Assembly (NCBI RefSeq): GCF_032818155.1
Contig: NZ_CP102589.1
Coordinates: 2,652,001 to 2,716,000 of the forward strand
DNA length: 64,000 nt
DNA from: Niallia taxi
GTDB lineage: Bacteria; Bacillota; Bacilli; Bacillales; Cytobacillaceae
Direction of reading: 5' to 3'
The position numbers were made by a program, and so were the translations under genes. This document shows positions 1-64,000 of the stretch, piece by piece; position 1 is the first letter of the stretch; each line of letters begins with the position of its first letter. The notes beneath the pieces were generated by a model. It ran no database searches. It had not been told where the DNA came from and worked only from the letters and a program-made list of their open reading frames with translations.

Positions 1-184
1 CCTCGTCACCTCTATATTGCGCTGACAATCTTAACTGAGCAGTATCAACAGGAGTTCCACCGGATCCTTGTGATCTTGTATAAATATCCCGTGCACTCTT
101 CTGAGCAACAGATTCAAAGTCTGTTCTGCTCTTTTGTATCAATTTCTCTTCCAGTCTTTCTAGTCCATCGAATGTAATTCTCAA
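1..184 (-). CDS. HK97 gp10-like tail/head-tail protein (partial, 5' part only)
   Basis: The first 61 codons of a gene that runs off the left edge. It encodes a charged helix (GLERLEEKLIQKS) followed by a GSGGTPVDTAQLRLS stretch, the hallmark segment of HK97 gp10-like putative tail components. The likely start is a TTG at 184-182 that overlaps the TGA of the upstream gene, preceded by a GGAAGTGAG ribosome-binding site. It is the last visible gene of the head-tail connector cluster. Family placement rests on the short conserved segment and the position. Confidence 0.7.
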   Translation of the reverse strand, partial: MRITFDGLERLEEKLIQKSRTDFESVAQKSARDIYTRSQGSGGTPVDTAQLRLSAQYRGDE

Positions 185-501
185 TACTGCTCACTTCCAT
201 ATCGATTAACAACTAATATTCGCCATCGACTGTAATCATCACCAATTATTTCCGTAATAGAATAGTAAAGCCCATCCATTTTCACTTTATCAACTTGTAA
301 CAATGTTTCTTTTTTAGCTTGTGTAATGATTTTTCGGTTGTTCACTGTTACTTCTCGATTATCTAAAGCAACTTCTTTCGCTGACCATGATGAAAAGCGA
401 CCAAGTGACTCACCTATCAGAACTTGTTCATATATAGGGTTATTCAACTGATCGCTTCCAATTTCTTGATTTCCATATAAAAAGAGTGGTAAGAATCTCA
501 T
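181..501 (-). CDS. Putative head-closure / head-tail joining protein
   Basis: 106 residues, placed between a gp6-like connector and a gp10-like protein, where head-closure (SPP1 gp16-type) proteins normally lie. It overlaps the upstream gene by 4 nt, which indicates translational coupling. The middle is hydrophilic and the C-terminal half is beta-rich (KVKMDGLYYSITEI, YSRWRILVVNRYG), as in small beta-barrel stoppers. No diagnostic motif was recognised; the function is inferred from position and size. Confidence 0.6.
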   Translation of the reverse strand: MRFLPLFLYGNQEIGSDQLNNPIYEQVLIGESLGRFSSWSAKEVALDNREVTVNNRKIITQAKKETLLQVDKVKMDGLYYSITEIIGDDYSRWRILVVNRYGSEQY

Positions 502-839
502 AAGAATCTCAACACTCCTCTGTTTGCGTTTTCCTGTTTCTTTTTCACTTCTAGGTATCTAGAAAAATCAGTCTTGTATTCTGATAAAATATCATCAAAA
601 AATGTAACTTTGGATGTATCTACATTTTCTGACTTCATACCCTCATTACTATTCAACCATTTATTGTACATGGCACAGACAATATCAACAGCAACTGATT
701 CCAATTCAACAGGTAAAATAGTTACCCCTAACCGTATATTAATACGATCAAGGGCAGTCATAACTAATTCATCAAGTAGAGCTTGATTGATTTCAGGTTT
801 ACGGATTAAAACTCTATCTCTAACAGCCATTTCACTCAC
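498..839 (-). CDS. Phage head-tail connector protein (gp6-like)
   Basis: 113 residues, mostly helical, with a DRINIRLGVTILPVELESVAVDIVCAMYNK-type core split here into two motifs: RINIRLG and VELESVAVDIVCAMYNK. Phage head-tail connectors that bind the portal ring have this layout. It overlaps the genes on both sides by 4-8 nt, so it is part of the morphogenesis operon. Assignment is by motif resemblance and synteny (capsid, small gene, connector, head closure, gp10-like). Confidence 0.65.
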   Translation of the reverse strand: MSEMAVRDRVLIRKPEINQALLDELVMTALDRINIRLGVTILPVELESVAVDIVCAMYNKWLNSNEGMKSENVDTSKVTFFDDILSEYKTDFSRYLEVKKKQENANRGVLRFL

Positions 840-1107
840 CTTTTAAGGCGTTTTCGGCTTCGATAGCTGCTTCCTTACCTTTTACCTTTTCACCATTAGA
901 AAGTTCATAATAAGCTCCTCCTGAATGCTGAGGATACTCAACTTCAACCTTTTCAATAAATACTTTTTTAGCTGTATTTTTTTCAGTTGAAAGAGCATTT
1001 AAACGACTTTCCGATACTTCTACACCTTCTCGTGGAAAAATATCTCCCACCTCGTAAACTCTTTTGTTATCCTCTAAATCACTGAAAATGGAAATTACTT
1101 TATACAT
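832..1107 (-). CDS. Hypothetical phage structural-cluster protein
   Basis: 91 residues lying directly after the capsid gene. The sequence reads as a small acidic domain beginning MYKVISIFSDLEDNKRVYEV and ending in an acidic helix. Such short proteins are common between capsid and connector genes of Firmicute siphophages, and some are capsid decoration or connector-associated proteins. No family was recognised with confidence. It overlaps the connector gene by 8 nt. Confidence 0.6.
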   Translation of the reverse strand: MYKVISIFSDLEDNKRVYEVGDIFPREGVEVSESRLNALSTEKNTAKKVFIEKVEVEYPQHSGGAYYELSNGEKVKGKEAAIEAENALKGE

Positions 1108-1121
1108 TTAATCACCCTTTC

Positions 1122-1988
1122 TTACACTGCAGGAGCAATAGTAACTTTCACAACTCCATCAAGGTGTTCAGCGAATAATTTAACTCCAGATAGCGCCACT
1201 GTTTCAACAGTAAGAGTATTGATTTCATTACCATGAGTAACACCGATCAAACCTAGTTCTTCTGTAGTAAAATCAAATGCTCTTCCAAGTTCTCCACCAC
1301 TGATTTGTACATAAGCTAGTACAATATTTTCTGGAGCAGTAGCGTAAATAGTTCCTTTTGGTACAGAAGCATTAATAAATACTGTATCAACACCAGCAAA
1401 GTTTTGAATGTATTGTAGACCGAATGTATTTTGCATTGATACTTCAGCTTTTGCTAAATGGTCTGCAATGTCTTCTGGATTAACAAAAACAACTGTCTGA
1501 GCTGCATCATCTTCAAACAGAGTTTGGATTCTTCCCCACGCACGAGCAAACGCACCTTGTAAATTAGTTGCAGTTGCAGTACCTGTTCCAGAAGCTAGGA
1601 AACCAAAGAATTCAGAACGAACACCTTTTTGAATCTCTCTCAATAATTTCTCATCTGTTTCAGCAACAGCTTGATTATAACCATGTCTTTGAATTGCTTC
1701 TGCGGATACTGCTTTGCGATACTTATTAAAAGTCAATTCAATAATTTTATCAGGCTCAGTATTCACTTTAGAAAGTGGAATGATTTCACCTTCTCCAATG
1801 TTTGCTTGTTCAGCCATAGTCACTGAAGATTTATAAGTTTTAATAGTCATACCGCTTGCTAGTGGCATAGTGCGTGTAACACCAAGAGCCTCTTTTAATT
1901 TGTTTAGGTTTTCACCAAATCTCTCTGCGAAGTCTACTGATTGTACCTTTGCCAAATCACCAGTTTTTTGTAAGTTTTGTTCTGCCAT
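1122..1988 (-). CDS. Major capsid protein
   Basis: 288 residues, directly downstream of the scaffold gene (2-nt gap). It has features of the HK97-fold capsids: an N-terminal helical arm (DFAERFGENLNKLKEALGV), a spine and E-loop region around residues 50-110, a glycine/alanine-rich A-domain (TGTATATNLQGAFARAWGRI) and a late P-domain with VVFVNPEDIADHLAKAEV, a common signature in capsid proteins of Gram-positive siphophages. Length is typical. It is expected to be the most expressed prophage protein after induction. Confidence 0.88.
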   Translation of the reverse strand: MAEQNLQKTGDLAKVQSVDFAERFGENLNKLKEALGVTRTMPLASGMTIKTYKSSVTMAEQANIGEGEIIPLSKVNTEPDKIIELTFNKYRKAVSAEAIQRHGYNQAVAETDEKLLREIQKGVRSEFFGFLASGTGTATATNLQGAFARAWGRIQTLFEDDAAQTVVFVNPEDIADHLAKAEVSMQNTFGLQYIQNFAGVDTVFINASVPKGTIYATAPENIVLAYVQISGGELGRAFDFTTEELGLIGVTHGNEINTLTVETVALSGVKLFAEHLDGVVKVTIAPAV

Positions 1989-1990
1989 TG

Positions 1991-2614
1991 TTAATTCCTC
2001 CAGTTATTAAATAGTTGTGGATTTTCTTCAATTAATTTAAGACGCTTCGTTGTGTCTTTTTCTGCTAAAATTTCTTGCTTAGTCATTGCTTTGTTATTAG
2101 TTGTTACTTTAGGTGATGTACCTTTTAACGCTTTTTTAACGCCTTCTTCAACCTTTGCGTTAATCAATGTTACAAAAGAATTAACTGCTGCTTGTGTATC
2201 CTCTGCTGTTTCTTTTACTACAAAGGCAAGTAAATCATCATCTACACTAATTGCATTTTCAGATAGCATTTTTGAAGCTTCCTTAGACAATGAATAAAAT
2301 GATTCTTTACGTTCATACTCAGCTAATTTCTTTTGAAGTTTTTCTAGTTCGTATTTTGCTTTTTCATCTTCATTCATCTTTGCTAATTTCTTAGCTTCAT
2401 CAATTGCCTTTTCTGCTGCTTTCTTTTCTCGTGCAACACGATCCTTAACCATTTTCTGTACTTCTTCTTCTGAATAAGTCTTACCATTTTGATTTTTGTC
2501 TTCGTTTTGATTCTGATTTTCCTGATTGTCTTGATTATCGTTGTTATCTTGGTTATCAGTATCTTCTTCTGCGAAGAACTGTAGATTCAAAGGTAATAAT
2601 TTTTCTAGTTTCAT
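1991..2614 (-). CDS. Phage capsid scaffolding protein (DUF4355-like)
   Basis: 207 residues. The N-terminal MKLEKLLPLNLQFFAE segment followed by a very acidic, N/D/Q-rich linker is characteristic of scaffold proteins of Firmicute siphophages. The middle is a long lysine/glutamate coiled coil (about residues 45-105). The C-terminus is a small basic domain expected to contact the capsid. The gene lies immediately before the capsid gene. The protein should be lost from the mature head. Confidence 0.85.
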   Translation of the reverse strand: MKLEKLLPLNLQFFAEEDTDNQDNNDNQDNQENQNQNEDKNQNGKTYSEEEVQKMVKDRVAREKKAAEKAIDEAKKLAKMNEDEKAKYELEKLQKKLAEYERKESFYSLSKEASKMLSENAISVDDDLLAFVVKETAEDTQAAVNSFVTLINAKVEEGVKKALKGTSPKVTTNNKAMTKQEILAEKDTTKRLKLIEENPQLFNNWRN

Positions 2615-2709
2615 TGTTAATTCCTCTCTTTATACCCTTGGTGGGGTTATTACTCATGCAGTTTAATGTCACCAGCACGGTTATGGACAAAATAAAAAAG
2701 CCTAGATAA
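2615..2709 (-). other. Short intergenic gap in head operon
   Basis: About 95 bp of AT-rich sequence between the scaffold gene and the metallopeptidase-like gene. A ribosome-binding site (AGAGAGGAATTAAC on the minus strand) precedes the scaffold ATG. No other element is evident. Confidence 0.4.
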
Positions 2710-3006
2710 CTATGACTTTTCAAATGACAATTTATTATCTTTTAGTACTTGGTACAAGACGATGCCTAAACGATTCACCATATCTTCATCTTGCGCATCA
2801 AATCCTGCTTCATTAAATATTGCATGGACTAACTCATGAACAAATACTTGTTCTTTTCTATTCTTACTTAGATTGTTAAGTACACTTATTTCACTTTCTT
2901 GATAACTACAAGAACCTTGATAATTTCTGTTACCATCAATTTCAATAAAATCTACAAAGTGAACACTATAATCAATTCCCGCAACATTAATTTTATTAGG
3001 TATCAT
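2710..3006 (-). CDS. Small HExxH metallopeptidase-like phage protein
   Basis: 98 residues with a clear zinc-peptidase signature, FVHELVHAIFNEAGF (HELVH, about residues 56-60), as in ImmA/IrrE-like and SprT-like minimal metalloproteases. No DNA-binding domain is attached. The gene sits inside the head operon between the MuF-like protein and the scaffold rather than near the repressor, so a role in lifting repression (the usual ImmA role) is not obvious. Processing of a structural protein or an accessory function are alternatives. The ATG overlaps the TGA of a tiny upstream gene. Confidence 0.72.
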   Translation of the reverse strand: MIPNKINVAGIDYSVHFVDFIEIDGNRNYQGSCSYQESEISVLNNLSKNRKEQVFVHELVHAIFNEAGFDAQDEDMVNRLGIVLYQVLKDNKLSFEKS

Positions 3007-3119
3007 TTTTTCTTCCTAACTTCCTTAATAGTAGTACCTACAAGTACAATGCTTATAGATAGAGCAATAGCAAGAATTACTGTACATGCTCCATATTGAA
3101 GTGCTGTTAAAATAGACAA
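3003..3119 (-). CDS. Tiny single-pass membrane protein
   Basis: 38-residue reading frame with a TTG start at 3119-3117 preceded by a purine-rich GGGGGGAGATTAA. It has one hydrophobic segment (about residues 11-29, ACTVILAIALSISIVLVG) and a basic end (KEVRKKK). Its TGA overlaps the ATG of the HELVH gene (ATGA), typical of coupled phage genes. Function unknown; holin-like accessory proteins can look like this, but position does not support lysis. Confidence 0.55.
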   Translation of the reverse strand: MSILTALQYGACTVILAIALSISIVLVGTTIKEVRKKK

Positions 3120-3133
3120 TTAATCTCCCCCCC

Positions 3134-4033
3134 TTAATTTTCAACCGGAATAACTGTTGTTCGACAACGAGCATGAAAAGGTGGATAATTTACCCCAACT
3201 TTCGCATTCTCCATTTCAAACTGTTCACCATCTAAATTTCTACAAGTTCTACTTGTCTTTTTATCCATTACTGCGGATATCTCATATCGAGTTACACCAG
3301 CATCCTTAAATGCTTGTTTATTAGCTTGATTCATTACAAAGTTATACTCTGTCTGAAGCAATCTTTTAGCATCGTTTTCTCCTACACCAGTTCGATGTTG
3401 AATAATTTTAGCCATTTGCCTATAATCATCACCACGAATAAACGCATCTCGGATTTCATTGTTGAGTACTTTAATTAACCTTTCTTTATTGCCCCATATT
3501 CGAGTAGAAAAGTTTCCTTCATCAATCCAATTTTCATTGAGTGTTTGAACCATTACTACAGAATTAAGCGTAAAAAAAGAAGGTGCGTTACTTAACCCCT
3601 TCATTGTTGTTAGATATCCATTTTCGTAGGTTTGTTGCAAAGCGAGTTGGAACTGTTCTTCTTCATATGCTCCTAATTCAAGTAAGTTCATTCTAATGTT
3701 TAACTGTAACCCTTCAAGTCTATTAAGCTTGTATATAGACTCACGAACAGGCATTAAATGAGCATATTTAGGATACTTCTTAGCAAATGTATCGTAATCC
3801 TGGTACAAGAGATTTCTTTCCCCATCTGTAAGGGATAAGACAAGTTTACGGTATTCGATAACATCATCTTTACTGTATTTCGTGTAAAAAGCAGCTATTT
3901 CTTTCTTAATTTGCTCCTCTAACCATAAATACTCTTTGTTTATCTTCTTCTCAAGCTTGGTATTCCTTTTATCCTGAGACAAAAATAACTGAATCATCCT
4001 TTGTTCCCAATAGGATTTTCTTTCAGCATCCAT
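3134..4033 (-). CDS. MuF/SPP1 gp7-like minor head protein
   Basis: 299 residues. The C-terminal part contains the phage head morphogenesis domain: RTGVGENDAKRLLQTEYNFV, then DAGVTRYEISAVMDKKTSRTC and the terminal GVNYPPFHARCRTTVIPV, with the Cys/His pattern typical of Mu gpF and SPP1 gp7. The N-terminus begins with a basic helical region. It abuts the portal gene (1-nt overlap) and would enter the procapsid bound to the portal. Confidence 0.88.
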   Translation of the reverse strand: MDAERKSYWEQRMIQLFLSQDKRNTKLEKKINKEYLWLEEQIKKEIAAFYTKYSKDDVIEYRKLVLSLTDGERNLLYQDYDTFAKKYPKYAHLMPVRESIYKLNRLEGLQLNIRMNLLELGAYEEEQFQLALQQTYENGYLTTMKGLSNAPSFFTLNSVVMVQTLNENWIDEGNFSTRIWGNKERLIKVLNNEIRDAFIRGDDYRQMAKIIQHRTGVGENDAKRLLQTEYNFVMNQANKQAFKDAGVTRYEISAVMDKKTSRTCRNLDGEQFEMENAKVGVNYPPFHARCRTTVIPVEN

Positions 4034-5361
4034 TATTCTTCACCAGTTGCAAAGTCACCATCTGAATCAACTGTATAATCAGTACCTTGGCTCTCCGTTT
4101 CAGCTGCCATTCTCTCGATTTCCTGTTTAGGATTATCTACAATTGAAAGTACACTTAATTGAGTTTCTTTAGATACCACACCTGCTAATTGAGCAGCAAC
4201 TGTTGCTTCATCTGCGATATTGCGTGGAATGTTTCTTGTAAACTTATAATTCAAGTTTCTCCACTCGTCTTTCTTGCTAGCTTCCATATTCGTTGGTAAA
4301 TTGAATACCATTTTAAAACGTCTGTTCATAGCTGATGTGAATTTTCTTTCTTTCATTGCTGCTAAATTCTTCATGGGCTGTAGTTTAAATTCAAGTGCTA
4401 CTCCTGAAGCATCTCCAAATGACTCATCATTAATATTCGATACCATACTAATTTGATAAATAAGTCGCTCAAGTCTATCCAATAAATGTTCTTGGCTGGC
4501 ATCTCCATTTGGTTTTTCCATGAATTCAACAATTAGTTTCGTAGCATCATCTTCTGAACCATTTAGATTTATAATTCGATTATCTCGAATTTTTTGTAAG
4601 GCTTCTTCATCAAGATCTATTCCTAATAATTTCAAATAAGCGTCAGCAAAGTAGTCTACATCATTACTTTTTTCTGAAATACTCTTGTCATAAGCATTAA
4701 TCAATGATTCAACAGATTCAAATACTGATTTTCTTTCTTCATTCTCTATGTATTCAACAACTGGAACATCACCATAAAATCGAGCTTGATTATCAGATAA
4801 GATTAATCCATCTTTACCTTCTGAAATAGTTACTTCTTCGGTTGAGGTAAATAGTAATCCTTTGATGCCATCATCTGTTTTCTGATATCTAACCGCAAAA
4901 AATGGCTTCTGAGCAATGGTATCATCATAAACAATGAACATATCCATTGGAGAATTATAAGTACAACATGTCTCTGATTCCTCATTTTGATAAAGAATTT
5001 CAAACGCATGACCATAAATAGAAGTCATTTTAGATAATTCAGCTTGATTATCATCCATATCATTTCGTTTTAAGAAATTGTCTGTTCGTTCATTAACACC
5101 TTGGTCATCATGACTAACTTTGATGGGAATCCCAATGAAATAACCATTAAATGTATCTACAATGTATTTAGCAAAGTTAACAACTAGCCTGTTATCTGGT
5201 TTAAAACTGTCTTTAGCTTCTCTAGATAAGATAGGTGCTAGACTTTCGTATAGATTTTTAAGCTTGTTGTATCTTGGTAATTCAGCCTGGTGTAATTTGA
5301 TAAACTTATTAACTACATCTGCTGTAATTTCTTCTTCTCTTGGGTGTATAAATACTACCAA
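4033..5361 (-). CDS. Phage portal protein (SPP1 gp6 family)
   Basis: 442 residues, usual for SPP1-like portals. Conserved N-terminal segment RYNKLKNLYESLAPIL and KPDNRLVVNFAKYIVDTFNGYFIG, then a wing region and the late helical stretch with NINDESFGDASGVALEFKLQPM, a portal hallmark. The C-terminus is acidic. It follows TerL and precedes the MuF-like gene, as expected. It forms the dodecameric ring through which DNA enters the head. Confidence 0.92.
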   Translation of the reverse strand: MVVFIHPREEEITADVVNKFIKLHQAELPRYNKLKNLYESLAPILSREAKDSFKPDNRLVVNFAKYIVDTFNGYFIGIPIKVSHDDQGVNERTDNFLKRNDMDDNQAELSKMTSIYGHAFEILYQNEESETCCTYNSPMDMFIVYDDTIAQKPFFAVRYQKTDDGIKGLLFTSTEEVTISEGKDGLILSDNQARFYGDVPVVEYIENEERKSVFESVESLINAYDKSISEKSNDVDYFADAYLKLLGIDLDEEALQKIRDNRIINLNGSEDDATKLIVEFMEKPNGDASQEHLLDRLERLIYQISMVSNINDESFGDASGVALEFKLQPMKNLAAMKERKFTSAMNRRFKMVFNLPTNMEASKKDEWRNLNYKFTRNIPRNIADEATVAAQLAGVVSKETQLSVLSIVDNPKQEIERMAAETESQGTDYTVDSDGDFATGEE

Positions 5362-5364
5362 CTG

Positions 5365-6825
5365 TTATAACCCCCCTTTAAAAAATTTGACAGTAGCTGG
5401 TTTCTTCCCAATAATTTCAACGATACCTGTTAGAGCATCAACAGCATCATCGTTTTTATTTTTCTTATCCTTTTGATAAGTTGTTATCGCTTTGTAAAAA
5501 TCCTTCCATTTAACATTCCAATCATGAGGAAAGTAAACGTGTTTCATTATGAAGTGTGAGTTTGAAAGTATACGAGCTTTCTTATTCTTAGATTGATGAA
5601 ACCAACTAATAACAGGCTTACGAGTCTGATGATTATCCCATAATAGTCGTTCTACGTTACGAGCAAATCCACGTCCGCCGTTGTTAGACTCAATCTTTGC
5701 ATAATCCACTTTATTCTTATAGAACAATTCAGCTGTGTTAGGCTCAGTTACTTCCATTCCATCCTTAGAGTAATAGACATCGAGTATGTAAGCTTCCCCT
5801 TTTCTAATACCAGCAACAATGGAGCATAGATAGTCGTTACCCAAATCAGCAGTATCAGTATAGGATATAATTTGTTCAAAGTCTGGATGTCCTTTGGAAT
5901 CTGTTGGAACGTCATTGTATACTTGTATTTCCTTGTATAGTGAACCTTTAACATCAATTGGCTCTTGATGATAGTTAGACATGAATGCTAATGGATCAGT
6001 ATTTCTTTTTAAATAAAAATAACGTTCCTTTGAAAGAACGTCTTCACATAACATTGTATCTGTTTTCTCATCATAAGCTTCCATTTTCAGTACATACCAT
6101 TCGTCAGCATCTTCTGTTTGGAGTATCTTTCCACATGGGTCATCATTAGCCCATCTTGTCATATTCATTATTTCAATGGAATTAGACTCAGCACGAGAAA
6201 TAAATGTACCTGTGTACCATTTCCATATCTTTTCTAAAGAATCGTCATTAGTTGCCACTTCGATATCTTTAACCAAGTCATCACAGATAAGAATGTTAGC
6301 ACCCTTACCAGTTACACCTCCACCAATACCTACACCCTTATACGAGAAGAATGACCCTTCTAATGCCCATGTTTGAACACTTGCATTGCCATCCTTAATT
6401 CGAGTGTTAGGAAATACATCGTTATAGATAATATCAGTTGGGATATTCTTAGTTTCCTTGATTCCGTCACGACAATAACGTGAAAAGTCTGTTGCCATGT
6501 CATCGTTATAGGAAGCTGTGATAATCTTGTTTTGATTATTGATACCTAGTAACCACTTAGTGAAGTTGACTAATGAGCGTGATTTACCATGCCTTGGTGG
6601 TATGTTCATCATTAATTTCTTATATGGTTTACCTGTCTTATAATTGATCAATGTACCGTCATATAAGCCTTGTAGCGTGGTGCAAATTACTTTCAAGTAT
6701 GTTCGGTCTTCCTTATAGAAATCAGGCTCTAACACCTTGCAGAACTCCCAGAATGATTTCCTAGCTATCCTTAGTTTCATCTCACGTTGTAATGCTAATT
6801 GCTGCTTTATTAATTCAACATCCAC
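5365..6825 (-). CDS. Large terminase subunit (TerL)
   Basis: 486 residues. The ATPase half has the Walker A-like loop MNIPPRHGKSRSL (about residues 92-104) and a Walker B region (ANILICDDLVKD). The C-terminal RNase H-like nuclease half shows ISYTDTADLGNDY (first acidic residue), NNGGRGFARNV and the last Asp in KNKNDDAVDALTGI. All key motifs are present, so it appears functional. It translocates DNA into the procapsid using the portal and cuts concatemers. Confidence 0.94.
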   Translation of the reverse strand: MDVELIKQQLALQREMKLRIARKSFWEFCKVLEPDFYKEDRTYLKVICTTLQGLYDGTLINYKTGKPYKKLMMNIPPRHGKSRSLVNFTKWLLGINNQNKIITASYNDDMATDFSRYCRDGIKETKNIPTDIIYNDVFPNTRIKDGNASVQTWALEGSFFSYKGVGIGGGVTGKGANILICDDLVKDIEVATNDDSLEKIWKWYTGTFISRAESNSIEIMNMTRWANDDPCGKILQTEDADEWYVLKMEAYDEKTDTMLCEDVLSKERYFYLKRNTDPLAFMSNYHQEPIDVKGSLYKEIQVYNDVPTDSKGHPDFEQIISYTDTADLGNDYLCSIVAGIRKGEAYILDVYYSKDGMEVTEPNTAELFYKNKVDYAKIESNNGGRGFARNVERLLWDNHQTRKPVISWFHQSKNKKARILSNSHFIMKHVYFPHDWNVKWKDFYKAITTYQKDKKNKNDDAVDALTGIVEIIGKKPATVKFFKGGL

Positions 6826-6848
6826 TGTAACCGCCTCCCATTACAATA

Positions 6849-6884
6849 AAAAAGACTGACCTATATTTGGTCAGCCTTCTTCTT
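6849..6884 (-). terminator. Intrinsic terminator after the recombinase gene
   Basis: On the minus strand a GGCTGACC ... GGTCAGTC stem is followed by a run of T. The hairpin overlaps the 3' end of the recombinase gene and lies just before terL, so it would limit read-through into the packaging genes. Confidence 0.65.
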
Positions 6885-7448
6885 TGCTCTTATTAATGTA
6901 CTTTTACTAATACCTGTTTTCTCTGTTACTTCTTTATACGTATGAGTTGCTAATAATTCCAAAGCATGCTCAATAGCTTTCTTCTTATGTACAGATGGTC
7001 TACCTTCTCTGAAGTCCTCACGCTGCTTTGCTATTGCTTTACCTTCCTGTGTACGCATAACAATCATTTCACGTTCAAGTTGAGCAAATGTAAGCATCAT
7101 ACTTAGCATAGCATTCTGAATAGGATCTTTATTATCTGTAGGATCAATCCGTTTGAAATTACCCACATTAACAATGACACCTTTAGCCAACAGACTGTTT
7201 ATTTCTCTTATCCCATGTTCAATTGAACGAGCAAACCTATCCAGCTTATTGACAATTAGTTCATCACCATGTTTAAGCTTACTCAATACTTCTTGGAATT
7301 GCTTTCTATCATTGTCCTTACCTGAAGCAACTTCCCAATAAATATTGTCAGGTGATACCCCTTGTTCCATTAACCAGGATTTCTGCTGATTTAAACTTGT
7401 GTTATCTTCCTGAGATTTCGTTGACACCCTTGCATATCCGTATTTCAT
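6861..7448 (-). CDS. Serine recombinase (resolvase/invertase family)
   Basis: 195 residues. The N-terminal catalytic domain has YARVSTKSQEDN with the nucleophilic Ser near residue 9, the conserved DELIVNKLDRFARS segment and TFAQLEREMIVMRTQEG leading into the long E helix. The C-terminus is a helix-turn-helix (YKEVTEKTGISKSTLIRAKK). This is the size of small resolvases and invertases. It is inserted between terS and terL, an unusual site, and a dyad upstream could be its recombination site. Phage dimer resolution or a transposon-derived cargo are both possible. Confidence 0.92.
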   Translation of the reverse strand: MKYGYARVSTKSQEDNTSLNQQKSWLMEQGVSPDNIYWEVASGKDNDRKQFQEVLSKLKHGDELIVNKLDRFARSIEHGIREINSLLAKGVIVNVGNFKRIDPTDNKDPIQNAMLSMMLTFAQLEREMIVMRTQEGKAIAKQREDFREGRPSVHKKKAIEHALELLATHTYKEVTEKTGISKSTLIRAKKKADQI

Positions 7449-7533
7449 ATGTAGAACCTCACTTTTATCAAAGTATTTATGGTACTAAGTTACGACACCT
7501 TTTAATACCTTGATATTACTACACATGAAATTA

Positions 7534-7561
7534 AGTGTCAATACTTAAAAGATATGACACT
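7534..7561. promoter_or_regulatory. Candidate recombination (res-like) dyad
   Basis: A 28-bp imperfect palindrome with outer arms AGTGTCA and TGACACT (10 of 14 positions symmetric), 86 bp upstream of the serine recombinase start and directly behind the terS stop codon. Resolvase genes usually have such sites just upstream. The sequence shows the symmetry only; binding is inferred. Confidence 0.4.
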
Positions 7562-7563
7562 AT

Positions 7564-8013
7564 TTAATTGAGCTTATTCTTAAACGGTAATACATTTTGT
7601 TGATCAATCATTTTCATAATTTCTTCATCTGACATTTCCTCATATGGATTACCTTTTTCAGTCTTAACAATTTGCTTATCAGTAAACATTGCTTTATGTT
7701 GTCCCAGTAATTTTAAAGCTTGTAACTTTTCGCTATTTGATGCTTCTTCATCATCTGCAATACTAAGAATCTTCTCTAGAATACTTTCAACAGTAATCAA
7801 AGAAGCCATTTCAAATTCCTTCTCTTTAGCTTCAATTGCTTTCTTAATCTTAGGAAGTTTTAGTATTTGACTCGCTTGACTATCTGCACTCTTTTCACTA
7901 TATCCTGCTGCTATTGCTGCGTTTCTACCGTTTCCATGCTTCAAGTATTCATTTACAAATTTCCTTTGTTGAAATGTTAATTCATCACGCTTACTCTTTT
8001 CTGCTCTAGGCAT
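7564..8013 (-). CDS. Small terminase subunit (TerS)
   Basis: 149 residues from the ATG at 8013, chosen because AAAGGAGGTG lies seven bases before it. The N-terminal DNA-binding domain is LTFQQRKFVNEYLKHGNGRNAAIAAGYS, split in the text as FVNEYLKHGNGRNAA and IAAGYSEKSADSQAS, the classical Terminase_2 (XtmA/SPP1 gp1) helix-turn-helix. A coiled-coil oligomerisation region follows (KKAIEAKEKEFEMA). It recognises the packaging site and loads TerL. Confidence 0.92.
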   Translation of the reverse strand: MPRAEKSKRDELTFQQRKFVNEYLKHGNGRNAAIAAGYSEKSADSQASQILKLPKIKKAIEAKEKEFEMASLITVESILEKILSIADDEEASNSEKLQALKLLGQHKAMFTDKQIVKTEKGNPYEEMSDEEIMKMIDQQNVLPFKNKLN

Positions 8014-8065
8014 CAATACACCTCCTTTATGACTAAATTTATGAGTTAGATACTTTTGTATCACA

Positions 8066-8094
8066 CAAAAAAAGACACCTCATTTTGAGGTGCC
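8066..8094 (-). terminator. Intrinsic terminator upstream of terS
   Basis: Minus-strand hairpin GCACCTC-AAAAT-GAGGTGT followed by a run of seven T. It closes the transcript of the GNAT-like gene and separates the early from the packaging genes. Confidence 0.75.
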
Positions 8095-8121
8095 GAGTTT
8101 AAATGTGATTTTATCAAGTTA

Positions 8122-8625
8122 TTATCCTTCTGTTACAAAAATTACAGGCATTTCTTTAGTGCTTCTTTTTTTATAGAATCTCTTCAATTCCTCTTGTTCT
8201 AAAGAATTTTCTTTTATGTCATATTTAAAGTTCAGTGCATTGGCATTAGGATTTACTACTATACATTCAATTTTTTCTTGGACAGCATAGCTTATCAGTC
8301 TTTCAATGTAATAACTAGCTATCCCTTTTTTTCTATGTGAATCTTCATGTAGGTAAAGTAAATTCAAATTGACTCTGTAGTCTCTTTTATAAGTACCTGC
8401 TTCGAAAGGTCTACTTATAAAAAATTCCATGGAAAACAATGCACTTTTATTAATTATGTCATAAAGACAAAATTTCACGTCACCATCCCGGCAATGGTAT
8501 CCGGTTTCCCCAGTATTCAAAAGTTCTTTATTATCAAATTTAAATACAATATTTTCTTTGTTAATAATATCTGGCATACCCCAACTTAATATTAACTGCT
8601 TCATAATTTTGTCCTTATCATTCAA
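8122..8625 (-). CDS. GNAT-like acetyltransferase domain protein (phage cargo)
   Basis: 167 residues, TTG start at 8625 behind AAAGGAGGAG. The segment LNLLYLHEDSHRKKGIASYYI and the following RLISYAVQEKIECIVVNPN resemble GNAT motif A, where RKKGIA would be the acetyl-CoA-binding loop and the NPNAN turn follows beta 5. The N-terminal half is not diagnostic. Small stand-alone GNAT proteins occur near phage terminase genes; the substrate is unknown. Confidence 0.55.
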   Translation of the reverse strand: MNDKDKIMKQLILSWGMPDIINKENIVFKFDNKELLNTGETGYHCRDGDVKFCLYDIINKSALFSMEFFISRPFEAGTYKRDYRVNLNLLYLHEDSHRKKGIASYYIERLISYAVQEKIECIVVNPNANALNFKYDIKENSLEQEELKRFYKKRSTKEMPVIFVTEG

Positions 8626-8682
8626 AAGATACTCCTCCTTTCTATTTAATTCAACAATATGAGTAAGTATCCTTCAAAACAA

Positions 8683-8706
8683 TAAAAAGCACCCTTAAAG
8701 GATGCT
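8683..8706 (-). terminator. Intrinsic terminator
   Basis: Minus-strand stem AGCATCC-TTTAA-GGGTGCT followed by TTTTTATTG, directly after the small gene at 8708-8914. Confidence 0.6.
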
Positions 8707-8707
8707 C

Positions 8708-8914
8708 TTACCATCTGCCGCCTAATTTATTCACACCTTTTAACAAATCACCAGAAACTTTTTCTGTAACCTGTTTCTCTATAGCTTTATTATTTTCAAT
8801 AATAACGTTTGCTATAGCTTGTCTTAGAGCAGATGATGATATAACTTCTCCATCACCTAGTCCATTTTGCTGTAGTGAATTTTCAATGTCTTGTTTTGTT
8901 AATCCAATAGCCAT
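8708..8914 (-). CDS. Small hypothetical phage protein
   Basis: 68 residues with a well-placed AGGAGGTATT ribosome-binding site. It starts MAIGLTKQDIENSLQQNG and looks like a small helical domain. No family recognised. It lies in a run of small early-region genes and is followed by a terminator. Confidence 0.6.
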   Translation of the reverse strand: MAIGLTKQDIENSLQQNGLGDGEVISSSALRQAIANVIIENNKAIEKQVTEKVSGDLLKGVNKLGGRW

Positions 8915-8979
8915 TCAGAATACCTCCTTTCCTAAAATTGCTAATTGTAGAAAATAGATAAACATTATATCGAATGTCT

Positions 8980-9216
8980 TTACTCACCTTCATGAGCTGC
9001 TGCTGTTTCTTGATACTCTTCTTCAGTAAGTTTCATGATATTCATAAATGTTTTTTTAGAAATGGCATCATACTTTTCTTCAAACAGTTCATCAAATCTT
9101 GCATCATCAATACCAGTACTTTCTTGAATAACACTTTTAAGGACTTCAATTTGCACTTTCGCTTTTATTAATTCGTAACCAAGTGTTACAAACAATTCCT
9201 CATTGTTTTCTACCAT
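8980..9216 (-). CDS. Small hypothetical phage protein
   Basis: 78 residues with AGGAGGTGAATATTT before the ATG. It is acidic and helical (VQIEVLKSVIQESTGIDDA, FDELFEEKYDAIS). No family recognised. Separate from its neighbours by 65-120 bp. Confidence 0.6.
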   Translation of the reverse strand: MVENNEELFVTLGYELIKAKVQIEVLKSVIQESTGIDDARFDELFEEKYDAISKKTFMNIMKLTEEEYQETAAAHEGE

Positions 9217-9336
9217 AAATATTCACCTCCTATACTGCCTTATTCGACAATATAACAGATAATTCCTTCTTAATAACGAAAACATTGAATTTTTTGTAGA
9301 ATCAAAAGAAATTTACAGTTACCCTATATGTATAAT

Positions 9337-9606
9337 TTACTTTATGTTTTGTATTTTTTTAATTTCTTTGACTTTTTCTTCTATGCAACAATCTATAATA
9401 TCTTTAATTTCCAATCCATAATCTCCTTGGATTACCCCAACCAGCAAATTTTGATCATCATACTCAAGCTCTTCATATCCAGATGTAAAAATGGATTCAT
9501 AAAACCCTTTTTCATTCTCTGTGATATCTCTCATAGCTTGATTCAACAGTCTATATACTGGTCTAGTTTCTTCAAAAAACACTCGATCACTTAAGTAGCC
9601 CATCAT
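9337..9606 (-). CDS. Small hypothetical phage protein
   Basis: 89 residues, acidic, starting MMGYLSDRVFFEETRP. Its start overlaps the end of the HNH gene by 20 nt, so the two are likely translated from one message. No family recognised. Confidence 0.6.
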   Translation of the reverse strand: MMGYLSDRVFFEETRPVYRLLNQAMRDITENEKGFYESIFTSGYEELEYDDQNLLVGVIQGDYGLEIKDIIDCCIEEKVKEIKKIQNIK

Positions 9607-10165
9607 TTTCTCCTTTTACATTTTTGTAGTTAATATTCAAACAAATGTACTGAGCTGTTTGCCAGCAATTCATTCCTAATTCAGTTGCTGTAGCTTTATA
9701 AAATGCAATTTTAGGTTTACCACTTTCAACCCAATCCTTGTAGGACTTTCTTATTCCTATAACAACCTCATCTTTTAACCTTTTAGATTTTGGTGTGCTT
9801 CGATCAATCTTTTGATGATTTAATTTCTTAGTCACTAAAGACAGGTTATTGAACCTACAATCATGCTTCAATGAGTTTCTGTGATCAATTTCTAAATTCT
9901 TATTTAACCAAAAAGGTTTAGTGGGATTATCCTCAAATGCAGCTGCAAGGATAACAGTATGAACACTCATCGGAATCCAATCTCCATTATCATTTAAGAA
10001 GCTGCCATACACGTAACCTACATCATTAGGATTCAAATTCAGATAAAAACCTTCTTTAGTCGCAGTTGGCTTCTTATAAATTTTACCTGTTTCTAAATTT
10101 GCTAAATAAAGACTAAATCCAGGTATCTCCTTAATTAAATCCCCTGCTTTTACTAATTCTGTCAC
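9587..10165 (-). CDS. HNH endonuclease
   Basis: 192 residues from a GTG at 10165, chosen because AAGGGAGTG lies upstream and the longer frame would start inside a terminator hairpin. The HNH motif is seen in NLEIDHRNSLKHDCRFNNLSLVT: His after ID, the conserved N of RNS and N of FNNL. It resembles phage HNH_3 nucleases with an N-terminal NUMOD-like or fold-support part. HNH proteins near terminase genes often help packaging of cos phages; a free-standing homing nuclease is the alternative. Confidence 0.8.
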   Translation of the reverse strand: MTELVKAGDLIKEIPGFSLYLANLETGKIYKKPTATKEGFYLNLNPNDVGYVYGSFLNDNGDWIPMSVHTVILAAAFEDNPTKPFWLNKNLEIDHRNSLKHDCRFNNLSLVTKKLNHQKIDRSTPKSKRLKDEVVIGIRKSYKDWVESGKPKIAFYKATATELGMNCWQTAQYICLNINYKNVKGENDGLLK

Positions 10166-10198
10166 TATGTAAAACACTCCCTTATAAATAATAAAAGC

Positions 10199-10219
10199 CA
10201 AGGGAATAGTTATCCCTTG
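10199..10219 (-). terminator. Intrinsic terminator upstream of the HNH gene
   Basis: Minus-strand stem CAAGGGA-TAACTAT-TCCCTTG followed by GCTTTTATTATTT. It would stop transcripts arriving from the replication-like genes. Confidence 0.7.
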
Positions 10220-10237
10220 ACCTGTAAATTGCATTTT

Positions 10238-10583
10238 ATGTATAGCTCAATATGTATAAGTATGTATTTATGTTATTAATTTATTTGCACAAAAAACGAA
10301 TTAAACCCAAACTAATATGTATTATGTATGTAAGGTAAATTTATTTTTTCCAATCTCCTTCGCATGTGAATTTGGAGGGCATTTCACCCCTCCGTTTCCT
10401 CACTGTGTTAAAGCTTTTCACCATTAACTTATTCACTGTTGAAGTTGTTTCGACTGGTAAGTAATCTGTATCATCACAGACATAATTAATGAAAGACAGT
10501 ATTTCCTTTCATATAGTACAATTTTACCGAGAGTGCTAGAAACCTAGATGTACCAAGGGTTTCAGCGTTTTTCGTTTTCGCTA
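10238..10583. other. Intergenic region with repeats, no gene seen
   Basis: About 345 bp without a supportable reading frame. It holds a GGAGGG...CCCTCC hairpin near 10375-10391 and, at 10551-10572, one copy of the iteron-like repeat (CCAAGGGTTTCAGCGTTTTT) followed by TTCGCTACTA. The latter is shared with a second copy near 11530. Confidence 0.5.
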
Positions 10584-11369
10584 CTATTGTTTATTTGTTT
10601 GTTTCCAGTTCCTTTTCCTAGCCTTTTCTCTATCCTTAGCGCATTGATCACAATATTTTTTTGTATTCGATGTCGCCTTAATAAGTGATTTGCACATATT
10701 GCATTCAATAATTCGGTTTTTACAATGGATGAAATCATAATAATGACCAATATCATCATAGCTCGAGATAGTAAGTAACTTATTTTTTTGATTATGTAAG
10801 GAATAAATAAATGATAGTTTAATATAACCTCTGCCACGAATCTCAACAATACCTAACTCAGCAAACTCTCTAATTATACTATGTATTTTCTTACTCTTCA
10901 TATGAACTGTTGAAGCATCAATCAATTCTTTGTAGTTCTTATTTGTTCCACCAAAGAAATGCTCATCATTTAACTTCTCAGGATCACGTTGCTTCTGAAC
11001 TTCTTTGTTCAACTTATCCAATATAAGAAGGGTAAAGATTATTTTCTTATAATCATGACTTAGATTAAGTTGATCTATGTAATTTAATTCTGTTTGATTT
11101 ACATTTATTTTAGAAACTTCAATCAGCCGAGCCTCGTTTTTATTAGCATTATTTAATGCAGCGTTGATTTTCTTAAAGTATTCAACACGATCAAATGCCT
11201 CAAGATTTTTTTCACAGAATTCATAGAGAAGGTTTTCTCTTTCAGTTTCATTATAGCCCTGCTCTTTATAATGGATTGCAAGTAGCCTGATTTCATTATT
11301 TATGTGTTTGCCACTAAACCCATTCTTAAAAATGTGTTCAACATATTTCTTTTCATTGTATTTGTACAT
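10584..11369 (-). CDS. Hypothetical phage protein with C-terminal zinc-ribbon-like motif
   Basis: 261 residues. The N-terminal two thirds are helical and hydrophilic. The C-terminus has four cysteines in the pattern CNMC ... YCDQC (about residues 223-246) followed by a basic KDREKARKRNWKQ tail, as in small zinc ribbons that bind DNA or protein. It lies next to the replication-like gene and between repeat copies, so a role in replication or its control is possible but not shown. Confidence 0.65.
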   Translation of the reverse strand: MYKYNEKKYVEHIFKNGFSGKHINNEIRLLAIHYKEQGYNETERENLLYEFCEKNLEAFDRVEYFKKINAALNNANKNEARLIEVSKINVNQTELNYIDQLNLSHDYKKIIFTLLILDKLNKEVQKQRDPEKLNDEHFFGGTNKNYKELIDASTVHMKSKKIHSIIREFAELGIVEIRGRGYIKLSFIYSLHNQKNKLLTISSYDDIGHYYDFIHCKNRIIECNMCKSLIKATSNTKKYCDQCAKDREKARKRNWKQTNKQ

Positions 11370-11434
11370 ATTACAACTCCACCTTTTACTTGCTCCTTTA
11401 AAGGAGATTATCTCTAAATCTTAAAAAAGACCTA

Positions 11435-11820
11435 CAAACCTTGGTATATAGGCATTTCTCAATGAATAGAACATACCCTTATTTGCATGAAACTTTAAAA
11501 GCCTTGGTATATCAATGTTTTACGAGGTTTCAGTTTCGCTACTACCTTCCTATTGCACACTTTCAAAACCCTTATGTATCAACGTTTTGATGGTTAATCG
11601 TCGGAAAATATATTAATTTATTTACACTACTAAATAGAAGAAAAAGGGATAGGGGAGAAAATTACCCTTTCACTTGTACATTAGCTTTTCCTCCTTTAAA
11701 GAAGTTTATCTCAAAAGTGCAACAAAGCCTTGGTACATTAACGTTTTTGGCATTTTTTAATTAGTTTATTTCCCTTAAAAACAACTCAGTCCTTACTCCC
11801 CCAAGGGTTCTAGCGTTTTT
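11435..11820. repeat. Iteron-like repeat family I cluster
   Basis: Five imperfect copies of a 22-28 bp sequence lie here: 11435-11458, 11498-11523, 11564-11590, 11723-11750 and 11801-11820. The shared core of the first four is approximately CAAAgCCTTGGTAyATyAACG followed by TTTT. The last resembles the copy at 10551 (CCAAGGGTTyyAGCGTTTTT). Further copies are at 12737-12761 (inside the replication-like gene), 13036-13063 and, inverted or partial, 13208-13233. They fill the non-coding interval and flank a winged-helix protein, as replication iterons do. Confidence 0.6.
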
Positions 11821-11896
11821 CTAATTGTACACGCTTTTTTTATTGCTAGTTAACACCCTGACCATTTTTGACCAATTATGTATATCTGTATAACCT

Positions 11897-12841
11897 TCAC
11901 CCAAATATAGCTTCAATATCAGTATAGAAATCATCTTCTTCTCTTTTCGATACCTGGATTTTCTCGATATCAACGATCGTAGGAATATTACTTTCTTTTG
12001 GCGAATCAATGTCTATATCTTCTTCTATATTTAGCTTTTGTTTACTCGTTTTACGTTTATCCGCCCTTTTTACCAATCTATCCATATGCTCTTTCTGTTG
12101 TGCTAAGAAACGCTCAATTGATTCCTCGTTACATTTTGTAAGCAAATAATGTTCAAAACGATATCCATTACCAGCAGTTCTTGTTTTTCTATGTGATGAT
12201 AATACATACTTTCGGTTCATTTCATAAATCGTCTTATGTATAGTGTCTTTATCAAAATCTAAACACTTTGCCATTTTCTCAATCTTCATATTCATCTTTC
12301 CATCAATGTATCCATGGCTCCATTTGGAAATCAGACAGTACATTGGATAATAACGCTCATTCAGACCTAACTCTTTATAATACTCAAGCATCGAAAACGA
12401 AACAGCTATGTAATAATTATCTTTATCTACAGGTTCATCATATTGCTGCTTCTTCCCATTCACTTCTTTTTCTTTTCTCACTGTAAGTGGTAGATCAGTA
12501 GCAACTATAACAAGGATATCTTTATCTCGGACATTTCCTTGTTCATCTAACAAATAGTCCCATCTAGATAAATTTTCTAATTTGATTACCTGTAGCTTTT
12601 TCATTAATTTCAGCAAGTTGAGTATTTCTACAGTTGAATACTTAGTGACCTTCCTTAATAAAGTAATGGAAGTAATGAATCTGTACTCATCTTCCTGACC
12701 ATATAATCGAAACTTAAACAACTGGAAGTATAGATTCAAACCCTTATACGTTAACTTTTGGTATGTATTTTGCTTCCTATCAAGTAGGTCAAACCAATTT
12801 GACTTAATCTTAACGGAGCTGACTGTATAATTAAATTTCAT
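11897..12841 (-). CDS. Winged-helix replication-initiator-like protein
   Basis: 314 residues from the ATG at 12841 (a TTG at 12874 is the alternative start). Two wHTH-like regions can be made out: LTYKGLNLYFQLFKF to STVEILNLLKLMKKLQVIK near the N-terminus, and MKIEKMAKCLDFDKDTIHKTIYEMNRK in the middle. The C-terminal third is a basic then acidic linker. The architecture resembles plasmid or phage initiators and DnaD-like primosome proteins. Its position beside two families of direct repeats supports a replication role. No exact family name can be given. Confidence 0.5.
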   Translation of the reverse strand: MKFNYTVSSVKIKSNWFDLLDRKQNTYQKLTYKGLNLYFQLFKFRLYGQEDEYRFITSITLLRKVTKYSTVEILNLLKLMKKLQVIKLENLSRWDYLLDEQGNVRDKDILVIVATDLPLTVRKEKEVNGKKQQYDEPVDKDNYYIAVSFSMLEYYKELGLNERYYPMYCLISKWSHGYIDGKMNMKIEKMAKCLDFDKDTIHKTIYEMNRKYVLSSHRKTRTAGNGYRFEHYLLTKCNEESIERFLAQQKEHMDRLVKRADKRKTSKQKLNIEEDIDIDSPKESNIPTIVDIEKIQVSKREEDDFYTDIEAIFG

Positions 12842-12986
12842 ATTAGAAGTATCATCTCCAATTTTCCCTCCCAACGATTCACTTTTTCGTTGGGAGAATA
12901 TATTATCTTATTTATCTATTTAGTTATTAATTTATTAATATCTATCCCATTTAGAGGGATTTTGTATCATTTCTTGTAGCTTAAGA

Positions 12987-13204
12987 GTGTACCCTTTCAA
13001 CAAAATATCATGGCTGATTTTCTCCAATTCAGCAACAAACCCTTATACAATAACGTTTATAGGTTATTTTTATTTAAACGCTGTATATCCCAAATTTGAG
13101 AAAAATATCATGTTTGTTGTAATTGAAATGCGTACCCAATAAACCAAAATATCAAGCTGATTGCAGATAATGTGTACCCTTTGGATAAAATGTAATAAGA
13201 TGTG
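12987..13204. repeat. Repeat family II, candidate replication origin
   Basis: Three imperfect direct repeats of about 33 bp with the core GTGTACCCttt-N-AAAATATCA at 12987-13019, 13130-13162 and 13172-13204, with a partial copy (AAAAATATCATG) near 13101. The region is AT-rich, lies just upstream of the replication-like gene and also contains a family I repeat at 13036. Iterons next to an initiator gene commonly form an origin; that reading is inference. Confidence 0.45.
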
Positions 13205-13246
13205 AACAAAAACGCCTATATAATAACCTTTTAATAATCGGTAAAT

Positions 13247-13441
13247 TTAAACTTTATCAAGTTTCTCGTACTGTTTATAATCATCAATTGCCTTTTGTAA
13301 GTCTATACTCTTAATAAACATTGAATATAGCTTTTTGTTAGATGGATTAATACCTATAGTTATGTATGGAATATTCTTCACCTGGCGAATGTAAGTGAAT
13401 AAACGCTTGTTGTAACAGAAAAAGAAATCGGACTTAGTCAT
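13247..13441 (-). CDS. Small hypothetical phage protein
   Basis: 64 residues from ATG 13441, preceded by GGAGGTGAGAATT. It begins MTKSDFFFCYNKRLFTYIRQ and contains YITIGINPSNKKLYSMFIKS. This pattern of a short protein that begins with F/C-rich aromatic residues is common in Firmicute phages and plasmids. Function unknown. Confidence 0.6.
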   Translation of the reverse strand: MTKSDFFFCYNKRLFTYIRQVKNIPYITIGINPSNKKLYSMFIKSIDLQKAIDDYKQYEKLDKV

Positions 13442-13470
13442 AATTCTCACCTCCTTAAATTAATTTATTT

Positions 13471-13785
13471 TTATTGATAAACTGGTGTTAATTCTGCAAC
13501 CTTCATTAACCCTTCAACCAATAGATTCTTCAACTCAAAAATAAAGCCTTGTGCAATTATGTATTTAAAATCTTCACCAGTATACTGATCAAATGCTTCA
13601 CTCAATATTTTGTAGACCATCGTTTCTACAATGAAGCAAACCTGATACTGCGGCATTTCTCTTATGTAAATTTGAAGTCTCTCCTCATTTGAAGCTACCA
13701 GTTCACTAACAATATAATATGCTTTTTTTCTTTGACTAACTGATTGTTTATTTGCTTTAGCTTCAATTAAATTAACTAGATCCAT
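13471..13785 (-). CDS. Hypothetical phage protein
   Basis: 104 residues, mostly helical, starting MDLVNLIEAKANKQSVSQRK. Its start overlaps the stop of the preceding gene by 10 nt, with a GGAGGAACTAAA ribosome-binding site inside that gene. No family recognised. Confidence 0.6.
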   Translation of the reverse strand: MDLVNLIEAKANKQSVSQRKKAYYIVSELVASNEERLQIYIREMPQYQVCFIVETMVYKILSEAFDQYTGEDFKYIIAQGFIFELKNLLVEGLMKVAELTPVYQ

Positions 13786-14069
13786 TTTAGTTCCTCCTTA
13801 GAAATTGGTTTGGTAAATACAAAATCGGCTATTTCCTTAATTATTTGCTCATGTGATACCGTAAAGTAATTTATTTCATCATAAATCGCATATTTTAAAT
13901 CTGAAATTAATTCTTCATATTCATTTTCAAATTTCTTATCTGTTAATACACCGTGTAAAAACTCAATATACTTTTCTTCATGCTTAAAGATAAACTCAGT
14001 TCTTATTATTTCTAACAACTTCAGATGTTTTAACTCTTCATAACAATTCATCTTTTCAGCTAATAGCAA
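13776..14069 (-). CDS. Hypothetical phage protein
   Basis: 97 residues, helical and acidic, starting MLLAEKMNCYEELKHL. An in-frame Met at residue 7 is an alternative start. Coupled by overlap to the next gene. No family recognised. Confidence 0.55.
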   Translation of the reverse strand: MLLAEKMNCYEELKHLKLLEIIRTEFIFKHEEKYIEFLHGVLTDKKFENEYEELISDLKYAIYDEINYFTVSHEQIIKEIADFVFTKPISKEELKWI

Positions 14070-14192
14070 AAGTCGAACCTCCCAATATAGTAATTTATTT
14101 CCCCTAAACCATTAACTGATCTTATTACCTCATCCAAATGGTAATCCGTTTCCAAAAAGGCGATGGAATTCCTATTCTATCGTTATTTTTTG

Positions 14193-14221
14193 TTGACATC
14201 ACATTCTGAACACTGTATATT
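14193..14221 (+). promoter_or_regulatory. Orphan sigma-A promoter facing away from the early operon
   Basis: TTGACA (14193-14198) and TATATT (14216-14221) with a 17-bp spacer, near consensus, reading rightwards into an interval with no rightward gene. Just downstream are the inverted arms ATACCGATTTT (14237) and AAAAATTGGTAT (14257), and a related half copy near 14350. A short untranslated or antisense transcript is possible. Confidence 0.4.
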
Positions 14222-14455
14222 AGTCTTATACAAAAGATACCGATTTTGTAGAAATCAAAAATTGGTATGTTTCTATAGAAAACGAACCAAATAAATTATA
14301 AGAACATTTTTTAAAAACCAAAAAAGTATACACTTATTTAAGGCATCCCAAATTCGGTATGTCTATTACTCGTTTAATAAGTGTTCTGTGTAACCATCTT
14401 AAATTGTTTTACTAATTTTAGCAATAGATTTTTCAGATTTATTTATTTTTAATCT

Positions 14456-14548
14456 TCAATCCATTGAAACTCCTAAAAACTTTTTGAACCCTAGCCCGAT
14501 AAGTGGAATTAGTACCAACATTATCATTGCAAAGAATAAGTATCCCAT
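14456..14548 (-). CDS. Tiny membrane protein
   Basis: 30 residues, MGYLFFAMIMLVLIPLIGLG followed by a short basic end. Its ATG overlaps the TAA of the upstream gene (TAATG), which argues for translation. Single hydrophobic helix; function unknown. Confidence 0.5.
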   Translation of the reverse strand: MGYLFFAMIMLVLIPLIGLGFKKFLGVSMD

Positions 14549-14787
14549 TATACAAGCCCTTCTTCTTTAATTGAAGATGCTTCTATTGCTGAGGATAACA
14601 GTTTATTTAAGCGAGCAAATAATTTATTAAGAAATGATTCTTCCTGTTGGAATTCTTCGTCACTTTCGATTTCTTCAAGCTCAGAATAAAAAGCCATCTT
14701 CATTTCTTCTAGCTCTAATCCCCAAACGTACAGCTCATCAGTGTTTAATCCTTCAAATGATTGAATATTGTTTAAGTAGTTTTTCAT
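14548..14787 (-). CDS. Small hypothetical phage protein
   Basis: 79 residues, very acidic with many Glu and Leu (ELEEMKMAFYSELEEIESDE), probably a coiled coil. A GGGAGAGATAC sequence precedes the ATG. The small membrane gene follows by TAATG overlap. No family recognised. Confidence 0.6.
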   Translation of the reverse strand: MKNYLNNIQSFEGLNTDELYVWGLELEEMKMAFYSELEEIESDEEFQQEESFLNKLFARLNKLLSSAIEASSIKEEGLV

Positions 14788-14846
14788 TATGTATCTCTCC
14801 CTTAAATTTTAATTTGTTAGGGGCGAACGACTTGTTTACCCTTTTA

Positions 14847-15212
14847 TTACTTACCTTTGACATCTTCTGTAAGGTACAAATTATCTGTGTCTCTAAGTTG
14901 TTTATCTATCGCTGGTGAATTGATCCATTTGAATATTGGCTCATTTAACTTGAGTGCCATGTTATTTATGAACTCTTCTTCGTCCTCAAGATCATCTGGA
15001 ATCTTTCCAAGGTTGTAATTTTCACCAACTTTGTAATACTCTCCGATAGGTTCTGCAAGTTGTTTTGTGAAATGGAGTTCGTTTTCGCAAATGTATAAGC
15101 AATTTTCTTCGTTAAAATTATATCCTTTTACTATCCAACCTCCTATATCAAAAAATGATTTATCTTCTCGCTGTACTGAAACGTCTACAATTAGCTTTAT
15201 AACCTCTGCCAT
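14847..15212 (-). CDS. First gene of leftward early operon, hypothetical
   Basis: 121 residues from the ATG at 15212, chosen because AAAAGGAGCTGATAGTC precedes it. It starts MAEVIKLIVDVSVQREDKS and is acidic. It is the first gene transcribed leftwards from the divergent control region, the place of a cro-like or early accessory gene, but no DNA-binding motif is visible. Confidence 0.65.
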   Translation of the reverse strand: MAEVIKLIVDVSVQREDKSFFDIGGWIVKGYNFNEENCLYICENELHFTKQLAEPIGEYYKVGENYNLGKIPDDLEDEEEFINNMALKLNEPIFKWINSPAIDKQLRDTDNLYLTEDVKGK

Positions 15213-15230
15213 GACTATCAGCTCCTTTTG

Positions 15231-15301
15231 ACTACGTTTCGTTGTTTCTGTAACCTTATAATACCCTATACTACATTTCGTAGTCAACTACTTTTTGTAG
15301 T
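15231..15301. promoter_or_regulatory. Divergent immunity control region with three operators
   Basis: Three 15-bp dyads share the form ACTAC-N5-GTAGT: 15231-15245 (one mismatch), 15270-15284 and 15287-15301 (both perfect), the last two 17 bp apart. The leftward promoter has -35 TTGACT (15287-15282) and -10 TATTAT (15263-15258), 18-bp spacer, so operators 2 and 3 overlap its -35. The rightward promoter has an extended -10 TGCTATAAT at 15318-15326. The arrangement fits a repressor blocking the lytic promoter and tuning its own. Confidence 0.75.
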
Positions 15302-15359
15302 CATTTTGTAAATTTTTTGCTATAATTTTAAAAAAAAGAAGTTAGTAAGGGGAAATGTA

Positions 15360-15617
15360 ATGACAAAGAGAGTTAAATCTAATCTCAAAAAAATAATTGA
15401 TTCTAAAGGAATTACGCTAAGACAACTTGAAGCAATGACTTTGTTCCCTGGCGATGAAAAACCCAGAGTTAAATTTGAAACAATTAGAAGGCTATACCAT
15501 GACACAACAATGCAATATCAAAGAGACTCCATAGGGATATTGTGTGAAGTCCTGAAGGTTGAATTATCTGAGTTGCTTGTACTAATTGATAAAGAAGAAA
15601 CTCCAGCAGAGAATTAG
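15360..15617 (+). CDS. XRE/Cro-C1-type prophage repressor
   Basis: 85 residues, the only rightward gene of the prophage part. It is a single helix-turn-helix domain (VKSNLKKIIDSKGITLRQLE, then FETIRRLYHDTT) of the small Cro/C1 type used as lysogeny repressors or regulators. AAGGGGAAATGTA lies before its ATG. It reads away from the leftward early operon across three operator-like dyads, so it is the best candidate for the immunity repressor. Confidence 0.82.
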   Translation: MTKRVKSNLKKIIDSKGITLRQLEAMTLFPGDEKPRVKFETIRRLYHDTTMQYQRDSIGILCEVLKVELSELLVLIDKEETPAEN

Positions 15618-15631
15618 TAACTCTGCTTTTT

Positions 15632-16384
15632 TTATTGCTCAAATACATAGTCAAACAGTGAATTAAGCTTGTACTTCAGGAATATTCGTTTCACGATTCC
15701 ATTAAAGAATCCATTGATTGACTGTATGTTATTGCGACTTCTTTTAATCTTAGCTATAAGCACTTTCAAAGCTTCCAGTGAAGCCATATGAAAATGCACA
15801 GTGGATAATTGTGAAGTTCTATGGTGTATGTATGCAATTCGATATAATTCGCTGATTTGACTTGGTGTAAAGAAATAAGATGCATAGTCAGCAAAGTTTT
15901 CAGCTACGAAATTAGAAATAACTTTAGGTTCATTACGAACAAGTTCTTCTGTACGTATATTATCTGTTAAAATATTGTTAGTTTGATAATTGTTAGTTTC
16001 ATGGCAGGTCAATTGTTCCTGTTTAAGTGGTTCAAAACGGTTAAACACGTATACATTGCTTGATTGAGATCCATTTTTACGCTCTGTTTCGTGTACAACT
16101 AATAAGCCAATTGATGCTGCTTTAATCACCATACGCTTGAATGTGGAGCGGCTAATAGCATACTGATCTAATTCATGTGTAGCCTTTGTAACCGTAGCTA
16201 TTTTTGCATTACTAACACCAGCTACACGAGCACAGAAACGGATAAGACGTTTAAGTCCGATTAATTCTGATTTGGTGAATTTCTCTTTTATATCCAACAT
16301 CCATTGTTCTATATTATTATTAAAATCCTTAATATCTCTAAATTGTGATAAATGTTTAAATTGATCAATATTACCTTGTTGCAT
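15632..16384 (-). CDS. Helix-turn-helix protein, regulator or initiator
   Basis: 250 residues from the ATG at 16384, chosen for the TTGGAGG at 10 bases. A winged-helix segment is visible at about residues 55-105: KSELIGLKRLIRFCARV, SNAKIATVTKATHELDQYAI, SRSTFKRMVIKAASIGLLVV. The C-terminal half is helical (SPLEALKVLIAK-like region near 200). Similar two-part proteins occur on Bacillus plasmids and phage-plasmids. The leader of this gene is covered by a candidate antisense RNA. Confidence 0.6.
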   Translation of the reverse strand: MQQGNIDQFKHLSQFRDIKDFNNNIEQWMLDIKEKFTKSELIGLKRLIRFCARVAGVSNAKIATVTKATHELDQYAISRSTFKRMVIKAASIGLLVVHETERKNGSQSSNVYVFNRFEPLKQEQLTCHETNNYQTNNILTDNIRTEELVRNEPKVISNFVAENFADYASYFFTPSQISELYRIAYIHHRTSQLSTVHFHMASLEALKVLIAKIKRSRNNIQSINGFFNGIVKRIFLKYKLNSLFDYVFEQ

Positions 16385-16441
16385 GACAAATAACCTCCAA
16401 TTTTTATTTGAAGGCATGACCAAAGAAACGTATGCTTGTCC

Positions 16442-16545
16442 TTGATTTTTTTAAGGAAATAACATACAATAAAGATACCTAATAAGTGTTTCTTCGGAAC
16501 ACGCCAAGATCTAACTATTCGCAGTAGTTGGATCTTTTTTTATTT
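16442..16545 (+). ncRNA. Candidate antisense small RNA
   Basis: A rightward promoter, TTGATT (16442-16447), 17-bp spacer, TACAAT (16465-16470), is followed within about 75 nt by two hairpins: GTGTT-TCTTCGGA-ACAC with a C(UUCG)G tetraloop (16487-16503) and a strong terminator, AGATCTAACTA...TAGTTGGATCT with a T run (16510-16545). No rightward gene follows. The transcript would be complementary to the leader of the leftward helix-turn-helix gene. Only sequence signals support it. Confidence 0.45.
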
Positions 16546-16549
16546 TGTT

Positions 16550-17482
16550 TTATCTCATATTCATTAACGGGCTACTTGATATAGCTTTAATTTGTAATTG
16601 CTCATGACTCATTGAAGCTAAATAACGTTGTGTAGTTGATACTTCACTGTGACCAAGCAGCAAACTTAATGAATGAAGATCAAGATTACCTTTTGTCAGA
16701 GTTTGAACAGCGAAGAAATGTCTTAAAGTATGTGGACTAACTCTTACACTTTCATTTTTTATTTTCGCTCGTCTACCAGCTTCTTTTATGATGTTATCTA
16801 AAGCTACATGAGAAAGGCTTGTCCCTGTGTATGATAAAAAATAATGATCTGATGACAACTTATCCTGGAAATATTCCCGTTTAAACCTTTCGTACTTAAT
16901 TAAAATCCTTTTCAGTGCTGGTGATATGAAAACATTTCTCTCTTTATTCCCTTTTCCATTGACCAAAATAGTAATACCATTTACATTTTTGCTTAATAAT
17001 CCACGTATCTCGATTGATCTCAAACCACAATCTGCAAGCATAGCCACTATTGCCTTATTTCTCGTTTCGAGATAGTTCTTATAGCTATAAGCATCGATCA
17101 TTGCTTGAACTTCAGCTACAGAAAATCCTTGTATTAACTTTTTAGGCACTTTAGGAGTATCGACTTTCTTCGCTATGTTCTCCTTTATGTACCCTTCTTT
17201 TTCACACCAACTAAAGAAAGCTGAGACCATTTTAAACATAGACACTATACTCTGTGGCTTTAATCCATCCTTCTGTTTTAATCGTACATATGACTTTAAA
17301 TCAAATACTGTTATGTTTTCTAATTGATCAATTCCACGCTTTTCATTTAGGTACTGTTTTAGTTGTTTGTACTCTTGACGTTTATTTTTCATGGTTTTAG
17401 GAGTAAAACCCTTTGCTTCACAATGATATAAATACTCGTTTAATACATCTTCAAATTCCAATGAAAAAACCACCTTCCCCAT
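16550..17482 (-). CDS. Tyrosine recombinase, prophage integrase
   Basis: 310 residues. N-terminal SAM-like core-binding domain (LNEYLYHCEAKGFTPKTMKN) and C-terminal catalytic domain with the complete set of residues: Arg in DCGLRSIEIRGL, HxxR in SPHTLRHFFA, His in LLGHSEVSTTQ and the nucleophilic Tyr in RYLASMSH. It resembles XerC/D-size integrases. It lies at the right end of the prophage beside chromosomal yneF, the usual location next to attP/attR. Confidence 0.93.
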   Translation of the reverse strand: MGKVVFSLEFEDVLNEYLYHCEAKGFTPKTMKNKRQEYKQLKQYLNEKRGIDQLENITVFDLKSYVRLKQKDGLKPQSIVSMFKMVSAFFSWCEKEGYIKENIAKKVDTPKVPKKLIQGFSVAEVQAMIDAYSYKNYLETRNKAIVAMLADCGLRSIEIRGLLSKNVNGITILVNGKGNKERNVFISPALKRILIKYERFKREYFQDKLSSDHYFLSYTGTSLSHVALDNIIKEAGRRAKIKNESVRVSPHTLRHFFAVQTLTKGNLDLHSLSLLLGHSEVSTTQRYLASMSHEQLQIKAISSSPLMNMR

Positions 17483-17656
17483 GGTTAAGTTTTCACAGGA
17501 AAAGTGGTTTTAAATTAGTTTGATGAAAGTTACACCAGAAGGTTAAACCAACTGCGATGCAAATTCTAGATGAAAGATTCACTCAACAAGGCATTTTATG
17601 GAAACCTTTATCTATTAAACGCTATGTAACAGCGTAGAACCTACAACCACAAAGGT
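17483..17656. other. Prophage-chromosome junction with reading-frame remnant
   Basis: A 174-bp interval between the integrase and yneF. On the plus strand an open stretch (17527-17637) encodes KVKPTAMQILDERF, then TQQGILWKPLSIKRYVTA and a stop; it has no start signal and may be the 3' end of a gene cut by integration. The right attachment site should be in here. Without the left junction the core sequence cannot be defined. Confidence 0.4.
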
Positions 17657-17875
17657 TTATTTGCCTTGTTGTTTGTTCATAGCAGCCATCATTTGATTGA
17701 TTTTCTTTTGGGATGGTTTCATTCCCATTTGCATCATCATCATTTTAAGCATTTGCTCGTTAATTGGTGGGTTGTTCTTCAAGTAAGTCATCATGTATCT
17801 ACGTGCGATGAAGAACCCAATAGCTAGTCCAGCAATCAATGCCAAAACACCAATTAGAATATAAAGCCATAGCAT
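17657..17875 (-). CDS. yneF: YneF family membrane protein
   Basis: 72 residues, the same length as B. subtilis YneF. One N-terminal transmembrane helix ([20 protein letters not shown]) is followed by [20 protein letters not shown] and a methionine-rich [19 protein letters not shown] segment, the family signature (UPF0154). Start chosen at ATG 17875 behind GGAGGAAAAGAAATT. Gene order tkt-sirA-yneF matches B. subtilis. The protein is an uncharacterised membrane protein. Confidence 0.95.
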
Positions 17876-17962
17876 AATTTCTTTTCCTCCTTCATGTTGT
17901 CTATTACTTAGTGTACTAGACCAAAGAATATTATACAATATTTGTCCGTTAATTTCTCATGT

Positions 17963-18406
17963 TCATATCAAATTTCTTTCTTTTATTGGCTTTAGCCATC
18001 CAAATCGCGCATTTTCGATGTCTATCGCCAAAAAGGACGGTTCGTTTTTCCTTAATATTTCAAAGAAAATTGACTCAGCATCATAATACCCTTCTGCTTC
18101 AATTATTATGTATTTTGACGTTAAGCTCAACTGGGCACTGCTTAAGTTTCCATTTTCTATGTAATAAGTATGGTTGTCCTGCTGCTTAAAGCTTTTAATT
18201 TTCTGTAAATCGTTAAAAAGCAGCTTTTGAATTTTCCAAACTGATATAGGAAGTGTGATAAAGTCTATTTGTTTTTCTGTCTCCACTTTAAGCAAGGAAT
18301 CGTCTGTTTTAGTATGCTCAGAAAATAATTTGTAAAACATTCTTTCTTTCCCATGATAATCTGCAGCAATATCCTCTTTTATTAAATACAAATAATATTT
18401 TCTCAT
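17963..18406 (-). CDS. sirA: SirA, sporulation inhibitor of replication
   Basis: 147 residues from ATG 18406 (B. subtilis SirA is about 148). Conserved pieces include the start MRKYYLYLIKEDIAADYHG, TEKQIDFITLPIS and the C-terminal YYDAESIFFEILRKNEPSFL and RFGWLKPIKERN. In Bacillus, SirA is made under Spo0A control and binds DnaA domain I to block new rounds of replication at sporulation. Position between yneF and tkt supports the call. The longer upstream frame has no ribosome-binding site. Confidence 0.93.
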   Translation of the reverse strand: MRKYYLYLIKEDIAADYHGKERMFYKLFSEHTKTDDSLLKVETEKQIDFITLPISVWKIQKLLFNDLQKIKSFKQQDNHTYYIENGNLSSAQLSLTSKYIIIEAEGYYDAESIFFEILRKNEPSFLAIDIENARFGWLKPIKERNLI

Positions 18407-18541
18407 ACTCTTTGCACACCCGCCTATTTGCATCTTTTCTTCTATTATAAGGAAGCAAATGTACAAGTTGTGTCTCAAGCTGTTAAAAAAACAGACTAGT
18501 TTTGTCGAATCCTTCATTTATTGGAATATTGTTAAGCAATC

Positions 18542-18570
18542 AAAAAGAGAAGAGCCGTCAGCTCTTCTCT
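18542..18570 (-). terminator. tkt terminator
   Basis: Minus-strand stem AGAGAAGAGC-TGACG-GCTCTTCTCT followed by TTTTTG, 13 bp after the transketolase stop codon. Confidence 0.85.
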
Positions 18571-18582
18571 TTTATGCAGAAA

Positions 18583-20592
18583 TTAGTTGTTATCCAACAC
18601 AGCTTTCAAGCGTGCAACTACATTGCTTACTGTGAAGCCATACTCTTCCAAGATTTTGTTTCCTGGTGCAGAAGCGCCGAAAGTATCAATTCCTAATACT
18701 TCACCTTCATCTCCAGCATATCGATGCCATCCAAGTGAGCTACCCATCTCAAGTGCAAGACGTTTTTTCACTGATTTTGGAATAACGCTGTTTTTGTATT
18801 CAGCTGACTGTTGTTCGAAGCGATCCCATGATGGCATGCTGACAACTGATACAGAGATTCCTTCTGTTTCTAATGCTTTTTGTGCTTCAACTGCTAGGCC
18901 AACCTCTGATCCAGCTGCTAAAAGAAGTGCATCAGGAGTTTCTTTACTTGCAGGTGAGATTACATATGCACCTTTAGAAACGCCTTCGTATGCGTTAGTG
19001 TCAGTTCCTTTAATAGTTGGCAAGTTTTGACGAGTCAAAACTAATGCTGTTGGTTTGTCAGTAGATTCTAAAGAAAGCTTCCATGCTGCAGCTGTCTCGT
19101 TTCCGTCTGCTGGACGGATTACAGAAAGATTTGGCATTGCACGCAATCCAGCAAGCTGTTCAACAGGCTCATGTGTAGGACCGTCCTCACCAACCGCGAT
19201 GCTATCATGTGTAAATACATAAGTTACAGGCAATCCCATAATTGCTGCAAGTCTGATTGCTGGTTTCAGGTAATCAGAGAATACGAAGAACGTTCCTCCA
19301 AATATTCTTAAACCGCCATGTAGCGCAATACCGTTCATTGCAGCACCCATTGCGAATTCCCTTACACCGAACCAGATGTTTCTGCCTTCATAATTTTCAG
19401 GAGTAAAGTCTTTCTCACCTTTAATCATTGTGTTGTTGCTTCCTGCCAAGTCAGCAGAACCGCCAATGAATGAAGGAAGGTTTTTAGCGATACCGTTTAG
19501 CACTTCACCAGAAGATGCACGGCTTGCAAGGCTTTTGCCTTCTTCATAAACAGGAATATCTTTATCCCAGCCTTCTGGCAGCTCGTCTGAAATTGCAAGC
19601 TTGAATTGCTTAGCCAGTTCAGGGTATTCGTTTTCATACTGTGCAAGAAGATCTGTCCATTCTTGTTCTTTCTTGGCTCCATTATCAGCAATTGTTGCTT
19701 TGAAATGCTCATAAACCTCTTCAGGAACATAGAAATCTTCTTCGAAAGTCCATTTGTATGCTTCTTTCGTAAGTTTGATTTCATCTGCACCAAGTGGAGC
19801 ACCATGTGAAGCAGATTTACCCGATTTGTTTGGTGAACCGTATCCGATCACTGTTTTTACTTCAATAAGTGTTGGATGGTTTTCGTCTGATTTTGCTTCC
19901 TCTAAAGCAGAAGTCAATGCTTGCAGATCGTTTCCATCTTCTACACGCAAGTATTGCCATCCGTATGACTTAAAGCGTTGCTCAACACTTTCAGAGAAGG
20001 ACTTGTCCAAATCTCCGTCTAATGAGATATCATTAGAATCATAAAGAACAACTAATCTGCCTAACTTTAAGTGTGCTGCTAGAGAAGCTGCTTCTGCAGA
20101 AACACCTTCCATTAAATCGCCATCACCGCAAATGCCGTATGTAAAGTGGTCTACAACTTGATAAGAGTCTCTGTTATAAGTAGCTGCCAAATGTCTTTCA
20201 GCCAATGCCATACCAACAGCCATAGCGATACCTTGACCAAGTGGTCCAGTCGTTGCATCAACACCAGCTGTATGCTTGTACTCAGGATGGCCAGGTGTTT
20301 TACTTCCCCATTGACGGAATTGCTTCAAGTCTTCGATTGATAAATCATAACCGGATAAATGCAGCAAGCTGTATAGCAATGCAGAACCGTGTCCTGCAGA
20401 AAGAACAAAACGATCGCGGTTAAACCAAGTTGGATTTTTTGGATTATGGTTCATGAAAGAAGTCCATAATTTATATGCCATCGGAGCTGCCCCCATTGGC
20501 ATTCCTGGATGGCCGGAATTAGCTTTTTCGATACTATCAATCGCTAATGTGCGAATTGAACTAATAGATAAGTTATCAATTGTTTCTGTCAT
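18583..20592 (-). CDS. tkt: Transketolase
   Basis: 669 residues, the normal length. Thiamine-diphosphate motif is seen at [19 protein letters not shown] with the later N of [10 protein letters not shown]; substrate residues include the early [12 protein letters not shown] and the C-terminal domain motif [20 protein letters not shown] and [14 protein letters not shown]. It transfers two-carbon units between pentose and triose/hexose phosphates in the non-oxidative pentose phosphate pathway. A GAGAGGATG ribosome-binding site precedes the ATG, and a terminator follows. Confidence 0.98.
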
Positions 20593-20985
20593 TCACTAAC
20601 ATCCTCTCATTTATAAATCGTACATACTTATAATAAATGTCTCGGCTTTATAACACAACTCATTAGATTATAAGATGTCTGACTTTTATAGTATAAACCC
20701 ATTTCGAACAAAAAAAAATACCGCTATCATTAATTAATGCACTATTCTTAGCAATTTTCCTATAATAGCTTATCCAATTTCACTAAAAATGCTTATAAAT
20801 TTATTATAATGATAGTAATATTTTTGATTTTAAGTTATTCCCACCATAAAAATTAGCCTATAAGTCATTATCAAGTTCAGCTTTTATACTAGGTGTATAT
20901 TCATTTATAGCAGTATCTAAATCCAGTCTTTATGTAACTCTAAAAATGTTTTCATACCAAATTCCTTTACAGCAAATTACTGTAT
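20593..20985. other. AT-rich intergenic region, no gene seen
   Basis: About 390 bp between tkt and the ynzC terminator with no supportable reading frame on either strand. It should hold the tkt promoter on the minus strand. No riboswitch-like fold was recognised. Confidence 0.5.
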
Positions 20986-21022
20986 AAAAAAAATCATGGC
21001 AATTCATTTGCCATGATTTTTT
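20986..21022 (-). terminator. ynzC terminator
   Basis: Stem AAAATCATGGCAA-TTCA-TTTGCCATGATTTT with A and T runs at either side; it overlaps the ynzC stop codon and could work in both directions. Confidence 0.88.
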
Positions 21023-21254
21023 AATGAAGCTTTTTCTTTTCTTGAATGTCCTTAATTTTTTGAGGAGTAACATCGTCCCCATTTGGATCATAAATCTTAA
21101 CATTTTCAAGTGTGTTTAACATGGAAGAACGGAATGACTTTAAATATTCTGCACGTAATTTTGTTTGTTCTTTTGCTTCCGTTTCCGTTAAACCTTGTTC
21201 TTTTTTCTTCTTTGCTAATTCATTTATACGATTAAGCTGTTCATTTGTTATCAT
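21021..21254 (-). CDS. ynzC: YnzC (DUF896) family protein
   Basis: 77 residues, identical in length to B. subtilis YnzC. Helical hairpin N-terminus (RINELAKKKKEQGLTETEA) and the conserved RAEYLKSFRSSMLNTLENVK and DPNGDDVTPQKI. In B. subtilis it is in the SOS-linked yneA-yneB-ynzC operon; its role is not known. Confidence 0.95.
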   Translation of the reverse strand: MITNEQLNRINELAKKKKEQGLTETEAKEQTKLRAEYLKSFRSSMLNTLENVKIYDPNGDDVTPQKIKDIQEKKKLH

Positions 21255-21364
21255 TGTTTTTCTCCTTTTCCACCCATTTTTTTTGATACTACCGTGTTTA
21301 TATGGGACAGAATCTATCTTATCATGAAGTAACTATTATAACATAAACGCTCATTCTTTACATT

Positions 21365-22075
<711 letters not shown>

Positions 22076-22110
22076 TCATAAATATTAACATAAAAATTTC
22101 TCAACCGCTT

Positions 22111-22425
22111 TTAGTCTGCCGCAAGCATTGTGTTCTGCCTTTCCATCAGCACAGGAATGACAATCTCCTGTCCTGTTTGAATCTGATTTCGGGAAATATC
22201 ATTATGCTTTTCGACCCAACTCATGAATTCTTCTTTTGGCATGCTGTATAAATTTTCGTATTGATTGGAAATTTCCCATAAAGAATCTCCTTGGCTAACT
22301 GTGACTTTAATGTATTTTTGTGTATCCTCATGACCGGATTTTAAAGCAATCACCAAGCATGTCATGAAGCTTAATATTATTAGAATGATAGAATATGAAT
22401 GTTTTCTCCAAATTTTTTCGACCAT
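22111..22425 (-). CDS. yneA: YneA, SOS cell-division suppressor
   Basis: 104 residues. An N-terminal transmembrane helix (YSIILIILSFMTCLVIAL) is followed by a LysM domain (KVTVSQGDSLWEISNQYENL to QTGQEIVIPV). In B. subtilis, YneA is induced by DNA damage and delays septation, with membrane insertion and LysM binding needed for activity. The divergent layout with lexA and three SOS boxes between the two genes supports the call. Confidence 0.95.
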   Translation of the reverse strand: MVEKIWRKHSYSIILIILSFMTCLVIALKSGHEDTQKYIKVTVSQGDSLWEISNQYENLYSMPKEEFMSWVEKHNDISRNQIQTGQEIVIPVLMERQNTMLAAD

Positions 22426-22444
22426 TGTGAACCACCCTTTATTT

Positions 22445-22524
22445 AGAATATACGTTCGCTTATATCCGCATTTTAATACGAACAGATGTTTCGTGTCAAC
22501 AAAAAAAATCAGAACTTATGTTTG
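22445..22524. promoter_or_regulatory. Three LexA (SOS) boxes between yneA and lexA
   Basis: Matches to CGAAC-N4-GTTCG: AGAATATACGTTCG (22445-22458), CGAACAGATGTTTCG (22479-22493) and AGAACTTATGTTTG (22511-22524). B. subtilis also has multiple LexA sites in this intergenic region. They would silence both yneA operon and lexA until damage. Confidence 0.85.
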
Positions 22525-22550
22525 TATCACTAATTATTCCATGTTATACT
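22522..22550 (+). promoter_or_regulatory. lexA promoter
   Basis: TTGTAT (22522-22527), 17-bp spacer, TATACT (22545-22550) with an upstream TG giving an extended -10. The -35 overlaps the nearest SOS box, which gives autorepression. Confidence 0.75.
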
Positions 22551-22582
22551 AGCTTTAAGAAAATATAGTCGAGGTGCATACA

Positions 22583-23203
22583 ATGCAAAAGCTATCTAAA
22601 AGACAACTAGATATATTGGAATACATAAAAGAAGAAGTCCGCCTCAAAGGCTATCCGCCATCTGTAAGAGAAATAGCGGAAGCTGTTGGGCTTGCGTCCA
22701 GCTCCACTGTTCACGGGCACTTGGCAAGGCTTGAAAGCAAAGGGTTAATTAGAAGAGACCCAACAAAACCACGGGCGATTGAAATACTAGATTTGGAAGA
22801 AAACAGTATACCAAAATACAACATTATTAATGTTCCTGTTGTCGGTAAAGTTACTGCAGGTTTGCCGATTACTGCCATTGAAAATGTAGAAGAGTATTTT
22901 CCGCTTCCTGAAAGGCTCGCTCCAAGTGATGAACAAGTATTCATGCTTGAAATAATGGGAGAAAGTATGATTGAAGCCGGAATCCTTGATGGTGACTACG
23001 TTATCGTAAGACAACAAAATTCCGCTAACAATGGGGATATTGTTGTTGCAATGACAGAAGATGATGAAGCGACAGTCAAGCGGTTCTTCAAAGAAAGAGA
23101 TTCCATTCGTTTACAGCCTGAAAACTCCACAATGGAGCCAATTATCCTGCGCCATGTAAGCATACTAGGAAAAGTTATTGGTGTTTACCGTCATATACAA
23201 TAA
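22583..23203 (+). CDS. lexA: LexA SOS repressor
   Basis: 206 residues from ATG 22583, chosen because GAGGTG at 22571 would overlap the GTG at 22574. Winged helix-turn-helix with [20 protein letters not shown], linker, cleavage site Ala-Gly in [11 protein letters not shown], catalytic Ser in [13 protein letters not shown] and Lys in [12 protein letters not shown]. RecA-stimulated self-cleavage induces the SOS genes. A perfect terminator follows. Confidence 0.98.
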
Positions 23204-23240
23204 AAAAAACTGTCGATTCTACAATCGACAGTTTTTTTTA
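23204..23240 (+). terminator. lexA terminator
   Basis: ACTGTCGATT-CTAC-AATCGACAGT followed by eight T, directly after the lexA stop codon. Confidence 0.93.
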
Positions 23241-23322
23241 TGATTAAGTCTTGCTTATAATAGCGTTTAGCTTGATAAATTCAGGGTAAATTTATACTAA
23301 CAAAATAATAAAAGGTGATGCA

Positions 23323-23469
23323 ATGCATGATTTAGAGTACAGGATGTTCATTAACGAGCTGCAGCATCTGAACAGCGAATATTTATACTGTGAAAACCCT
23401 AAGATTAAAAAGATGATATTGTCCGATATCCTTCTGTTGCTATCTGTCCTTCCTGCATATTTGCAGTAA
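23323..23469 (+). CDS. Small hypothetical protein
   Basis: 48 residues, start ATG 23323 behind AAAGGTGATG. MHDLEYRMFINELQHLNSEY starts a helical, charged N-terminal half; the C-terminus is ILSDILLLLSVLPAYLQ. No similarity recognised. The good ribosome-binding site and own upstream AT-rich promoter region make it a plausible gene. Confidence 0.5.
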   Translation: MHDLEYRMFINELQHLNSEYLYCENPKIKKMILSDILLLLSVLPAYLQ

Positions 23470-23599
23470 GTTAACAGATCCTCTCGACCATTTCCCACGT
23501 ACAAATAATAAAAAAGATTAATCCATTCTAAAGATTAGGTTTGCCAATAAAAAACAAAAATGGTGTACCTCCGTGTACAGGGAAATAATAAAGTATTAT

Positions 23600-23646
23600 A
23601 GGCGACAGTCCTTTACTCCAAAAATGTAAATGGACTGTCGCCTATT
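23600..23646 (-). terminator. Terminator of the nucleotidyltransferase-like gene
   Basis: Long stem: ATAGGCGACAGTCC at 23600 pairs with GGACTGTCGCCTAT near 23634-23646. The minus-strand copy is followed by AATACTTTATTATTT, a weak T-rich tract. Confidence 0.6.
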
Positions 23647-23654
23647 TCATTGTA

Positions 23655-24428
23655 TTACTGCTGGCAATCATAGAGATTGAGCATTTTTCTAAAGAAGCTA
23701 TCTAATGAAAGCGTGATTTCTCTCTCATTAGATATACTAATAGACATGCCATGACCAACACTTTGAAGCTGAACTAACTCATCATCCATAAATTTCCTGA
23801 GATTATTTAATTCAAGATCTTGATTCGTCCCGCTCTTTTTTTGCTTTATCAGAAGGTTTACTTCCATGAGCAGTTCTGCAGGAATATCAGCATTTTCTAC
23901 CAGTTGCAGGATATCATTTGGCGGCATTTGTTTCCACTGGTAAATCCAGTTGCACGCAAGAATGGATTTCAAGGAGTAATAATAAATTTTAGGATTTTTT
24001 TGTTTGCGTTCATACGCTAGCCAATTTTTTTTCGCGAGCTGCAGATGATGATAAAACGCAGTTTTAGCATTAAAAGCAGATTTATATAATTGCAGTAGCT
24101 CTTGAGCAAAATTCGGCACTTCCTGATAAACAATCTTTGACTGCAGCCACTCTGACAGAGAAATATTTGATTTCCGTAATAGCCTTAAAGCTTTGGCAAG
24201 CTCCCAGCCGCTAATATCAAGCTTGTCTTCCTGCAGTTCTATTGTGTCTTTCTTCTGATCCAGTGACAAATACCAATCCTTTTCATGCATATAGATGAAT
24301 CGGACATCAAAATCACTATCAGGAGTCGATACACCTTGTGAACGGCTGCCTGCCTCTATTGCATAGAGAATTTTAACAGTGTGGTTGCGTTCAATCTCCT
24401 TTAGTTTAGATATAATCATATCGTTCAT
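23655..24428 (-). CDS. YcgL-type predicted nucleotidyltransferase
   Basis: 257 residues from ATG 24428. The start overlaps the TGA of the upstream deacylase gene (ATGA) and has AAGGGATGG before it. Nucleotidyltransferase motif GSRSQGVSTPDSDFDVRFIY (G-S then DxD) lies near residues 35-55; the rest resembles the YcgL/COG3541 family. The substrate is unknown. Confidence 0.8.
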   Translation of the reverse strand: MNDMIISKLKEIERNHTVKILYAIEAGSRSQGVSTPDSDFDVRFIYMHEKDWYLSLDQKKDTIELQEDKLDISGWELAKALRLLRKSNISLSEWLQSKIVYQEVPNFAQELLQLYKSAFNAKTAFYHHLQLAKKNWLAYERKQKNPKIYYYSLKSILACNWIYQWKQMPPNDILQLVENADIPAELLMEVNLLIKQKKSGTNQDLELNNLRKFMDDELVQLQSVGHGMSISISNEREITLSLDSFFRKMLNLYDCQQ

Positions 24429-24901
24429 ATGTCTTGCCATCCCTTGCAGACGTCCACCCATGCTTTTCCGTTTCCATATTCATATAATTCCTCACATGTT
24501 AGCTCTATTGCTGAATTACTGCTGCCGCATGCAGGGAACACAGTTACAAACCGCTTTAATGATTCATCAAGATAAACGTTCATCTCTGTAGTCAATCCAA
24601 ATGGGCAAACACCGCCAACCATATGACCGGTTTTCTCATATACTTCCTCTGCCGAAAGCATGCGCGGCTTTTCTTCAAATATCGTTTTAAATTTCTTATT
24701 ATCTATTTTAGCGTCTCCTGCCGTAACAATCAGAACTCCTTCCTCGCCCTTGCGGAATGACAATGTTTTTGCGATTCTTGCAGGCTCCACCTGTAAAGTG
24801 TCCGCTGCCTCGAGGACCGTCGCACTTGATGTTGCAAATTCCATAATGTCTTTTTCCTTTTCCCATTTGGCAAAGTGTGTAACGACATTTTCTAATGACA
24901 T
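24425..24901 (-). CDS. YbaK/ProX-type aminoacyl-tRNA deacylase
   Basis: 158 residues from ATG 24901 behind GGAGGCTTAAT. Typical motifs of the YbaK/EbsC family: EPARIAKTLSFRK (catalytic Lys region), GDAKIDNKKFK, MLSAEEVYEKTGHMVGGVCPFGL and ACGSSNSAIELTCEEL. These enzymes hydrolyse mischarged tRNAs such as Cys- or Ala-tRNA(Pro); the exact specificity cannot be read here. Two-gene operon with the nucleotidyltransferase-like gene. Confidence 0.9.
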   Translation of the reverse strand: MSLENVVTHFAKWEKEKDIMEFATSSATVLEAADTLQVEPARIAKTLSFRKGEEGVLIVTAGDAKIDNKKFKTIFEEKPRMLSAEEVYEKTGHMVGGVCPFGLTTEMNVYLDESLKRFVTVFPACGSSNSAIELTCEELYEYGNGKAWVDVCKGWQDI

Positions 24902-25033
24902 ATTAAGCCTCCAAAATATTTTCATTTATCAATTAATTCAAATATACCATCCTCTCCCCCTTATTTTCAAACAACAAACTTATATAATAAAAAAGGGCGC
25001 AGCGTACTTCAGCTCCGACCTTTGCCTATTTCT

Positions 25034-25452
25034 TTATGATTTAAATACATTGTAGATATTTTCAGATTCTTTTCTTGTTGACTCATAAAAGGAGTGGAGC
25101 TTTAATCTGCCAACATTGGGCTGAATATGATTATACAAAGTTTGCGGACAATCTCCAGTCGAACGAAAATACCAAAGACTAATTTTGCCGGCCAAATCCT
25201 TTCACTTTTAACGCTCTCCAAGCAAGTCTGCACTCACTTTCTCTAGCCCTTTGATAAAACTCATATCCATGTGGTTGGTAGACCATTTCAGAAATAGTGC
25301 GCAAACCTTTGAAATCAGAGCAATTAGATCTTATTCGATTGATTCCATCGTTGCCTACCCTTCGCATCTCTTGCTCCACTTTCCTTCTGCTTCGCCACGG
25401 AGCAGTCTTGCCAACAAATCCAATTTTGCTGATGTTGCTTTTACTACCATCA
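25034..25452 (-). pseudogene. cwlJ: cwlJ-like spore cortex hydrolase, decayed
   Basis: Reading the minus strand across frames gives almost all of a CwlJ: ATSAKLDLLARLLRGEAEG, then (frame change) VGNDGINRIRSNCSDFKGLR, TISEMVYQPHGYEFYQRARE, then (frame changes) WPAK, SLWYFRSTGDCPQTLYN and VGRLKLHSFYESTRKESEN up to a stop at 25034. There are at least three frameshifts, and about six residues are missing after YQPH compared with B. subtilis CwlJ as I recall it. AGGAGGTGGGTG before the start is intact. CwlJ is a germination cortex hydrolase; this copy cannot make one polypeptide. Confidence 0.88.
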
Positions 25453-25538
25453 AGACACCCACCTCCTATATCTCGTCAAATTAGGAGGAAACTCATTCCA
25501 TAACAGCCAAGTGAGATTACTTGGGCATTGTAGTATCC

Positions 25539-25670
25539 TTACAATCCAAGAACCTCCTTAAAGTCTTTAAAGCCAATAACATAGCTAAGAATGATGATTG
25601 ATCCCATAAACATAATAAAAAAAGCGCCTTGTAAATAAGTCATCATTTGTTTTCGTTTCTCTTTTTTCAT
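25539..25670 (-). CDS. Small single-pass membrane protein
   Basis: 43 residues with AGAGGAGTGAG before the ATG. A basic start (MKKEKRKQMM), one transmembrane helix (GAFFIMFMGSIIILSYVIG) and a short FKDFKEVLGL tail. Not a recognised family. It lies directly upstream of the decayed cwlJ on the same strand. Confidence 0.6.
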   Translation of the reverse strand: MKKEKRKQMMTYLQGAFFIMFMGSIIILSYVIGFKDFKEVLGL

Positions 25671-25893
25671 TTTCTCACTCCTCTTTTTTTGCATATCTTT
25701 TCCAATTGTATTTTCCTCTATGCGACTAATCTAAATTCTTCAAGTTATTAATAATTTATGGAAAGAGTGCAATAATAATAAAATCTCAAAGAAAATGTCT
25801 GTTGTAACGCTTATCAAGCTAAATTCAGGCTTTCATTTACTATGAACGATAATGAGCATCTGACTTACTAAACTATACGAATGGTGAGTGAAC

Positions 25894-26475
25894 ATGATAT
25901 TCCTTATTCAAGGTATGGCGACATCTTCAGAAATTATGGAAGCGAAAAAGCATCTCGTCGAACTGACTATCAATCATTGGCTTTATTATGATTTATTCTC
26001 CATACAGTGGTGGATTCTTGTCGGTGCAACCATAATTCCTTATTTCATTTGGTGGAAACTAGTTAATAAAAAGCGGTTTTACGAAATTTTTACATACGGG
26101 CTACTTTGCGGCTGTTTTTCGATCGTTTTGGATATTATCGGCACAGAAATGCTGCTTTGGAGCTATCCTGATAAGCTTCTACCATGGATTCCTCCATTAA
26201 TTCCTGCTGATCTGGTCATGATTCCAATTACTGCCATGCTCGTATATCAATATACAAATAAGTGGCAGACCTTTATTATTGGCACAATCCTTTGGGCGGC
26301 ATTGTTTTCTTTTATTTTTGAACCGTTATTTGTGGAATGGAAAATGTTTGTGCTTGGTGACTATTGGAAACATTCTTATTCCTTTATTGGCTTCATCCTA
26401 CTAGGCATTGTATTAAGAGTAATATTTAAAGGGATTAAGCTTGGATTATTGCACAGCTTAAAGGACACCACATAG
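25894..26475 (+). CDS. CBO0543-family membrane protein
   Basis: 193 residues (ATG 25894; a GTG two codons earlier is possible). Five or so hydrophobic segments with the family feature WWILVGATIIPYFIWWKLVN and RFYEIFTYGLLCGCFSIVLD near the N-terminal half. Such proteins are frequent in sporulating Firmicutes and lack a known function. Another small membrane-protein gene lies at 35262 but does not share these motifs. Confidence 0.7.
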   Translation: MIFLIQGMATSSEIMEAKKHLVELTINHWLYYDLFSIQWWILVGATIIPYFIWWKLVNKKRFYEIFTYGLLCGCFSIVLDIIGTEMLLWSYPDKLLPWIPPLIPADLVMIPITAMLVYQYTNKWQTFIIGTILWAALFSFIFEPLFVEWKMFVLGDYWKHSYSFIGFILLGIVLRVIFKGIKLGLLHSLKDTT

Positions 26476-26529
26476 TTAAGTGCATATATTCACTTTTTCC
26501 GTGGCATCTTATATGGGAGGTGATTACGC

Positions 26530-26697
26530 TTGGAAAACAATAAACAAAATCAAAATCAAAAAGAAGAATTAACGAAGAAACTGGCAGCGCAGCAGGCAGC
26601 ATTAGGTGTAGATTTGGATGAACAAGAAATCAACGGATTATGGGGCATGCTCGAAACCCAGGAAGAGGATGACTTGCACCAAAAAGAGAATAAATAA
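26530..26697 (+). CDS. Small hydrophilic hypothetical protein
   Basis: 55 residues from a TTG at 26530 with GGGAGGTGATTACGC upstream. It is Gln/Asn-rich at the start (NNKQNQNQKEELTKKLAAQQ) and acidic at the end. No family recognised. A hairpin with a T-run near 26714-26755 (ACAGGAGT...ACTCTTGT) could be its terminator. Confidence 0.55.
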   Translation: MENNKQNQNQKEELTKKLAAQQAALGVDLDEQEINGLWGMLETQEEDDLHQKENK

Positions 26698-26861
26698 CAA
26701 TAATACGAAAGAAACAGGAGTTCTTGTCATTGACATAGGGACTCTTGTTTTTTTCTATCCCTTTTCTTTCGCATTTAGAAGGGTTTATACTGACTTATAA
26801 AGAATAGTAAGAGGGAAACGTTTTTTCTAAGAATTAAAATGAATAGGAGCATATGTATTAC

Positions 26862-27500
26862 ATGTCTAAATTAAAACTTTACTTTGTCCGTCATGGAGAA
26901 ACTCAATACAATATTGAAAAAAGAATGCAGGGATTTTGTGATTCACCACTCACTGATAGAGGGGTACAGCAAGCAAAAGCTGTTGGTGCAGGTCTTGCTT
27001 CCATCGACTTTGAAGCGGTTTATGCGAGTGAAAGTCAACGGGTGCAGGATACTGCTAAATTCGCACTAGGCGAAAAAGCACTGCCAATTAAAACAGATGC
27101 TCGATTAAAGGAAATGAATTTTGGTGTATTGGAATCATTGTTACAGGAAGAAATCATCTCAGAGCATGGAAATATATTAGAAAAAATCTTTTCCATGTCT
27201 GATATTGATTTTAAAGTTCCAAAAGGAGAGTCTTTCACCGATTTATTAACAAGAACAAAGGCAGCTGTCGATGAAATAATCGCCACCCATAAGGAGAGCG
27301 GCGGAAACATACTGATTTTTTCGCATGGTGTCACAATCGGTTACTTGATCATGTCCCTTGCAAAAATGGAAACATTTCCACATCATGATAATTGCTGTGT
27401 TTCAGTTATTTCCTATGAAAATGGTAAAATTACAGTCGAAATGGCAGCAGATCCCTCATTCCGGGATAAAGGTATGGAATTGCTTTCATCTGCCAATTAA
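26862..27500 (+). CDS. Histidine phosphatase family protein (phosphoglycerate mutase-like)
   Basis: 212 residues from ATG 26862 (AGGAG is 12 bases upstream; the ATG at 26853 is too close). The catalytic RHG is in LYFVRHGETQYN (His near residue 10), second His in NILIFSHGVTIGYLI, and Arg in ESQRVQDTA. It is the size of cofactor-dependent mutases and broad-specificity phosphatases such as GpmB/PhoE; substrate cannot be told. Confidence 0.9.
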   Translation: MSKLKLYFVRHGETQYNIEKRMQGFCDSPLTDRGVQQAKAVGAGLASIDFEAVYASESQRVQDTAKFALGEKALPIKTDARLKEMNFGVLESLLQEEIISEHGNILEKIFSMSDIDFKVPKGESFTDLLTRTKAAVDEIIATHKESGGNILIFSHGVTIGYLIMSLAKMETFPHHDNCCVSVISYENGKITVEMAADPSFRDKGMELLSSAN

Positions 27501-27507
27501 CTACTTA

Positions 27508-27535
27508 TAGGCCAGCATTTATTTGCTGGCCTATT
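27508..27535. terminator. Bidirectional terminator
   Basis: ATAGGCCAGCA-TTTAT-TTGCTGGCCTAT between two converging genes (phosphatase and Nudix hydrolase). Confidence 0.8.
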
Positions 27536-28157
27536 CGAGGTTTTCTAATTGCTGTTTTAATAATTCTGCTACTTTCTTAAAGTAAGCCTCCTCATGCGGA
27601 ACAAAGCTGTTTTTTCCAACTTGTGTTTCTTCGTCGCAATATACAATACCGTCTCGCCAAGGATAAATGACTAATTCATCCCTTTCTGCCATACAAAATG
27701 GATAAAAGGCAGTAAACTCTGATACAACGATGTCAGATACTTCCTCTTCCTGCAAACGAAAAGAAATATCTTCATTCACTATATACAAATAAATATGACT
27801 AAACTCATTGTCTACTAACTTATTTGTATGGATTATGTTCTTCACGATTCCAAGCTTGTACAGCTTGTCCATCTCAATCGAAGGAAGCCCCAATTCTTCC
27901 TGCAGCTCTCTTATCCCGTCAGTTGATGTTTCTGTTGCCAATAAATGGCCTGCTGCAGTTATATCAAGGAGAGCTGGATAATCCCTTTTACTTTTGCTTC
28001 GTTTTTGTAGAAACACATAATGATTGCCGTTCATTTTTGTCATTAACCAGAAATGAACTGTTTCATGCCAAAGGCCTTCTACATGGATTTTTGTTCTCGG
28101 TGCTTTTCCAATAGGATTAAATTGTGCATCAAATACTTTTAACAGTTCATCTTCCAT
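27531..28157 (-). CDS. Nudix hydrolase (isopentenyl-diphosphate isomerase-like subgroup)
   Basis: 208 residues from ATG 28157 (GGAAGAG at 7 bases). Nudix box visible as GHLLATETSTDGIRELQEELG (REXXEEXG in RELQEELG). The N-terminus (DAQFNPIGKAPRTKIHVEGLWHETVH) matches the YfcD/IPP isomerase-like Nudix group. Real isomerases have a Cys and Glu that I cannot confirm; a pyrophosphohydrolase role is as likely. Confidence 0.88.
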   Translation of the reverse strand: MEDELLKVFDAQFNPIGKAPRTKIHVEGLWHETVHFWLMTKMNGNHYVFLQKRSKSKRDYPALLDITAAGHLLATETSTDGIRELQEELGLPSIEMDKLYKLGIVKNIIHTNKLVDNEFSHIYLYIVNEDISFRLQEEEVSDIVVSEFTAFYPFCMAERDELVIYPWRDGIVYCDEETQVGKNSFVPHEEAYFKKVAELLKQQLENLE

Positions 28158-28259
28158 TACATACTCTTCCAATCTTCATACTTTTTGCATCTATTATATC
28201 ATTGATTTCCATTTATTTACTAGATAGAATATAAGTAGTAAATAACTAGGAGGTCTTCT

Positions 28260-28802
28260 ATGAAAAAAAGCTGGAAACAAGAAATGTATTCTGTACTGAA
28301 ATGCATTGTTTTTGCCTTTATTCTTGTTCTTATATGCAGAAATTACCTATTTTCCCCGAGTGTTGTACATGGTAATAGCATGTCTCCAACTTTTGAGGAT
28401 GGCAACAAAATCATTCTCAGCAAAATTGCCGATATTCAACGCTTTGATATGATTGTATTTCATGCACCAGACAGCGATAATAATTACATAAAAAGAGTGA
28501 TTGGACTTCCAGGTGATACGATTTCTGTTACGGATGACATATTGTATGTGAATGGCAAAGCCTACAAAGAGCCTTATTTAACAGAAAACAAAAAAGAAGC
28601 TTCTACTCCTAAGCTCACTGGCGACTTTACGCTTTGGGAGCGTACAGGTAAAACAACTGTTCCAAAGGACAGTTTGTTTGTTTTAGGTGATAACCGTTTA
28701 TACAGTAAAGACAGCAGAATATTTGGTTTCATAAACAAAAACTCTGTTATCGGCAAAGTTGTTTTACGCATTTATCCACTTAATGAAATTGGACTTCCAT
28801 AA
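28260..28802 (+). CDS. Type I signal peptidase
   Basis: 180 residues, Sip-type. A short cytoplasmic start, one transmembrane helix (CIVFAFILVLICRNYLF), then box B with catalytic Ser40 in VVHGNSMSPTFEDG, box D with Lys77 in YIKRVIGLPGD and box E in FVLGDNRLYSKDSR. It removes signal peptides from Sec substrates. AGGAGGTCTTCT is before the ATG and a hairpin terminator follows at about 28804-28833. One of several paralogues normally present in Bacillus. Confidence 0.95.
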   Translation: MKKSWKQEMYSVLKCIVFAFILVLICRNYLFSPSVVHGNSMSPTFEDGNKIILSKIADIQRFDMIVFHAPDSDNNYIKRVIGLPGDTISVTDDILYVNGKAYKEPYLTENKKEASTPKLTGDFTLWERTGKTTVPKDSLFVLGDNRLYSKDSRIFGFINKNSVIGKVVLRIYPLNEIGLP

Positions 28803-28831
28803 ATAAAGGGAAGAGGTTTGCCCTTCCCTTT

Positions 28832-29302
28832 TTACTTATTCAATTTCCCCATCGCTTCAAGTACGGCATGCTCAATTTCTTCATAGCTCGTGCACCTGCA
28901 AATATTGGAGGACAGCCATTCACGAATCATTTCTTTATCTGCGTTTGGAATCTTTGTTAATGCATGTGCATTAATAATAAACCCTGGCGTGCAGTAGCCG
29001 CATTGGAAGGCAAACTGCTCGATAAAGGCTTTTTGTATCGGCGCTTCAAACAAGCCTTCAACGGTAACAACTTCCTTATCAATAGCCTCAACCGCAAGCA
29101 TTAAGCATGATTTCATCGGTTCATTGTCAACAAGGACAGTACACGCACCACAATCACCGTTTAAACAGCCTGGCTTGCTCCCTGTTAAATGCAAATCTTC
29201 CCGTAAAACCATCAGCAAGATTTTGTTTGGGATAACAGCCACTTGTTTTTCTTCCCCATTTACAAACAGCTTTATCTGCGTTTTTTTTGCTGGTATATGC
29301 AT
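28832..29302 (-). CDS. pucE: Xanthine dehydrogenase, 2Fe-2S subunit
   Basis: 156 residues. Plant-type ferredoxin cluster (GCLNGDCGACTVLVDNEPMKSC) followed by the second cluster domain (CGYCTPGFI and NICRCTSYEEIEHAV). Eight cysteines are in place. It is the third gene of an operon with the FAD and molybdopterin subunits; start 1-2 bases after the stop of the FAD gene, behind GGAGAGGGTGTAGC. By analogy to B. subtilis pucC-pucD-pucE it feeds electrons in purine oxidation. Other molybdenum hydroxylases have the same architecture. Confidence 0.87.
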   Translation of the reverse strand: MHIPAKKTQIKLFVNGEEKQVAVIPNKILLMVLREDLHLTGSKPGCLNGDCGACTVLVDNEPMKSCLMLAVEAIDKEVVTVEGLFEAPIQKAFIEQFAFQCGYCTPGFIINAHALTKIPNADKEMIREWLSSNICRCTSYEEIEHAVLEAMGKLNK

Positions 29303-29303
29303 G

Positions 29304-30128
29304 CTACACCCTCTCCAAGCTCACTAAAATTTCCTCGAGCAAATTCCTTAATACAAATAGGCGGTACTCCTTTGAACCTTCCACGTCATCAAGGATTTCA
29401 CCAGGCACTGCAGCAATTGCCCTGTTTAGCTTTTCCTCTTCACTTAAACCTGTTTCATTTAACACAGCCTCCATTTGTTTGGAGCGGAATGGGAAGGCGC
29501 ATAATCCGCTAAAGGCTAACCGAATGTGATTGTCTATTTTTAAAGCTGCAGCTGTTATAAGTGGATACCCTGTATCCCATTGCTGTCTTTTCTTTCGGGC
29601 TATATATGGAGCATGCAAATATTTTTCCTCAATGAATGCCTGGACAAAAATCTCCCCATCATCCAAAAGCATTTTTTCATTAAACTTCGAGGTTAGCTGG
29701 TTCATGTTGATGTCCTTTCCTCTTGCTGTGACAATGAGACTGTCTGATAGAAGAAGCGGAAGGACAGCTTCCCTGTAAAAGATATTTCCGCATATATTTC
29801 CGCCGAGCGTAATCTTGTTTCGTGCTGTCCTGTCAGCCACTTCTTTTGCCACCTCTGTTAACAGGGGGAACTGATTTTTTGTCTGAATCTCTGTAAGCGT
29901 AACTGCAGCACCAATCGCAAAATAGCCTTCAACCATATCATGTATTCTGACTGCATCGATAGCCTTTATATCAATAGCAGTGTCCAGGCTGATTTCCTGG
30001 AGACGAAAAAGGGTGATGATTTCCGTCCCTCCACCAAAATACAGCGGCTTTCCTCCTTCAACCTGCTTTGATCTAAAAAGCTCTGTCGCCTCAAGCAAAC
30101 GAGTTGGTTTATAATACTCATAAATCAT
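29304..30128 (-). CDS. pucC: Xanthine dehydrogenase, FAD-binding subunit
   Basis: 274 residues. FAD-binding PCMH-type domain: YFGGGTEIITLFR near residue 30, ITLGGNICGNIFYREAVLPLL (TxGGNIC) and the C-terminal CO dehydrogenase flavoprotein-like domain. It overlaps the upstream large-subunit gene by 11 nt and abuts the 2Fe-2S gene. Substrate assigned by operon context only. Confidence 0.87.
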   Translation of the reverse strand: MIYEYYKPTRLLEATELFRSKQVEGGKPLYFGGGTEIITLFRLQEISLDTAIDIKAIDAVRIHDMVEGYFAIGAAVTLTEIQTKNQFPLLTEVAKEVADRTARNKITLGGNICGNIFYREAVLPLLLSDSLIVTARGKDINMNQLTSKFNEKMLLDDGEIFVQAFIEEKYLHAPYIARKKRQQWDTGYPLITAAALKIDNHIRLAFSGLCAFPFRSKQMEAVLNETGLSEEEKLNRAIAAVPGEILDDVEGSKEYRLFVLRNLLEEILVSLERV

Positions 30129-32448
30129 GTTTGTCTAACTCCTTTTTGCTTCTCCAAATTTCTTCGGGAATCAACGGCAGTCGTGTTAACTCTACCTCTG
30201 CTGCTAGTGATAATGCATTAGCCAAGGCGGCAGGTATTCCAATAAGCCCATGCTCACCAGCACCTCTCGCACCATATGGAGCTTCTAAATGAGGTGTTTT
30301 GACAAAATCAGCGATGTATTCAGGATGTTCTCCAAATCGAATCGGTCGATATGTCCGCAGCTGATGATTAAGGACTTTTCCGTTTTCATCAAAGTAAAAA
30401 CCCTCCCTTGCAGCCCATGACAGCCCCATGCTCATTGCTCCTTTCACTTGTCCTACTGCTGCCTTATAATTCAATATTTCGCCAATATCCATAACAGTTA
30501 TAGCTTTTCTTATCCTGTAGGTAAAATCTTTCGTATTGAAATCCACCTCTATCCCATGTGCCCCAACAGCCCATTCAGGGCCTGGATTACCTTCACCTGT
30601 TTCCGGGTCAAGATTAGTTAGGCCTCTCAGTATATATTTGCCTCTTGCAACAATCTGCCCGCCGATTGCGTTCCCATTCGGATACACATAACCATAAACA
30701 ATATCCTTAAATGGCAAAAAGCTAGCAGGATCATCACGTAAATACACCCGTTTATAGCCAACTTCAAGATCATCAACAGGGACTCGCATCACAGTAGAAC
30801 CAAGGGACTTTATCTGGTTAATGGCATCGTCTGCAGCATCAAGCACGGCTCTTCCCGCCATTAATGTTCCCCTGCTTGCGACTGTCTTCCAGTGCTCTGG
30901 CTCTGTTTGTGTATCCACTGTCATGCGTACATGAATATCATGGATATCCATTTTCATCTTTTCAGCTAGTATTTGCGCAAGCACTGTTTTTGTACCAGTT
31001 CCAATCTCGACCAAACCAGACATAAGATTGATGCTTCCATCAGAATTAAATGTTAGCACAACGCCTGAACCGGCATCTGGACCAATCGTTGAATTCTTCC
31101 AGCTGCAGCTGACGCCTTTTACTCTTAGCACATGCTCTCCAATTCTTTCGACCATACCCTTTTCCCAGTCAAACAGTGGCCTCAGCTTGTTTATACATGC
31201 TTCCACATTGCCAACATTGCTTTTATTTAAAACAACTCTTGTCGGTGTTTGGTCACCTGGATGGATTGCATTTATTTGTCTAAAATGAAGTGGGTCCATA
31301 TTCAGTTTTTTTGCCATCATATCCATCGTTCGTTCAAAGGCAAAATGAACCTCTCCATGGCTGAAGCCGCGAAATGGTGCTGCATATGGATGATTCGTGT
31401 ACACGCATAAGCTGTCGCAAAATAAATTTTCTAATTTATACGGTCCTGTGCAGTCAACTGCTCCTGCTGTAGTCAAATGCGGAGATTTATCTGCATATGC
31501 ACCTCCATCAAAAATATATTCCAGCTCAGCAGCCGTTAATTTGCCGTCGGAGGAACAACCAAGCTTAACGTTTGCATTTAGACCGATATGGACTGGTGAC
31601 ACAAGGAGGTCGTCTTCTCTTGTATTGACTATTTTTACAAGCCTTCCGCCAACTGCCTTACTTGCAAGATAAGCAAATATCTCTAGCTGTACAGAAGCTT
31701 TGCCGCCATAGCCTCCACCAACAAACGGTGTTTTGACAATGATCTTGCCTGTAGGGATATGAAAGTCTCTGCTCAGAATTTTTTTCACCATAAATGGTGC
31801 CTGTGAGCTTGTTGTTATCAGCACCTCACCGTCAGGCATTATTTCACAAGTAGCACTTCTTGTTTCCATTGCACTATGGTCTGCTATTGGCAGAAAGTAT
31901 GCTGCGTCCACAATCACAGTAGATTCTGACCAGCCTTTTTCCATATTACCTTTTCGAATCTTGGTTTTGTTGATGATATTTGTTCCTGTTATCGGATAAA
32001 TTCCTGGGTCCTTATCATATTCATTTATCCGCTCATGTAATAAAGGAGCGTCCTTTTGCATTGCCTGTATTGGTGAGTTAACGACAGGCAGCACCTCATA
32101 CTCTATTACAAGCAGCTCTTCAGCAGTTTGGGCAGCATCATAAGAATCAGCAACAATCAGTGCGACTATCTCGCCAATGTAGCGGACCTTTGTATGTGCT
32201 ATTGGGGGTCTATCCCGAACCTCCTCCCCAACATATGGCAAGCCTTTGCCAAGGACTACTGCCCGCACTCCTTTTTGGTGCAGCGCTTTTGTTTCATCAA
32301 TCCGAAGAATATTTGCATGTGCATGCTTGCTTTTAACAAGCCTCACAAATAGCGCTTCCCCTGTAGTCGTATCAGCAGTATAGTGGGCATAGCCTGTTAC
32401 CTTGCTTTTTGACTCCTTCCGCACAACGCTTTTCCCAATAATATGCAA
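30118..32448 (-). CDS. pucD: Xanthine dehydrogenase, molybdopterin-binding subunit
   Basis: 776 residues from TTG 32448 (nine bases behind GGAGGAGG; the TTG at 32454 is too close). N-terminal a/b hammerhead (IGKSVVRKESKSKVTGYAHY), then the molybdopterin domain with TPFVGGGYGGKAS, YAAPFRGFSHGEVHFAFE, VGAHGIEVDFN and the C-terminal APYGARGAGEHGLIGIPAA carrying the catalytic Glu (GAGE). It oxidises purines such as hypoxanthine and xanthine in the family; close relatives use other heterocycles. Confidence 0.88.
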   Translation of the reverse strand: MHIIGKSVVRKESKSKVTGYAHYTADTTTGEALFVRLVKSKHAHANILRIDETKALHQKGVRAVVLGKGLPYVGEEVRDRPPIAHTKVRYIGEIVALIVADSYDAAQTAEELLVIEYEVLPVVNSPIQAMQKDAPLLHERINEYDKDPGIYPITGTNIINKTKIRKGNMEKGWSESTVIVDAAYFLPIADHSAMETRSATCEIMPDGEVLITTSSQAPFMVKKILSRDFHIPTGKIIVKTPFVGGGYGGKASVQLEIFAYLASKAVGGRLVKIVNTREDDLLVSPVHIGLNANVKLGCSSDGKLTAAELEYIFDGGAYADKSPHLTTAGAVDCTGPYKLENLFCDSLCVYTNHPYAAPFRGFSHGEVHFAFERTMDMMAKKLNMDPLHFRQINAIHPGDQTPTRVVLNKSNVGNVEACINKLRPLFDWEKGMVERIGEHVLRVKGVSCSWKNSTIGPDAGSGVVLTFNSDGSINLMSGLVEIGTGTKTVLAQILAEKMKMDIHDIHVRMTVDTQTEPEHWKTVASRGTLMAGRAVLDAADDAINQIKSLGSTVMRVPVDDLEVGYKRVYLRDDPASFLPFKDIVYGYVYPNGNAIGGQIVARGKYILRGLTNLDPETGEGNPGPEWAVGAHGIEVDFNTKDFTYRIRKAITVMDIGEILNYKAAVGQVKGAMSMGLSWAAREGFYFDENGKVLNHQLRTYRPIRFGEHPEYIADFVKTPHLEAPYGARGAGEHGLIGIPAALANALSLAAEVELTRLPLIPEEIWRSKKELDKHDL

Positions 32449-32583
32449 GTACAAAAACCTCCTCCGAGAAAACAGATAATCCGATTTTCGTTGTTCTAGT
32501 CTTTTATGTATATGAACAATATTCTAAAAAAATTAATGCAAAAGCCAATGATTTTTAGCCATCGAGTCTATCAGTGGTTAATA

Positions 32584-32610
32584 TTGACGTTAGTGTGATT
32601 TTGCTATAAT
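32584..32610 (+). promoter_or_regulatory. Putative queF promoter
   Basis: TTGACG (32584-32589) and an extended -10, TGCTATAAT (TATAAT at 32605-32610). The spacer is only 15 bp, so the extended -10 would matter. It lies 33 bp before the riboswitch. Confidence 0.6.
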
Positions 32611-32642
32611 ATATGGCTGTACATGATAGCTTAACAAAGCTA

Positions 32643-32680
32643 AGAGGTTCATAGCAGATACCCTCTATAAAAAACTATGG
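32643..32680 (+). promoter_or_regulatory. preQ1-I riboswitch
   Basis: Sequence matches the preQ1 class I aptamer: P1 AGAGG (32643-32647) with CCTCT (32662-32666), the conserved TTC-N-TAGC loop, and an A-rich tail ATAAAAAACTATG whose CTATG (32675-32679) pairs with CATAG (32650-32654) to give the pseudoknot. preQ1 is the product of QueF, so this is feedback control of queuosine precursor synthesis. An overlapping antiterminator follows. Confidence 0.9.
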
Positions 32681-32730
32681 ATACAGGTGAACAACTGCCA
32701 TGTCCATAAATCAGGATGTGGCTTTTTATT
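32675..32730 (+). terminator. Riboswitch expression platform: terminator/antiterminator
   Basis: Terminator stem GCCATGTCC (32697-32705) with GGATGTGGC (32714-32722) followed by TTTTTATT. TATGGA (32676-32681) can instead pair with TCCATA (32703-32708), which would destroy the terminator; this strand is part of the aptamer pseudoknot. So ligand binding should free the terminator and turn queF off. Confidence 0.82.
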
Positions 32731-32802
32731 TTGTAAAAAAACAGCCATATCTATAGATTGCTATTCTCATATGTAACGATCAAATGAAATGGAGAGATTA
32801 AA

Positions 32803-33571
32803 ATGTCAGGCAGAAAACACGAAGAAGGTCTTGAGGATTTAACATTGCTCGGGAACCAAGGAACAACCTACCTATATGAGTACAATCCAGAAATATTGGA
32901 GTCTGTTGACAACTTGCATGTGAACAGAGATTATTTTGTTAAATTTAACTGTCCAGAATTTACCAGCTTGTGTCAATAGGGCACACTTCAGTGGAGACAC
33001 TGTCGCTTAAACCTCGTGAACTCAGGGAAGGAAGGAAATTCTAATCCTGAGCCAAGCCTCTAACATATTAGAGGAAGGTGCAGAGACTATCGAAACCATG
33101 CAGATTAAGAATCGGGTAAAAGTACTAGTTTGCAGAAGGGAGTAGAGTACATCCATACTATTGGGTGGAAGCGCGAGGATGCTTATATTCGACCGAAAGA
33201 ATATATGTATATGATATAGTCCACCTGCAAATTTTGCAGTGCCAATTACTGGACAACCGGATTTTGCTACAATGTATATCAGCTATATTCCGGACAAGAA
33301 AATCGTTGAAAGTAAATCTTTGAAGCTATACTTGTTTAGCTTCCGTAATCACGGTGACTTTCATGAAGATTGCGTGAATATCATCATGAACGATCTTATT
33401 AAATTATTAGATCCTAGATATGTAGAAGTATGGGGTAAATTCACACCAAGAGGCGGCCTATCAATTGATCCTTATTGCAATTATGGTAAGCCAGGAACTA
33501 AGTTTGAAGAAATGGCTGCACACCGTCTTATGAACCACGATTTATATCCAGAGAAAGTGGATAATAGATAA
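32803..33571 (+). CDS. queF: QueF, NADPH-dependent 7-cyano-7-deazaguanine (preQ0) reductase, split by an intron
   Basis: Two exons, 32803-32973 and 33242-33571. Exon 1 is 57 codons (start ATG 32803, GGAGAGATTAAA before it) and ends in EFTSLC; exon 2 gives [20 protein letters not shown] onward to [12 protein letters not shown]. Joined they make 166 residues, the size of the unimodular Bacillus QueF. The joined motif [11 protein letters not shown] holds the catalytic Cys (residue 57) and the conserved Asp. The enzyme reduces the nitrile preQ0 to preQ1, a queuosine precursor. Without removal of the interval, a TAG in frame stops exon 1 two codons after Cys57. Confidence 0.93.
32974..33241 (+). 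ncRNA. Group I self-splicing intron in queF
   Basis: 268 nt, no reading frame. P1: exon TGTGT (32969-32973) pairs with GCACA (32981-32985), giving the U-G wobble at the 5' splice site. P2: CAGTG-GAGA-CACTG with a GNRA loop (32989-33002). P4: CTCAGG (33021-33026) with CCTGAG (33046-33051). P6: CCTCTAA-CATA-TTAGAGG (33057-33074). P7: GACTAT (33085-33090) with ATAGTC (33216-33221), inside the conserved R and S elements GTGCAGAGACTA and GATATAGTCC. A P9-like hairpin precedes the terminal G (33241). Splicing there restores the QueF frame. P3/P8 were not resolved by eye. Confidence 0.92.
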
Positions 33572-33575
33572 TCGA

Positions 33576-33933
33576 AAAAGAGGCTGGGACATAAGTATGT
33601 GAACCAGCGTAAAGACCGAACTACTTAATCAACTATTAATTAAGTAGTTCGGTATTTTGTTTTTAGTTTAAATACAAAAAATTAGAAATTTTAGTGGAAT
33701 GGAGCGGAGGCCACTCGACTCCTAAGGGAAATAGAGGAAAGGATGAGACCCCGCAGGCGAAGACGAGGAGGCTCCATACCTCCCCGCGGAAAGCGCGAGG
33801 ACGAGCGCGCAATGAAACGAACTAACTTTAACTCAACATTCTATTTAAACACAATCTTCACTTTTCAATTTTAGTTGTAATTCTATTATTCGTGTTTAGA
33901 AAGCTTATCTTTTGTTTTGTCCCAGCCTCTTTT
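33576..33933. repeat. Bacillus-type interspersed repeat with 15-bp inverted ends
   Basis: A 358-bp block bounded by AAAAGAGGCTGGGAC (33576-33590) and its exact complement GTCCCAGCCTCTTTT (33919-33933). The interior (about 33690-33825) has GAGACCCCGCAGGCGAAGAC and CCCCGCGGAAAGCGCGAGGA, typical of GC-rich repeats scattered in Bacillus genomes (as I recall them). No protein is encoded. It fills the space between queF and the YfiT-like gene, and the right end doubles as the latter's 3' region. Confidence 0.75.
33615..33653 (+). terminator. Hairpin after queF, probable terminator
   Basis: Perfect 15-bp stem: ACCGAACTACTTAAT (33615-33629) with ATTAAGTAGTTCGGT (33639-33653), then ATTTTGTTTTTAG. It sits inside the repeat block, 44 bp after the queF stop codon. 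Confidence 0.65.
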
Positions 33934-34456
33934 ATTTCCAGCCTTTTCGATCACAAAGGCTTGTTATATGGGCAAGATGGTGACTACCATGCCAAGCATA
34001 AATCCCAATATTTCTTTTGAGCGCAACAATCCCGGATTCCGGATGAACGAATGTCGTATTTAATTGCTCTTGTGACAATGACCGCAGCAATGAAACAAGA
34101 CGGGCATGCAAGGAGTCAAGGAGCTGTAAGGAAACTTCCACAGCCATTTGCGAATCAGGCAGGCTAGCCCATTTGTCCTCAGCATATGGCTTTATTACTG
34201 GACTTTCTTCTGTTAAAGCAAGCTTGAACCTTGTATAGGCATTAATATGGCTATCGGCAACATGGTGGACTACCTGACGTATCGTCCAGCCTCCATCACG
34301 ATAAGGAGTATCCAGCTGCTCTTCAGACAATCCAGTCACAGCTTCTCTCAGATTGGCAGGCAGTTGTTCTAAATCATGTAACCATGAAGCAAGAACATCC
34401 TCCGTATATTCACCCTCCCATTCAAACTCCCCAATTGGGTATCTTAAGTCTTTCAT
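33932..34456 (-). CDS. DinB-fold metal-dependent protein, YfiT/bacillithiol transferase-like
   Basis: 174 residues. Metal ligands of the DinB/YfiT family are visible: first His in QVVHHVADSH and last two in WHGSHHLAHITSL. The start MKDLRYPIGEFEWEGEYTED and the IRQVVHHVADSHINAYTRFK segment match the YfiT branch that in B. subtilis includes bacillithiol S-transferase. GGGAGGAACGGGAAA precedes the ATG. Confidence 0.88.
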   Translation of the reverse strand: MKDLRYPIGEFEWEGEYTEDVLASWLHDLEQLPANLREAVTGLSEEQLDTPYRDGGWTIRQVVHHVADSHINAYTRFKLALTEESPVIKPYAEDKWASLPDSQMAVEVSLQLLDSLHARLVSLLRSLSQEQLNTTFVHPESGIVALKRNIGIYAWHGSHHLAHITSLCDRKGWK

Positions 34457-34472
34457 TTTCCCGTTCCTCCCT

Positions 34473-35054
34473 TTATGTTTGCTTCTCGGTTATATATGTC
34501 TTTATACTCGGTGGTTGATATGTATGAAACCTGTCTAGCATGACTGCAGGGTTCTCTTCTACAATTGCAATACTTCTGTATTTTTCTTGGAGAAATTCAG
34601 CATCTGCCATATGATTGATTAGATTCACCAAAGGATCATAATAATGATTTGTATTCAATATACCGCACGGCTTTTGGTGGAGGCCGAGTTGGGCCCATGT
34701 GAAAATTTCAAAAAACTCTTCCATTGTTCCTGCACCGCCAGGCAATGTAATGAAACCATCTGCTAACTCAGTCATTTTCGCCTTCCGTTCGTGCATCGAA
34801 TGAACCGTAATCAATTCCGTCAAACCTTTATAAGCAATTTCCTTATTTTCGAGGAATTGCGGAAGCACTCCTGTTACTGCTCCACCTTCCTCCAAGACAG
34901 CACTAGCAATGCTGCCCATCAATCCTATGCTTGAACCACCATATACTAACCCAATCTTTCTTCTGGCAAGTTCTTTCCCCAATTCTCTTGCTGCATCCAT
35001 ATAAATAGGAGAACTGCCTGTGCTTGAACCACAAAAAACGGCTATTCTTTTCAC
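34473..35054 (-). CDS. LOG family protein (TIGR00730)
   Basis: 193 residues from GTG 35054 (AAGGGGGATTTATA before it). Rossmann-like start VKRIAVFCGSSTGSSPIY, glycine-rich GLVYGGSSIGLMG and the PGGxGTxxE signature in LPGGAGTMEEFFEIFTWAQLG. Members act as nucleotide 5'-monophosphate phosphoribohydrolases (cytokinin-activating LOG type), here of unknown physiological role. The longer upstream frame has no ribosome-binding site. Confidence 0.92.
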   Translation of the reverse strand: MKRIAVFCGSSTGSSPIYMDAARELGKELARRKIGLVYGGSSIGLMGSIASAVLEEGGAVTGVLPQFLENKEIAYKGLTELITVHSMHERKAKMTELADGFITLPGGAGTMEEFFEIFTWAQLGLHQKPCGILNTNHYYDPLVNLINHMADAEFLQEKYRSIAIVEENPAVMLDRFHTYQPPSIKTYITEKQT

Positions 35055-35261
35055 TATAAATCCCCCTTGTAATAAATGCCATATATCTCTTCTTTTATTA
35101 TAAAATGTTCTGCTTCTTTTAGGAACCAAGTTTGCTAATTTTACAAAAAACGTTCATTTTTTACATAAAGAAGGCCCTCCTTACAAAGCCTATAGTATGA
35201 ATAGAAACTTAATTATCAATGAGTCCAACATTATTTTTGTATGAAAAAGGAGTCGTTCCAC

Positions 35262-35735
35262 ATGCTCACATTTTTAATAAGATGCGGCTTGATTCTTTTA
35301 TCATGGTCGACGATCTTTTTATTGCCGAAAAAATCATTTCTTAAATTCTTGCCTGTAACGATATTCTCTACTGTCATTCTGCTGGTGGAAGACATGATTG
35401 GGAGAACCTATAAACTATGGAAGGTAAAGGGTGGAAAAAGAGGTGCGACAAAGAATGCATTAACCTTTATCTTTGGACCTTTTTTCGTCGCTAATTTATG
35501 GACCTTCCATTTTACGTACGGACGATTTTGGGTTTATACAATTTTTAATTTATTATTTGATTTAGTATTTGCTTATCCGCTGCATTATTTTTTGGACAAG
35601 CTCGGGTTATACAAATTGAAGAAAGTAAAGCCGATTTTTTTGTTTTACACTGCCTTTGCTTATTCTATGCTTAACTATGGTTTTCAAATGTTTCTCGATA
35701 AAAATTTTATTATAAAAGAAAAAGACCACAAATAA
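35262..35735 (+). CDS. Hypothetical multi-pass membrane protein
   Basis: 157 residues from ATG 35262 (AAAAAGGAG 12 bases upstream; ATG 35241 precedes it but has no signal). Four hydrophobic segments (LTFLIRCGLILLSWSTIFLL; FLPVTIFSTVILLVEDM; LTFIFGPFFVANLWTFHF; TIFNLLFDLVFAYPLHYF). No family name can be given. A strong terminator (AGCAGCAAG...CTTGCTGCT, T-run) follows at 35736-35768. Confidence 0.75.
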   Translation: MLTFLIRCGLILLSWSTIFLLPKKSFLKFLPVTIFSTVILLVEDMIGRTYKLWKVKGGKRGATKNALTFIFGPFFVANLWTFHFTYGRFWVYTIFNLLFDLVFAYPLHYFLDKLGLYKLKKVKPIFLFYTAFAYSMLNYGFQMFLDKNFIIKEKDHK

Positions 35736-35768
35736 GCAGCAAGAAGAATTTCACTTGCTGCTCTTTTT
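35736..35768. terminator. Terminator
   Basis: AGCAGCAAG-AAGAATTTCA-CTTGCTGCT followed by CTTTTTTA, between two converging genes. Confidence 0.85.
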
Positions 35769-35773
35769 TACGA

Positions 35774-36220
35774 TTAGTGGATTAACGACTTTAAAAAGTC
35801 GACATGTTCTCTGTCATTATTTAATATTTGGTGAACTAAATCCATGCTTTCATCATCGAGCTTATCTCTGACAAGCTGCTCAGACATTTTAATTCCATAT
35901 AAATTTTCTCCCTTAATCGCATGTTTAATGATTACTTCATCCCCTTTGTCAGGATCAAAAATATTGCCAATAAAGGATTCTGTCTTACCGATTATCCCCT
36001 CACTATCAGCCGGTTCCCCGCCTAATCGAGTAATTCTCTCGGAAATTAGATGGGCATTTTTAGTATGATCTGTTAATATGTCCGTAAAAGACAGCTTTAA
36101 GGACATATCCTCAAGATTTTGTATAAAATGTTCATACGAATGTATTCCCATATATTGACCCTGCAGAAATTTATTTAATGTTTTAATCGATTGATCTGTA
36201 TTCACTGTTTTCACATCCAA
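35774..36220 (-). CDS. Ferritin-like DUF2383-type protein
   Basis: 148 residues, four-helix pattern with carboxylate/His pairs spaced as in ferritin-like folds: QYMGIHSYEHFIQNLED, DHTKNAHLISERI, ENLYGIKMSEQLV, NNDREHVDFLKSL. Resembles DUF2383/PA2169-type stress proteins. Metal binding is inferred from the His and Glu residues. Confidence 0.7.
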   Translation of the reverse strand: MDVKTVNTDQSIKTLNKFLQGQYMGIHSYEHFIQNLEDMSLKLSFTDILTDHTKNAHLISERITRLGGEPADSEGIIGKTESFIGNIFDPDKGDEVIIKHAIKGENLYGIKMSEQLVRDKLDDESMDLVHQILNNDREHVDFLKSLIH

Positions 36221-36384
36221 TTAGAAATTTGCAACATTTGAGAATTTGCCTGTTCACTCTAAAATATAGCATCTAGTTAGAATGCTCATTTTCTACTTTT
36301 TTCATGCTCTCTGTATTCTTGTCCATTCCCTCTCATGTAAATCATCATATGATGTTGTATACCTGATGAGCGGAGGTGAGAGAC

Positions 36385-36492
36385 ATGTCAAGAGGTTATG
36401 AAGAAAATGGCGGCGGGTACTCCAACAGCTTTGCATTGATTGTTGTTCTATTTATTCTATTGATTATCGTAGGTGCGTCTTTCCTATACTAA
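36385..36492 (+). CDS. YjcZ-family sporulation-associated peptide
   Basis: 35 residues: MSRGYEENGGGYSNS, then the invariant hydrophobic tail FALIVVLFILLIIVGASF and LY. This FALIVVLFILLIIVGAS core is the YjcZ family signature. CGGAGGTGAGAGAC precedes the ATG. Family members are small spore-associated membrane peptides in Bacillus. Confidence 0.92.
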   Translation: MSRGYEENGGGYSNSFALIVVLFILLIIVGASFLY

Positions 36493-36500
36493 TTTTTTAA

Positions 36501-36543
36501 AATGAAAACGCCCTGGTCAAAATGACCGGGGCATTTTCATTTT
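36501..36543. terminator. Bidirectional terminator
   Basis: AAATGAAAACGCCCTGGTCA paired with TGACCGGGGCATTTTCATTT, between YjcZ-like and HemD-like converging genes. Confidence 0.88.
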
Positions 36544-37213
36544 ACATGGAATATTTCCATTCCTCTGTTTGTAATAGCGCTTGGATGACTTCATCAAGCT
36601 CGCTAAAACCTTGTTCCATCGCATATTCTTTCACCATATTACCGACAGCTGCAAACGAAAGCTTGTTGAAATCTCCCAGCTTCATTACATGCCAATACTT
36701 AATAAAGAAGTCAACAGCTAGTTTATTGGGAAAGATTACAGTATTCCAACAGTCTTTCTTTAATATGATGCGCATTTCCTCTAAATATTGCTCATCCACT
36801 GCTAGTTTATGGGTAATAACAAGCTGAACATCGTCTGAATAATGGTTTAGCTTCTGCTGATCATGACCAAGTAAGCTGGCCGAATCTTGTCCATAACGTG
36901 CAGGCATACAAGGTATTCCCATTTGCTCAAGAAGTTTTTTTGATTTTCCTGATACATATTCGATTTGTAATGGAAATTTGAATGAAAGTTGCTTTTCAGC
37001 CATTTGCCGAAAAAAAATGGCAATGCTTGTTGGGTTTAAGAAAATCAATCGTTGGCCTTTCATAATTTTCTCCAAATCATCATCAGTTAATTTAATCTCT
37101 GTCCCTTTTAAAATGGGGAAGGATATTGTCCTAGCACCAATTGCTTGGAAGTAGATCTCCAGCTTACTGCGCTGTTCTCCTCCTCTAGCAATGATAATAT
37201 GTTTATTTATCAT
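36542..37213 (-). CDS. Uroporphyrinogen-III synthase (HemD)-like protein
   Basis: 223 residues. Two-domain HemD layout: start HIIIARGGEQRSKLEIYFQA, hinge around residue 40, IFLNPTSIAIFFRQM and the second lobe with VIFPNKLAVDFFIKYW and FAAVGNMVKEYAMEQGF. The gene is alone, not in a heme operon, so it may be a paralogue with another job. Conservation outside the fold pattern is weak. Confidence 0.7.
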   Translation of the reverse strand: MINKHIIIARGGEQRSKLEIYFQAIGARTISFPILKGTEIKLTDDDLEKIMKGQRLIFLNPTSIAIFFRQMAEKQLSFKFPLQIEYVSGKSKKLLEQMGIPCMPARYGQDSASLLGHDQQKLNHYSDDVQLVITHKLAVDEQYLEEMRIILKKDCWNTVIFPNKLAVDFFIKYWHVMKLGDFNKLSFAAVGNMVKEYAMEQGFSELDEVIQALLQTEEWKYSM

Positions 37214-37288
37214 GTCGTCTCCTTATAACTAATACTGTTCTATTATATCAAGCCAAGCACAGATTTTAATTACCGAAGCAAAGAAAAA

Positions 37289-37316
37289 AATCAGCCCTAA
37301 AGAGCTGATTTTGTTT
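37289..37316 (-). terminator. Terminator
   Basis: Minus-strand stem AATCAGCTCTTTAGGGCTGATTTTTTTC between the HemD-like gene region and the gene at 37320-37700; the T-run follows the stem on the minus strand. Confidence 0.65.
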
Positions 37317-37319
37317 CCA

Positions 37320-37700
37320 TTAAGGTGCACGTTTTACCACCTCTACACTATCTACCTTGTCACCAGCAAATGTGATATATACTTTATCCCCATTTTTCCA
37401 TGTTGTTTCCTCTGACTTATCTAAAACGACAATATCTTTGTCATCATAATTGTTGACTGCTGAATATTGCTTACCATCAGGTGTTTTACTTATAATAGTT
37501 GCCGAAATTGTCTGTTTTGCTTCATCATTATCTTCAATAACCTTCCTGTTGGCTTCTGTGATTATTTCAGGTTCTTTATAAACTGACTCTGCTGTTGTTT
37601 TAGGAGTAGAGTTAGAGGATAAAGTGAGTACAGCTATAATGACTAATGCCGTAGAAATGCCTGCTACTGCGTAATAGGAACGATTGCTTTTCAAATTCAT
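37320..37700 (-). CDS. Secreted or membrane-anchored hypothetical protein
   Basis: 126 residues. Signal-anchor start NRSYYAVAGISTALVIIAVL then a Ser/Thr linker and a small beta domain (ISATIISKTPDGKQYSAVNN, KVYITFAGDKVDSVEVVKR). No family recognised. It is on its own, with a terminator behind. Confidence 0.7.
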   Translation of the reverse strand: MNLKSNRSYYAVAGISTALVIIAVLTLSSNSTPKTTAESVYKEPEIITEANRKVIEDNDEAKQTISATIISKTPDGKQYSAVNNYDDKDIVVLDKSEETTWKNGDKVYITFAGDKVDSVEVVKRAP

Positions 37701-37785
37701 CCTTAAGACTCCTTTTTGTTCCTTAAATACCCGCTAAGGATTGGACTAAACAGGTTTAGGCATTTTTTGCGGAACAATTGGAGCC

Positions 37786-38040
37786 TTAATACTTTTCACT
37801 GTATTTTTCGTAAAGCATTAGAGATGTATGCGGTAGCCATTTACGCTTTTCAGGGTCTGCATAATAGTGCATAAACGCTTGTTTTTCCTTTTCGCTGAAC
37901 GCTTTTGCAGCTCTCAGGTGCTCGCTGCAAAACCAGTTTACCTTATCTGGCTTATCCCATGCACTAAATGGAAAAAGCTTATCAGCACCGCGTACTTTAC
38001 AAGCAAGACCTTCACATTTTTCTGCCTTTACTATCTCCAT
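37786..38040 (-). CDS. Small hypothetical protein
   Basis: 84 residues from ATG 38040 (TTGGAGGGGTTG before it). Two N-terminal cysteines (EKCEGLACKVRG) and later WFCSEHLRAAKAFS, then LPHTSLMLYEKYS. Possibly a small zinc-binding protein. No family recognised. Confidence 0.65.
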   Translation of the reverse strand: MEIVKAEKCEGLACKVRGADKLFPFSAWDKPDKVNWFCSEHLRAAKAFSEKEKQAFMHYYADPEKRKWLPHTSLMLYEKYSEKY

Positions 38041-38251
38041 CAACCCCTCCAATGCAGCTTACTCTTTACCTTGTCTCACTTAAAAGAATATATGCAGTTA
38101 AGGAATGGAACTTGCTGTCACATTAACAACACTAAGCAATATATTGCCTCATTACTTGTTAATTCTTTTACTAATTTTTCAAGTTTTTTTAACAAGTTGT
38201 TTATATTCACCGCATAGAATGAAATTAAACTATTTAGGGCGGGTGATTTCC

Positions 38252-38353
38252 ATGAAGCTTAAAAGCATTATTTGCTTTTTTAAAAGGAACCACAAGTATA
38301 GCTATTATTCGGACAAATGTGTTAGATGCGGCAAAGAAAAACAGCATTATTGA
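38252..38353 (+). CDS. Tiny basic protein with CxxC
   Basis: 33 residues, MKLKSIICFFKRNHKYSYYS, then DKCVRCGKEKQHY. AGGGCGGGTGATTTCC sits before the ATG. It is basic with a CVRC pair, as in single zinc knuckles. Function unknown; expression not certain. Confidence 0.45.
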   Translation: MKLKSIICFFKRNHKYSYYSDKCVRCGKEKQHY

Positions 38354-38811
38354 CTAGTCAGATTACGCTACAGCATATATTTTGGACAATAATAAAAGAG
38401 GCATTTTCTAAAATGCCTCAGCTTCCTAGTAGTTATATGTATTTGTTTTTGTATTAACCTGTCATTTTGTTCATTAGCCTTTATATTTGATTATATAGTT
38501 GTTCATTTCTAGCACAATAAATAAAATCCCCTTCTAGGCCTACTAGCGAACATTTCAAATTTTTTTATTATTCCTGTTTTTGATGTTTGTAAGTTTTTGA
38601 ATACCTTTGATTATTTCGACTTTTTCATTTGGATACAGACTAACCCAACCTTATTCCCATGAAAAAAGAACAATGACAATTGCTCGACAATTATTTACTT
38701 AACTTTCAGTACTTGAAAACAACCTAGTAGCTAATCAATCATTACTGTAATAACGTGGAAAACAAATTATTAAAAATAACCATGCTCTGCTATAAAAAAG
38801 GAGGTATTTCC
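38354..38811. other. Intergenic region, no gene seen
   Basis: About 460 bp with no supportable reading frame. It holds a GAGGCATTTT-C-TAAAATGCCTC hairpin at 38399-38420 and is very AT-rich elsewhere. Confidence 0.45.
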
Positions 38812-38981
38812 ATGCAGATGGATTACATATCAGCACTCCTATATTAGGTCTATTTTTCTTTAACATAATTCCTTTAGTCATTGCTGCTATTGCCGTAGTA
38901 TATTTGTTCAAGCTTATGAAGGAAAGAAATCATCTTCTTAAAGAGATAGCGCGAAGGCTTGAAAAATTAGATAAAGATTAA
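38812..38981 (+). pseudogene. Small membrane protein with a frameshift
   Basis: AAAAAAGGAGG precedes an ATG at 38812 that starts MQMDYISALLY and stops. One base later in frame the strand encodes STPILGLFFFNIIPLVIAAI, then AVVYLFKLMKERNHLLKEIA and RRLEKLDKD up to TAA at 38979. A one-base deletion near residue 7 would join them into about 56 residues with one transmembrane helix and a basic coil. Shape resembles small Bacillus membrane proteins. Confidence 0.6.
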
Positions 38982-39001
38982 ATGAGCTACCTTTATACGA
39001 A

Positions 39002-39030
39002 AAAAAAAGCAGATGACACATCTGCTTTTT
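39002..39030 (-). terminator. Terminator of the hydrolase gene
   Basis: AAAAAGCAGATG-ACA-CATCTGCTTTTTT; the minus-strand T-run follows the stem, 13 bp after the hydrolase stop codon. Confidence 0.8.
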
Positions 39031-39042
39031 TCAAGTGGTTCA

Positions 39043-39879
39043 TTATTTTGCAAGAAACTGAATTAATTCCTTATTAAATCTGTCTGCATGTGTTGCGTTA
39101 AATCCGTGTGGAGCTCCTTCGACAACAACTAGCTCAGAGTTTGCAAGCATATTGTGAGCTAGCTTACCGCTTGCTTCTAAAGGAACGACACCGTCTGAAT
39201 CACCGTGGATAACCAATGTCGGGACAGTGATGCTAGCTAAATCATTGCGGAAGTCCGTTCGGCCAAATGCGCCAATGCAATCAAGCGTGCCTTTTGGTGA
39301 TGCGAATGCAGCAATATCACGATTGTATAATCGTAGTGGTTCACTGACAAGGTCCTTATTTTCACCTGCCGTAAAGAAATTATGCGTAAAATCTTCAAGG
39401 AATGCGATACGATCTGTTTTAACACCATTTTCAAATTCAGCGATTGTTGCATCATCGAGTACTCCCTCTGGATGATCAGCTGATTTATACATGTATGGGG
39501 GAACAGCACCAGCTAAAACAGCTTTTTCGATGCGCTCCTCTCCATATGTACTAATGTAACGGACCACTTCTCCGCCTCCCATAGAGAAACCTACAAGTGT
39601 TACATCTTGAAGCTCCAGATGTTCTATTAAAGTGTGCAAGTCTTTGGTTAACGTATCATAGTCATAACCTTCATATGGTTGTGATGATTGACCAAAACCA
39701 CGGCGATCATAAGCAATTACTCGATATCCAGCATCAATTAACGCAGGAACTTGAGCTTCCCAAGAACGAGAGCTTAACGGCCATCCATGAATCAGAACAA
39801 TTGGTTTCCCACTTCCATGGTCCTCATAGTATATTTTAACTGGTTCATTATTTACTGTGTCGACTGTTAATTTTGGCAT
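39043..39879 (-). CDS. Alpha/beta hydrolase (non-heme chloroperoxidase-like)
   Basis: 278 residues from ATG 39879 (GGAGGTTGGAGAAA before it). Oxyanion HG in VLIHGWPLSSRSWE, nucleophile Ser in VGFSMGGGEVVRY, acid Asp in HGDSDGVVP and His in APHGFNATHADRF. This matches the bromo/chloroperoxidase type esterases. Natural substrate unknown. Confidence 0.93.
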   Translation of the reverse strand: MPKLTVDTVNNEPVKIYYEDHGSGKPIVLIHGWPLSSRSWEAQVPALIDAGYRVIAYDRRGFGQSSQPYEGYDYDTLTKDLHTLIEHLELQDVTLVGFSMGGGEVVRYISTYGEERIEKAVLAGAVPPYMYKSADHPEGVLDDATIAEFENGVKTDRIAFLEDFTHNFFTAGENKDLVSEPLRLYNRDIAAFASPKGTLDCIGAFGRTDFRNDLASITVPTLVIHGDSDGVVPLEASGKLAHNMLANSELVVVEGAPHGFNATHADRFNKELIQFLAK

Positions 39880-40121
39880 TTTCTCCAACCTCCAATAATA
39901 ATTTTTTAGCAAAGCACTTTAGGCTTTTATTTAAGACAACCTTTCAGTACTATACCCAACAATTTTTCTCGGTAATCGCCAGGTTTATATTTATACCATT
40001 CTATGACTATCATAAGCCTTGCTTTTTACATAGCTGTTAAAGCTTATTAAAAAGCAAATAACACAAAAGATGCCCCCCAAAAAGGAAAGCGTCTCTGTAG
40101 TAAAAACCTTTATTAAAACTT

Positions 40122-41624
40122 TCAACTGAAAAACGGCTCTTTTTCAGTTGTAATGAGGGACTGGGTTGTTGATGTGTGTACTTCCTCTAATAATGCTGGG
40201 TTTTCCATTAAAGAAAGTCCATAGGAAGGAATCATCTCTTTAATTTTCGGCTTCCAATCTTCTATATGCTCAGGGAAGCATTTGCCGAGTACCTCAAGCA
40301 TGACCTGAACTGCTGTAGAAGCACCTGGTGAAGCGCCAAGCAGTGCTGCAATAGATCCGTCACCTGCTGTTATAACCTCTGTGCCAAATTGCAGTGTTCC
40401 CTTTCCACCAGCCTCTGTGTCTTTAATAACCTGCACTCTTTGACCAGCAACTACTAAATCCCAATCCTCCATTTTTGCATTTGGAATAAACTCACGCAGT
40501 TCTTCCATACGCTGCTCCTTTGACAACATCACTTGCTGGATCAAATATTTAGTTAATCCCATGTTTTTTGCACCTGCTGACAGCATGGTGAAAATATTAT
40601 CTGGTTTAACAGACGTGATTAAATCAAACATAGAGCCCGTTTTCAAAAACTTCGGCGAAAAGCCGGCGAAAGGTCCAAACAGCAGTGATTTTTTATTATC
40701 AATAAAGCGTGTATCCAAATGAGGCACGGACATTGGCGGTGCGCCAACCTTAGCCTTTCCATACACTTTAGCATGATGCTGATTGATAATATCAGGATTT
40801 TTACACACCATGAAAATACCGCTTACTGGGAAGCCACCAATATGCTTGCCTTCTGGAATACCGGATTTTTGAAGCAAATGCAAGCTTCCTCCTCCGCCTC
40901 CAATAAAAACAAATTTTGCAGTATGGCGTTCAATCGTGTTTTTTTGAAGATTACGAACCGTCAGCTCCCATAAACCGTCCTTAGTCCGCTTTAAATCCTG
41001 AACACTATGCTTATACTTAATTGTCACACCATTATCTTCAAGATGGTTAAACAGCATCCGTGTTAATGCACCGAAGTTTACGTCTGTTCCTGAATCAATT
41101 TTCGTTGCTGCAATCGGCTCATCTGCATTTCGGCCATCCATGATAAGGGGAATCCATTCTTTCAGTTTTTCAGGATTATCGGAAAATTCCATTCCTTCAA
41201 ACAAGGGATTGTTTGACAGCGCTTTAAATCTTTTCCTTAAAAAACTAACATTTTCTGCGCCTTCTACTAAACTCATATGAGGTAATGGCATGATAAAATC
41301 CTTTGGGTTATGTATGCGCTTACTGTTAACGAGATAAGACCAAAACTGCATAGAAACTTGAAATTGTTCATTAATATTAATTGCTTTGCTGATATCAATC
41401 GATCCGTCTGGTTTTTCAACAGTATAATTCAGCTCACACAACGCAGCATGACCTGTCCCCGCATTGTTCCATTCGTTTGAGCTTTCCTCTCCTGTGTTTG
41501 CAAGTTTCTCAAATACTGTAATCTTCCAGTCAGGCACTAATTCTTTCAGAAGCGTCCCCAATGTTGCACTCATTATTCCGGTACCAATTAAGAAAACATC
41601 TGTGTTAGTTTCTCTTTTGCTCAT
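40122..41624 (-). CDS. mqo: Malate:quinone oxidoreductase
   Basis: 500 residues. FAD-binding N-terminus [20 protein letters not shown], then [65 protein letters not shown] and C-terminal [16 protein letters not shown]: all are characteristic Mqo blocks. It oxidises malate to oxaloacetate at the membrane with quinone as acceptor. Gene stands alone with an upstream AT-rich region. Confidence 0.97.
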
Positions 41625-42240
41625 ATTAACCTTCCCTTTACATTATTGTATTCGCAGAAAGGATGCAGACGCTCTTTATGAACACACCATTTCTGTCTTC
41701 GTTTTTGATACTCTCTTAAATTATTATAATTATTTACAAATAAAAATATCTACCATTATCTGATAATTATATACTATTTACAGCATTTAAAAAAGGATAA
41801 GTTCTCTTTGAACGACTTTTATAAGTATAAATCCCCATTTAAAGCACTTTTCGTCAGAAAAAAATGCACTTACTCTTTAAAATTAAAGATGCAATATGTA
41901 TCTCCACTTTCCACATTGTATGCAAAAAGAAAGTATTTTATTAAAACCGCATACATCCATTTAGAAAAAGCAACAAGAATAACTCTTCAAGAATACTATT
42001 TTAGAAAAATATACATCTATAAAATATTGTTTTAAGACAAGACGAATTGTCTAGCTATTTATAAACATAAAACAGTAGTTAAACCCTTCCAAATCCCTTG
42101 TACGTTAACCCTTATTGGATTGTTTTTACTCATGCATATGACTCTAAATAATAAGGAATCCAATAGTAATAAGTTCAACGCTTTCTTTGTTATAATAATT
42201 ATGAAGCGTTAATGTAGAAAAGTTATATTTAGCTATATAA
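41625..42240. other. Intergenic region, no convincing gene
   Basis: About 600 bp of AT-rich DNA. A 75-codon plus-strand frame has no ribosome-binding site and is basic/aromatic-biased, so it was not called. At 42089-42114 there is CCAAATCCCTTGTACGTTAA followed by CCCTTA, close to the prophage repeat family I. Confidence 0.45.
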
Positions 42241-42242
42241 AT

Positions 42243-42275
42243 CAAGAAGGCCACAATTATGTGACCTTCTTGATT
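42243..42275 (-). terminator. gdhA terminator
   Basis: TCAAGAAGG-CCACAATTATGTGA-CCTTCTTGA stem; on the minus strand it is followed by TTTATATAGC. It is 14 bp after the gdhA stop codon. Confidence 0.65.
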
Positions 42276-42288
42276 TATTGTGTTTACT

Positions 42289-43686
<1,398 letters not shown>

Positions 43687-43793
43687 TCAGCCCCTAAAAA
43701 TAATTTAAAGTTTAGAAAATTCCTTTTCTTTTAAGTGGTTTCATTTTATAATTTTGTAATTGATAGTTCCAATATTAATTTCGGATGAAATTC

Positions 43794-43808
43794 ATGCGTT
43801 AAACGCAT
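43794..43808. promoter_or_regulatory. Perfect palindrome in the gdhA-gltC divergent region
   Basis: ATGCGT-TAA-ACGCAT, 16 bp before the gltC start codon. LysR proteins bind dyads (T-N11-A boxes) beside their own promoter, so this is a candidate GltC site, although it is shorter than the usual box. Confidence 0.45.
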
Positions 43809-43824
43809 TAGGAGAATGGTAAAC

Positions 43825-44736
43825 ATGGAAATGCGACAAATTCAGTACTTTCTCGAAGTGGCAAAACGAGAGCATGTCACTGAGGCAGCAGATATATTAC
43901 ATGTTGCTCAGTCCTCTGTCAGCAGACAAATTTTTAACTTAGAAAGTGAATTAGGCGTTGAGCTTTTTATACGAGAAGGCCGCAGTGTTAAGCTGACACC
44001 ACTCGGAAGAATCTTTTTTGAACGAATGAAGCAAGTGTGGAACATGATGGAGGATGCAAAACGAGAAGTGAAGGAATATTTAGACCCTGAAAAAGGCACG
44101 GTAAGGATTGCTTTTCCCATTAGTATGGCAGCACATACGTTACCATCGATTATCTATGCTTTTCGCACAAGATATCCGGAAGCCAAATTTCAAATGAGCA
44201 ATGCTCTTTATTATGATTTAATTGACGGAGTAATAAACGGAAGCTTCAATTTGGCGATGATTGCCCCAATGCCCAATCAGGAAAAGGAAACGAAAATTAA
44301 AGGTGCAACGCTTTTTACTGAAAATATTGTCGCTTTGGTTCCTAATCATCATCACTTAGCTCAAAAACCGTCCATACGACTGCGTGATTTAAAGGATGAG
44401 CCTTTTTGTGTCCTCCCAGAGGGCTTTGTTTTTCGTGAACAAGTTATACAAGCTTGCAAAGAAGCACAATTTACACCACGGATTGCTTTCGAAGGCAAAG
44501 ATATCGACGCACTTAAAGGTCTTGTGTCTGCAGGATTAGGTGTAGCATTAATGCCAGAAATGACTCTCGTTGATAACACCCCCCGTTCGACTGTCATTGT
44601 GCCTATTGTTGATACGAACTTAACGAGAACAGTTGGTGTCATATATCCAACCCAACGGAAGCTGCTGCCGACAGAAGAATTATTCTATGATTTTCTGCTA
44701 GAAACGTATGAACGGTTGAATGAATTTAAACAATAA
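43825..44736 (+). CDS. gltC: LysR-family regulator, GltC-like
   Basis: 303 residues from ATG 43825. The N-terminal helix-turn-helix MEMRQIQYFLEVAKREHVTE and HVAQSSVSRQIFNLESELGV, linker and substrate domain read as GltC. In B. subtilis GltC activates gltAB for glutamate synthesis. Here it lies divergent to a glutamate dehydrogenase gene, so it may control gdhA. AGGAGA lies 10 bases before the ATG. Confidence 0.88.
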   Translation: MEMRQIQYFLEVAKREHVTEAADILHVAQSSVSRQIFNLESELGVELFIREGRSVKLTPLGRIFFERMKQVWNMMEDAKREVKEYLDPEKGTVRIAFPISMAAHTLPSIIYAFRTRYPEAKFQMSNALYYDLIDGVINGSFNLAMIAPMPNQEKETKIKGATLFTENIVALVPNHHHLAQKPSIRLRDLKDEPFCVLPEGFVFREQVIQACKEAQFTPRIAFEGKDIDALKGLVSAGLGVALMPEMTLVDNTPRSTVIVPIVDTNLTRTVGVIYPTQRKLLPTEELFYDFLLETYERLNEFKQ

Positions 44737-44838
44737 AGAATGGATCTGTGCCTGTTTTCTATAGTGAAATAGTTTGCCAGTGATAAGTTTGGGTAAGAAT
44801 AAAGTATCCTATCCAAATGAAGAGGAGGCTTTACAATC

Positions 44839-45981
44839 ATGAAAGCAGTCACTTATCAAGGAGCAAAAGATGTACAAGTAAAAGAGGTGGCAGATCCTAA
44901 GCTACATAAAAAAGATGACATTATTGTCAGAATTACATCAACAGCGATATGCGGTTCTGATTTACACATTTATCAAGGTGCCGTACCAGCTGAAAAGGAC
45001 TATGTAATAGGACATGAGCCGATGGGTATTATTGAAGAGGTTGGGTCTGAAGTAACGAAGGTGAAAAAAGGCGACCGTGTTGTCCTTCCTTTTAACATTT
45101 CTTGTGGCCATTGCTATTACTGTGAACATGAAATGGAAAGCCAATGTGATAATTCCAATCCAAATAAACAGCTTGCAGATACAGGCGCATACTTCGGATT
45201 TACAGAGCGATATGGTGACTATCAAGGTGGACAGGCAGAATTACTTCGCGTTCCATATGGAAACTTTATGCCATTTGTCATTCCAGAAAGCTGTGAATTA
45301 GAGGATGAAGCACTACTGTTTATGTCTGACGTTCTTCCGACTGCATATTGGAGTATAGAAAATTCCGGCGTAAAAAAAGACGATACAGTCGTCGTATTAG
45401 GAAGTGGACCAGTTGGCTTAATGACACAGAAATTCGCTTGGATGAAAGGCGCTAAACGTGTTATCGCCGTTGATAATGTTCCATACAGATTAAATCATGC
45501 GAAAAAGATGAACAAAGTGGAAACAATCAATTTTGACGAGCATGAGGATGCTGGGTATTACATTAAAGAAATTACTGGGGGCGGCGCAGATGTTGTTATT
45601 GACTGTGTTGGAATGGATGGAAAAAAATCAACGATGGAAGCAATCGGACAAAAGCTAAAAATCCAAGGCGGAACCTTAAGCGCCATCCAAATCGGCCTTA
45701 ACGCTGTCCGCAAATTCGGCACAATCCAATTAACAGGCATTTACGGCTCCAAATACAATATGTTCCCACTAGGACAAATTTTCGAAAGAAACATTACCGT
45801 AAAAGCAGGCCAAGCCCCTGTCATCCACTATATGCCAATGTTGTTTGACAAAATTACAAACGGAGAAATCGATCCAACCGAAATCATCACACACCGCGTA
45901 TCACTTGATGACGCAAGCAATGCATATAAAATGTTTAACGACCATGAGGATGAAGTGATTAAGGTTATTTTAAAGCCTTGA
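44839..45981 (+). CDS. Zinc-dependent alcohol dehydrogenase
   Basis: 380 residues. Catalytic zinc region ICGSDLHIYQG (Cys) and GHEPMGIIEEVG (His-Glu), structural zinc cysteines in SCGHCYYCEHEMESQC, Rossmann motif VVLGSGPVGLMTQKFAW. Sequence type resembles glutathione-independent formaldehyde dehydrogenase-like long-chain ADHs. AAGAGGAGG before the ATG; a terminator follows (GGCTCGGCAAA...TTTGCTGAGTC, T-run, 45990-46022). Confidence 0.93.
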   Translation: MKAVTYQGAKDVQVKEVADPKLHKKDDIIVRITSTAICGSDLHIYQGAVPAEKDYVIGHEPMGIIEEVGSEVTKVKKGDRVVLPFNISCGHCYYCEHEMESQCDNSNPNKQLADTGAYFGFTERYGDYQGGQAELLRVPYGNFMPFVIPESCELEDEALLFMSDVLPTAYWSIENSGVKKDDTVVVLGSGPVGLMTQKFAWMKGAKRVIAVDNVPYRLNHAKKMNKVETINFDEHEDAGYYIKEITGGGADVVIDCVGMDGKKSTMEAIGQKLKIQGGTLSAIQIGLNAVRKFGTIQLTGIYGSKYNMFPLGQIFERNITVKAGQAPVIHYMPMLFDKITNGEIDPTEIITHRVSLDDASNAYKMFNDHEDEVIKVILKP

Positions 45982-46022
45982 TAACAGGGCAAGGCTCGGC
46001 AAAAATTTGCTGAGTCTTTTTT

Positions 46023-46958
46023 CTTTTTCCTTATGAAAAAAGAACTCCTTTAGAAATTCTCACATATATACGAAGTTTAGTTAAGGATGTCGACATTTTA
46101 TTATTATTCTTAAACCATCTCTTTATAATACATTCACATTCCCCATATAAGAAGAAGAATATTTTTAGCCAGTATTCTATCATGCTGGCCTTTTTACCTA
46201 TACCTTAGCCATTTGTAGAGAAAAAATATTTGATAAGGTATCTTTTACAAACTAAATAATAGGAACGGAGGAGAAGGTGGCATGAGTCTTGCAGAATATA
46301 AGGAGATTAAATTGAGATATTTAGTTTAGGAGAAAATTTCATTCCAGCTTTAAAGTAAAAAGGTAATATAATCTGAGAGATAGTAATATTGGTCCTTGTA
46401 ACTAGGTTAGCTTTTTTAGTTTTTTTGCAAAAGAATGTTTTTCCTATTTCTCCATTTTGTGAAATTTCCGGAAAATATTTTTTTAAACAATGCTAAATCC
46501 TGACAAGCCTTTTTCGTAACATGACAGTTGTCAAGATTCATTTATTACAGCATGTTCATTACACTTCATAAAATCACTTGTGACAAACGATTCTTTTTCC
46601 CCACCTTCTGTCTCTGCCAATCTGGTAGTTGCCTATCCCCTCCCTTTACTGACGACGATAATTCTGCATGTTTACGTATCCCTTAAATTGGATTATAGAA
46701 GTGACAGATAAGCTAACGATTATACCCGCTAGATTCCAAATATAATAATCTGTCAACTAATAAGAAGCATAAATACTGCTGCACTGTTAAATTCACCTTT
46801 CCAATCAAGTTCATGTAAATCTAAATGCCTAGTAAAATTCATTTAGACTCTAGTGGATTTATAGAAAAAAGGGTACAAACCTAATGCCTGTCTTACTCTA
46901 GATACATATAAATATAGTACAACATGACATATGGGACAGATGAAACGGAGGGACATTA
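46023..46958. other. Long intergenic region, no gene supported
   Basis: About 930 bp without a supportable gene. Around 46169-46198 a rightward hairpin (AGCCAGTA...TGCTGGCC, T-run) looks like a terminator with no gene in front. A short frame near 46282 (MSLAEYKEIKLRYLV) has a good ribosome-binding site (GGAGGAGAAGGTGGC) but stops after 15 codons, perhaps a gene remnant. Confidence 0.45.
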
Positions 46959-47003
46959 GTGGAACTTCTTATAAACGGAGCAAATGCCGTTTTTACAATA
47001 TAA
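46959..47003 (+). other. Leader reading frame with hairpin before the ArsB-like gene
   Basis: GTG at 46959 behind CGGAGGGACATTA, encoding MELLINGANAVFTI. Its DNA contains AAACGG-AGCAAATG-CCGTTT (46973-46992) followed by TTT, a small hairpin with weak terminator character. It ends 30 bp before the transporter start. A regulatory leader is possible, though chance cannot be excluded. Confidence 0.35.
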
Positions 47004-47033
47004 CCTTAATTGTCACTTGAAAGGAGTAATATT

Positions 47034-48395
47034 ATGACCGACTTTACCGTTTGGATAACCATTATTACTTTTTTGGTTACCCTGGGATTAATACTTTGGA
47101 GACCTAAAGGATTGAATGAAGCAATACCTGCAACTGGTGGAGCAGTTATTATTGTGCTTTGCGGAAGTGTTTCATTCGCTGATTTAGGAATCATATTAAA
47201 CACCATCAGTGGTGCTGCAATTACTATCATGGCAACCATTGTAATGGCGATTGTTTTAGAAAGCTTTGGATTTTTTAACTGGGTTGCAGAAAAATTGGCA
47301 GCTATGGCTAAAGGATCAGGTATTCGATTATTCTGGTATGTCAATTTATTATGCTTCCTAATGACACTCTTCTTTAATAATGATGGAAGCATACTTATTA
47401 CCACGCCTATCCTTCTCATGCTATTAAACAATATGCGCTTAAAAAACCATCAAAAAATTCCATATTTACTATCAGGAGCCTTAATAGCAACTGCCTCTAG
47501 TGCTCCAATTGGTGTCAGTAATATCGTCAATTTAATTGCTTTAAAAATCGTTCATATGGACTTATGGCTCCATACAGCGATGATGTTTGTTCCTTCAAGC
47601 ATCGGATTATTACTGCTTACTTTCCTGCTTTTTCTACGTTTCAAGAAAGTCTTACCGAAAAAAGTTCCCATCATGGTTTCCGGTTTAACTAGGTCTTCGT
47701 ATCACCCACTAAAATCAGTAATTCACCATGAATCAGAAAAAGCTCGTTCCAAATTCATGAGAAATATTCTGTTATTTGTACTTGCGGTTCGATGCAGCTT
47801 GTTTCTTGCATCCTACCTGCAAATCCCGATTTCTGTTATGGCAGTTATAGGGTCCCTCATTCTTTTAGCCTGGAGATGGATATATTTAAAAATATCCCCT
47901 GCTGATATGTTGAAGAAAACGCCCTGGTATATCATTATTTTCGCCTTTAGTATGTACACAATCATCTATGGACTCAATAATATCGGCTTGACAGAATGGC
48001 TGATTGGTTTTATGGAGCCAGTTATTTCAGGAAGTCTCCTTCATGCGAGTATTGTTATGGGCGCATTACTCACAGTTCTATCCAACATTTTCAATAACCA
48101 CCCTGCCCTTATGGTTGGTACCCTTACGTTGACACATATGAATCTTAGTGTGCTGGAATTAAAGGTTGCTTACTTAGCGAACGTTATCGGCAGTGATATG
48201 GGAGCTTTATTGCTGCCAATGGGAACACTAGCCACCTTAATGTGGATGCATATCGTGAGAAAAGGCAAGGTCATCATAAGCTGGTGGGATTATATCAAAA
48301 TAACAGCAGTAGTCATTCCTCCAGCAACACTTTTCACACTAATTATATTATATTATTGGGTTTCCTCCCTTTTCGGTGGAGTACTTCAACAATAA
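47034..48395 (+). CDS. ArsB/NhaD-type membrane transporter (YdfA-like)
   Basis: 453 residues from ATG 47034 (AAAGGAGTAATATT). About 11 membrane helices; hallmark segments NNDGSILITTPILLMLLNNM and LIATASSAPIGVSNIVNLIA and the second-half NIFNNHPALMVGTLTLTH, NVIGSDMGALLLPMGTLATL of the ArsB/ion-transporter superfamily. Arsenite export is the common role, but no arsR or arsC lies nearby, so the substrate is uncertain. Confidence 0.85.
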   Translation: MTDFTVWITIITFLVTLGLILWRPKGLNEAIPATGGAVIIVLCGSVSFADLGIILNTISGAAITIMATIVMAIVLESFGFFNWVAEKLAAMAKGSGIRLFWYVNLLCFLMTLFFNNDGSILITTPILLMLLNNMRLKNHQKIPYLLSGALIATASSAPIGVSNIVNLIALKIVHMDLWLHTAMMFVPSSIGLLLLTFLLFLRFKKVLPKKVPIMVSGLTRSSYHPLKSVIHHESEKARSKFMRNILLFVLAVRCSLFLASYLQIPISVMAVIGSLILLAWRWIYLKISPADMLKKTPWYIIIFAFSMYTIIYGLNNIGLTEWLIGFMEPVISGSLLHASIVMGALLTVLSNIFNNHPALMVGTLTLTHMNLSVLELKVAYLANVIGSDMGALLLPMGTLATLMWMHIVRKGKVIISWWDYIKITAVVIPPATLFTLIILYYWVSSLFGGVLQQ

Positions 48396-48748
48396 TGCCA
48401 ACGAACTGTGAGATAACAAAGGCTGCTGAGATAAAGGATGAAATTCTTAATGTATAGAGGAATACCAGAAAAAAAGAGTAATCCTTCCTAATTAACTAAG
48501 GTTGGATTACTCAATAAACATCACTAATTTTGACCTTGTTGGTCATAACATGGTCATTTATTTTTCTTGCCTAATTTCAGGAAATGTTTCTTAATGTACA
48601 ATTGTGAAATATGTTTTCCTTCAGCTTTACATCTGAAGCCCTTTCCATTCTTCTGTCAAAAATAAATGCTGAACAGTTGGACAAGTACATAACTCCTTGT
48701 TCATTTTTCACATATATTACTATGTAAAAGGAATGGAGGTGAATAGGC
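48396..48748. other. Intergenic region, no gene seen
   Basis: About 350 bp between the transporter and the first of two related proteins. It has a hairpin AGTAATCCTTCC...GGTTGGATTACT at 48477-48510 and no supportable frame. Confidence 0.4.
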
Positions 48749-49078
48749 ATGACTGATGAAATAAATTCCACATTTGGTTCTACGAACGGTGCAGATGATA
48801 AAGTGAAGGACAGAAACAAAAATTTGAATAAAAACAGCAATAATCTTGCTAATAACGGTGGGGTGGCAGGAGTTACATTAACTGCTGAAGGCGGGAGTCA
48901 GGTCAGCGGAAAGCATGGAACAAACGTCAGCCAAGGTGGACAAATTGCTAAAAAATATGGACAAAACGCTAACCAAATGGGACAAATCGCTAAAAATTTC
49001 GGGAAAAATAAAATCAAAGATGGCGTTATTAATGCTGGCTCCAGTGAAACGGATGAAGATACGGAATCAGCTGAATAA
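48749..49078 (+). CDS. Low-complexity Asn/Gly-rich hypothetical protein (paralogue A)
   Basis: 109 residues, ATG 48749 behind GGAGGTGAATAGGC. Central segment NNLANNGGVAGVTLTAEGGS then QVSGKHGTNVSQGGQ, followed by repeats of QIAKKYGQNANQMGQIAKNF. It shares the motif NNLAN-x3-AGV-x-TA-x4-Q-SG-x-HG with its neighbour. No family recognised. Hydrophilic, no signal peptide; spore- or surface-associated roles can only be guessed. Confidence 0.65.
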   Translation: MTDEINSTFGSTNGADDKVKDRNKNLNKNSNNLANNGGVAGVTLTAEGGSQVSGKHGTNVSQGGQIAKKYGQNANQMGQIAKNFGKNKIKDGVINAGSSETDEDTESAE

Positions 49079-49111
49079 ACGTTAGTTAATCTGAATTTCG
49101 CTAGTTAACTT

Positions 49112-49146
49112 GGCGACCTAAGTACTTCTCGAAGGTCGTCTCTTTG
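49112..49146 (+). terminator. Terminator
   Basis: GGCGACCT-AAGTACTTCTCGA-AGGTCGTC followed by TCTTT after the first of the two related genes. Confidence 0.6.
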
Positions 49147-49181
49147 TCCCTAATTTTATCAACGCAAGGCAGGTGAACAAA

Positions 49182-49643
49182 ATGCCACATTCAAAAAAAC
49201 ATGACATTCATTCCAAAAACCACGTAAAACATTCCAAAAAAAATGAAGATACTTTAATTAAATCCAATAAACATGACAAAAATTATGAGGAACACTCACA
49301 AAACCACCAAAATCATGATAAACATAATGAAGTAAACAAAGCTTCTTACAAGTTTGAAAAAGAAGGAGTTACCATCGAATTCAACATCTACATTAACTTA
49401 TACAATACTAATGACAACAACAATAATTTAGCCAATCAGCACGGGAAGGCTGGCGTATCTGTAACAGCAAGTGACAACAGCCAAATCAGTGGCAATCATG
49501 GTAAGAACGACCAACAAGGTCTCCTTACCGAACAGATTACTGAGCTTCTCAATGACAAGGGTCAACTAATCAGAAGAGAAAAAGACTCTGATCTCCATGA
49601 TGGTCCGATTACAGTAGATTTCTCCATTAAAGAACGGGAATAA
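49182..49643 (+). CDS. Low-complexity His/Asn/Lys-rich hypothetical protein (paralogue B)
   Basis: 153 residues from ATG 49182 (AGGCAGGTG eight bases upstream). The N-terminal third is rich in His, Lys and Asn (HSKKHDIHSKNHVKHSKKNE). The centre has NNLANQHGKAGVSVTASDNS then QISGNHGKND, matching the core of the preceding protein. The C-terminus is acidic/beta-like. No family recognised; the His-rich part may bind metal. Confidence 0.65.
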   Translation: MPHSKKHDIHSKNHVKHSKKNEDTLIKSNKHDKNYEEHSQNHQNHDKHNEVNKASYKFEKEGVTIEFNIYINLYNTNDNNNNLANQHGKAGVSVTASDNSQISGNHGKNDQQGLLTEQITELLNDKGQLIRREKDSDLHDGPITVDFSIKERE

Positions 49644-49692
49644 AAGCATTGAAAACTATTTACATGTATAAATATGTCAAATATAGCAATAT

Positions 49693-49746
49693 GCTCCCTT
49701 CATGGAAGAACAGATAAAAACTATCTGTTTTATATGGAGGGAGCTT
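49693..49746. terminator. Strong terminator hairpin
   Basis: GCTCCCTTCATGG...ACAGATA-AAAAC-TATCTGT...ATGGAGGGAGC followed by TTTT, about 50 bp after the second related gene. Confidence 0.8.
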
Positions 49747-49828
49747 TTCACGTTATTTTCGAACAAAATATTGAACTTTTTCTGTCTATTCAATCTAAAA
49801 TGCATAAAAGATATTAATTTCTGATATA

Positions 49829-50056
49829 TCACATACCAGTTTTATATTTTTTTTCACTCGAAGAGGTGCTTTTCGTATCATGTTTAGCTTTTTCTTCGCG
49901 CCATTCCTCTTTTACATCCTCCATTGGTATTGCATCAACGGTTTGTTCACTTTCAAACATGTCAAAAAGGCTTTCGTTTTCTGTCGGATACTGTTCAGGG
50001 TTGTCCATGTTTGTACGAGCATTAGTTAATCCCTTAGATTTTTTATTGTCTTCCAT
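49829..50056 (-). CDS. Small acidic hypothetical protein
   Basis: 75 residues from ATG 50056 (TGAGGTGATTGGAT before it). Hydrophilic, starting MEDNKKSKGLTNARTNMDNP and ending SSSEKKYKTGM. Low-complexity character. No family recognised. Confidence 0.55.
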   Translation of the reverse strand: MEDNKKSKGLTNARTNMDNPEQYPTENESLFDMFESEQTVDAIPMEDVKEEWREEKAKHDTKSTSSSEKKYKTGM

Positions 50057-50180
50057 ATCCAATCACCTCATTATATTCGTTCCCTTAATGACAGAAAAAA
50101 AACGATTAAGATCCTTCCAATATTTTCTGACAAACAAAAAAGCATCCAACAATTTTGAATGCTTCGCAAGAACTCTTCCT

Positions 50181-50381
50181 TTATGTACTTTTGTTTTTTC
50201 TGCGGCTAATGAACATATGCACCATAGAAACAATAAACATTACGGCACCAATAAGCACAATAATATCTGCACCTAACTGCAAGCCGCCACCGATTGAGAA
50301 ATCTGTAAAAACCCTCATACATAAGTAAAAAACAGCTACTATAAAAAATACTAAATCAGAGTATTTTTTCATAAATTCCAT
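50181..50381 (-). CDS. Small membrane protein
   Basis: 66 residues with two hydrophobic segments (LVFFIVAVFYLCMRVF and GADIIVLIGAVMFIVSMVHM) and a basic tail SRRKNKST. The preceding TTTTATCAGT has no strong ribosome-binding site; in-frame Met at residue 4 is an alternative. No family recognised. Confidence 0.55.
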   Translation of the reverse strand: MEFMKKYSDLVFFIVAVFYLCMRVFTDFSIGGGLQLGADIIVLIGAVMFIVSMVHMFISRRKNKST

Positions 50382-50663
50382 ACTGATAAAAGGACGTGGT
50401 TTAAGCTATTATGTATATTCAGCTTGTTGTGCTTGGATCTAATTTATCTATTTAAAAGGTATTATCCTAAACTAAATAAAATGTGAAGTCACAAATCAAT
50501 TTAAATAGCCAACAGCTATTAAACTAACCACACCTCTTTTCACCTCCTCTGTATAGTAACAATAACACGTCTTTTCATTTACGTAAAAGCTATATCCAGA
50601 TGAAATTGACCCAAATGACAAAAAAAAGCGCCAATCTAAGGCCATATATCATTCAGCAGTAAT

Positions 50664-51095
50664 TTACCTATTTTGAGTTGGTTGAACATCACTTAAGGTT
50701 TCTACAAAATTAAGGACGAGAATATAAAAAGGATACATAATCAAGCCGCCTATTATAATAAAACCAGTCGCAGGATTTGGAACATCACCACCATATGTTA
50801 TAGGAAACAACGAGGCAATTAAATAAATAAACAACAAAAGATAAGGTATCCAAAGAATAGTTGTCCAATATTTTACGTTTCTCCCTTTAAACCAATTCCT
50901 TGTTAGGAAAAACAGCAAAATCATTCCGCCAATAATATCAAGCATTAATATTGTTTCTGTATATAAATTAACTTTTTGTATATCCCAGTTTGTCAGTCTG
51001 CTGATTCTATATACGTTTGCCATTAACTCAAAAGGAATCAGTATTAATAATGCATAAACACAGGCAACTGCATTTAATTTTAAAAAACACTTCAT
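50664..51095 (-). CDS. Hypothetical multi-pass membrane protein
   Basis: 143 residues, four hydrophobic segments (VACVYALLILIPFELMANVY; ILMLDIIGGMILLFFL; WIPYLLLFIYLIASLFPI; GFIIIGGLIMYPFYILVL). AGGAGGATGGCTGTAAT precedes the ATG. No family recognised. Confidence 0.7.
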   Translation of the reverse strand: MKCFLKLNAVACVYALLILIPFELMANVYRISRLTNWDIQKVNLYTETILMLDIIGGMILLFFLTRNWFKGRNVKYWTTILWIPYLLLFIYLIASLFPITYGGDVPNPATGFIIIGGLIMYPFYILVLNFVETLSDVQPTQNR

Positions 51096-51241
51096 ATTAC
51101 AGCCATCCTCCTAAATATGCACTACGACCTATTTTGTAGCTTAGTATGAACAAGAATCATCGTTACGTTCAATAATATTGTCCCGATAACAAGTATTGCT
51201 GAAGCTCCTGCCACTGCACCAATCGTGTCTAAAAGTGCAGA

Positions 51242-51436
51242 CTAGTCCTCCCTTTTTACTAAATTGTAGTTATAAAAAATTTGAAAACAAAGAGAAATCG
51301 CGCAAGCTGCATAGCTAATACTGCTAAGCACTATACTATTTTCATGCTTTTTATTTATCAGACAATATGTAGGAATGGCCAAAGCGATTAATCCTAAAAC
51401 GATGCTACCGATATTAAGCAAACCATAATCAAACAT
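51242..51436 (-). CDS. Small membrane protein
   Basis: 64 residues from ATG 51436 (AAAGGAGAGGTAGGC). Two hydrophobic segments (GLLNIGSIVLGLIALAIPTY and IVLSSISYAACAISLCFQIF). Its reading frame continues past the TAG at 51242 for 39 more codons (with a hydrophobic segment) to 51122, but no start codon exists there, so a second broken gene or a stop that was once sense is possible. Confidence 0.55.
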   Translation of the reverse strand: MFDYGLLNIGSIVLGLIALAIPTYCLINKKHENSIVLSSISYAACAISLCFQIFYNYNLVKRED

Positions 51437-51529
51437 GCCTACCTCTCCTTTAATCAATAGTAATTTTCTAACCGAAGGGTTGCGAATTATGACAGAAATG
51501 CGGGATAGCTTGACTAATTTCAGTCCCTT

Positions 51530-51832
51530 TTATTCCGAATAAAACAGTGGAATTGGTGGTGGCATGCCTGCTTCTGGTAACAGATAAATAAAAACAAATA
51601 GGAAAGTAATCAATATCCCCAATGCCATTACAAAAAACGAAAGGATCCTATGAGCTTTCTTTACCAAGCCAATTAATCCGCATATAAAACTTGCTGCACC
51701 AATAAATAACTCAAAAAAAGCAATGGGATATAACGAGAATTGCTCCATAACCTGTATTCTTACAAAATTAAAAACGGTTATAGACAGTAAATATATTAAT
51801 TGTAGAATAAGACCAAAAAGAGAATAAAACAA
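51530..51832 (-). CDS. Hypothetical membrane protein
   Basis: 100 residues with three hydrophobic segments (SLFGLILQLIYLLSITVFNF; PIAFFELFIGAASFICGLIG; ILSFFVMALGILITFLFVFI). The start lacks a clear ribosome-binding site. No family recognised; it lies in a row of small membrane genes on the same strand. Confidence 0.55.
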   Translation of the reverse strand: MFYSLFGLILQLIYLLSITVFNFVRIQVMEQFSLYPIAFFELFIGAASFICGLIGLVKKAHRILSFFVMALGILITFLFVFIYLLPEAGMPPPIPLFYSE

Positions 51833-51980
51833 ATTATAACTCCTTTTCCATATAATGTTTTATTTAATCATTATACATAGTTATTCTATGTATGCATACT
51901 TTTTTATGTAATTATTTTGTATTTTCTTACCAAAAAAAAAAAAAAACAAAACTGCTGGAGTTTTGCTTTTCATAACAAAA

Positions 51981-52562
51981 TCACTCATTAATATTAAGAC
52001 GAATTTCTTCCAGCTCCTCCTGGATTTGCCCGATAAGCGAAATACAAGAGCCTGTAGCTTGTATCCAGCTTCCGATAACGCCAATTTGTCCATCGTTCTG
52101 ATGATTGCCATGCAACACTCGATTCCCACTTATCGCCTGCATAGAGTTACCAATACCCTGCAATAGATTGCCAGTAATATTTTCTGCTCTTCCATCCTCC
52201 GTACTGTCAAAAAATTCATCTGCCAGACCGACAAAGCTGCCTAATGCCTGCAACCAGTTTCCCGTTATAATAAGTCGCTGCTCTGTATCTGTATTTGATG
52301 TGCCATAGAGTACTAACCCAGTTATGACAGTTGAGTTGCCTACAGCTTGAATTTCATCCCCTAACTTTTCCAGCGATACTGTTCCTTGACCATCGGCTGA
52401 CAACGCACTCCCAGACGCTTGCAATACATTGCCTACAAGTCTAAGCTGATAGCTTTGATCTTTATCTAAATGAAATTGAGGTGTACTGCCAATAGCAGCC
52501 TGTATTGTCCCAATTGTAGAGAAAAGGGAACCAATAATTTCTTTCCAATGACCATTCATCAT
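51981..52562 (-). CDS. DUF6944-like repetitive protein
   Basis: 193 residues built of repeated units: LRLVGNVLQASGSALSAD, LIITGNWLQALGSFVGLADE, ENITGNLLQGIGNSMQAIS, IGVIGSWIQATGSCISLIGQ. The G-N/S-W/L-L-Q-A-x-G-S unit recurs five or six times at about 30-residue spacing. This matches what I know of the DUF6944 repetitive family. Function unknown; amphipathic helices suggest membrane or protein surface association. Confidence 0.7.
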   Translation of the reverse strand: MMNGHWKEIIGSLFSTIGTIQAAIGSTPQFHLDKDQSYQLRLVGNVLQASGSALSADGQGTVSLEKLGDEIQAVGNSTVITGLVLYGTSNTDTEQRLIITGNWLQALGSFVGLADEFFDSTEDGRAENITGNLLQGIGNSMQAISGNRVLHGNHQNDGQIGVIGSWIQATGSCISLIGQIQEELEEIRLNINE

Positions 52563-52902
52563 AAATCAGTCCAAATCAAGTTGATTATGTTTATAGTATT
52601 CTATAATTAGTTTATTGGTCCTGATTTTATTTGCATTCCATGAAGAGCAATAGCACTTGCTTATTTGAGAACCCGTTTAACTGCACTTTTAAGCGAAGTT
52701 GTATATTTTTCAATATCAGTTGTTTTCATCCATGCAGATTATTTATGTATTTCGACGTGCAAAAAGGTCAGAAAAATCCCTACAAATAAATACAGGGATT
52801 TTTTTGACTACTTTAAGAAGCTCCTATTTCATTTAATGCTCAAGCTATTCTCTTACATGTATTTGTGTGCATATCCAATCTATGCTATTTGTAAAAGCTT
52901 CC
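52563..52902. other. Intergenic region, no gene seen
   Basis: About 340 bp AT-rich. A plus-strand frame that crosses it runs antisense to the next gene and was not called. A short CTACAAATAAATACAGGGAT region has no terminator-quality stem. Confidence 0.35.
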
Positions 52903-53214
52903 TTACCACCAAATTGGATAAAAAGGACCAAACCTTCTTATTCCGAAAACAGGAAATCCGAACAGCCCAAAGCCTCCAAAAGGAACAAATAAGCGACTAT
53001 TATCATTGCCACCTTGGCTTGGTACTAACAAATAAACATTCTCATCATCAAAACTGTGAAGAATACCTTGATGAACCTCATCATCCTTTGTCTCTATTTG
53101 GACAAATTGAAATAAATGCTTCGTACATTTTTGCTGAAACTTATGATGGTGATGACTCATTTTATGATGATGCTGACTTGATGAAGATTCTTCATAACCT
53201 CTAACATTTTCCAT
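52903..53214 (-). CDS. His-rich coat-like protein with an Sm-like segment
   Basis: 103 residues from ATG 53214 (GGGGGAATTTGGGT). N-terminal SSSSQHHHKMSHHHHKF, a middle FVQIETKDDEVHQGILHSFD and DENVYLLVP that looks like a small beta barrel, and an aromatic, Gly/Pro-rich end GGFGLFGFPVFGIRRFGPFY. Such proteins in Bacillus are often spore-associated. The exact family is not known to me. Confidence 0.65.
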   Translation of the reverse strand: MENVRGYEESSSSQHHHKMSHHHHKFQQKCTKHLFQFVQIETKDDEVHQGILHSFDDENVYLLVPSQGGNDNSRLFVPFGGFGLFGFPVFGIRRFGPFYPIWW

Positions 53215-53559
53215 ACCCAAATTCCCCCTTAGTTAAACTCAAGGGCATATTATTCAGTGGTATGAAAAAGGTGACCAGAAAAAATGAATAATAATTTGGC
53301 TTTATTGAGGAAATTTTAAGGTGACAAGAGTTAACCTGAATATCTCTAATGATGCTTGTGATTATTCATCTACTGGAAAGTATATTAAGGATTAACTAAT
53401 TTTTTATTTTGGATCTAATAAAATACACCAATAAAACAAGCAAAGAATCGCTCCAATTACTAAAAAAGATAATTTGTTCAAGAAGTTTTCGATTGCTCCC
53501 TTGTATAATCGTGTTCTTTTTAGAGAAGATAAAAATATCACAAGGAAGGAGGGTAAATT

Positions 53560-53709
53560 TTGTTTAAAGACAATAATATTTTTGGGATAGGAGTTTTAGC
53601 TATTCTTTTAACAACTGTATATACTGCTGTCTTAGCATCCCAATTAATGGCAACAAAGCATAAAGTTGATCACTTATATTTTAAAGATAAATTTAGTAAT
53701 CAAAAATGA
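53560..53709 (+). CDS. Small single-pass membrane protein
   Basis: 49 residues from a TTG at 53560 behind AAGGAGGGTAAATT. Hydrophobic segment FGIGVLAILLTTVYTAVLAS followed by a charged tail HKVDHLYFKDKFSNQK. No family recognised. It is the first gene of the relic-rich region before glnA. Confidence 0.55.
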   Translation: MFKDNNIFGIGVLAILLTTVYTAVLASQLMATKHKVDHLYFKDKFSNQK

Positions 53710-53736
53710 GCCTCCAATTATTAATCAGGATAACTA

Positions 53737-54012
53737 TTACTGTTGTAAAGGTTTAAAATCACTATCCTTTTTATACCGCGATGCAACAATATCATTTTTC
53801 TCATCTAGCAAGTTTTTTGAATATACGCCAAATTCCTTCCAATTTCTTTGTGCTTCTCTAAGAGATTCCACATTTGCTCCGCCAGCAAAATCAGGTTCAT
53901 CAGATTGTAACGGATCATCCTCCCACCTACATACAACACATATCTCCCAAGAATTTAGTTCAGACAAAGTTTTATATCCACAACAAGGACATGTCAATAG
54001 CTTCCTTCCCAT
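53737..54012 (-). CDS. CPCC-family cysteine-rich protein
   Basis: 91 residues. TCPCCGYKTLSELNSWEICV then CRWEDDPLQSDEPDFAGGAN, the signature of CPCC-family proteins with two CxxC pairs for zinc. In other bacteria many of these are encoded beside polymorphic toxins and act as immunity proteins, which is in line with the toxin relics that follow. Confidence 0.88.
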   Translation of the reverse strand: MGRKLLTCPCCGYKTLSELNSWEICVVCRWEDDPLQSDEPDFAGGANVESLREAQRNWKEFGVYSKNLLDEKNDIVASRYKKDSDFKPLQQ

Positions 54013-54130
54013 ATTTCGCCTCCATATTTATCTTTTTGCGTTTACCAGTAAGTTATCTACTGCCATTATAGTATAATCTGTTGTATTACCTCAGATTCTA
54101 TTAAATTCGCTTCTTCTGTATTAACTTCTT

Positions 54131-54652
54131 AACTTCCGGATACCACTAGCTATTGGGTATACAGTTATTTCAACTGGGATTTATATATTTGTGTCAATTA
54201 GAACGGATAAAGAAAAAGAAACAAATAATGAACTCTATTTTGAAGATAATGAAGCGAAATTAAATGACTTAAAAATCAATATCACAGAAACTTAAGTTAT
54301 TCAACCTGGTGAAAAGGGAAATGAGTATGGAGAAAAACCTGTATTTGCAATTTGGTATGAAACAACTAATTTAAGTGATACAGACATTAACCCTACTTCT
54401 GGATGGATGACAGTATTTGAAGCTGTACAAGATAATGATCCTGATGCAGTCAATACTCTAGAAGTTGCTGGACTTCCAGATGACCAATTTCTTGATTCTC
54501 AATTAGAAACAATAAAAAAAGACGGGACAGTTAAAAACGCAGTAGCTTATGAATTAGATGAATTAGATGAATTAGAAACTCCTGTAACATTAATAGCTTC
54601 ACAAGGTATAGGTGGCGATAAATTAGGTGAAGAAAATTTTAATATTAAATAA
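54131..54652 (+). pseudogene. DUF5067-like membrane-anchored protein with a nonsense codon
   Basis: One frame from about 54131 encodes IPLAIGYTVISTGIYIFVSI (a membrane segment), the linker RTDKEKETNNELYFEDNEAK, INITET, a TAA at 54293, then VIQPGEKGNEYGEKPVFAIW and YETTNLSDTDINPTSGWMTV up to LGEENFNIK. The frame continues cleanly on both sides of the TAA, and the first ATG after it gives only 81 residues. No start codon is left at the front. The extracellular domain resembles DUF5067. Confidence 0.7.
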
Positions 54653-54696
54653 ACGTTTTTTTAATAGAAAAAGCCCTTCTCAAATAAGTTGGGCCA

Positions 54697-54957
54697 TTAA
54701 GCTCTCTGAACATATAAAATATCCATAAATTTAAGTTTAATTGTTTCAGTGTAATTTTCTATATGTATTAATTTTGTATTACCATCCATCTTAACAACTT
54801 TGCCCCTAACAGGATCTTCTCTTTTCCACACGGTTAGTCTAAGTTCATTCTTTTCCTGCAATGCTTCTGTTAAGGTATTGGCAATTTCCTCTAATTCAAA
54901 CTCATCTCTTGTCGGTCTTGCTGGTTTCTTAACCTTCTTAGGCTTTGCTAGTTCCAT
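54697..54957 (-). CDS. YolD-like protein
   Basis: 86 residues from ATG 54957 (AAGGAGATG before it). ELEEIANTLTEALQEKNELR then VWKREDPVRGKVVKMDGNTK and a small beta domain with IHIENYTETIKLKFMDILYV, typical of the YolD-like family that accompanies the Y-family polymerase genes uvrX/yqjW and is SOS-regulated. No polymerase gene is present here. Two SOS boxes lie about 250 bp upstream. Confidence 0.7.
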   Translation of the reverse strand: MELAKPKKVKKPARPTRDEFELEEIANTLTEALQEKNELRLTVWKREDPVRGKVVKMDGNTKLIHIENYTETIKLKFMDILYVQRA

Positions 54958-54999
54958 AATTATGCACATCTCCTTACTTTTTGTGTTGGTCCCATTGAT

Positions 55000-55208
55000 A
55001 AAATGTTAGAGAACTTAAAAGTGCGTTGCTGTTTACTAGTAAAACAATAGACACTAAAGAACTCTTCATTCACTTTAATAACCTGAATCCTGCGTTGACT
55101 GATTTCCCCTTTATTGTTTTGATAGATTATTTATAACCTCGTTACTTTCTATAGCCTTCTTAAGAATCCATTCATCAATAAGACCTCCCTTTTGAAATAC
55201 ATTATATA
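55000..55208. other. Intergenic AT-rich region with gene debris
   Basis: No complete gene. On the minus strand a short open stretch (LIDEWILKKAIESNEVINNL) behind GGGAGGTC may be a fragment. Part of the relic region. Confidence 0.3.
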
Positions 55209-55252
55209 AGAACAATTGTTCTAAATCAACACCAAATACGAACAATAGTTCT
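55209..55252. promoter_or_regulatory. Two SOS (LexA) boxes
   Basis: AGAACAATTGTTCT (55209-55222) is a perfect dyad and CGAACAATAGTTCT (55239-55252) a near-perfect one, both of the GAAC-N4-GTTC form. They lie in front of a truncated rightward yolD and 250 bp from a leftward YolD-like gene. Confidence 0.75.
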
Positions 55253-55286
55253 TATGTATTTTAAATATATAAAGGAGAAGGATGTC

Positions 55287-55442
55287 ATGATTAGGGACCG
55301 TAGGAATATTAAAAGGACAGCAATTGACGCTTTTGATATACTTTCACTGCTGCTTCAGTTTTGGTTCCATATTCTTTTGTTTTTCGATATCATGAAGCAT
55401 TTGGAAAAGATGAACTATTCCTTCTGCATCCTTTTCTATTGA
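55287..55442 (+). pseudogene. Truncated yolD gene
   Basis: AAAGGAGAAGGATGTC precedes an ATG whose product starts MIRDRRNIKRTAIDAFDILS. The first dozen residues match the YolD start (MIRDRGNIKWTA-type), but the rest (LLLQFWFHILLFFDIMKHLE) is unrelated. So only the 5' end survives, fused to other sequence by deletion or rearrangement. Controlled in the ancestor by the SOS boxes upstream, as is usual for yolD-uvrX. Confidence 0.6.
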
Positions 55443-55609
55443 AACACAACTCTGTATGCTTTGTATTGCTTTAGTTGACAGGCGACTACTCTTCTAATCT
55501 TTGTCGTCCATATCTGAGAATAAAGACTGTTTCAAGACGCCCCACCATTTATGACATGATTGACTTACTCGAATTAATTGAAGCTGGGAAAAATCCTGAC
55601 TTTTCTTTT
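55443..55609. other. Gene debris
   Basis: A plus-strand stretch ending in RRPTIYDMIDLLELIEAGKN, PDFSFL and a stop (55616) has no start. It seems to be the 3' end of a lost gene. Not assigned. Confidence 0.3.
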
Positions 55610-55876
55610 TTATAGTAAGGAACCACCTATAACAAGCAATTCAGCTTTATCTTTGTTGAATGTATCAATAACTTCGATTATAGGGATAAGTTGCCCACCT
55701 TCACCTGGAGACCTACTGAATTTAATTAAAACATAATCCCTGTCACTTCCGTCATTTCTTCTTTCAAACTTCTATGATTTTCTTCTGCACCTTACTCATA
55801 TAAATCACCATGGCTTGCTTTTTGAAGGAGCTTTAATTAATGCATAATTTGGTTCGTTTACTTCGAAATATTTCAT
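55610..55876 (-). pseudogene. Decayed small phage-type protein
   Basis: GAAAGGGTGAAGAAAA precedes an ATG; product starts MKYFEVNEPNYALIKAPSKS and then breaks with stops; later the frame resumes as DRDYVLIKFSRSPGEGGQLI, then PIIEVIDTFNKDKAELLVIG and GSLL before a stop. Together these look like a DUF1381-like short phage protein family. Several frameshift or stop mutations make it non-functional. Confidence 0.65.
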
Positions 55877-55961
55877 TTTTCTTCACCCTTTCATCAATAA
55901 ATCTCTTATTTATTTTAAAGTTGTCAACATTTTGCCGATATTCATAAAGGAGGTGAGTTTT

Positions 55962-56135
55962 TTGGATATTGCAGCTTTATCAGTTAGCATGCACCAAGCT
56001 TCACTTGGTCAAAGTATAAGCATAGCTTTAACTAAAATGTCTTTGGACAGTACACAACAATCTGCAACACAAATGATGGAAATGCTTCAGGCTCCACATC
56101 CAACATTAGGTAACTCTATCGACCTAAAAGGATAA
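55962..56135 (+). CDS. YjfB-family putative motility protein
   Basis: 57 residues from TTG 55962 (AAAGGAGGTGAG 7 bases upstream). LDIAALSVSMHQASLGQSIS then ALTKMSLDSTQQSATQMMEM and the end APHPTLGNSIDLKG, matching the YjfB family (B. subtilis SigD-linked, unknown function). It looks intact despite being in a debris field. A weak hairpin terminator follows (AAAAATGTA...TGCATTTTT, 56144-56176). Confidence 0.85.
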   Translation: MDIAALSVSMHQASLGQSISIALTKMSLDSTQQSATQMMEMLQAPHPTLGNSIDLKG

Positions 56136-56403
56136 ACACAGAAAAATGTATTCTCAATAGGATGCATTTTTTCTTTTTCTTCAAATATACATCACTTCTT
56201 CTCTTGATGTCTGAAACCCAAATAAATAACCAAAAACACAAATATTGACCGAACCAATAACCTATGAAGAATTACCTGTTAACACCCTGTATTTTGTCGT
56301 TCGTGATCCACTTAGTTCATGTTGTTTTTTGTCGAATAAATAAAGGATTTGTTAGTTTTTTTTGATTTTTATACACTATTCAAATCCCAGTATTTGTTAT
56401 ACT

Positions 56404-56443
56404 GTAAGTATTGCTTATTACATTTAAAAAAGGTGGTGAACCT
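56404..56443 (+). promoter_or_regulatory. Putative promoter of the small secreted peptide
   Basis: Extended -10 TGTTATACT (TATACT at 56398-56403) with a poor -35. The ribosome-binding site AAAAAGGTGGTGAACCT follows before the ATG at 56444. Confidence 0.4.
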
Positions 56444-56584
56444 ATGAAAAAAAATCTATTAAAATTTACACTGGCTCTTGGATTAGTTTTCTCAATCTCA
56501 TCACCAGTAACTGGAGGAGATGTAAAACCGTTGATTTCTGACTGCGGTGGTTCAGAACATCCAGTTCCTTGCTGGTCATACTAA
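56444..56584 (+). CDS. Small secreted peptide with a Cys pair
   Basis: 46 residues: signal peptide MKKNLLKFTLALGLVFSISS, then PVTGGDVKPLISDCGGSEHP and VPCWSY. The mature part would have two cysteines eight residues apart (C-GGSEHPVP-C), able to form a disulfide loop, and an aromatic end. Such short secreted peptides serve as signals, bacteriocins or their inhibitors. No receptor or transporter gene is next to it, so no role can be named. Confidence 0.6.
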   Translation: MKKNLLKFTLALGLVFSISSPVTGGDVKPLISDCGGSEHPVPCWSY

Positions 56585-56599
56585 AAATTGTGTAATAAC

Positions 56600-57068
56600 T
56601 CATATGAACCTTAATTGGTTCTTTTTTTTATGAAATATAATAAAAAGTGAATTGAATAATTTCTACAGTGATTTGGACCTTGATAATTGATTCTTTCTCC
56701 TTGTAGCTTTTGTGTTTCAGTTAGATTGATCAGCAATCCTCCCTAATTTATTGGTTTCACTCCCTTCCCGGTCTTGCCATCTGTTTTACCTTCCAATCCC
56801 TGTGTAGCTAGTTGTTCTTTAATTAAGCCTGTTATTTCTCTTGCAAATTCAATTCGATCTTCTAATTCGTCACCTTCATAAGACTTGTCCATCATTTTTC
56901 TAAGCAATCATGAACTTGGAAAACTAAATCAGAATGTTCAGCAGCAACATATCAATTAGCAATTGATTTAATATATATTGTTGAAGTTCTTTGAGAAAAT
57001 TTTTCTGAACACCTCAGCATCTCCAACTGTTTTACCTATACTGTTAATGTTTATAAAAAGGTAATTAT
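56600..57068. other. Intergenic region with gene debris
   Basis: About 470 bp. The minus strand carries an open stretch (56743-56895) reading MMDKSYEGDELEDRIEFARE then ITGLIKEQLATQGLEGKTDG, without a ribosome-binding site and behind stops; likely the 3' end of an old phage-type gene. Confidence 0.35.
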
Positions 57069-57326
57069 ATGATTAAATCGACTCTTGCGAATGCTTTTCA
57101 GAGGATTTTAAAAAATGATGGGTTGCCTCCCCTTCCTATTCACTCAACCCGTCACACACACGCTGTATTACAAATGGAAGCTGGTGCGGATATGAAATAC
57201 ATTCAGGAACCTTTGGGGTATGGAAGTATAAGTAATACCTCTGATGTTTATTTCCACATCAGTAAGAAGATTGAAAAAGATAGAATGAACAAATTTGAGG
57301 AACATATGAAAAATGTACTTGAATAA
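57069..57326 (+). pseudogene. Phage integrase C-terminal remnant
   Basis: 85 codons of a tyrosine recombinase C-terminus: HSTRHTHAVLQMEAGADMKY and QEPLGYGSISNTSDVYFHIS, with the nucleophile Tyr present. The expected LGH box reads LGYGS, so the conserved His is lost, and everything before the HxxR motif is missing. It shows a former integrated element here. Confidence 0.85.
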
Positions 57327-57333
57327 AAACCCC

Positions 57334-57552
57334 TTACTCGTCTTCTTGTTCTTTGTAAGCCAGGGCAATATCTACAATTTCTTCTGGTGTTAATTCTTTA
57401 TCACTCCAGAAAATTAAATCACTCGGTGCTGGGTGTGGTACATTCTTTTCAAGAATATCAATATACTCACTTACCTCTTCGTCAGAAAGTAATGGGTTTA
57501 TTATCTTATTTACTAATTGAACTAATTCTTCTTTTGACATTTTATTTTCCAT
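57334..57552 (-). CDS. Bacteriocin (colicin E/pyocin-type) immunity protein
   Basis: 72 residues from ATG 57552. MSKEELVQLVNKIINPLLSD, SEYIDILEKNVPHPAPSDLI and WSDKELTPEEIVDIALAYK match colicin DNase immunity proteins (helix with DILEKNVPHP and the EELTPEEI-type helix). It directly follows the toxin remnant on the same strand, as immunity genes do. It seems intact. It may protect against related toxins from neighbours. Confidence 0.87.
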   Translation of the reverse strand: MENKMSKEELVQLVNKIINPLLSDEEVSEYIDILEKNVPHPAPSDLIFWSDKELTPEEIVDIALAYKEQEDE

Positions 57553-57570
57553 GTTATCCACCATCCTTAA

Positions 57571-58500
57571 TTAATTCCCTTTCTTTCCAAAGTGATATGC
57601 AGGATCCAAAATAATTTGATGCATTCTTGGAGAAGTAATCATTAAATTATCTAGATTATACACTTCTCCACCTTTATCAATTGGTTGTTTATGGGGCAAG
57701 ATATATGACTTATGCTTACCGTAATGTTCAACCTTTGGAGCAATTGGAGCATTCCCGCTGCCATTCTTGCAACGTTTCTTGGATTGAATTCACTTGCAAA
57801 ACTGGAATTAGCAACAGATTTCCAAAATTCATTTCGGAAATCATCAAATGAATAAATTCTTTCCCTATTAATTGGTCTCTTACTTCCTTCGGTATAACCC
57901 CTATGGATGCTTGATTATACATTAGTTTAGTTTGACCTTCTAGAGCTTTGTCAAAATTAAAGATTTCGTTTACAATCCCTGGTCTATATCTGGCACTTCC
58001 TCCATTGCCACCAGAGAGCATACTTAATAGTTCTACTTTGTCTCTGCTCTCAGGTTTAGTAATGCTATTTATCGCTCCTGAATCAGTATTAACGCGTACC
58101 ACACCGCTATCGGCTACTAGTCGATTATATGGATTAATATTGTATGCAACATCATCAGCCCATGCCCTAGTAATATCCATACCCTGCTACCAAGTTGTAC
58201 TGTCTATTAACAGCCTCTTGGCTTAGTCTATCTGCTTTCTTCATCATTCCTGGTAGATGTGGCGCGAAAGGTAAACCGGCAAATATCCCTTGAGATAAAC
58301 TAGCATGGCGTTGTTCATCTGTTAATTCGTTACCCAACATATCTTTTCCTGTTAAATATTCAGATAAACCATTTGCAGAAATCAGGCCATAAATACCCAT
58401 CTCCGTTTTTTCCAATGTAGAAAAAGAACGAACATTCTTGTAAGCACTCATTGCGTGTTCAGCTGCACTAACACCTTTGGTAGCGGAGTAAATAGCACAA
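57571..58500 (-). pseudogene. Polymorphic toxin with HNH (colicin-like) nuclease domain, decayed
   Basis: Minus strand, in pieces. Pretoxin region: KGVSAAEHAMSAYKNVRSFS, TEMGIYGLISANGLSEYLTG, ELTDEQRHASLSQGIFAGLP. Middle: GGNGGSARYRPGIVNEIFNF, DKALEGQTKLMYNQASIGVI. Nuclease end: RNEFWKSVANSSFASEFN, KSYILPHKQPIDKGGEVYNL, then LMITSPRMHQIILDPAYHFG. At least three frameshifts break it, and the expected His-His pair of the HNH active site (ILHHKQPI in the family) reads ILPHKQPI. So it can no longer make an active toxin. Confidence 0.85.
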
Positions 58501-58653
58501 ATATTTCTAATTAAGTGAAAAATTACGGATAATTCATGCATAGCAATATTTAAAATTTGATACAATTAAAAATGATGATTCAGAACTACTAATATCAATG
58601 AACGTAAACACGGTCCCAACCTAAATCAAGAGAAAAAGAATGAATAAACTCAG

Positions 58654-59390
58654 CTAAATCATAATTGATGTCACATCAAACTTATTAACGGTGTTTGATT
58701 TTACATTCCAAGCAAACTTACTCTTATCTAAAGTAGTTTCATCTATCCATTTTACTTCAGACTTGTCATAATCCTTACTTAATGTCGTATCGTTGATTTG
58801 ATAGCCTTTATACTTAAGGTAGTTAACGAATTCTCGATGCTTGCCCTTCATGGACTCGTTTCTTCTCAGCATATCTCGATGGTAATCGTGGTCTTGTTCA
58901 TGGAATATATCAAAGTAATGCTTTAATTTTTCATCTGCAATTTTTACTTCGTCACGATAAATAATCCCGTCAATTTCTATTTCCTCTGGTATAGCAACTT
59001 CATATTCAGAATTACGTATCTCAGAAGTGGGTGTGTTTAAGTATCGATATATGTCCTTCACAAATTTAAATGTGTCTCTATTTAGAACGGCTCCAGACGA
59101 GTAACTTTCAAAAGACTTATCCTCTTTAATGATTAACCACTCATCACCGCCACCTACCTGCTGTATAAAGCAAAGATTCTTATAGTAGAAGGCAGTACCA
59201 AGTGCCCAACAACCTCCTTGTAGCTTCGTAAGCAAATTTTCTAGTGTCTTACACTCTGAAAAAGAATCCATTGTGAATGGCGGGTCGTATGCAAGTGGAA
59301 TCCAGTGGTTGTTCAATCCAATCTCATACCACTTAGCTAACCAGGTAGTATCAATTTCAAAACTACTAAAACTGACACATATTAACCCGG
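58654..59390 (-). CDS. Hypothetical protein, probably 5'-truncated
   Basis: The frame is open from beyond the glnA terminator to TGA/TAA near 58654 (256 codons in all, the first about 15 lie in the terminator). No good start is visible; the coding pattern seems to begin around EIDTTWLAKWYEIGLNNHW and continues WIPLAYDPPFTMDSFSECKT, CWALGTAFYYKNLCFIQQVG, and later EIEIDGIIYRDEVKIADEKL. No family recognised. Co-directional with and just after glnA; it may be a truncated gene of the relic region. Confidence 0.45.
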
Positions 59391-59397
59391 AATAAAA

Positions 59398-59432
59398 AAA
59401 AGCCCTGGTATTAAGATATACCAAGGCTTCTT
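59398..59432 (-). terminator. glnA terminator
   Basis: Minus-strand AAGCCTTGGTATATCTTAAT then ACCAGGGCTTTTTTTTATT: stem AGCCTTGGTAT/ATACCAGGGCT followed by a T run. Confidence 0.88.
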
Positions 59433-59436
59433 CCTC

Positions 59437-60774
59437 TTAATACATTTCCATGTATTGATCTCTCTCCCATGGATGCACTTGTGTGCGGAACATATCCCAC
59501 TCAATCTCTTTAGCTTCTACAAAGTGTACGAAAATATGCTCTCCTAAAGCGTCAATCATTGTTTGATCTTGCTTTAGTTCTGTTAATGCGTCTGCAAGTG
59601 TTGATGGCAAATCAACGATGCCTTCTGCAAGGCGTTCTTCTTTGCTCATGATGTAAATGTTGCGGTCTACTGGTGCTGGCGGAGTCAATTCGTTTTTGAT
59701 TCCGTCAAGGCCTGCTGCTAGCAATGCTGCCATTGCTAGGTATGGGTTAGCTGCTGGGTCCACGCTGCGTACTTCAACGCGTGTGCTTAGTCCGCGTGAT
59801 GCTGGAATACGCATTAATGGTGAACGGTTACGAGCTGACCATGCTACATAACATGGTGCTTCGTAGCCTGGCACTAAGCGTTTGTAAGAGTTTACAGTCG
59901 GGTTAGTGATTGCTGTGAAGCTTGTAGCATGCTTAACGATACCAGCGATGAATTGCAGGGCTGTTTCGCTCATTTCAAGCTCTGTGTTTGGATCGTAGAA
60001 TGCGTTCTTACCGTTATTAAATAGGGAAAGGTTACAGTGCATTCCAGAACCGTTAACGCCGAATAATGGCTTTGGCATGAATGTTGCGTGCAGTCCGTGT
60101 TTGCGTGCGATTGTTTTAACGACTAATTTAAATGTTTGGATTTGGTCACATGCTGTGACTGCGTCCGCATATTTAAAATCGATTTCGTGCTGTCCTGGAG
60201 CTACTTCATGGTGAGATGCTTCAATTTCAAAGCCCATTTCTTCTAGCTCTAACACGATGTCGCGGCGGCAGTTTTCGCCAAGGTCTGTTGGCGCTAAGTC
60301 GAAGTAGCCTCCGTTATCGTTCAATTCAAGGGATGGTTGCCCCTTTTCGTCCAATTTGAACAGGAAGAATTCTGGTTCAGGTCCTAAGTTGAAATCAGTA
60401 AAGCCGAGAGCTTCCATTTCTTTAAGAACGCGACGTAGGTTGTTACGCGGATCTCCTTCAAATGGTGTGCCATCTGGATTGTAAATATCACAGATAAGTC
60501 GTGCAACCTTGCCTTTTTCTGCTGTCCATGGGAAAACAACCCATGTGTTCAAATCTGGATATAGGTACATATCAGATTCTTCGATTCTTACAAATCCTTC
60601 GATGGAAGAGCCATCAAACATCATTTTGTTGTCTAGGGCTTTATCAAGCTGACTGATTGGAATCTCAACATTCTTGATTGTTCCTAAAATATCCGTAAAT
60701 TGAAGTCGAATGAATTTTACATTACTTTCTTCTGCAAAACGTTTGATATCCTCTTTTGAATAATTCTTTGCCAC
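59437..60774 (-). CDS. glnA: Glutamine synthetase, type I
   Basis: 445 residues. Beta-grasp start with [20 protein letters not shown], catalytic domain with [55 protein letters not shown] and [13 protein letters not shown]; the C-terminal feature [16 protein letters not shown]. Bacillus-type GlnA (no adenylylation Tyr motif), feedback-inhibited and a partner of TnrA/GlnR. Second gene of the glnR-glnA operon. Confidence 0.98.
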
Positions 60775-60806
60775 GGCTATTTCCTCCTCTTAAGTCCCTT
60801 TAATAT

Positions 60807-61223
60807 CTATCTCTGAAAAAATTGAGATCCTCCCTGTCCCATTGAATTGCGGCCATTATTGTTAAAACGTCCTGCATTCAACAGCTCCTTGCGCAAAAGT
60901 TTACGCAAGTCTTCATCTGTAAGCTCTCTGCGAGCCTTTTCTGCTTCTTTCTTTACATCTTCTGTTATAACTTGCTTTTCCTTCACTGAGAATATTTGTT
61001 TAATTCCAGCGAGGTTAACACCTTGATCGATTAGATCCTTAATTTCCAATAGTTTGTCAATATCAGTTAAGGAAAACAGTCGCCTGTTGCCATCCGTTCT
61101 TGCTGGAGCAATTAATTCGTGCTCTTCATAGTAGCGAATTTGTCGAGCGGACAGCTCTGTTAACTGCATGACAATACTAATTGGGAATAGAGGCATCGAC
61201 CGACGAATTTGACTACCAGACAT
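60807..61223 (-). CDS. glnR: GlnR, MerR-family nitrogen repressor
   Basis: 138 residues. MerR start [20 protein letters not shown] then [23 protein letters not shown]-binding wing with [20 protein letters not shown]. The C-terminal tail ([18 protein letters not shown]) is the autoinhibitory region in Bacillus. It represses glnRA when glutamine is plentiful, assisted by feedback-inhibited GlnA. It is 32 bp ahead of glnA. Confidence 0.97.
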
Positions 61224-61265
61224 AGCGATTCGGCTCCTTTAGATTGATTGTATTTACCCAACTTC

Positions 61266-61305
61266 ATTATAGTTTTGGATAGATTTATTGTCAACAAATG
61301 TTACA
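61266..61305 (-). promoter_or_regulatory. glnRA promoter with GlnR/TnrA box
   Basis: Minus-strand -35 TTGACA (61294-61289), 17-bp spacer, -10 TATAAT (61271-61266), a consensus promoter. The operator TGTCAACAAATGTTACA (61289-61305) fits TGTNA-N7-TNACA exactly and overlaps the -35. Confidence 0.92.
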
Positions 61306-61332
61306 ATTTCTAACCTCTGGATGTAGATTTTT

Positions 61333-62604
61333 TTATGCTAACGTAATTAGCTTTTGTTCCAATAGTCTGTCAATTGCCATACATACAGCGATTTTTACGT
61401 GAGAATACGTTAAACCACCCTGTACGTAAGCGACATATGGCGGTCTGATCGGACCGTCGGCAGTAAGCTCGATGCTTGCACCTTGAATAAACGTTCCTGC
61501 TGCCATAATGACATCATCTTCATAGCCTGGCATATAATTAGGATATGGTGTGACATGGGAATTGACTGGTGATGCGTACTGCACAGCCTGGCAGAATGCG
61601 ACCATCTTTTCTTTATCATCAAATTGCACTGATTGAATCAAGTCTGTGCGCGGCACATTCCATTTCGGCGATGAATTCATCCCAAGCTTTTCAAGCATAG
61701 CTGCAGTAAACACAGCACCCTTCAAGCTTTGTCCGACAACATGTGGTGCAAGGAAAAATCCTTGGTACATTTCCTGCAGGCTGTAAAGAGATGCTCCAGC
61801 CTCCGCTCCAATGCCTGGAGATGTCATCCGATAGGAGCATGCTTCCACGAACTTCTCTTTCCCAACAATATAACCGCCAGTTTTAGCAATACCGCCGCCT
61901 GGGTTTTTTATAAGAGATCCTGCCATTAAATCTGCCCCAACATGACATGGCTCAAGGTCCTCTACAAATTCTCCGTAGCAATTGTCCACAAATACAACAA
62001 CATCACTTTTTAATTCCTTGACGAAATCAATCATTTCCTTGATTTCTGCAATGGTAAAGGAAGGTCTTGTTGCATAACCCTTTGAGCGCTGGATGCCAAT
62101 CATTTTTGTATTGCTCTTAATGCTTGAAGCGATTTTTTCGAAATCAGGACGTCCGTCCTCTTTTAGGGCGACACTATTATAAGAAATGCCGAATTCCTTT
62201 AAGGAGCCTGTGCCATTCCCTCTAATCCCGACGATTTCTTCTAATGTATCGTATGGTTTTCCTGTAATATACAGAAGCTCATCTCCAGGACGCAGCACTC
62301 CGAATAACGCAATGCTGATTGCGTGTGTCCCTGAAATGATTTGCGGGCGCACAAGTCCTGCCTCTCCGCCGAACACTTCTGCATAAATTCGTTCAAGCGT
62401 ATCTCTTCCTAAATCATCATAGCCGTAGCCTGTTGTTGGAATGAAATGAGATTCGCTCACCTTATTGTTTTGGAAGCTTTTCAGAACACGAAATTGATTT
62501 TCGTCAATTCGCTCGTCGATTCTTTTATGAACTTCCTTCACTTGTTCTTCTACCTCTCCGACAAGAACTCGGAGTTTATCACCAAATGTTAATTGATCGT
62601 ACAT
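61333..62604 (-). CDS. ynbB: YnbB, PLP-dependent aluminium-resistance/methionine gamma-lyase-like protein
   Basis: 423 residues. PLP-enzyme fold: FIPTTGYGYDDLGRDTLERI, VFVDNCYGEFVEDLEP (Asp) and lysine in GSLIKNPGGGIAKTGGYIVG. Matches YnbB of the hflX-ynbB-glnR order in Bacillus. The physiological substrate is not established. Confidence 0.93.
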   Translation of the reverse strand: MYDQLTFGDKLRVLVGEVEEQVKEVHKRIDERIDENQFRVLKSFQNNKVSESHFIPTTGYGYDDLGRDTLERIYAEVFGGEAGLVRPQIISGTHAISIALFGVLRPGDELLYITGKPYDTLEEIVGIRGNGTGSLKEFGISYNSVALKEDGRPDFEKIASSIKSNTKMIGIQRSKGYATRPSFTIAEIKEMIDFVKELKSDVVVFVDNCYGEFVEDLEPCHVGADLMAGSLIKNPGGGIAKTGGYIVGKEKFVEACSYRMTSPGIGAEAGASLYSLQEMYQGFFLAPHVVGQSLKGAVFTAAMLEKLGMNSSPKWNVPRTDLIQSVQFDDKEKMVAFCQAVQYASPVNSHVTPYPNYMPGYEDDVIMAAGTFIQGASIELTADGPIRPPYVAYVQGGLTYSHVKIAVCMAIDRLLEQKLITLA

Positions 62605-62613
62605 ACTGTTCTC

Positions 62614-63879
62614 CTATCGTGTTGCTTTATAAGCTTTCAGCTGTCCGGAAAGGCTTGTGTCATGTAAACAATAGCCTTTGCACGTATACTGCTGTTCTTC
62701 CTCTTCGAAAACAAGGCTTCTAAGTATACTTTCATTTTTAAGCTGTGCCAGCAGCTTACCATTGCTTGCTGGAACGACAACCTCATAATATTCCATATTC
62801 TCAATCATCGTGTCTTCAATTTTTTGCTTTAGTTTCATTCTGTCATCTGCGTTTAAAGCACTGATTTCGATACTGTCCAGCTTTGAGGACGGCACAAAGT
62901 CTGCGTGCACAAGGTCGCGCTTGTTATAAACAGTAATTTGCGGAATTGCCGGAATTTCCAGGTCTGCAAGCAATTTATGCACTGTTTCCTCATGCTGATA
63001 ATATTCCTCGTTTGCCATATCGACAACATGTAATAGCAAATCTGCTTCACGTACCTCCTCTAAAGTAGAGCGGAACGCAGCAACGAGCGTTGTCGGCAAG
63101 TCTTGGATGAACCCAACAGTATCCGTAATAAGCGCACTGAATCCACTCGGCAAAATGACCTTTCTTGTCATTGGATCAAGTGTCGCAAACAAGATGTTTT
63201 CCTCAAAGGAATCTGCTTCTGCCACGCGGTTAAACAGAGTGGATTTACCTGCGTTTGTATAGCCTACAAGCGCAATTTGGAATGTTCTGTTGCGCTTTCT
63301 TCTTTCTCTGTATCTGTCACGGTGTTCAACGATGACATTCAATTGGCTTTTAATATCATCGATTCTGCGGCGGATATGACGTCTGTCTGATTCCAGCTTT
63401 GTTTCACCAGGACCTCTTGTTCCAATACCAGCACCTAGTCTGGAAAGCTGAAGACCTTGTCCACCAAGCCTTGGCAGCAAATATTGAAGCTGTGCCAGCT
63501 CAACCTGTAGCTTCCCTTCCTTTGAGCGTGCTCTTCCTGCAAAGATATCCAAAATCAATTGTGTTCTGTCTATGATACGTGCTTCAATATTTTTGGAAAG
63601 ATTGCGTACTTGGCTTGGGGACAGCTCATCATTGAAAATGATTATATCTGCGTCCATTTCCTCTGCCAGTACTTCTAATTCTTCCACTTTCCCTTTACCT
63701 ATGTATGTTGAAGGATGAATCCTGTCTCGATTTTGTGTGATGGAAGCAACCACTTGACCGTGTGCTGTTTCCGTTAGACTTGCGAGCTCTTCCATGGAGT
63801 ATTCAAATCTTGCAGTGTCATCTGTCGTTTGACAGCCAACAAGGATTACTTTCTCTGTTGATTCTTTTGTTTCATTCAA
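62614..63879 (-). CDS. hflX: HflX GTPase
   Basis: 421 residues. N-terminal HflX domain with [20 protein letters not shown], middle linker with [21 protein letters not shown]1 in [18 protein letters not shown]3 in [20 protein letters not shown] and G4 in VYNKRDLV. It binds 50S subunits and splits or rescues ribosomes in the family. It is 9 bp ahead of ynbB, in one operon. Confidence 0.97.
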
Positions 63880-64000
63880 AAGAAAACCCTCTTTCTACTC
63901 TTTGTCTATATTATAGCAAAAATAACGCTTTCTTCACTATTTCTACAATAATAGTATGTGATTATTTTCTATTAATAATCACGCTACTTGCGACTCGCGT
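63880..64000. other. hflX upstream region
   Basis: GAAAGAGGGTTTTCTTTTG precedes the hflX ATG on the minus strand, and an AT-rich candidate promoter (TATTATAGACAAAG region) lies upstream. No other gene in the last 120 bp. Confidence 0.4.

Follow-up and report, generated by a model that had tools for sequence, protein, structure and literature searches.

The locus described here raises the question of how queF, a tRNA-modification gene, can yield its enzyme in Niallia when the coding sequence is split by a 268-nt interval. In this text, we use the term window for the whole stretch of DNA that was analysed (64,000 nt). An initial annotation had placed a group I intron in the interval, and this observation is confirmed: queF contains a group I intron, and the coordinates first given are exact to the base. 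All features lie on the plus strand. Exon 1 (32803–32973), delimited from the open reading frame list, comprises codons 1–57 and ends AGC TTG TGT; the intron (32974–33241, 268 nt) runs CAATAGGGCACAC...TTGCAGTG; and exon 2 (33242–33571) starts CCA ATT ACT GGA CAA CCG and comprises codons 58–166 and the stop. The insertion lies between codons 57 (Cys) and 58 (Pro), i.e., in phase 0, and right after the active-site Cys codon, as had been noted; we take this residue to be the catalytic Cys of QueF (Cys55, B. subtilis numbering). Exact joining of the flanks restores a 166-aa QueF, again as annotated. The joined protein scores 176.4 bits with TIGR03139 (QueF-II, preQ1 synthase; equivalog cut-off 86.9), which is more than exon 1 (32.0 bits, model positions 2–31) or exon 2 (128.7 bits) alone, and its residues 4–166 align with the solved QueF chain 4f8b. 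Translation of the unspliced mRNA through the splice site would give a 58-aa fragment, ending at an in-frame UAG (32977–32979) that is the second intron codon and lies in the P1 loop. Downstream of queF, positions 33690–33830 are rich in G+C and include CCCCGCGGAAAGCG, a 14-mer found once in the window; this stretch resembles a repeat common in Bacillaceae.

The group I assignment is based on a covariance model match, on a drawable core and on the ends of the interval. RF00028 matches positions 32964–33239 over all 253 model positions (60.6 bits, cut-off 50, E 6.8e-13 in the 64-kb window), so that the covariance search proposed in the initial annotation gave a full-length match above the cut-off; at gathering scores this is the sole Rfam match in the window. 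The score is modest, and comparable to those of the four closest Niallia (57–60 bits), while eight other intron-bearing loci score 72.8–85.5 bits. In total, the cut-off is reached by 13 of the 14 intron-bearing queF loci scanned, the window's among them, and is not reached by one, L037.

The elements listed at the outset (P1 with its U-G wobble, a GNRA-capped P2, P4, P6, P7, and the R and S elements) could all be traced in the window sequence, and G is the last base of the interval. The helices drawn in this way were counted on a MAFFT alignment of 13 queF introns. In P1 (32969–32985), the exon sequence UGUGU (32969–32973) pairs with the guide GCACA (32981–32985), and this pairing, with the U32973·G32981 wobble at the 5′ splice site, is found in all 13. 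The P2 hairpin (32989–33002) has the GNRA loop GAGA; across the 29 distinct queF introns described below, this loop is of GNRA type in 28, with six sequences (GUGA, GAGA, GUAA, GAAA, GCAA and GCGA). P3 pairs 33012–33016 with 33174–33178, P4 pairs 33022–33026 with 33046–33050 and encloses the P5 region, and P6/P6a (33051–33079) is formed by 33051–33053 with 33077–33079 and by 33057–33063 with 33068–33074. P7, the guanosine-binding helix, pairs 33085–33089 with 33217–33221, is pseudoknotted with P3, and is invariant in the 13 sequences. Two hairpins of P7.1/P7.2 type (33100–33167) consist of 33100–33107 with 33126–33133 and of 33150–33154 with 33163–33167. P8 is a hairpin at 33179–33210, and P9 (33225–33239) is a hairpin just before the 3′ end, whose six outer pairs are paired in 77.6% of the alignment cells. 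P10 comprises at most 2 bp, as judged by eye.

Of the 833 cells counted, 95.8% are paired, compared with 36–44% after the helices are slid by 1–3 columns, a control biased toward the drawn structure, which was derived from the window's own sequence. Double changes occur in 24 of the 67 base pairs, compared with 13.5 in shuffled alignments (0 of 500 shuffles as high), and the covariation score is 0.267, compared with 0.053–0.071 for the slid versions. The double changes are located in P3 (a single C-G to U-A pair among the 13), P6a (5 of 7 pairs), P7.1 (6 of 8), P7.2 (3 of 5), P8 (5 of 12) and P9. P1, P2, P4, P6 and P7 are invariant in the 13 copies, and covariation therefore says nothing about these helices. 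The two covarying hairpins sit between P7 and the 3′ strand of P3 in the alignment of 13; P7.1/P7.2-type hairpins at that position are the rule for group IA, and the intron may belong to this class.

A search for the same insertion in related queF genes, as had been proposed, showed it at exactly this position in 28 related bacteria. Together with the window copy, 29 distinct introns were extracted, from 31 intron-bearing rows of which two are duplicates (Aeribacillus composti = G704; Bacillus sp. 165 = G940). All 29 (31 of 31 rows) share the exon end UGUGU and a terminal intron G, which in the window is position 33241, with the 3′ splice site at 33241/33242. In Niallia, queF is split in seven of 13 genomes and whole in six, and all seven split copies have the same intron ends. 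A 21-base core pattern matched 37 stretches in the species-genome collection, and revealed intron-bearing queF genes in Anoxybacillus, Aeribacillus composti, Heyndrickxia sporothermodurans, Ectobacillus panaciterrae, Bacillus chungangensis and Bacillus sp. 165.

For genome counts, a covariance model (R1) built from the 13 queF introns was applied to family, order, class and phylum samples, which overlap. Seven of 193 genomes of the window's family exceed 280 bits, all from the window's genus; no other match there exceeds 78.5 bits, and none of the 23 such matches that we inspected is in queF, their host genes being, as judged by eye, class II ribonucleotide reductase, recA, phage-like genes and others. 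The family of G471, which includes Anoxybacillus, has 17 of 41 genomes scoring at least 124 bits, and queF is split in exactly those 17; nine introns of this family are identical to Anoxybacillus introns. An even sample of the order gave 8 of 397 genomes with at least 158 bits. There, queF was detected in 376 genomes and showed a split pattern, judged from the match number and E-values per genome, in the same eight and in G916, which we rejected as a ninth case, its pieces lying at contig ends as expected of a cut circular record. Scores of at least 150 bits were found only in the window's genome (G000), G471 and G453 among 398 genomes of the class sample, and the phylum sample gave only G000 among 398. 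Within the genomes sampled, the queF intron family does not extend beyond the window's order, in which its presence is patchy. Its members resemble each other closely: with their own model, copies that lack a long insert score 218–307 bits and those with one 124–171 bits (3′ part), while the best other group I intron scores 113. An Acholeplasmatales MAG contig (L036, 6827–7820) contains three successive group I matches within 1 kb (105, 36 and 107 bits with the queF model).

The lengths of the queF introns range from 249 to 1201 nt, and the difference comes mostly from an insert of 13–894 nt in the P5 region; without it, the introns measure 236–307 nt, except for 485 nt in G595. In six of the 29 introns, including those of some Anoxybacillus relatives, the P5 loop contains an open HNH-like ORF of 288–316 aa. 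Internally deleted versions of this ORF are found in G588 and G616, while G471 and G589 match only its last 50 residues (98% and 88% identity), 33 of which overlap the intron core. Apart from its insert, the G471 intron does not differ from that of G593, in which the ORF is complete. Weaker ORF matches in other introns are mostly due to overlap with the intron core. The ORF matches the profile PHROG 8446 ‘HNH endonuclease’ (E 1.3e-8), with a match in both ORFs scanned; Pfam gave nothing over its cut-off and the solved structures in the PDB no match, so that its assignment depends on one PHROG match and on C/H motifs identified by eye. Among 5.8 billion sequences, a word-based search found seven protein clusters that match the ORF, its own included. 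The initial annotation had stated that no homing endonuclease gene is present, and this is correct for the window copy, in which the longest internal ATG-started ORF has 15 aa, but not for the family, in which the putative enzyme is intact in 6 of 29. At E 1e-3, no endonuclease remnant was detected in the seven Niallia introns; these also have no ATG-started ORF of more than 26 aa, and hence no transposase genes of the kind fused to the group I intron in an IStron. The family thus appears to contain all stages of endonuclease loss, i.e., intact, broken and absent.

Several features of the exons and of the intron's 5′ end point to splicing. UGUGU, which matches the guide GCACA, stands before the site in every one of the 31 intron-bearing rows (29 distinct), compared with 11 of 60 intronless rows, a non-random set made up of 6 Niallia rows, 24 from the G471 family and, from the order sample, the 30 loci with the best scores. 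When nine independent pairs are taken from the queF tree, a mean of 6.6 support the association of UGUGU with the intron, 0 oppose it, and 2.4 show no difference (median p 0.016, range 0.008–0.06). An in-frame stop is the second intron codon in 27 of 29 introns (TGA in 11, TAA in 9 and TAG in 7), and codon 13 in the other two. No second queF was found in the window's genome, which has a tgt over its cut-off and an open queE, and since the single queF is accompanied by these two retained genes, a working QueF is expected.

We consider it very probable, on the basis of these comparisons, that this is a real and functional group I intron, and we hold with high confidence that it is a self-splicing intron that restores QueF. 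The Niallia copy would be the endonuclease-free kin of a mobile intron, and would itself once have contained the endonuclease gene. In this configuration, the RNA would fold after transcription, and the guide GCACA would pair with the exon end UGUGU to form P1. A guanosine docked in P7 would then attack after U32973, and the freed exon end would in turn attack after G33241, so that Cys57 and Pro58 become adjacent and QueF is restored. The stop two codons into the intron would release ribosomes ahead of the catalytic core, and because ribosomes are freed this early, unspliced RNA would yield only the 58-aa stub. The Niallia copy would be related to the introns of the Anoxybacillus group, whose P5 loop encodes the HNH-like putative homing endonuclease; this enzyme would presumably cleave queF alleles that lack the intron, close to the conserved active-site codon, and in this way spread the intron.

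How the intron reached Niallia is a separate matter. Its presence requires 12 changes on the best queF tree, and in the genus coded g29 (which we guess to be Geobacillus) it is found in one of 14 genomes (G605), beside intronless sisters. The members of the G471 family form an acceptable single clade on the queF tree (p 0.523, not rejected), while the intron tree rejects such a clade (AU p 0.014, in a test run after the tree had been seen) because the Aeribacillus intron falls inside the Anoxybacillus group. For Niallia, the chances appear to us evenly divided as to whether the intron came passively, within a horizontally acquired stand-alone queF, or by homing into a resident gene. Arrival with the gene is suggested by the different neighbors of queF in bearers and non-bearers (two of seven and four of six loci compared, respectively), since a gene kept at different places may have brought the intron with it; by the queF tree, in which the seven intron-bearing Niallia genes are near that of Heyndrickxia sporothermodurans, itself with an intron; and by the missing endonuclease remnant in all seven introns. 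On the other hand, the neighbors also differ between the two bearers compared (L009, the window's locus, and L014), so that moves of queF within Niallia would explain the loci as well, and a tree with all 13 Niallia queF genes as one clade is not rejected (AU p 0.212), which leaves two unrelated queF lineages in the genus statistically unsupported.

With respect to the sites themselves, queF is beside mnh-like antiporter genes (named by eye) in the intronless Niallia loci L003, L006, L007 and L008; in the intron-bearing L009 and L014, it is away from such genes, at sites unlike each other. The fourth residue after the insertion site (33251–33253 in the window) is Gly in 31 of 31 bearers and in 36 of 60 intronless rows, which otherwise have H, N, R, S, K or Q. 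This Gly might reflect a target requirement of the endonuclease or co-conversion, but a test that takes the tree into account gives no significant link with the intron (median p 0.125).

A quite different proposal is that the intron is a regulatory device, in which splicing, a preQ1 riboswitch and the early stop would jointly set the level of QueF, for instance in response to cellular GTP, which serves as cofactor of splicing and as precursor of preQ1. A preQ1 aptamer is located upstream of queF in the window (32638–32684, about 120 nt before the start codon), slightly below the Rfam cut-off (RF00522, 36.4 bits; gathering score 39), and one over the cut-off precedes queF in seven of the 14 intron-bearing loci scanned (L012, L028, L029, L037, L039, L046 and L057). 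None was reported at the cut-off for L009, L010, L011, L013–L015 and L058. Aptamers scoring 39.3–42.3 bits are found in L003, L006, L012 and L057, and the first two of these loci have an intronless queF, so that the riboswitch occurs without the intron as well. The position of the stop in 27 of 29 introns and the retention of the intron without an endonuclease in the seven Niallia bearers would fit a regulatory role, but are equally expected of a neutral intron. Moreover, the intron is dispensed with in 6 of 13 Niallia and 24 of 41 G471-family genomes, and the GTP link is hypothetical. A precedent for riboswitch control of a group I intron exists in Clostridioides difficile, where a c-di-GMP-II riboswitch is described as controlling a group I ribozyme (PMC9495176). 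Overall, we regard a regulatory function as improbable, and its most specific form, in which two RNA controls (preQ1 riboswitch and group I ribozyme) are stacked on queF and the endonuclease-free intron acts as a gate, early-stopped ribosomes and GTP supply setting the amount of QueF, as marginally more improbable still.

The least probable reading, which we consider very unlikely, is that a decayed, non-splicing intron has made queF a pseudogene, with QueF activity lost or replaced by preQ1/queuine salvage: the window's RF00028 score is just 10.6 bits above the cut-off and its P8 has one U·U mismatch (present in five of the 13 aligned copies, all Niallia), and the failure of the bearer L037 to reach that cut-off adds slightly to the chances of this reading, but both exons are intact and conserved relative to the four closest Niallia species (dN 0 to 0.02, dS 0.06–1.1 where computable; dN 0 and dS 0.06–0.28 versus G004 and G012; dN/dS 0.005 and 0.011 versus G008 and G010; based on 9 of 28 pairs, several with saturated dS), P7 and the core elements are invariant in the 13 aligned copies, the exon-guide pairing is compatible in every bearer extracted, and the genome that keeps tgt and queE has no other queF copy.

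The favored reading is thus a self-splicing intron that restores QueF, i.e., a known kind of element in a new host gene. The initial annotation knew of no group I intron in queF, which agrees with our searches of the full-text literature: no such report was found, although coverage is incomplete and spellings such as ‘group-I catalytic intron’ may be missed, and no relevant paper on group I introns of Anoxybacillus was found, as judged by title. With queF, a tRNA-modification gene joins the few bacterial protein genes known to carry group I introns, and its single insertion site offers intact-endonuclease, broken-endonuclease, endonuclease-free and empty alleles in named species. In practical terms, queF in these genomes would be annotated as two fragments by any gene finder that does not consider the intron. 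PMC3984707 finds little evidence that bacterial introns move between species, and the queF family allows a direct test of such movement.

Comparison with known systems places the intron as follows. The transcript described for C. difficile and that of queF each combine a riboswitch with a group I intron; in queF, the preQ1 aptamer is in the leader and the intron is inside the coding sequence, and coupling of the two is a proposal only. Phage group I introns with HNH homing endonucleases are known from SPO1 and Bastille, and the queF introns likewise can have an HNH-like ORF inside. Phage introns score at most 113 bits with the queF model, and among 80 viral loci of 92 stretches none scores like a queF intron. 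The nrdJ-type class II ribonucleotide reductase and recA introns of the window's family (genes named by eye) are found by the same model with at most 76 bits; they have other host genes and sites, and low similarity to the queF family. In the window's own genome, an nrdE-like intron (L002, 1484–1897, contig C2; named by eye) likewise stands directly behind a 5′ exon that ends in TTGTGT (Leu-Cys), and some short core stretches (GCAC.CTTCAGT and GACTATCGAAA) are common to it and the queF intron, but it lies in another gene and contig, its match is 397 nt long, and its scores are low (29 bits with RF00028, 29.2 with the queF model). We looked for a source of the queF intron in nrdE and in phages, but neither this intron nor the best of the phage introns comes near the scores of the queF copies, and so we name no donor. 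Finally, the bacterial protein genes listed as hosts in PMC3984707 are those for flagellin (thermophilic Bacillus), recA, nrdE and nrdF (Bacillus) and cyanobacterial nrdE, and many of these introns are described there as having a stop in frame with the upstream exon. The queF intron is of the same ribozyme class, and shares with them a conserved host gene and the in-frame stop; it differs from them in that its host is a tRNA-modification gene, and in that it forms a tight family of its own.
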